A stretch of DNA of 21,160 nt. Source: a virus. The notes under the pieces are model-generated. The model was not told the DNA's origin and searched no databases. It saw nothing but the letters and a program-made list of their open reading frames with translations. The position numbers and the translations under genes are program-made. Below, in pieces: positions 1 through 21,160 of the stretch. The DNA is taken from IMG/VR virus record IMGVR_UViG_3300006928_000127, positions 1 through 21,160 of that record; one strand, written 5' to 3'. The number at the start of each line of letters is the position of its first letter. Within the stretch, counting starts at the first letter, position 1.

Positions 1-1
1 G

Positions 2-190
2 AAACTGTTTAAAAATAGTATAACTGAGGTCAAAGTGGGTGGTATCGATATGAGTGACTATCCTAAGTTTTGTGATGCTTACATCGAGTCTGCTTTGATA
101 GATGGTGTGGAAGCCACTGAAGCGGAGCTTGAGGACTTGACTGAAGATAGCTCATTTCTTTACGAATGCATACACAATCAAATCCACTAA
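2..190 (+). CDS. Small conserved phage protein, 5' partial
   Basis: The reading frame is open from base 2 and ends with TAA at 188-190, so the gene enters from outside the window. An in-frame ATG at 50 would give only 46 residues, but the sequence upstream of it (ITEVKVGGID) reads like protein, so the real start probably lies upstream. The visible part is acidic and has the pattern 'GGIDMSDYPKFCDAYIESA', followed by a helix rich in Glu and Asp. I recall this D-YP-FCDAYIESA pattern from small acidic proteins in tailed phages, but I know of no function for it. The next gene starts 18 bases downstream behind its own strong Shine-Dalgarno sequence. Confidence 0.7.
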   Translation, partial: KLFKNSITEVKVGGIDMSDYPKFCDAYIESALIDGVEATEAELEDLTEDSSFLYECIHNQIH

Positions 191-215
191 TAGAAGGAGA
201 CGCCTACAATGGAAA
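191..215 (+). promoter_or_regulatory. Translation leader nearly repeated at 522-546
   Basis: The 25 bases spanning the start of the 209 gene and those spanning the start of the 540 gene (522-546) match at 22 positions. Both contain GGAGAC, then a CCTACAATGGAAA block that includes the start codon. GGAG lies about 8-10 bases before each ATG, so both starts are well supported. The similarity extends past the Shine-Dalgarno core on both sides, which suggests a copied leader or shared translational control rather than ribosome binding alone. Confidence 0.5.
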
Positions 216-520
216 ATATAGTTTACGATTTTGACCCTGATGTATTTAGCACAAAGGTAAAAGCTAAGAAAAAGCGCATTACCATTTCGCAGATACTGAA
301 AAAGATTGATTGCGAACACATGGCACTTGAAAAGATTCTCACCAGTGGTGGTAATTACTTTTTGTTCACGTATGACACGCATCCAGATTTTGACGGTGAG
401 GATAGACCAGAGTGGGCAGACTGGGCGCAGCATAGCGTTAACGTCCATCAACTTAATCATATGTCGTTTGATAAATGGGTGGAAGAAGGCCGTTCGTTTG
501 CTAGAGATATGTCTGCATAG
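209..520 (+). CDS. Hypothetical phage protein, 103 aa
   Basis: I do not recognise this protein. It starts at ATG 209 behind a strong AAGGAG site. The N-terminal third is basic (KVKAKKKRITISQILKKID), and the C-terminal half is acidic and aromatic, with DFDGEDRPEWADWAQHS around residues 60-76. No membrane segment or signal peptide is visible, so it is probably a soluble cytoplasmic protein. It sits in a run of short genes ahead of the replication module, a position where phages often carry early host-takeover or anti-defence proteins. That role is only an inference from position. Confidence 0.75.
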   Translation: MENIVYDFDPDVFSTKVKAKKKRITISQILKKIDCEHMALEKILTSGGNYFLFTYDTHPDFDGEDRPEWADWAQHSVNVHQLNHMSFDKWVEEGRSFARDMSA

Positions 521-539
521 ATAAGAGGAGACCCCTACA

Positions 540-821
540 ATGGAAATAAGAAAAACATATTTATTAGTATCGGCTGACGTTGAGATGATGTTTGCATCAG
601 GAGTGGTTCACTCATTCCGCATCTCAGACATACCGTGCGTATGGGAGTGGGATGAGATGTCGAGAACAGCCTGTGAGTATTGGGCTGCGTTTGATTACAT
701 AGGAAACACATGGCACAACTACGATTGGTTCTCAATCAAGTCCTGGACTGGATCACCAAACCCTATATACAAACGTCAAAATAAAAATGCACTGAGCATT
801 GATGGACTGGATCACCATTGA
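540..821 (+). CDS. Hypothetical phage protein, 93 aa
   Basis: I do not recognise this protein. ATG 540 follows a GGAGAC leader almost identical to the one before the upstream gene. The protein is rich in Trp and Tyr (CVWEWDEMS, CEYWAAFDYIGNTWHNYDWFSIKSW), which suggests a compact beta-rich fold, and it has no clear membrane segment. The last part of the gene contains two copies of a 15-base direct repeat that are read in different frames, so the C-terminus may have been extended or remodelled recently. Function unknown. Confidence 0.7.
   Translation: MEIRKTYLLVSADVEMMFASGVVHSFRISDIPCVWEWDEMSRTACEYWAAFDYIGNTWHNYDWFSIKSWTGSPNPIYKRQNKNALSIDGLDHH
744..817 (+). repeat. 15-bp direct repeat, two copies 59 bp apart
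   Basis: TGGACTGGATCACCA occurs at 744-758 and again at 803-817, both inside the 3' end of the 540-821 gene. The offset of 59 bases is not a multiple of three, so the copies are read in different frames (WTGSP versus GLDHH). This looks like a small local duplication, not a protein repeat. Recombination between the copies would delete 59 bases and shift the frame at the C-terminus. Confidence 0.6.
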
Positions 822-837
822 AAAAGGATACAGACGA

Positions 838-972
838 ATGTACCGAGTAAATATGATAGATGACACAGGGTTCCTGTTTGCCTATCTGACGTTCAGATTT
901 GAGGATGAGGCAAAGACATACATGAGCAAATTTAAACCTGAGCGAACTAAATTAGTAGTTGAAGAACTGTAG
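838..972 (+). CDS. Small hypothetical protein, 44 aa
   Basis: This short gene runs from ATG 838 to TAG 970-972 and has an AAAAAGGATA ribosome-binding sequence about 7 bases ahead of the start. The product begins MYRVNMIDDTGFLFAYLTF and ends with a basic then acidic helix (KFKPERTKLVVEEL). It resembles a one-domain alpha/beta peptide with 'FEDEAKTYMSKF' in the middle. I do not recognise a family. Support comes from the ribosome-binding site, its place exactly filling the space between two well-supported genes, and protein-like composition. Confidence 0.55.
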   Translation: MYRVNMIDDTGFLFAYLTFRFEDEAKTYMSKFKPERTKLVVEEL

Positions 973-1027
973 AATGTAGTTTAGTCTACGAATCATAGAT
1001 AAACACTTGAAACAAAAGGAACATAAA

Positions 1028-1291
1028 ATGACTAACACAATGACCAAAGAAGCTGTGTACGAAGCAATCGCAGCTAAGTCTACCAAGATCAGTACAGTGT
1101 CGTTCATCAAGGCAGACGGTAGCATCCGTACTATCAATGGCCTGTTCAAACCATCGTCTAAGATCGTAGGGTCTGATCGTGGTGTAGCACAAGGTGAGGC
1201 TATGAAGGCACGAGGACAGGTTCCTGTGTACGAACTGTCGAGCCAGCGTTGGAAGAGTTTTTACGCTGACCGTGTAGTGGAAATTAAGTAA
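1028..1291 (+). CDS. WYL_2-like (DUF2693) small SH3/Sm-fold protein
   Basis: The 87-residue product contains a pattern I know from the phage WYL_2/DUF2693 family (Sm-like SH3 barrel): 'VSFIKADGSIRTINGLF' near the middle and 'VYELSSQRWKSFYADRVVEI' at the C-terminus. T4-type members share the 'F-K-DGS-R' turn and the 'D-W-SFR-D-V' ending. Members are small and their function is unknown; an RNA- or ligand-binding role is only suggested by the fold. I chose ATG 1028 over the in-frame ATG at 1007 because AAAGGAACAT precedes it at normal spacing. The stop overlaps the next start (TAATG). Confidence 0.6.
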   Translation: MTNTMTKEAVYEAIAAKSTKISTVSFIKADGSIRTINGLFKPSSKIVGSDRGVAQGEAMKARGQVPVYELSSQRWKSFYADRVVEIK

Positions 1292-1671
1292 TGTCTACTG
1301 CACTCTTATGTCTGGCTACTGCCATTTACTTTGAAGCCCGTGGGGAGAATCTCACGGGTCAGAGGGCAGTAGCCTCTGTAGTACTCAACCGAGTGGAAGA
1401 CCCACGATACCCTGATACCATCTGTGGGGTCGTGTGGGAACCTAAGCAGTTCTCGTTCACCCACGATGGAAAACCTGAGAAGATGTACGAGGTAGAAGCT
1501 CGTGAGACAGCCATGCAGGTAGCTGAGGAAGCCCTACAAGGGAATGGGTTAAACATTACCAGTACGCATTACCATAGCACAGGAGTAAAACCCTATTGGA
1601 CCAAGCAGTTTCTTCTTGACGGTAGGGTTGGTAATCATTACTTTTATACTAATCAAACACCATACAAGTAA
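1291..1671 (+). CDS. SleB/CwlJ-type cell wall hydrolase
   Basis: The 126-residue protein matches the Hydrolase_2 (SleB/CwlJ) catalytic domain throughout. It opens with 'LATAIYFEARGEN' (residues 8-20), where the Glu of YFEARGE is the expected catalytic acid. 'QRAVASVVLNRV' and 'YPDTICGVVWEPKQFSF' follow, and the domain ends with 'THYHSTGVKPYW'. These enzymes cleave peptidoglycan glycan strands, by hydrolysis or transglycosylation. There is no signal peptide, so it would need a holin or packaging into the virion to reach the wall. It is read within the early-type gene run, far from the lysis cassette on the other strand, which argues against a simple endolysin role. The start overlaps the upstream stop (TAATG). 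Confidence 0.88.
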   Translation: MSTALLCLATAIYFEARGENLTGQRAVASVVLNRVEDPRYPDTICGVVWEPKQFSFTHDGKPEKMYEVEARETAMQVAEEALQGNGLNITSTHYHSTGVKPYWTKQFLLDGRVGNHYFYTNQTPYK

Positions 1672-1681
1672 GGAGAGGCAC

Positions 1682-1846
1682 ATGACCCCATCAATGGAAA
1701 GACACCTGATTGAACTGGGTTTGTTACCACCAACGGAATTACAGGTACTAGAGAGTATGTCACAAGCACTAACAGATCACTGTCGTCGTATGACCAAAGG
1801 TTTTTACGATGACCCCCGAAATGAAAATGGAGAGGTTCCCTTCTAA
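1682..1846 (+). CDS. Small hypothetical protein, 54 aa
   Basis: ATG 1682 lies directly behind AAGGAGAGGCAC, a strong ribosome-binding site, and is preferred to an upstream in-frame start at 1616 that would lie inside the hydrolase gene. The product is soluble and helical (MTPSMERHLIELGLLPPTE, then a Leu-rich helix) with a short charged tail (DDPRNENGEVPF). No family recognised. Its TAA overlaps the next ATG by one base (TAATG), which suggests translational coupling. Confidence 0.6.
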   Translation: MTPSMERHLIELGLLPPTELQVLESMSQALTDHCRRMTKGFYDDPRNENGEVPF

Positions 1847-2025
1847 TGATGATATTTCTACTGATATGGTTCCAAGTAGTACCAGAGCAAGGTGTTAGGT
1901 ATCACCATCTGAGTACACATGAAAATAAGACTTTTTGTCAAACAGCATTGAGGGATGCTAGTGTGATGGTAAACGATAAAACTGAAACGATAGAGTGTAT
2001 TGGAGTAAAGATAGATGCAAATTAA
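1846..2025 (+). CDS. Small probably exported protein with a Cys pair, 59 aa
   Basis: The gene runs from ATG 1846 to TAA 2023-2025. The N-terminus is hydrophobic (MMIFLLIWFQVV) and could be a short signal sequence or membrane anchor. The remaining residues carry two cysteines 20 apart (C31 and C51), as in a disulfide-bonded periplasmic domain. The overall plan resembles the protein encoded at 14614-14796, but residue identity is too low to call them homologous. The start overlaps the upstream stop and the end overlaps thyX by 11 bases. Function unknown; a role in the envelope during infection is an inference. Confidence 0.55.
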   Translation: MMIFLLIWFQVVPEQGVRYHHLSTHENKTFCQTALRDASVMVNDKTETIECIGVKIDAN

Positions 2026-2671
2026 GACGACATACATTGGTCACATGGGTAATGATCTCTCAGTAGTTAATGCAGCTAGGGTATCATTCGGCAAGAAATC
2101 TGAGATGGATATGTCTGATCCTTTTGGGCCACCTCAGTTGAAAGAGAAGGATGCTAAACTAATACGCTATCTGGCAGATCACAGTCATATCAGTCCATTC
2201 GGACATTGTTTTATTTCTGTTCATGTCAAGAGTCCAGGGTTCGTAGCTAGGCAGCTAGTTAAGCACAAGTTCCTACGTTGGAATGAGATAAGTCGTAGGT
2301 ATGTAGATAATGAACCAGAGTTTTATATACCTGATGGGTGGCGTGGGCGTAGTGCTGATAAGAAGCAGGGTTCCGAGGGTATAGTAGATGTAGGTGATTG
2401 GGGAGATGCAAACTGGGCATGTCTAAAAGCCTACAATGATCTACTTGAGATTGGCGTAGCACCAGAGCAAGCACGTATGGTACTTCCACAATCAATGATG
2501 ACTGAGTGGTACTGGTCAGGCTCACTGGATGCATTTGCTGATATGTGTAGGCTACGTCTAAAGTCTGACGCACAACAAGAAACAAGAGAGGTAGCTATGC
2601 AAGTATACGAGATTATAGAGCCTTTATTCCCTGTGTCGTGGGAAGCACTGATGGTACAGGGGGAAGGATGA
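2015..2671 (+). CDS. thyX: Flavin-dependent thymidylate synthase ThyX, variant motif
   Basis: The 218-residue protein has the length and layout of ThyX, which makes dTMP from dUMP using FAD, NADPH and methylene-tetrahydrofolate. 'HISPFGHCFISVHVKSP' (58-74) leads into the signature region at 83-96, KHKFLRWNEISRRY. This keeps the X7-S spacing and the S-R-Y ending, but the canonical RHR is KHK and the first Ser of the motif is Arg. Downstream are 'EQARMVLP' (151-158) and 'RLRLKSDAQQETREVA' (179-194), which in ThyX position dUMP and the flavin. The enzyme would supply dTMP for phage replication and complement the NrdJ encoded further along. The fold assignment is secure. Whether the KHK form is active is not shown by sequence. 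Confidence 0.92.
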   Translation: MQIKTTYIGHMGNDLSVVNAARVSFGKKSEMDMSDPFGPPQLKEKDAKLIRYLADHSHISPFGHCFISVHVKSPGFVARQLVKHKFLRWNEISRRYVDNEPEFYIPDGWRGRSADKKQGSEGIVDVGDWGDANWACLKAYNDLLEIGVAPEQARMVLPQSMMTEWYWSGSLDAFADMCRLRLKSDAQQETREVAMQVYEIIEPLFPVSWEALMVQGEG

Positions 2672-2862
2672 TGGGATTCATATGGGGTGCATCAGTGACT
2701 TATCTATTGGCGTTGATCTTGATGATGGACGCTGTGGATACCGCCGAGGGAATAGACGACGACGAACGAAATGGTGCAACATTGTTTGTGTTCTTTTGGC
2801 CTTGGGAAGCTGTACTGGTAATATTTCACAGACTGACAGGGGGTCGTTTCAATGGAGAATAA
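2668..2862 (+). CDS. Small membrane protein, two TM segments
   Basis: The 64-residue product starts at ATG 2668 (ATGATG; 2671 is an equally good start) and overlaps the end of thyX as ATGA. Two hydrophobic stretches are visible: GFIWGASVTYLLALILMMDA, then FVFFWPWEAVLVIFHRL. They are separated by an acidic linker, AEGIDDDERNG, which makes a short hairpin membrane protein likely. It is too far from the lysis genes for a confident holin call, although the size fits. No family recognised. The GGGGGAAGG just ahead of the start could serve as the ribosome-binding site. Confidence 0.6.
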   Translation: MMGFIWGASVTYLLALILMMDAVDTAEGIDDDERNGATLFVFFWPWEAVLVIFHRLTGGRFNGE

Positions 2863-2986
2863 TAAGGCTACAATCCAGGATATCATACGAGAGATGTTGA
2901 AATGCCCACGGGTAACAACAGAGGATGTGATCCACATTATTAGGTTGCGACAGGAAGAACTATCACAGGAACCTGAGCATGAATGA
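2852..2986 (+). CDS. Small hypothetical helical protein, 44 aa
   Basis: ATG 2852 lies inside the end of the previous gene (an 11-base overlap), and the TGA at 2984-2986 overlaps the start of the sigma-like gene. The product is a charged helical peptide (ENNKATIQDIIREMLK, then TTEDVIHIIRLRQEEL). No membrane segment and no recognised family. It is supported by its exact fit between two overlapping genes and by protein-like composition, with GACAGGGGG upstream as a possible ribosome-binding sequence. Confidence 0.5.
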   Translation: MENNKATIQDIIREMLKCPRVTTEDVIHIIRLRQEELSQEPEHE

Positions 2987-3551
2987 AAAAGAGATTGTAA
3001 AGATGTGTGATAGGTTGGCCTACAAGTACAACAACAAAGGACACAGAGAGGATATGAAGATGGAAGGTATCCTAAAGTGCTACGAGATACTTGGGGAAGA
3101 ACCTAATGTCCATCCAGCGAAGCTCTACCGTGAGGCTAAAAGGCGTATGCACGACTATATAAACCTCGATATAAAGCCTGTGTCCATCCCTAAGCACAGT
3201 AGATCACGTAGGCTTGTGTATAACCCAGAGGATAATAACTCAGGGGATATGTCTGAGGATGGCTATGGGTGGCTGAGGGCTGTCCTGACAACCTATGATG
3301 TATCCTACGACGAAGACTACGGCATGTCAGATAAGGATCATGTTGTGGAATACGAGAGAAAGGAACAAGCAGACCACATAAGAAGTGTTGCATCTGAGAC
3401 ACTATCTGCAACTGAATTGTACATAATCCAGCTTAGGTACTATCAAGACCTAACACAATATGAGGTAGGTATAATGCTTGGTACTAACAAGATGTGGGTA
3501 TCTAGGCACGAAAAAGCTGCGTTAAAGAAGTTAGGAAAGGAGTTATTGTAA
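2979..3551 (+). CDS. RNA polymerase sigma-factor-like protein
   Basis: The 190-residue protein reads like a shortened sigma-70-family factor. Residues about 8-40 (MCDRLAYKYNNKGHREDMKMEG) resemble region 2 of SigB/SigF-type sigmas, where a similar GH-ED-EG pattern occurs. 'KPVSIPKHSRSRR' (66-78) resembles the start of region 3. Residues 138-190 are a convincing region 4: 'SATELYIIQLRYYQDLTQYEVG' then a helix-turn-helix, 'GIMLGTNKMWVSRHEKAALKKL'. The middle (residues 80-130) is acidic and unlike the family. A phage sigma would redirect host RNA polymerase. A promoter-like site begins 11 bases after its stop, fitting an early-to-middle switch (inference). It could instead be a sigma-like DNA-binding regulator that does not bind core polymerase. 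Confidence 0.7.
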   Translation: MNEKEIVKMCDRLAYKYNNKGHREDMKMEGILKCYEILGEEPNVHPAKLYREAKRRMHDYINLDIKPVSIPKHSRSRRLVYNPEDNNSGDMSEDGYGWLRAVLTTYDVSYDEDYGMSDKDHVVEYERKEQADHIRSVASETLSATELYIIQLRYYQDLTQYEVGIMLGTNKMWVSRHEKAALKKLGKELL

Positions 3552-3561
3552 CAATTCGTGA

Positions 3562-3592
3562 TGTTACTAAATATTAGAAATGTCCCTATAAG
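3562..3592 (+). promoter_or_regulatory. Promoter-like element, copy 1
   Basis: TGTTAC (3562-3567) is followed after 17 bases by CCTATA (3585-3590), within the longer block AAATGTCCCTATA (3578-3590). The same hexamer, spacing and 13-base block recur at 7602-7630 ahead of the ssDNA-binding protein gene. These are the only two sizeable gene-free gaps in the + block. The 17-base spacing matches sigma-70-type promoters, with TATAAG (3587-3592) an alternative -10. Transcription would enter the primase-helicase gene through a leader of about 90 bases. Which sigma factor reads it is not shown. Confidence 0.65.
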
Positions 3593-3605
3593 CAAGTGTA
3601 GGGAT

Positions 3606-3657
3606 TACATAAGTATTAACTTTAGTATTTAAACTAGATCAGTTAAATACTTATGTA
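3606..3657 (+). repeat. Long imperfect inverted repeat in primase-helicase leader
   Basis: ACATAAGTATTAAC (3607-3620) and GTTAAATACTTATGT (3642-3656) are inverted copies with a single extra A in the right arm. One more T-A pair (3606/3657) and a 21-base spacer complete the structure. Within the spacer, TAGT and ACTA (around 3623-3636) form a smaller inner repeat. In RNA this makes a 15-pair, A/U-rich stem. In DNA it is a dyad downstream of the promoter-like site. No U-run follows, so a terminator is unlikely. An operator for a dimeric repressor or an mRNA-stabilising leader hairpin are the likeliest readings. Confidence 0.6.
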
Positions 3658-3687
3658 TAACTTAAGTACAAGGAAGGTCGTTATAAT

Positions 3688-5250
3688 ATGGCTGAACACG
3701 GACACCAACCATGCCCATATCAATCGTGTGGCTCTTCCGATGCCTTCAGTTACAACACTGAGGGCTACGGCAAGTGTCACGCCTGTAACAGAAGCTACCC
3801 GTCCAATGGAAATATGTATGAGTGGGCGAAGGATAAATACCCAACAAAAGAAAGGGACGATTATATGTCGTTTACACCAAAACTGATCGAAGATGTATCA
3901 AACGGTGAGTATGTCAATATGCGTGGCATCAACACTAAAACGATGGAAGACTTCGGCGTACTGACTTGGGATGACCGTCAAGAGTACGTATACCCCAGCG
4001 GTGGAATTAAGGTTCGTAAACTGTCGGAGAAAGGTTTCTACGCTAAGGCAGGTTTCAAAGGTGATGAACTCTTCGGTATGAATCTGTTTACTGCTGGTAG
4101 CTCTAAGATGGTAACGATCACAGAAGGTGAACTAGACGCCCTATCTGTGGCTCAGATGCTCAAGAGTGGCTACACTAACCCTGTGGTATCTCTACCGTCT
4201 GCTACACCGTCTAAGAAGCTATGGGAGAACTGTGCTGACTGGCTCAACAGTTTTGAGAAGATTATCCTGTCAGTTGACAATGATGAAGCTGGTAATGCTC
4301 TTGCTGATCGTGTGTCCAAGCTGTTCCCTAACAAGGTCTACCGTGTTGACCACAGACCCTACAAGGATGCCAATGAGTTCCTACAGGCTGGTAAGGCTGC
4401 TGACTTCAAAGGTGCATGGTGGAACGCACGTAAGTTCACACCTGAGAACGTGATGAACAGCACACAGGACTTCTTGTCGTTGTACAAGGATACACCTGAG
4501 CACCAGTATATACCAACGGGTATACAGGCATTAGACGATAAAATACTTGGTCTCATGCAGGGTCACTTCACAGTGATTAAAGCACCTACAGGTATCGGCA
4601 AGACCGAGATCATGCGTTACCTTGAGTACAATATGCTACAGCGTAAGGTTCCTATCGCAGCATGGCACTTGGAAGAGACTAAGCTACGATCCCTGCTTGG
4701 TCTTGTGTCATACGAATGTGGGGATAACCTAACACGTAGGGACTTGATCGAAGAGAAGGGTGCAGAAGATCAGGTAGTACAAGCTATCGGTAGGCTAACC
4801 GCCGACGAAAACTTCTACCAGTTTTACTTAAGTGATGGTCAGGGTGCTGACGATCTGATCGACCAGATACGTTACTTTGCTGTAGCCTGTGGTGTTAAGT
4901 TTGTATTCTTTGAGCCTATCCAAGATGTGCTTGTAGGATCATCTGATGAGAGTAAGGAACAGATGTTAGCTGACCTGTCAGTACGTCTATCCAAACTGTC
5001 TGCTGAGTTGAACGTAGGTATCGTGACCATTGCTCATACTAATGATGATGGTCAGATGAAATACTGTCGTATGATCGGACAACGTGCTTCGGTTATCATT
5101 GACCTTAAACGTGATAAAGAAACTACAGACCTACAGGAGCGTAACACAACGTACCTGTCCATAGAAAAGAACCGTCCCTGTTCAGAAGAAGGTAATGCAG
5201 GGATGATGCGATTTAACACAGACACATTCATACTAAGCGAGGTGATATGA
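3688..5250 (+). CDS. T7 gp4-like primase-helicase
   Basis: This bifunctional replication protein unwinds the fork and primes the lagging strand. The 520 residues show the T7 gp4 order. A zinc-binding domain comes first, with C9, C14, C30 and C33 (CPYQSC and CHAC). The TOPRIM primase core follows, with 'ITEGELDALS' (144-153, E147) and 'SVDNDEAGN' (195-203). The RecA-like hexameric helicase domain has Walker A 'KAPTGIGKTE' (298-307) and 'WHLEETK' (326-332). The Walker B region reads 'VKFVFFEPIQDV' (403-414), with Glu-Pro where T7 has Asp-His. The length is slightly below T7 gp4 (566). The start is preceded by AAGGAAGG, and the stop overlaps the next gene as ATGA. Upstream lie the promoter-like site and the inverted repeat. 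Confidence 0.93.
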   Translation: MAEHGHQPCPYQSCGSSDAFSYNTEGYGKCHACNRSYPSNGNMYEWAKDKYPTKERDDYMSFTPKLIEDVSNGEYVNMRGINTKTMEDFGVLTWDDRQEYVYPSGGIKVRKLSEKGFYAKAGFKGDELFGMNLFTAGSSKMVTITEGELDALSVAQMLKSGYTNPVVSLPSATPSKKLWENCADWLNSFEKIILSVDNDEAGNALADRVSKLFPNKVYRVDHRPYKDANEFLQAGKAADFKGAWWNARKFTPENVMNSTQDFLSLYKDTPEHQYIPTGIQALDDKILGLMQGHFTVIKAPTGIGKTEIMRYLEYNMLQRKVPIAAWHLEETKLRSLLGLVSYECGDNLTRRDLIEEKGAEDQVVQAIGRLTADENFYQFYLSDGQGADDLIDQIRYFAVACGVKFVFFEPIQDVLVGSSDESKEQMLADLSVRLSKLSAELNVGIVTIAHTNDDGQMKYCRMIGQRASVIIDLKRDKETTDLQERNTTYLSIEKNRPCSEEGNAGMMRFNTDTFILSEVI

Positions 5251-5729
5251 CACAAAGAAATCAAAAGTCCGTTACGGAAGGTACTGACGCAGAGAGACAC
5301 TTTATTTCTCTCAGAGGTTCAAACTTCATACGCAAATCAACACGAGATGAGGACATCCACGAACACTGGGATGTGTTGGATAAAGAGTTTGGTCGAATTG
5401 ACGTTAAGGCAGCTAAGAGGATGTTCAGAGGTGGAGACATAGACCATACAATCTGGTGGGAACTAAAGACTGTCAATCGCCCCCCCGAATGGAAACCAAA
5501 GAAAGGTTGGGGCGTACCAAACGGTATTGATCGACTTATTGCAGTTAGGGGTGAAAATGCCTTTTACTTAATTAGACCAGAAAGTATCATAGATGATTTG
5601 AGAGAGCGGTGTACTAAGTATTATCGTGGCGAGTTCGGTCTTTATGGTCGAGAGGGTCGTGGTGACTTAACAACAATACTACCTTTGTGGTATGTAGAGG
5701 AAAATGCGGAAGTTTACTTGGAGGTATGA
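5247..5729 (+). CDS. Probable PD-(D/E)XK endonuclease
   Basis: The 160-residue protein carries a plausible PD-(D/E)XK core. E16 lies in the first helix, 'STRDEDIHEHWD' spans 31-42, and 'RIDVKAAK' (50-57) offers D42, D52 and K54 as metal-binding and catalytic residues. 'WWELKTVN' (70-77) follows. The 'DI-EHWD ... DVKA' pattern is shared with small nuclease-like proteins I recall from marine phages, and a related fold is used by Holliday-junction resolvases. It lies between primase-helicase and polymerase, overlapping the former by 4 bases and ending directly before the latter, so a role in replication or recombination is likely. No other resolvase is visible besides endonuclease I. Function is inferred. 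Confidence 0.55.
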   Translation: MTQRNQKSVTEGTDAERHFISLRGSNFIRKSTRDEDIHEHWDVLDKEFGRIDVKAAKRMFRGGDIDHTIWWELKTVNRPPEWKPKKGWGVPNGIDRLIAVRGENAFYLIRPESIIDDLRERCTKYYRGEFGLYGREGRGDLTTILPLWYVEENAEVYLEV

Positions 5730-7574
5730 ATGACAACAGTATATGACATTGAAACAGACGGTCTATTAGATGAGTTGACCAAGATTCATGTCTTGTCTTA
5801 TTCAGATGATGGTAAGACGGTACATCATACGCATGACTACGATGAAATGCGTGAGTTCTTTACTACACGCAAGGCACTTGTAGGTCACAATCATGTTCGC
5901 TTTGATATACCAGCGGTGGAAAAGGTGCTAGGCATTGAGGTAAAGGCTCGTCTGATCGACACTCTAGCGTTATCTTGGTATCTACACCATGACCGTATGA
6001 AGCATGGGCTTGAGGGCTACGGAGAGGACTATGGAGTGCCTAAGCCTGTCATTAAGGACTGGGACAGCCTGACACCAGAAGAGTACGCTCACAGGTGTGA
6101 TGAGGACGTTAAGATCAACGTGCGTCTATGGCGTGACTTAGACCTTAAGCTCAACAAGCTGTACCAAGACTCAACTGAGAAGGATCGTCTGATCGACTAT
6201 CTTACATTCAAGCTAGACTGTGCAAAAGAACAAGAGACCCTACGATGGAAATTAGACGTAGACAAGGCACAGGTAGCCTACGACGAAATCATGGCACTAA
6301 AGATAGAGAAGGTAGACCAACTAGCAGAGGCCATGCCAAAGAAGACACTCACCCGTGTAGCTAACCAGCCAAAGGTTATGCACAAGAAGGACGGTGATCT
6401 ATCGTCACATGGGGAGAAATGGGTAGCACTCTGTAAAGAGTATATGCAGCCCGTTACAACTCAATCTTTTGTCGTTAAGACAGGAGAAGAGAGGGGAAAC
6501 CCTAACAGCAACGACCAAGTAAAAGACTGGTTATATTCACTGGGGTGGAAGCCTCGTACATATAAATTCCTAAGAGATAAGGTGACAGGTGATGAACGAC
6601 AGATTGAACAGGTACGAAAAAATGGAGAGTTATGTCAAAGTGTCAGAGAGCTTGCAGAGGTTGACCCGTCTGTTGATCTTCTGGATGGTCTCACAGTTCT
6701 TACTCACCGTGCTGGTATTCTTAAAAGTTTCCTAGAGTGTCACAAGGACGGATGGCTAGAAGCTAGTGTAGCTGGTCTCACTAATACCTTTCGCTTCAAA
6801 CACTTTCGCCCACTGGTAAACCTACCTAGCGTAGACAAGCCATACGGTGATGTTATCCGTGGTTGCCTAACGTGTCCTGATGGCTATGTGTTAGCTGGTG
6901 CTGACATGACCAGCCTAGAGGATACAACTAAGCGACACTACATGAAGCCACTAGACCCTGAGTACGTAGAACAGATGAGTAAAGAAGGTTTTGACCCACA
7001 CTTAGACTTAGCTCTACACGCTGGTGTTATCTCACAAGATGACATCGACAAGCACAACTCAGGAGAAAGGTCACTGAAAGCACTACGTAAGAATTACAAG
7101 GTGGTGAACTACAGTGCTACGTATGGTGTAGGAGCGCCTAAGCTGGCCCGTGAGACAGGTATGACCCAACGTGAGGCTAAGACCCTACTAGAAGCGTTCT
7201 GGTCACGTAACTGGGCTATTGAGAAGGTGGCAAGCACACTACGTACACGGGAGCTATTTGGTTCTATGTGGCTCAAGAACCCTGTGTCTGGATTCTGGTA
7301 TAGCCTACGTAGTGATAAGGATCGGTTCAGTACACTCAACCAAGGCACAGGTGTATACTGCTTTGACAGTTGGGTTAAGGAGTGTCGTGGTATGGGTCTG
7401 GAGACCATAGGTCAGTTCCACGATGAGATCATAGTTTTAACAAAAGAAGGAGATGAAGATAAGGCAGAGAATATAATGCAGATGAGCATTAACAACGTGA
7501 ACCATGAGATAAACTTGAACGTACCATTAGGGACAGATGTTCAATTTGGTAACACGTATGCAGACATACATTAA
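5730..7574 (+). CDS. DNA polymerase, family A, T7-like
   Basis: This is the replicative DNA polymerase with proofreading. The exonuclease domain shows 'YDIETDG' (5-11; D6, E8), 'HNHVRFDIP' (53-61; D59) and 'HRCDEDV' (121-127). The polymerase domain has motif A 'GADMTSLED' (390-398; D392, E397), the O-helix 'RKNYKVVNYSATYG' (453-466; R453, K457, Y461, Y465) and motif C 'FHDE' (563-566). Y461 occupies the E. coli 762 position. Tyr here favours dideoxy incorporation and, in marine phage surveys, goes with fast lytic phages. Motif A lacks the Arg that follows E-L in T7 and has D-T-T-K-R-H instead. At 614 residues it is about 90 shorter than T7 gp5. GGAGG precedes the start. Confidence 0.95.
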   Translation: MTTVYDIETDGLLDELTKIHVLSYSDDGKTVHHTHDYDEMREFFTTRKALVGHNHVRFDIPAVEKVLGIEVKARLIDTLALSWYLHHDRMKHGLEGYGEDYGVPKPVIKDWDSLTPEEYAHRCDEDVKINVRLWRDLDLKLNKLYQDSTEKDRLIDYLTFKLDCAKEQETLRWKLDVDKAQVAYDEIMALKIEKVDQLAEAMPKKTLTRVANQPKVMHKKDGDLSSHGEKWVALCKEYMQPVTTQSFVVKTGEERGNPNSNDQVKDWLYSLGWKPRTYKFLRDKVTGDERQIEQVRKNGELCQSVRELAEVDPSVDLLDGLTVLTHRAGILKSFLECHKDGWLEASVAGLTNTFRFKHFRPLVNLPSVDKPYGDVIRGCLTCPDGYVLAGADMTSLEDTTKRHYMKPLDPEYVEQMSKEGFDPHLDLALHAGVISQDDIDKHNSGERSLKALRKNYKVVNYSATYGVGAPKLARETGMTQREAKTLLEAFWSRNWAIEKVASTLRTRELFGSMWLKNPVSGFWYSLRSDKDRFSTLNQGTGVYCFDSWVKECRGMGLETIGQFHDEIIVLTKEGDEDKAENIMQMSINNVNHEINLNVPLGTDVQFGNTYADIH

Positions 7575-7601
7575 AAAAAGTAAAATAAATGTACGAATTA
7601 G

Positions 7602-7632
7602 TGTTACAAATCTCAAAAAATGTCCCTATAGT
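7602..7632 (+). promoter_or_regulatory. Promoter-like element, copy 2
   Basis: TGTTAC (7602-7607), a 17-base spacer and CCTATA (7625-7630) repeat the element at 3562-3590. The block AAATGTCCCTATA (7618-7630) is identical in both, while the sequence between hexamer and block differs. TATAGT (7627-7632) is a good alternative -10. It lies 57 bases before the ssDNA-binding protein gene and would drive the second half of the + block. The preceding A-rich run (7571-7590) could act as an UP element. Confidence 0.65.
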
Positions 7633-7648
7633 ATATTACCAACATAGT

Positions 7649-7665
7649 GCTGTAAACCCTACAGC
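7649..7665 (+). repeat. Small perfect hairpin in SSB leader
   Basis: GCTGTA (7649-7654) and TACAGC (7660-7665) are perfect inverted copies around a 5-base loop AACCC. The structure would sit about 12 bases into a transcript started from the 7602-7632 site, where 5' hairpins commonly protect phage messages from decay. The SSB ribosome-binding sequence AAGAGGAAA begins 7 bases downstream and stays free. No U-run follows, so it is not a terminator. Confidence 0.4.
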
Positions 7666-7687
7666 TTAAACAAGAGGAAACCCGACT

Positions 7688-8227
7688 ATGGCTAAACACA
7701 CAATGGATATGGTTCTTGAGTACGCAAAAGTGTTTGAAGAGAACCGTGATATGGGTGGCGACCAAAATAATGCAGCCAAGAAAGCAGCCAAACATAACGG
7801 TCAGTATGTGACAAACGCATACTTTACTGACGAAGGCCAGATCACAGAATTACTTGAAGGTGGGCTAGACCCAAAGCCTATGGGTAATGATCGTATCAAA
7901 GAAGGTAGTAGCTTTGGTATCGGTAAGTATGTCAAACTGACACGTATGCATGATCACGTTATGACATTTACGGACAAGAGGGGTAACCCGACTGAGGTAG
8001 ACTTCGGTGGCGCACCAGTAGTTGTCAACATAACAAACGGACTTGAGAATAAGTCTCTCTGGTCTTTTGATGGAGATGGAACACTAGGTAACGGTACTAA
8101 AGCTAAGGTGCAGTTTGAGACCTACTCTAAGGGTGCTGGTGTTCGATTAATTGCTATTGCGGTTACAGACCATGTAGCGTGGGAAGAAATTTCGTCAGCA
8201 GACGATGAAATCTTTATGGTAGGATAA
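7688..8227 (+). CDS. T7 gp2.5-like single-stranded DNA-binding protein
   Basis: The C-terminal two thirds of this 179-residue protein match the gp2.5 OB-fold layout. There is a 'MTFTDKRGNPTEVDFGGAPVVV' strand pair, then 'DGTLGNGTKAKVQFETYSKG', then 'GVRLIAIAVTDHVAWEEI', followed by a short acidic tail ending in Phe-Met-Val-Gly (SSADDEIFMVG). In T7 the acidic tail with a terminal aromatic residue contacts polymerase and helicase. Here it is short and less acidic. The N-terminal 50 residues are helical and unlike gp2.5. The gene has its own promoter-like site and a leader hairpin, fitting a protein needed in bulk. Its neighbours are exonuclease and endonuclease I, as in T7-like replication clusters. 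Confidence 0.72.
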   Translation: MAKHTMDMVLEYAKVFEENRDMGGDQNNAAKKAAKHNGQYVTNAYFTDEGQITELLEGGLDPKPMGNDRIKEGSSFGIGKYVKLTRMHDHVMTFTDKRGNPTEVDFGGAPVVVNITNGLENKSLWSFDGDGTLGNGTKAKVQFETYSKGAGVRLIAIAVTDHVAWEEISSADDEIFMVG

Positions 8228-8231
8228 TACA

Positions 8232-8432
8232 ATGCGTATTGAGATCACAGCTTATGCTAACAAAGACGAAGATGGTTTTGAGGGTATGTTTACGTCCCAA
8301 CGAGAGGATGTAGACGACCTTCAAACTTTCGCTCAACAACTCACAGACTTTGCCCGTAGTATCGGATACAGCTATGTCGTTAACGTAGGTTTTGAATTAG
8401 ACGATGGTTCAGTCACGTTTGGCACGTTCTAA
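8232..8432 (+). CDS. Small hypothetical protein, 66 aa
   Basis: This acidic soluble protein starts 'MRIEITAYANKDEDGFEGMF' and ends with the beta-type stretch 'YSYVVNVGFELDDGSVTFGTF'. A central helix (VDDLQTFAQQLTDFARSIG) separates the two. No family recognised. It begins 4 bases after the SSB gene and its TAA overlaps the exonuclease start by one base, so it is translated within the same unit. A partner role in replication is possible from position alone. Confidence 0.7.
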   Translation: MRIEITAYANKDEDGFEGMFTSQREDVDDLQTFAQQLTDFARSIGYSYVVNVGFELDDGSVTFGTF

Positions 8433-9163
8433 TGGACAGAGGCAAAGTTTTAATTGATGGAGACATCATAGCATATCGTGCAGCCTTTGCCACTCAAGAC
8501 CTGCTTTCAAGTGACGCTAGGTATAAGGTAGAGGAGCTTGTAGACTACATCTTAGATGAGACCCTAGACCTTCCCTTTCCAACAGAGAGTGAGTACCAAG
8601 TATACCTAACAGGCAAGACCAACTTTAGGTTCGATATTGCTAAGTCTTATCCCTACAAGGGAAACAGGTCTTCAGCAGAAAAGCCTGTCCACCTTGGTGA
8701 TACTCGTGACCACCTAGAGGTTAAGTACGGGGCTATTGTTAGCGACAACGAAGAAGCTGATGATCTTATTGCTAAGGGGGCTGCTGCACTAGACTACAAC
8801 TGTGTAGTGGCCTCTATAGACAAAGATATGCTTCAGCTACCTTGTTGGCACTTTAACTTTGGTAGAGGTACGTGGGAGAAGGTAAGTCCTTACGAGGGAA
8901 CACGGTTCTTTTACACTCAAATACTAACAGGAGACCGTGCAGATAACATTGTTGGTCTACGTGGTATTGGCCCTAAGAAAGCGGAGAAAATCTTGAGTGA
9001 CTGTAAGACTGAGGAAGACTTGTGGCAAGCCGTTCTTAAGGCTTACGATGGAAACATTGACCGCATAATTGAGAATGGGAGATTGCTTTGGTTAAGACGG
9101 TTGGAAGACGAGTTATGGGAACCGCCGAAAGAGGTCGCAAGTACGGATATAGATCAGGACTAG
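8432..9163 (+). CDS. 5'-3' exonuclease (T7 gp6-like, FEN superfamily)
   Basis: The 243-residue protein has the acidic metal-binding set of the flap endonuclease/5' exonuclease family: 'LIDGDIIAYRAA' (7-18; D9, D11), 'DNEEADDLI' (105-113; D110, D111) and 'ASIDKDMLQL' (127-136; D130, D132). The helix-three-turn-helix 'TGDRADNIVGLRGIGPKKA' (166-184; D168, D171) binds duplex DNA. In T7 the counterpart removes RNA primers and degrades host DNA to nucleotides. It sits in the SSB-to-endonuclease I cluster, overlapping the 5' neighbour by 1 base and the 3' neighbour by 49. 'RFDIAKSYPYKGNR' (66-79) is the typical basic arch segment. Confidence 0.9.
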   Translation: MDRGKVLIDGDIIAYRAAFATQDLLSSDARYKVEELVDYILDETLDLPFPTESEYQVYLTGKTNFRFDIAKSYPYKGNRSSAEKPVHLGDTRDHLEVKYGAIVSDNEEADDLIAKGAAALDYNCVVASIDKDMLQLPCWHFNFGRGTWEKVSPYEGTRFFYTQILTGDRADNIVGLRGIGPKKAEKILSDCKTEEDLWQAVLKAYDGNIDRIIENGRLLWLRRLEDELWEPPKEVASTDIDQD

Positions 9164-9498
9164 AGGATCGAATATCTGAACAACTTACAGACTTGTCAGT
9201 GCCGTTTAAGTATGAGCAGTTTAAGATCAAGTATGAGGTAAACGAGATTAGAACTTACACACCTGACTTTGAACTTCCCAACGGGATTATCATAGAAAGC
9301 AAAGGAAGGTTTGTTGCAGCAGATAGAAAGAAACACTTATTAGTACAGAAGCAATACCCTAGCTTAGACATACGCTTTGTCTTTAGTAATAGTAGGGCAA
9401 AGATAAGCAAAGGTTCCAAGACAACTTATGCCATGTGGTGTGAGAAAAATGGATTCCAGTACGCAGACAAACTCATCCCGAAGGAGTGGTTAGAATGA
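9115..9498 (+). CDS. Endonuclease I (T7 gp3-like Holliday junction resolvase)
   Basis: The product aligns closely with T7 endonuclease I: 'YRSGLEDRISEQL', 'TYTPDFELPNGIIIESKG', 'DRKKHLLV', 'DIRFVFSNSRAKISKGS' and 'ADKLIPKEWLE' are all recognisable. The catalytic set E17, D51, E61 and K63 (numbered from ATG 9115) is complete. The enzyme resolves branched DNA and, in T7, breaks down host DNA. I chose ATG 9115 over a TTG at 9088 because GGAAG lies 7 bases ahead of it and because the length before the catalytic Glu then matches T7. It overlaps the exonuclease gene by 49 bases and the next gene by 4 (ATGA). Confidence 0.95.
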   Translation: MGTAERGRKYGYRSGLEDRISEQLTDLSVPFKYEQFKIKYEVNEIRTYTPDFELPNGIIIESKGRFVAADRKKHLLVQKQYPSLDIRFVFSNSRAKISKGSKTTYAMWCEKNGFQYADKLIPKEWLE

Positions 9499-10277
9499 CG
9501 TTAGGTAGTACAGCGGTAGTCTTTAGTTGTGGTCACACAGACCCAGACGTAAGCAACGAAAGGTTCGATTGGTTAGGAGAGTTGATATACGACGTTAGAC
9601 CTGACTATGTTATAGACTTAGGTGATGGTGCGGATATGCGGTCGTTAAACTCTTACGACACTCGTTACCCAGAAGCTATAGTAAGTCAGTCCTACCAGGA
9701 TGACATCGAACACTACAACGAGGCAATGAGTCGTCTGAGGGAAAAGCCTAGTGTACGAAAATATAAACGACCGTTTTGGGTTGGCTTTGAGGGGAACCAT
9801 GAGAATAGAATTAAGACTGCTGTTAAGCACGACCCAAGGGTAGAAGGGGAGAGGTATGGGGTTTCGTTCAAGCACCTACAAACAGACCATTGGTTCGACG
9901 AGTACCACGAATACACTAATAGCGCCCCCACCATTCATAATTACGATGGTGTTGACTACGCTCATTATGTGGGGGCTGGCAATTTTGGTCGTGCCATTAG
10001 TGGTGTTCATCATGCTTATGGGTTACTACAAAAGCGCTATCGCTCTTGCACTGTTGGTCACAGTCATAAACGTGACCTTTATTTTAAGGACGATGTTGGC
10101 AGCAACGGTGCTATTGGGGCCGTTATCGGTTGTTACAAGGGTGCTGAAGAAGGTTGGGCTGGTCAATCAAACAAGGAATGGTTCAAAGGCGTTCTCATCA
10201 AAAGAAATATTTGTGATGGACTCTACGAACCTCAGTTTGTTAGTCTTGAGACACTACGACGGACATATGGGAAATGA
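9495..10277 (+). CDS. Calcineurin-like metallophosphoesterase
   Basis: The 260-residue protein carries most metallophosphoesterase motifs: 'GDGAD' (43-47, the GDxxD motif), 'GNHEN' (100-104), 'DYAHYVG' (154-160, a motif-IV His) and 'GHSHKRD' (188-194). The first motif, normally D-x-H, reads C12-G13-H14 ('FSCGHTDPD'), so the first-site Asp is a Cys. D16 lies nearby and may compensate. Family members cut phosphodiesters or phosphomonoesters with two metals; the substrate here is unknown. Its place after endonuclease I suggests DNA or nucleotide processing. ATG 9495 overlaps the previous stop as ATGA behind AAGGAG. A GTG at 9486 is less likely. Confidence 0.82.
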   Translation: MTLGSTAVVFSCGHTDPDVSNERFDWLGELIYDVRPDYVIDLGDGADMRSLNSYDTRYPEAIVSQSYQDDIEHYNEAMSRLREKPSVRKYKRPFWVGFEGNHENRIKTAVKHDPRVEGERYGVSFKHLQTDHWFDEYHEYTNSAPTIHNYDGVDYAHYVGAGNFGRAISGVHHAYGLLQKRYRSCTVGHSHKRDLYFKDDVGSNGAIGAVIGCYKGAEEGWAGQSNKEWFKGVLIKRNICDGLYEPQFVSLETLRRTYGK

Positions 10278-10387
10278 GGTTGAAGCTGCACTACGTGGTG
10301 AAACGAAAGGGGGAACACTTTGGGAAAAAGGTCGGACTACGTAAGGCGAGAAAGGGATGCTTACTATACACCACTACCTGCTGTTGA
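10274..10387 (+). CDS. Possible 37-aa basic peptide gene, tentative
   Basis: ATG 10274 overlaps the phosphoesterase stop as ATGA and runs to TGA 10385-10387. The product is very basic (MRLKLHYVVKRKGEHFGKK, then GLRKARKG) and ends TTTCC. It would cover the otherwise empty 42 bases before the methyltransferase and then overlap that gene in another frame. The stop-start coupling is the main support. A leader peptide that helps load ribosomes for the TTG-started methyltransferase is possible. It may equally be chance. Confidence 0.25.
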   Translation: MRLKLHYVVKRKGEHFGKKVGLRKARKGCLLYTTTCC

Positions 10388-10859
10388 GCCTTTGATTTCA
10401 CACTTGCCTTACACGTTTGACTACGTAGAGCCTTGTGCTGGAGATGGACGCCTAATAGATCATATTAGTTATCTTACGGAAGGTCATGGGGAATGCTTGT
10501 ATGCCTGTGATATTGACCCAAGAGACCCACGGGTTGTACTACACGATGGGCTTTCTCTTGATTTAGGTGGGTATAATGTCGTTGACTTCTGTATTACCAA
10601 CCCACCTTGGGACAGGAAGTTCTTGCACCCCTTCATGGAACACTGGATGCAGAGGTGTCCCACATGGTTACTCTTTGATGCAGACTGGATGCACACTAAG
10701 CAATCAGCCCTTTACATGACCTACTGTACTAAGGTAGTAAGTGTAGGTAGGGTCAAGTGGATCGAAGGTAGCAAGGGTGTAGGCAAAGACAACTGCGCTT
10801 GGTATCTATTTGATGCTTACAACAAAACACAGACACAGTTCTATGGAAGGAACATATGA
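10320..10859 (+). CDS. DNA N6-adenine methyltransferase-like protein, TTG start
   Basis: The 179-residue protein shows 'YYTPLPAVEPLI' (15-26) and then the SAM-binding motif 'VEPCAGDGRL' (36-45). 'ACDIDPRD' (62-69) and the catalytic 'ITNPPWDR' (92-99), the N-P-P-W form of amino-methyltransferases, follow. 'DNCAWYLFD' (157-165) is a typical late motif. No target-recognition domain or restriction partner is visible, so it is an orphan enzyme that may protect phage DNA against host restriction (inference). No suitable in-frame ATG exists. TTG 10320 follows AAAGGGGG, and the frame is closed by a stop at 10299. The end overlaps mazG as ATGA. Confidence 0.78.
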   Translation: MGKRSDYVRRERDAYYTPLPAVEPLISHLPYTFDYVEPCAGDGRLIDHISYLTEGHGECLYACDIDPRDPRVVLHDGLSLDLGGYNVVDFCITNPPWDRKFLHPFMEHWMQRCPTWLLFDADWMHTKQSALYMTYCTKVVSVGRVKWIEGSKGVGKDNCAWYLFDAYNKTQTQFYGRNI

Positions 10860-11227
10860 TAATGATTAGTCAAGACGATATAGATGCGTGGGAAGTTCAA
10901 CAAGACAAGCCTGTAAATGACTTGAATGACTACCAGAAGAAAGCGGTATCCTTTGCTGTGTACCCACCTACTCACAAGGTTCTGTATCCCACTCTAGGCT
11001 TATGTGGGGAAGCAGGGGAAGTGGCAGAAAAGGTCAAGAAACAAATTAGAGATGGTGTTTTTAGTAACTATGAGTTAGCAAAAGAATTAGGAGATGTCCT
11101 CTGGTATCTGTCTAACACAGCTAATGATATCGGTTACTCACTTAAAGAGATAGCTAATATGAACATAGATAAGTTAACAAACCGTAAAAATAGGAATGTA
11201 ATTAAAGGATCGGGAGACAACAGATGA
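10856..11227 (+). CDS. MazG-like nucleoside triphosphate pyrophosphohydrolase
   Basis: The 123-residue protein has the MazG signature 'LGLCGEAGEVAEKVKK' (47-62) with E52 and E55, then 'AKELGDVLWYLS' (75-86) with E77 and D80. This completes the ExxE...ExxD metal site. Such enzymes hydrolyse (d)NTPs, or possibly ppGpp, to monophosphates. In marine phages MazG has been proposed to lower stress signalling or clean the nucleotide pool. It lies beside NrdJ and glutaredoxin, consistent with nucleotide metabolism. The 20-residue N-terminal extension (DDIDAWEVQQDKPVNDLNDY) contacts the usual first helix. The start overlaps the methyltransferase stop (ATGA) behind GGAAGGA. Confidence 0.85.
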   Translation: MIMISQDDIDAWEVQQDKPVNDLNDYQKKAVSFAVYPPTHKVLYPTLGLCGEAGEVAEKVKKQIRDGVFSNYELAKELGDVLWYLSNTANDIGYSLKEIANMNIDKLTNRKNRNVIKGSGDNR

Positions 11228-11424
11228 AGACTAGGTGGGTCAACAATATATTTGTACGGTTTATGAGGTACTGTATTATGTGGTCAGAACATAGGGCAGC
11301 AATCAAAACACTTAATAAACTGACAGACGCTGAGTTAAAGGACATAGGATTGTCACGGGGCGATATCGACCGTATGGTCTGGCTAGAAGAAGATAAGCAA
11401 GAACGAGGTAAAACACATGAGTAA
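11224..11424 (+). CDS. DUF1127 family protein, 66 aa
   Basis: The second half is the DUF1127 core: 'AAIKTLNKLTDAELKDIGL' followed by SRGDIDRMVW. The conserved L--L-D-EL-DIGL-R-DI pattern is complete. The N-terminus is an amphipathic basic stretch (MKTRWVNNIFVRFMRYCIMW), longer than a bare core. DUF1127 proteins are abundant in Alphaproteobacteria, where small members have been linked to RNA turnover and to phosphate and carbon metabolism. A phage copy could modulate host RNA decay or the metabolic state (inference), and it was probably acquired from a host. It is coupled to mazG (ATGA) and overlaps nrdJ by 8 bases. Confidence 0.85.
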   Translation: MKTRWVNNIFVRFMRYCIMWSEHRAAIKTLNKLTDAELKDIGLSRGDIDRMVWLEEDKQERGKTHE

Positions 11425-13321
11425 TCTACTACCAACAGACTATCAGACTTTCATTGCAACCTCACGGTATGCACGTTGGCTAGACGAAGAGGGTCGCCGA
11501 GAGAATTGGGCAGAGACAGTAGGTCGCTACATGGACAATGTTGTAAAGCCTATTGCTGGTGATGACACATACATCCGTTCTATTGAGGAAGCTATCCTTA
11601 ATCTTGAGGTCATGCCATCCATGAGAGCCTTGATGACCGCTGGGCCAGCACTCTCCCGTGACAATACTGCTGGCTACAACTGTTCTTATTTGCCCGTAGA
11701 TGATCCTAAATCTTTTGACGAGGCTATGTTCATCTTGTTGTGTGGTACAGGTGTAGGGTTCTCTGTAGAGCGTCAGTACGTGTCTAAGCTACCAGAAATA
11801 CCAGAAGATATGTTTAATAGTGGTACAACGGTTCTTGTTAAGGATAGCAAAGAGGGTTGGGCAAAAGCACTACGTCAGGTAATTGCTCTGTTATACAGTG
11901 GGGAAATACCAAAGTGGGATGTATCTAAAGTACGACCAGCAGGTGCTAAACTGAAGACCTTTGGTGGTCGTGCTAGTGGCCCTGCACCATTGGTTGACTT
12001 GTTTAACTTTGTTATTCGTACCTTTACTAATGCTAAGGGACGTAAGCTATCTTCTATTGAGTGTCACGATATCATGTGTAAGATTGGTGAGGTAGTTGTT
12101 GTAGGTGGTGTACGTCGTTCTGCTATGATATCCCTGTCTAACCTAAGTGATGACCGTATGCGTCATGCTAAGAGTGGGTCATGGTGGGAGAACGATCCTC
12201 AACGTGCTTTAGCTAACAACTCTGTAAGCTACACCGAGAAGCCTGATGCAGTGTCTTTCATGCGAGAGTGGATGTCTCTAGTGGAAAGTGGCTCTGGTGA
12301 ACGTGGTATCTTTAACCGTGAGGCTTCTAAGACACAGGCAGCTAAGAATGGTCGTCGTGATCCTGACTACGAGTTCGGCACGAATCCATGTTCGGAAATA
12401 ATTTTACGCGGATACCAGTTTTGCAACCTAACGGAGTGCGTAGTACGTGCTACAGACACTTTAGAGACACTTGAGAAGAAGGTACGCCTAGCTACCATCT
12501 TGGGTACGATCCAGTCGTCCTACACCAAGTTTCCGTACTTGCGTAAGGTATGGCAGAACAACACAGAAGAGGAACGTCTACTAGGTGTCTCACTAACAGG
12601 GATCATGGACAACCCACTAATGACGACAAGTAATAAAGGACTAGATAAGACCCTTACTCATCTCAAGCAAATAGCCGTGGATACTAACGCTGATTGGTCT
12701 AAACGTCTTAACATTCCTGTCTCTACTGCAATCACTTGCGTCAAGCCATCAGGAACAGTTTCACAGTTAGTAGACAGCAGTAGTGGGATACACGCTCGAC
12801 ACTCTAAATACTACATCCGTACTGTACGTGGAGATAACAAAGATCCACTGACACAATTCATGGTGGATCAAGGTATCCCTAATGAACCTGACGTAATGAA
12901 GCCTGATGCTACGACAGTATTCAGCTTCCCTATGCAAGCTCCTAAAGGTGCAGTTACTACAGAGGATATGTCTGCTATTGACCAGCTTGAGATGTGGATG
13001 GCGTACCAACGATCATGGTGTGAACACAAGCCATCCGTGACAATTAACGTCAAGAAAGACGAATGGTTTGAGGTAGGTGCATTTGTGTATAAGCACTTCG
13101 ATGAGATGTCTGGTGTGTCGTTCTTGCCGTACAACGAACACACGTATCAACAGGCTCCTTATCAAGAATGTTTACCTACTGATTATCATATACTTTTAGA
13201 TCAGATGCCTAAGAATATTGACTGGACTAAGTTGTCAGAGTACGAGCAAGAGGACAACACAGCAGGTAGTCAGACACTAGCTTGTTCTGGGGATAGCTGT
13301 GAGATTGTAGACTTAACTTAA
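11417..13321 (+). CDS. nrdJ: Class II (B12-dependent) ribonucleotide reductase
   Basis: The 634-residue enzyme reduces ribonucleotides to deoxyribonucleotides with an adenosylcobalamin-generated thiyl radical. The active-site loop 'GTNPCSEIIL' (321-330) gives the radical Cys C325 with N323 and E327. C336 in 'FCNLTE', 11 residues on as in the Lactobacillus enzyme, and C89 in 'GYNCSY' are the redox pair. 'CVKPSGTVSQLVDSSSGIHA' (441-460) is the phosphate-binding region. The C-terminus 'LACSGDSCEIVDL' holds C623 and C628, which shuttle electrons in from glutaredoxin or thioredoxin. The length fits the monomeric type. Needing B12 rather than oxygen or iron suits a marine alphaproteobacterial host. 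Glutaredoxin follows 9 bases later. Confidence 0.95.
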   Translation: MSNLLPTDYQTFIATSRYARWLDEEGRRENWAETVGRYMDNVVKPIAGDDTYIRSIEEAILNLEVMPSMRALMTAGPALSRDNTAGYNCSYLPVDDPKSFDEAMFILLCGTGVGFSVERQYVSKLPEIPEDMFNSGTTVLVKDSKEGWAKALRQVIALLYSGEIPKWDVSKVRPAGAKLKTFGGRASGPAPLVDLFNFVIRTFTNAKGRKLSSIECHDIMCKIGEVVVVGGVRRSAMISLSNLSDDRMRHAKSGSWWENDPQRALANNSVSYTEKPDAVSFMREWMSLVESGSGERGIFNREASKTQAAKNGRRDPDYEFGTNPCSEIILRGYQFCNLTECVVRATDTLETLEKKVRLATILGTIQSSYTKFPYLRKVWQNNTEEERLLGVSLTGIMDNPLMTTSNKGLDKTLTHLKQIAVDTNADWSKRLNIPVSTAITCVKPSGTVSQLVDSSSGIHARHSKYYIRTVRGDNKDPLTQFMVDQGIPNEPDVMKPDATTVFSFPMQAPKGAVTTEDMSAIDQLEMWMAYQRSWCEHKPSVTINVKKDEWFEVGAFVYKHFDEMSGVSFLPYNEHTYQQAPYQECLPTDYHILLDQMPKNIDWTKLSEYEQEDNTAGSQTLACSGDSCEIVDLT

Positions 13322-13330
13322 GGTGTATCT

Positions 13331-13573
13331 ATGTATACTATAATAACTCGTAATCAATGTAACTTTTGTGATACAGCTAAAGTCCTATTGAAAGGAATGG
13401 GACAAAGCTACACAGAGTACAACATAGAGACCTCTAGTTCTAAGTGGGTTCTGACTTTACTTAAACAGGCAGGTCATAAAACTGTCCCTCAAATCTTCTC
13501 GTCAGATGGTACACACATAGGTGGGTGTGCAGAACTAAAAGAACTGGCAGGAAAACTTGAGGGTAGTATTTAA
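13331..13573 (+). CDS. Glutaredoxin
   Basis: This 80-residue dithiol oxidoreductase has the active-site pair C10-N-F-C13 after the first strand (MYTIITRNQ). The cis-Pro motif 'TVPQIF' (51-56) and the glutathione-binding 'GGCAEL' (64-69) follow. It probably delivers electrons to the C-terminal Cys pair of NrdJ just upstream, an arrangement common in phage nucleotide operons. CNFC differs from the commoner CPYC: loss of the Pro usually alters redox potential. Its TAA overlaps the phoH start by one base. Confidence 0.9.
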   Translation: MYTIITRNQCNFCDTAKVLLKGMGQSYTEYNIETSSSKWVLTLLKQAGHKTVPQIFSSDGTHIGGCAELKELAGKLEGSI

Positions 13574-14277
13574 TGGACGACTTTCCCGACAAGCCAAGGA
13601 AGTCCAGACGTAAGACTAACTATAAAGGTGCGAGTAGTAAGAAGACATCAGGTCTCTATGCTCGTACCAACAAACAGAAGGAACTAATAAGTGCGCTTAA
13701 AGAAAGCAATCAAATCTTTATTCTTGGCCCTGCTGGTACTGGTAAAACGTATGTTACGGCGACTTACGCTTCCGACCTCTACACGACGAAACAAATCGAT
13801 AAAATCGTCATCACAAGACCTCACGTTGCCGTAGGTAAGGAGCTAGGATTCTTAAAAGGAGACCTCAATGAGAAAACTATGCCTTGGGCTTTGCCTGTCC
13901 TGGATGTTCTGGAGAAGCACTTGGGTAAAGGAACGGTCGATACAGGAATCAAGAATGGGAACATTGAAATGGCTCCTCTTGCTCTCATGCGGGGCCGTAG
14001 CTTCGATAATGCCTTTATAATCGTGGATGAGACACAGAACATAACCACTCACGAATTAAAGATGTTGTTGACAAGAGTAGGCGAGAACACTACTATTGTG
14101 CTTAATGGTGATGTGCAGCAGTCTGACCTAAAGGAAGCTGATGGTTTGACCAAGGTTATTCACCTAGCTAAGAAGCATATGTTACCTGTACCAATCATTG
14201 AATTTGGAATAGACGACATCATACGTAGCGACATCACAGCAATGTGGGTCAGGACATTTCTAAAGGAAGGTATATGA
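13573..14277 (+). CDS. phoH: PhoH-family ATPase
   Basis: The 234-residue protein has a Walker A motif 'GPAGTGKT' (52-59), the PhoH-specific 'ITRPHVAVGKELGFLKGD' (80-97) and Walker B 'FIIVDETQN' (148-156; D152, E153). 'GDVQQSDL' follows in the sensor region. The basic N-terminal 25 residues (KPRKSRRKTNYKG) may contact nucleic acid. PhoH-like proteins are RNA-linked NTPases. The gene is very common in marine phages and was named for phosphate-starvation control, but its phage role is unsettled. It is translated with glutaredoxin (TAATG) and the DUF3310 gene (ATGA), at the end of the nucleotide module. Confidence 0.93.
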   Translation: MDDFPDKPRKSRRKTNYKGASSKKTSGLYARTNKQKELISALKESNQIFILGPAGTGKTYVTATYASDLYTTKQIDKIVITRPHVAVGKELGFLKGDLNEKTMPWALPVLDVLEKHLGKGTVDTGIKNGNIEMAPLALMRGRSFDNAFIIVDETQNITTHELKMLLTRVGENTTIVLNGDVQQSDLKEADGLTKVIHLAKKHMLPVPIIEFGIDDIIRSDITAMWVRTFLKEGI

Positions 14278-14612
14278 CAGATGTTTGGATGAGGGACGCT
14301 AACGTAAGAGCAAACGAAGAGGAAAATTATATGGCAAAATGGGGTGAGATAAAAGAGGGTGGATACTTTGGTGGACCTAAAGTTGTAGAAGAGGATGTAG
14401 TAAACAAACCTGCACACTACGGTGATGGTAAGATCGAATGTATTGACTACATGAAAGACAACATGGATCACATGATGTTCATGGGATACTTAGAGGGTAA
14501 CGCCAAGAAGTATCTACACAGGTACAGGTACAAGGGTAAGCCTGTAGAAGACCTAAAGAAAGCACGATGGTACTTAGATAGGCTAATAGGGGAAATGGAA
14601 GGAGACCCATAG
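14274..14612 (+). CDS. DUF3310 (SaV-like) phage protein
   Basis: The C-terminal 70 residues match DUF3310: 'NKPAHYGDGKIECIDYM', then 'GYLEGNAKKYLHRYRYKG' and 'LKKARWYLDRLI'. The family is widespread in phages and is sometimes annotated as nucleotide kinase-like, without firm proof of activity. The first 40 residues are polar and variable. I chose ATG 14274, coupled to the phoH stop as ATGA behind AAAGGAAGG, over a GTG at 14244 that would lie inside phoH. The product is 112 residues. Confidence 0.88.
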   Translation: MTDVWMRDANVRANEEENYMAKWGEIKEGGYFGGPKVVEEDVVNKPAHYGDGKIECIDYMKDNMDHMMFMGYLEGNAKKYLHRYRYKGKPVEDLKKARWYLDRLIGEMEGDP

Positions 14613-14613
14613 T

Positions 14614-14796
14614 ATGTTCTCAGCAATAATACTTGCGTGTGCAGCTAACCTAACTTGTGTGTCGGTAGCTTTTCCAGAGGTACTAGATTCAGAAGAGGAA
14701 TGCCTTAGTACAATGCCTGATGGGTTCAAGTTCGTAGAGTCTAACGGATACATAGTAAAAGGCTACTTATGCTATCGTTGGCCCGAAGAAACCTAG
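14614..14796 (+). CDS. Small exported protein with Cys pair, 60 aa
   Basis: The N-terminus is a hydrophobic, short signal-like stretch (MFSAIILACAANLTCVSVAF) with little positive charge. The mature part has C30 and C53 with 'EEECLSTMPDGF' and 'GYLCYRW', a layout that suits a disulfide-stabilised periplasmic domain. The plan recalls the protein at 1846-2025. A GGAAGGAGACCC site lies ahead of ATG 14614. This is the last + strand gene before the terminator hairpin. Function unknown. Confidence 0.65.
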   Translation: MFSAIILACAANLTCVSVAFPEVLDSEEECLSTMPDGFKFVESNGYIVKGYLCYRWPEET

Positions 14797-14806
14797 ACAA
14801 AGAAAA

Positions 14807-14838
14807 ACCCCCTTGGATTGCTCCTTGGGGGTCTTTTT
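14807..14838. terminator. Bidirectional intrinsic terminator between convergent blocks
   Basis: ACCCCC (14807-14812) pairs with GGGGGT (14827-14832). A TT/TT internal mismatch is followed by three more pairs, GGA (14815-14817) with TCC (14822-14824), around a TTGC loop. On the + strand the stem is followed by CTTTTTG (14833-14839). On the - strand AAAAA at 14803-14807 provides the matching U-run. The hairpin lies 10 bases after the last + gene and 20 bases past the end of the last - gene, so it can stop transcription from both sides. Confidence 0.85.
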
Positions 14839-14858
14839 GTATCTATTTATGGGGTGAG

Positions 14859-15329
14859 CTACCACTTACCTTGTTGTTTACCCACCAGATAAAATACAAG
14901 TGCTAGTCCAGCTATACCTGCCAAGGCCAAGAGTATACCTATTGTCCAGTTGATACAGTTGTCGATAAACTCTTGCTTCTTGTAGACTAACTCTCGTTGT
15001 TCCTTACGCATCCTAGCCTCAGTGCGTACTATTTCATCCCAAGCTGAGGGTCCGTAAACGAAAGAGATATGGCTACGGAGTTCTTCCCTCATCTGGGTTG
15101 CCTGTTGTTTAGCTGACCAAGCCTCTAGTGCCTGAGATTGTGTGTCAGAAAACATCTTGTACATGGGTGGCTTAGATGCCTTCTCGTGTACAAAATCAAG
15201 ATCACTCAAAGCCTTTGACCATTGTTGCAACTGGGAACCCATTGAGGATAGCTCCTTGCCCACAGCAAAGCCTTTCTTTAGGGCTGTGTATGCTGTACTG
15301 GCTGCTGCTATACAGCTAAGGGGGTCCAT
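14859..15329 (-). CDS. Conserved phage protein with C-terminal TM anchor
   Basis: The 156-residue protein opens 'MDPLSCIAAASTAYTALKKG' and has a long charged helical middle with 'FVYGPSAWDEIVRTEARMRK' (about 89-108). It ends in one membrane segment (INWTIGILLALAGIAGLALVFYLV). I recall proteins with the same start, the GPSAW-E motif and a C-terminal anchor from marine phages, always without known function. It is the last gene of the lysis block and overlaps its upstream neighbour by 1 base, so a role in lysis or envelope interaction is plausible. Confidence 0.7.
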   Translation of the reverse strand: MDPLSCIAAASTAYTALKKGFAVGKELSSMGSQLQQWSKALSDLDFVHEKASKPPMYKMFSDTQSQALEAWSAKQQATQMREELRSHISFVYGPSAWDEIVRTEARMRKEQRELVYKKQEFIDNCINWTIGILLALAGIAGLALVFYLVGKQQGKW

Positions 15330-15604
15330 TACCTAGCTTCGTCTTTGTAGGCTACTCTCTCCATCATAACCCTAATGGACTTTATATTCTCATCTATACG
15401 AGCTAGAGTAAGAGCCTGAGCTTGCACTACACCTTCTAGTGTACTGACACGTACATCTTGCCTTAGCAGTTCTTTCTCGTTGTTCTTGATAGCATTATCC
15501 ATTGAGGACACATACCACACCAACGATACAGTCTGAATAAAGATAGCTACGACAAAGGTTAGAGGGACAGATTTAGATAAGTGCCATTCAGTTTGGTTTT
15601 CCAC
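15329..15604 (-). CDS. N-anchored coiled-coil membrane protein, lysis region
   Basis: The 91-residue protein has a single N-terminal membrane segment (PLTFVVAIFIQTVSLVWYV, residues 14-32). A long predicted coiled coil follows (MDNAIKNNEKELLRQDVRVSTLEGVV, then LARIDENIKSIRVMM). A membrane anchor plus periplasmic coiled coil is the plan of inner-membrane spanins and of some phage holin-associated proteins. Next to a probable u-spanin, either a second spanin part or a holin regulator is possible. It uses a GTG start at 15604 behind AGGAAG and overlaps the upstream gene by 17 bases. Confidence 0.65.
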   Translation of the reverse strand: MENQTEWHLSKSVPLTFVVAIFIQTVSLVWYVSSMDNAIKNNEKELLRQDVRVSTLEGVVQAQALTLARIDENIKSIRVMMERVAYKDEAR

Positions 15605-15974
15605 GGTATCTTCCTAGCGTTATTATTTTCAAAAGACCTTTGCCCATCTCTTGAGGAGTAGGCAGCATCCAACCAAGAACTAATAGTAGGATGACCCAAG
15701 GTGGGATTTCGTTGATTGTTAAGTTGTCTACCGATTTAGTGCTAACTTTATTGTCATCGTTAGACTGTTCAATCTCACCAGTTAAGGTCTCTACTACTAT
15801 CTTTTGTTCAGTGTTCTTTGTAGTACCGATTGTCTGAGTGTTAGTTTTACCTATCTGAGTGTTTGCAGCTACGTTAGTTCCTCCCCCCGATAGGAAACCG
15901 AGAGGATTAAGTTGACTACAATTACTTAGAAGGAGTATCGACAGGAGTGCTAATGTTACTCTTACCATTGACAT
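15588..15974 (-). CDS. Probable unimolecular spanin (lipoprotein with C-terminal TM)
   Basis: From ATG 15974 the 128-residue product has a lipoprotein-type leader (MVRVTLALLSILLLSNC, Cys at 19). A polar Thr/Asn-rich periplasmic stretch with 'NVAANTQIGKTN' and 'VDNLTINEIPPW' follows, and then one C-terminal membrane helix (WVILLLVLGWMLP). Lipid anchor in the outer membrane plus an inner-membrane helix is the plan of u-spanins such as T1 gp11, which fuse the two membranes at the end of lysis. The residue before the Cys is Asn, unusual for a lipobox. It lies directly after holin and endolysin candidates. An upstream TTG at 16019 would blur the leader and was not chosen. ATG 15968 is also possible. 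Confidence 0.68.
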   Translation of the reverse strand: MSMVRVTLALLSILLLSNCSQLNPLGFLSGGGTNVAANTQIGKTNTQTIGTTKNTEQKIVVETLTGEIEQSNDDNKVSTKSVDNLTINEIPPWVILLLVLGWMLPTPQEMGKGLLKIITLGRYRGKPN

Positions 15975-16149
15975 ATATCCCAAAGAAGCCAGCACCAGCA
16001 CCAACGATAACTGAGACAAACCCAGCTTGTGCGTTAGTAGGGTCTGGAAGGTTCATAAACCAGTTAGTTGTTTGGTAGAAAGCTATGCCATACAGAGTGA
16101 TAATCAGACGGGGCCATATACGCCACTTGTCTAACCACTCAGGTGTCAT
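15922..16149 (-). CDS. Holin candidate, two TM segments
   Basis: The 75-residue protein has a charged N-terminus (MTPEWLDKWRIWPR) and two hydrophobic segments, 'LIITLYGIAFYQTTNWFM' and 'GFVSVIVGAGAGFFGIYV'. It ends in a short polar tail. Size, topology and position between the endolysin gene (4-base ATGA overlap) and the spanin gene (overlap of about 50 bases) fit a holin, which forms the membrane lesion that triggers lysis. The sequence resembles small membrane proteins I recall from roseophages. The holin role is inferred from position and topology. Confidence 0.68.
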   Translation of the reverse strand: MTPEWLDKWRIWPRLIITLYGIAFYQTTNWFMNLPDPTNAQAGFVSVIVGAGAGFFGIYVNGKSNISTPVDTPSK

Positions 16150-16523
16150 GGATATTTCTTTCTGTCCAATTCAAAGTGGGGAGCGTCATAAAAACTCTTC
16201 CAGTCACCACCCCATACGATAGGAATGTCGAGTTCTTCTGCCGCTTCTTTCATAGCCTCAGCCATCAATTCAAAACGATCAATGTCTTCCCAGTCAACAG
16301 GATAAGGAACCATGTCTACAGCATGACCCGTAAGGTGACGGGAGTTAAGTGTAGTAGACTTTCCAGCCTTTACTAGCTCTCTCTGACGATTGATATTACG
16401 GATACCTTCAATGACTGTGAAGTCAACTTCAGTTATCTCTATTGCTTTTTTAACTACAGCAACCATGTCTGGGTTTACCCCTGATAAGTTCTGTAGACTA
16501 CGTGTTCCTAATTTATAAGCCAT
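16146..16523 (-). CDS. M15-family peptidase endolysin
   Basis: The 125-residue protein is a compact M15 (VanY/L-alanyl-D-glutamate peptidase-like) endolysin that cuts the peptide part of peptidoglycan. 'EGIRNINRQRELVKAGKS' (39-56) leads into the zinc motif 'SRHLTGHAVDM' (61-71; H63 and D70). 'DAPHFEL' (113-119; H116) supplies the third ligand, and 'WGGDW' (104-108) lies before it. No signal peptide is visible, so it depends on the holin for access to the wall. AAAGGATAAAAC precedes the ATG at 16523. It is the first gene of the lysis cassette, directly after the tail fibre. Confidence 0.9.
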   Translation of the reverse strand: MAYKLGTRSLQNLSGVNPDMVAVVKKAIEITEVDFTVIEGIRNINRQRELVKAGKSTTLNSRHLTGHAVDMVPYPVDWEDIDRFELMAEAMKEAAEELDIPIVWGGDWKSFYDAPHFELDRKKYP

Positions 16524-16533
16524 GTTTTATCCT

Positions 16534-17241
16534 TTATTTCCAACATTCAAAAATAACATCCCACTTAGTGTTTGTTAGTGCTGTAACCCCACCAGCTGTT
16601 TTGGTCTGTATAAAGACAGAGTTACCAGCTATTTGAATATTCGTGGCGTTGACAGACGCAGTATTGCCACGCAGTCCACCCCCTTCGTTATGTGAAGTCA
16701 GACAGATAACATCCCCAACAGCATAACCCAAATCTGTTGATGTACATACAATCTTGACTTCCCAGCGTGAAGGTACTGCCCCTAATCCGTGTGCAGCAGA
16801 AGTCACAGAAGAGGTAAACGCTACCTGTGTTGTGAAGTCAGGCCCAGAAGCTGCTGAATATAATGCGATAATAGCAGCCTTTATCTTTGCAGGACTAACT
16901 AAACTCTCCGTTGTACCCGTACCAGCTTGCCACGTACCTGTAGCTTGATCGCCTAGTAGACCTGTCTGACTTCCAGCAGTAGTAACGACCTGTGTGTCAT
17001 CTAGTATTCTAAAGGCATCAGCACTCTGGTCTACGTAACCTATGTTGATCCAAGCATCATCAGCTTCAGCCCTCATCTTTAGTATGTTTGCAGATGTGTC
17101 ATACCAAAGCATATTCGCATATGTGGTGCTAGGTGCTGTAGTTCCAGACGACGTACTAGCCAAAGCCTTTAAAGCATTATTGATGTCGGCTCTTGCATTC
17201 GATGATGTCTGGTTTGCAATATCAAAATCGTGTTGGCTCAT
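16534..17241 (-). CDS. Tail fibre/receptor-binding candidate
   Basis: The 235-residue protein has the N-terminal layout of short phage fibres. There is an Ala/Asn-rich helix (NQTSSNARADINNALKALAS), then a 'WYDTSANILKMRAEADDAWI' unit that often marks fibre shafts. A Gly/Thr/Ser-rich beta region with 'SPAKIKAAIIALYSA' and a 'AAHGLGAVPSRWEV' segment follows. The C-terminal half resembles beta-sandwich head domains. It follows the J-like tail tip gene by 15 bases and is preceded by AGAAAGGG. Receptor binding is inferred from composition and position. No chaperone gene is visible. Confidence 0.75.
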   Translation of the reverse strand: MSQHDFDIANQTSSNARADINNALKALASTSSGTTAPSTTYANMLWYDTSANILKMRAEADDAWINIGYVDQSADAFRILDDTQVVTTAGSQTGLLGDQATGTWQAGTGTTESLVSPAKIKAAIIALYSAASGPDFTTQVAFTSSVTSAAHGLGAVPSRWEVKIVCTSTDLGYAVGDVICLTSHNEGGGLRGNTASVNATNIQIAGNSVFIQTKTAGGVTALTNTKWDVIFECWK

Positions 17242-17256
17242 GTTAAGCCCTTTCTA

Positions 17257-19794
17257 TTAATACTCTACGTCAACACTAAGTGCTGTAACGGTTGGTGTAT
17301 ATGTACTGTTGTCGCTGCTTAATACAGCCTTAAACCTAAAGGCACGACCCGTTACGAAACCACCATTTGCTAGTTCATAAGAACCCCATGTAGGGGAACC
17401 AGAGGGATCGTCGTTTGTAGCTGAAACATACACTATAACCGATACATCACCAAACTCAGCAGTTTCGTTTGTCCAAGTGTCCCAGTTTCCTGGCCAAGTG
17501 TCCCAATTCTGAGGGATGTTATCCCACAACAAAGTGCCACCATCAAACTTTCTAGTGAATGTTCGTGCGCCTGTTATTCTAGCGTTACGAACAGAGTTAG
17601 TGTCGATGTAAGCACTAAAGAAGTATTCACCAGTTGGCTCTGCTGCGCTTGTGTTGTCTATCTCTATTGCACTGCCAACCTTGATGACATTTGTTTTAGA
17701 GCCAGTGAAATTTGGGTTCTCTGTTTGTGTATCTGTTTGACCTAGCTGTGGTATCTGTGAGGGGTCTATTACAACAGTCGTTACATTCTCACTAAAGTTA
17801 CCCTCTTTGTCGTAAGCCCTAATTAAGAATGTCCCTGATCTAGCTGGCACAGATGCAGAGGTAGATGGTCTAGCGACCTTCTCAACGACAGTAGATGAGT
17901 TGCCCCAAGTAGCTCCCGTTGTGTTGGAGTTGTGTTTGATCTCGTAATGGCTCAAGTCAGAGTCAGGAATAGGGGGCCAAGTTAGAAACAGTGTGCCACC
18001 AGAAATCTCTGCTAGTAGACTACCAACGTCTGACGGATCGCCAATAAATGCGTTAATCTCTTGGTTCTCTAGTAGTGTAAACTGACCTTTAATACCAAAG
18101 GTGTTAATAGCTCTAGCTCTGAAGTCATAGGAGTCTACTTGCAAGTCTCTTACCTTAAACTCACCAAGTGGCCCTTGACCAAATGTAGAGAAAACCGTCT
18201 CACTTGCAAGTTTGTACTCAACCTCAACATAGTCGATAGCCTCTGCCCTACCTGATGTTACATTAGCAACAGCAATGTTTGATACCTTCTGGTTGCTGAC
18301 TTTAGCTTCAGCGGATACGGCAAGACCGACCTCTGGTACATCAAACGGCGACAGTAGATTAGTGTTGTCTCTCTCGTAGACGATACCATCACTAACTTCG
18401 TCAAACACAGATTCAGCAGTCTCACGTAAAGTCATGTTGATCTGTAGGTCTAGTCCATCTGATAGGCCAAACGACCAAGCTATTACTTGGAACTCTTTGT
18501 TAGTCCAACCAAAACGTGTGTTAGTAATCCTTACGTTGTCGCCAACTTGTAGCTCTAGTGTTCTCAGGCCAAAGGCTGCATTAATCGTAAGCTGTTGTCT
18601 GTTAGACTCTAGGCTGATTAGAGCTATACGCCTAGCCTCAATAGAGTTGTCAGTGAACGGTAAGTCTACGTCAGCAACAGATTCTTGATTATTATCAGCG
18701 GTACGAAAAGCTGAGTTAGTAACTTCTGGGTAGTCAGTAACTTGCCAGTTGCTCTCTTCTCCACGGAAAGTACCTTTTACCGTATTAAAGTTGTTACGAC
18801 GAGAATGTCGTGTACTTACGTTTATCCCAGAGCGTAAGTCATCGTCTGTTAAGTCCATCACTGGGTTTGTCCAGTAGGCAGGTTTCATACGCCACTTACC
18901 CTGAGCATACCACAGAGACCCACCCATGCAGGTTAGTAGATCAGACAGAAGGTCATATGGTGTAAGTGCAGTAGTGAAAGCACCATTACAAGTATAACGT
19001 GTCGTACTAGCGAGTGTGTTTGTCTGGTTACATACAGCAGCAGCACTGGTAACTAAATCATCGTCTATGTTAGCAGCAGCTTCACTAAGTCCGTAGCTTG
19101 AAGTCAAGTAGTCACGTAGGCATAGCGCAGGGTTGTCAGACCAATCTGTTGCTCCACTAGAAGGATTGTAGACTTTCTTACCTTTTACTACGGCAGTTAT
19201 TGAAGGTACACCATTAGGGAAAACATCAGCGTTAAACTTCAGTCTAACATACATATACGCAATGCCACGAAGCCTGTGTTCACTTGTCCATTTACCATCA
19301 GACTCTTCCACAAGTTCGGTTGATGCTAGTTGATCTGCGCTCCCGTTGTAAGTAAGTATTCTGATTAAATCGTTATATTTAGTAGGGGATGTTACATTAC
19401 CATCACTGTCAACAGTCACAAGTTCATCGTCTATGTAAAACTCTTCAAACGATTGTACCTCATGTCCAGCGACAGCAATGATCCTGTGAAGGTGCTTGTT
19501 GTTAGTGCCTGTGGCTTCATCGTATAGTATAGCACCACCAGTTTTCATCTTACCGTATATGATCTGATGATCTAATGCTGCACCTTTTGAGTTTACTTGG
19601 TAACCACGGTTGGCTCCACGTAGTTTAGGCTTAGGGGCCAAGGCGGTGAGAGCGAGAGAAGTAACTACATTAACGGCAAGACCTATAGCAAACAGGCCAA
19701 AACTATTTGTAACGGTAGCTAGTCCTAGAGCAGTCCCAATAGTACCTGTGGCAAAGGCTGCGCCCGTTGCAGCAATAGAAGTGAATATAACCAT
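17257..19794 (-). CDS. J-like tail tip attachment protein
   Basis: At 845 residues this is the largest gene. The N-terminus is unusually hydrophobic (FTSIAATGAAFATGTIGTAL, then FGLFAIGLAVNVVTSLAL), followed by a J-type hub region with 'IIYGKMKTGGAILYDEAT' and 'YDLLSDLLTCMGGSLWYAQG'. 'LELQVGDNVRIT' belongs to the second hub barrel. Fibronectin-III-like segments follow, for example 'GTLFLTWPPIPDSDLSHYEI'. A beta-rich C-terminus carries a near-repeat 'NWDTWPGNWDTWTNE'. J-type proteins form the tip of long flexible tails and bind the receptor. I chose ATG 19794, directly after the GNAT stop behind AGAAGG, over a GTG at 19830 inside the GNAT gene. Confidence 0.85.
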   Translation of the reverse strand: MVIFTSIAATGAAFATGTIGTALGLATVTNSFGLFAIGLAVNVVTSLALTALAPKPKLRGANRGYQVNSKGAALDHQIIYGKMKTGGAILYDEATGTNNKHLHRIIAVAGHEVQSFEEFYIDDELVTVDSDGNVTSPTKYNDLIRILTYNGSADQLASTELVEESDGKWTSEHRLRGIAYMYVRLKFNADVFPNGVPSITAVVKGKKVYNPSSGATDWSDNPALCLRDYLTSSYGLSEAAANIDDDLVTSAAAVCNQTNTLASTTRYTCNGAFTTALTPYDLLSDLLTCMGGSLWYAQGKWRMKPAYWTNPVMDLTDDDLRSGINVSTRHSRRNNFNTVKGTFRGEESNWQVTDYPEVTNSAFRTADNNQESVADVDLPFTDNSIEARRIALISLESNRQQLTINAAFGLRTLELQVGDNVRITNTRFGWTNKEFQVIAWSFGLSDGLDLQINMTLRETAESVFDEVSDGIVYERDNTNLLSPFDVPEVGLAVSAEAKVSNQKVSNIAVANVTSGRAEAIDYVEVEYKLASETVFSTFGQGPLGEFKVRDLQVDSYDFRARAINTFGIKGQFTLLENQEINAFIGDPSDVGSLLAEISGGTLFLTWPPIPDSDLSHYEIKHNSNTTGATWGNSSTVVEKVARPSTSASVPARSGTFLIRAYDKEGNFSENVTTVVIDPSQIPQLGQTDTQTENPNFTGSKTNVIKVGSAIEIDNTSAAEPTGEYFFSAYIDTNSVRNARITGARTFTRKFDGGTLLWDNIPQNWDTWPGNWDTWTNETAEFGDVSVIVYVSATNDDPSGSPTWGSYELANGGFVTGRAFRFKAVLSSDNSTYTPTVTALSVDVEY

Positions 19795-19795
19795 A

Positions 19796-20239
19796 CTACA
19801 AAACCTTCTCGTACTTTGTTTCCATCTCACTATAGCCCATTCTATTTAAGAAGTTACCTATAGGGTTCTTTTTAGACGAGGAAGCTACCAACCTGTATAC
19901 GCCATCTTCTTTCATACAAGCCTCAACAAACTTAAACAACTTGTAAGCAACTCTGGATTTTCTGTGGTCTTTGTCTACGTAAACTGCTTCGTAACAACCA
20001 GCTAACTCACCCTTAAGTGTAAACGGAGAGGTAATTATAACTACAAAGTACCCTATGAGGATACCGTCTTTTCTAGCGGTAAAGAACTTTAGTCTTCCTA
20101 TTTCCTCTAGCGCAAAGTAGCTGTCCCAATCTATGACTAGGGTGCTTGTAGGATGTCCTGACTCTTCCCACTCAGTGTGAGCTAAAGGAGCTACTTCTTC
20201 TTCGGCTAGAGATAAAAACTCTTGCTGATATTTAACCAC
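19796..20239 (-). CDS. GNAT-family acetyltransferase in tail module
   Basis: The product (147 residues from GTG 20239) shows the GNAT core: 'ARKDGILIGYFVVII' then 'CYEAVYVDKDHRKSRVAYKLFKF'. The acetyl-CoA loop is R-K-S-R-V-A-Y-K rather than the usual Q/R-x-x-G-x-G/A. The C-terminal 'YRLVASSSKKNPIGNFLNRMGYSEM' is the typical last strand-helix part. The acceptor is unknown. GTG 20239 is preceded by GGGGTCGTAAGA and overlaps the upstream stop by 8 bases. A TTG at 20284 would overlap by 53 and is less likely. It sits exactly between two tail genes, so it may modify a tail protein or a host envelope target (inference). Confidence 0.75.
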   Translation of the reverse strand: MVKYQQEFLSLAEEEVAPLAHTEWEESGHPTSTLVIDWDSYFALEEIGRLKFFTARKDGILIGYFVVIITSPFTLKGELAGCYEAVYVDKDHRKSRVAYKLFKFVEACMKEDGVYRLVASSSKKNPIGNFLNRMGYSEMETKYEKVL

Positions 20240-20864
20240 TCTTACGACCCCAAGATATATTCCTATCCTGTAAGTCTTCAACAAAGTCTAAACCAAGATC
20301 GCCAGGATATATTGACTTTTGATAACCAGAGGTAAATCGGGCAACTCTGGCTCTCTCAAGGTCAATCAGTTTGTTCTCTACTAACAGTTCAATAGTTGAT
20401 GTATCAGCATCTTCAGCTATGTTCATCTGATCCATGTAACCTGAGAAGATACTGTTTAATCCCTTAGAGGTACTCTGTACTTCAATCTTACTACCATCCT
20501 GTAGCAGAATGTAGTCGCTATTCTCCTGTAGGATATTACCCGTGGTAAATGTACCAAAGTATATATTGCAGACACGACCCTGATAAGGCTGGCTGAGAGC
20601 TAAAGAGATGACTTCTGAGGGAATACCAGTCAAGGTTATAGTAGCACCTTTAACGGCTAACTCAGAGGTCTCCTCTACAGTGGAAATGTTGAGTAGCGTC
20701 CCAGCTCCAGCCCACTCAGTCCCATCAGCTAGGACTAGAGTGCCTTGACCTGTCCACATACGAAGTACATTGTCTCCGTCAAACATTAGCTCTACAGCGA
20801 AAAACGGATGTACTGTATCTTCGTTGATGGCTTCTATTGTATTTGCAGACAGGTCTCTGGACAT
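20232..20864 (-). CDS. DUF2163-like tail hub protein
   Basis: The 210-residue protein resembles the DUF2163 tail proteins of siphoviruses and gene transfer agents. It has 'VHPFFAVELMFDGDNVLRMWTGQG', 'GAGTLLNISTVEETSELAVKG', 'LTGIPSEVISLALSQPYQGR' and 'FSGYMDQMNIAEDADTSTIELLVE'. The C-terminal part is 'RARVARFTSGYQKSIYPGDLGLDFVEDLQDRNISWG'-like, with the typical YPGD-G-FV--LQ---I-WG pattern. These proteins join the distal tail to the J-type hub. In related clusters the next gene is an NlpC/P60 peptidase; here it is a GNAT enzyme. Function is inferred from family pattern and order. Confidence 0.78.
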   Translation of the reverse strand: MSRDLSANTIEAINEDTVHPFFAVELMFDGDNVLRMWTGQGTLVLADGTEWAGAGTLLNISTVEETSELAVKGATITLTGIPSEVISLALSQPYQGRVCNIYFGTFTTGNILQENSDYILLQDGSKIEVQSTSKGLNSIFSGYMDQMNIAEDADTSTIELLVENKLIDLERARVARFTSGYQKSIYPGDLGLDFVEDLQDRNISWGRKSG

Positions 20865-20869
20865 ACGAT

Positions 20870-21079
20870 TTACTCCACTTCAGCTTCTGTCGATTTAATT
20901 AGCATATCTACAAAAGCCTGTTTGCCGACTTGTAGTTGATCCAAGTTAAACTGCGTGGAACCTATCTTACGATCAAGGTCTCCTATGTGGTTTACCATGA
21001 CCTTTTGCTGATCTGTTAGCTCATCTTCAGTATAGTCTTTGTCGTTGATCGTAATGGTTTTTGTTTGTTTCTCAGCCAT
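20870..21079 (-). CDS. Small coiled-coil phage protein (DUF6447-like)
   Basis: The 69-residue product starts 'MAEKQTKTITINDKDYTEDEL' and continues as a coiled coil (QQKVMVNHIGDLDRKIGSTQ, then NLDQLQVGKQAFVDML). The 'I-I-DK-Y--DEL-DQ----V-HI-DLD-KI' pattern resembles small proteins annotated DUF6447 in marine phages; I am not certain of the match. It begins behind AAAGGAGATCACA and ends 5 bases before the DUF2163-like gene. Function unknown. A minor tail-assembly or chaperone role is only positional. Confidence 0.6.
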   Translation of the reverse strand: MAEKQTKTITINDKDYTEDELTDQQKVMVNHIGDLDRKIGSTQFNLDQLQVGKQAFVDMLIKSTEAEVE

Positions 21080-21100
21080 TGTGATCTCCTTTCGGTTAAG

Positions 21101-21160
21101 TTAAGCAGCCCAAGGATTTCCCGAGGCTTCGGTGGGGTTAATTTGTTTATCGATAGCAGC
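21101..21160 (-). CDS. C-terminal end of an unknown gene, 5' partial
   Basis: On the minus strand the frame from the window edge is open for 19 codons and ends with TAA at 21103-21101. The visible tail is AAIDKQINPTEASGNPWAA. It ends 21 bases before the start of the coiled-coil gene, the normal place for an upstream tail gene. Too little is visible to name the product. Confidence 0.5.
   Translation of the reverse strand, partial: AAIDKQINPTEASGNPWAA

Follow-up and report, generated by a model that had tools for sequence, protein, structure and literature searches.

A putative three-promoter regulon read by a phage sigma factor, with repeated changes of promoter specificity among related phages

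Phage sigma regulons are already known, and the kind of system described here is not in itself new. In phiEco32 and phage 7-11, for example, the phage sigma factors gp36 and gp47 direct the host polymerase to a few middle or late promoters at conserved positions, and the promoters of phage 7-11 are bipartite, with the form GTAAtg-(16)-aCTA (PMC8948821). These two sigmas share about 15% identity and have been judged to be independently acquired (PMC8948821). In E. coli sigma70, residues R584 and E585 have been tied experimentally to bases of the -35 element (PMC2613000), with Q589 also listed for that element (PMC4943231). The reading domains can also be exchanged in the laboratory: Rhodius et al. 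(2013) found that chimeric ECF sigmas with swapped -10- and -35-reading domains read matching hybrid promoters (PMC3817407), and a hybrid sigma of Kumar et al. (1995) is among the work cited in that paper. The locus studied here has relatives that include the isolate CRP-6, whose phage group has been reported to be widespread in the ocean (PMC6918029). Neither a sigma factor nor a promoter is mentioned in the CRP-6 paper, and none was found described for this group in the open-licence literature.

The window analysed is an entire IMG/VR record, a fragment of 21,160 bases. The original prediction held that a promoter-like element, TGTTAC followed after 17 bases by CCTATA, occurs in the only two sizeable gaps of the + block. 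This proved exact: across the whole window TGTTAC-N10-AAATGTCCCTATA has two perfect matches, at 3562-3590 and 7602-7630 on the + strand, with the same layout and differing 10-base spacers (TAAATATTAG and AAATCTCAAA), and none of 100 dinucleotide-preserving shuffles contains a match. Copy 1 lies in a gap of 136 bp (3552-3687) and copy 2 in one of 113 bp (7575-7687), the largest among the main + strand genes. The window holds no third copy, as had been judged by eye, since the next-best place when both blocks are scored already has 4 mismatches (- strand, 7554) and the remainder at least 6; the 13-mer AAATGTCCCTATA alone finds no match with fewer than 3 mismatches elsewhere in the window. What had been missed is that a sigma factor is encoded by the gene whose end lies 10 bp before copy 1. 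The features are as follows.

2979-3551, + strand: gene of a phage sigma-70-family factor of 190 amino acids, the proposed reader of both elements (Pfam and PHROG matches)
3189-3215, + strand: sigma codons 71-79, PKHSRSRRL, region 3.0 segment, which tracks the block upstream of the -10 (partial Mantel test and column covariation)
3489-3506, + strand: sigma codons 171-176, KMWVSR, start of the region 4 recognition helix, in which 171, 172 and 176 track the -35 bases and 175 does so more weakly (residue-base tables and column ranking)
3547-3561, + strand: TGTAACAATTCGTGA, a conserved stretch between the sigma end and site 1
3562-3590, + strand: putative promoter site 1, preceding the primase-helicase unit
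3563-3567, 3580-3586 and 3587-3592, + strand: parts of site 1, namely the -35 core GTTAC, the block upstream of the -10, and the -10 TATAAG
3599, about 2 bases either way, + strand: predicted transcription start of site 1, from alignment to sigma70 numbering
3688-5250, + strand: primase-helicase, the first gene after site 1 (PHROG DNA primase/helicase, 1.2e-99)
7602-7630, + strand: putative promoter site 2
7603-7607, 7620-7626 and 7627-7632, + strand: parts of site 2, namely the -35 core GTTAC, the block upstream of the -10, and the -10 TATAGT
7639, about 2 bases either way, + strand: predicted transcription start of site 2, from alignment to sigma70 numbering
7688-8227, + strand: first gene after site 2, called SSB-like from its position and its acidic tail only

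The two-block drawing stands, with a change of boundaries: the -10 is better written as TATAAG or TATAGT, and the TGTCC just upstream of it would form the second contact block. With the conserved TA of the -10 set as -12/-11, transcription is predicted to start near 3599 and 7639, close to the 3597 and 7637 proposed earlier. Copy 1 does precede a primase-helicase. Copy 2 precedes the gene at 7688-8227 as stated, and the product of that gene, labelled an SSB, finds no match among the families of Pfam or PHROG. A small hairpin, GCTGTA-AACCC-TACAGC (7649-7665), also lies close to where the site 2 transcript is predicted to begin.

The window's sigma protein matches the helix-turn-helix of region 4, Pfam Sigma70_r4 (PF04545), at 3.5e-11 and the PHROG family "RNA polymerase sigma factor" at 1.8e-10, and Sigma70_r4 is matched by all 18 aligned sigma relatives. 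Sigma70_r2, the region that sigmas need to bind core polymerase and melt the -10, is matched weakly by 10 of these 18 (best 0.0012), and the window protein gives no match to it at 0.1. Searched as a profile against the PDB, the sigma finds SigB-, SigF- and FliA-type sigmas as best matches, and its predicted fold matches whole SigB, sigma32 and ECF sigma chains of initiation complexes, at low TM-score. The AlphaFold model is confident for region 4, with a helix at 171-189, and uncertain in its whole-chain arrangement (pTM 0.38); it was left out of reasoning about domain arrangement. The region 3.0 motif IPxH is present as SIPKH, and its H is replaced in many other lineages. The counterpart in CRP-6 is gp14, annotated as hypothetical, and comparison of the relatives makes it clear that the sigma genes are recombinant.

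Related phages had been suggested as a place to look for the element. Among 2.9 million viral contigs of IMG/VR, the exact element occurs in 19 stretches, every copy lying at one of three homologous places with none scattered: after the sigma gene and before the primase (site 1), between polA and the next gene (site 2), and upstream of the terminase small subunit (site 3), the last lying outside the window fragment. The earlier division into two transcription units has to be extended, the proposed regulon having three, with a third copy before the terminase and structural operon. A near-complete relative of 46,072 bases has exactly 3 perfect copies of its own version of the element. The window's own motif has no match in CRP-6, where reading the homologous gaps directly gave a different motif; that isolate has exactly 3 copies of its own version, of which one departs from the pattern at a single base. 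All other places in either genome have at least 6 mismatches to the genome's own element. At these three places the relatives have sequences that differ, and the 29-bp layout stays the same. A few shared elements before middle or late transcription units mark phage sigma regulons such as those of phiEco32 and 7-11, and here they lie at three places only.

Several other features of these regions can be recorded. The stretch TGTAACAATTCGTGA has a single copy in the window and is not present at sites 2 and 3. Nearly all relatives keep it; since it is kept even where the sigma reading frame crosses it (ending CNNS), it seems to be selected as DNA or RNA. The leaders after site 1 (window 3600-3670) and after site 3 of relatives (for instance 6068, 6136 and 6206 in L106) contain repeated ACTTAAGT-like palindromes, which were not seen after site 2 and are a possible operator or RNA element. 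In several relatives (L014, 6435-7331; L016, 2189-3061) a gene judged by eye to be ParB-like separates site 1 from the primase; no such gene is present in the window. In CRP-6 (L051), the genome end at 44332-44927 has about 10 copies of an iteron-like GTGACATTTTTGCAAC-like unit, and the annotated start of the primase (4327) is probably too late, since the tblastn match begins at 4201.

Variation among relatives makes it possible to ask which sigma residues go with which bases. Across 84 non-redundant pairs of sigma and site 1, residue 171 predicts base 5 without exception, K going with A (28/28), Q with T (50/50) and R with C (6/6). Relative to the sigma stop codon, the 29-mer of the CRP-6 type begins one base later than all others, and the constant length of 29 bp was used to fix its register by hand; 6 of the 28 K:A cases rest on this register, and when they are removed the counts are 22/22, 50/50 and 6/6. 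Residue 172 goes with base 4 (M with T in 22 pairs, Q with G in 29, T with A in 8, R with C in 4, K with C in 15 and with A in 3), and residues 171, 172, 175 and 176, taken as a quartet, determine bases 2-6 in 83 of the 84. A ranking of single residues puts 171 first for bases 5 (r 1.0) and 6, 172 first for base 4 (0.86) and 176 first for bases 1 and 2. Given the other regions, distance between -35 blocks depends on region 4 (partial r 0.29, p 0.001; 58 non-redundant pairs) with the rest near zero, and this dependence also holds with 83 pairs. The rule was also kept by pairs fetched after it had been formed, in which base 5 was right in 24/24 and, where the quartet had been seen before, the pentamer in 15/16. 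Residues 171, 172 and 176 align with E. coli sigma70 R584, E585 and Q589 (TNKMWVSRHE against the sigma70 segment TRERIRQIE). In the proposed explanation region 4 would read the -35 block, base 5 being recognised by residue 171, base 4 by residue 172 and base 2 by residue 176.

Care must be taken here with linkage and with shared ancestry. Site 1, whose first base comes 11 bases after the sigma stop codon, directly adjoins the gene segment for region 4, so that recombination, evident in these sigma genes, might move both together with no functional contact. As for shared ancestry, a sigma tree from which region 4 was left out shows 20 changes of residue 171 and 20 of base 5; there are 15 independent pairs, all of those tested agreeing, 6 of them on well-supported branches and in the same direction (sign test p 0.03). 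An artefact of linkage is extremely improbable in our view, because the rule is kept in 46 of 48 copies at sites 2 and 3, which lie at 4 kb and at a much greater distance and which agree with site 1, and because region 3 tracks its own block despite looser linkage. The two failures are contigs in which site 3 was not located (L097 and L146).

The second block follows another part of the protein. Over 58 pairs and given the other regions, distance in this block, which lies upstream of the -10, follows mainly region 3 (partial r 0.41, p 0.001); the linker contributes slightly (0.18) and region 4 does not (0.02). The same picture is seen with 83 pairs, where region 2 contributes as well (0.23). 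For instance, HSR goes with TGT, HNI with TAT, KSRTIRDI with GGGTCAC, SRSATEV with GGGTCTA and SRTADSL with ATGTCTA. The tree test for region 3 has only 2 independent events on supported branches, too few for significance. With this qualification, region 3 is the candidate reader of the block just upstream of the -10. Each block thus co-varies with a different DNA-reading region of the adjacent sigma, in the correct order along the DNA, which strongly supports both the promoter reading and the earlier argument for two contact blocks. These results also bear on the idea that some other phage activator or repressor uses the elements as operators and that the sigma gene is a mere neighbour. A fixed position before transcription units and only three copies per genome would suit operators, but a bystander protein would not have two of its regions tracking the two blocks in the order of a promoter, through residues that align with the base contacts of sigma70, and we hold this idea to be scarcely credible.

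In natural chimeras the two halves are exchanged. In L036-L039, a window-like region 4 (KMWVSR) is combined with an L024-like region 3 (AHNITRRL), and the promoter is TGTTAC with TATATCCC, one half from each parent type. In L095 and L096, KMWVSR is joined to KSRTIRDI and the promoter is TGTTAC with GGGTCAC. L023 is as the window over residues 1-60, followed by an L024-like region 3 and another region 4, and its promoter follows both. Across the phage group, the two reading regions appear to have mutated and recombined separately, with all three promoters following.

The sites of one genome change in concert. For sites 2 and 3 of relatives the first match was taken, not a later TATAGTA, and in 42 comparisons the sites of the same contig differ by 34 mismatches in total, against a mean of 254 and a minimum of 192 when contigs are shuffled; metagenomic contigs may be chimeric, and related contigs in these counts are not mutually independent. 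Of the 42 comparisons, 36 have an identical -35 core and 33 an identical block upstream of the -10, and the spacers differ at 4.4 of 10 positions. One contig is clearly discordant: in L033, site 3 (TGTATAA, GGGTCACTATA) is of another specificity than its own site 1 and sigma, and the contig is a chimeric assembly or else a genome in the middle of such a change.

One alternative is that these are sigma70-type promoters of the host, kept because early or middle genes depend on them, and TATAAG and TATAGT do resemble TATAAT, a simple scan listing 7603-7632 as a 9/12 match. The window as a whole has 37 sigma70-like matches against 37.2 in shuffles, so that TTGACA/TATAAT pairs show no excess over chance, and the -35 block of the element is unlike TTGACA. 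A host sigma also leaves unexplained the exceptionless tracking of bases by phage residues and the joint change of three sites, and we regard this alternative as very improbable. The specificity of the element instead appears to be set by the phage sigma, as far as sequence comparison can tell.

We consider it very likely that host RNA polymerase, when it carries the sigma encoded by the phage (2979-3551), uses these elements as promoters, which form a three-promoter regulon that has repeatedly changed specificity. Early + strand genes, including that of the sigma at the end of the early block, would be read by the host holoenzyme, the sigma gene presumably from a host-type promoter upstream. 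Once made, the sigma would direct the host core polymerase to the three promoters, and use of the host enzyme fits with the CRP-6 annotation, which has no polymerase gene. Site 1 would switch on the primase-to-polymerase unit for replication, site 2 the SSB-like gene through the end of the + block, and site 3 the terminase and structural operon on the opposite strand. A further and tentative suggestion, which we think rather doubtful, is that promoter specificity is under diversifying selection, as private transcription locks re-keyed by point changes in the recognition helix and by exchange of sigma halves. If so, the locks could perhaps stop co-infecting relatives from firing each other's replication and structural genes, and contigs such as L033 would be snapshots of ongoing change.

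One homologous lineage supplies about 20 combinations of recognition residues with their natural promoters in one fixed layout, together with chimeras of the reading domains. This makes it possible to test how far -35 recognition by sigma follows a simple code from amino acid to base, and how a regulator and all of its own sites shift specificity together. Matched pairs of sigma and promoter are also candidate orthogonal promoters, and a function can be proposed for CRP-6 gp14, hypothetical in its record.

Compared with E. coli sigma70, the residues aligned with R584 and E585 likewise co-vary with the -35, and the region 3.0 helix likewise tracks DNA upstream of the -10 (PMC2613000). The spacing and sequences differ from the sigma70 consensus, and the covarying bases of the second block, 20-21 (about -18/-17 in our own numbering), lie further upstream than the -14G of sigma70. 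The likeness to phiEco32 and 7-11 is in the few phage-sigma promoters at conserved genome positions. There, unrelated sigmas read different promoters, whereas here one homologous lineage has many specificities, reached by point changes and domain exchange with a near-deterministic correspondence of residue and base. Changing the specificity of ECF sigmas is reportedly also the subject, by its title, of Todor et al. (2020, PNAS). The engineered ECF chimeras were built in the laboratory, whereas a like exchange has apparently happened repeatedly in nature here, with whole regulons following.
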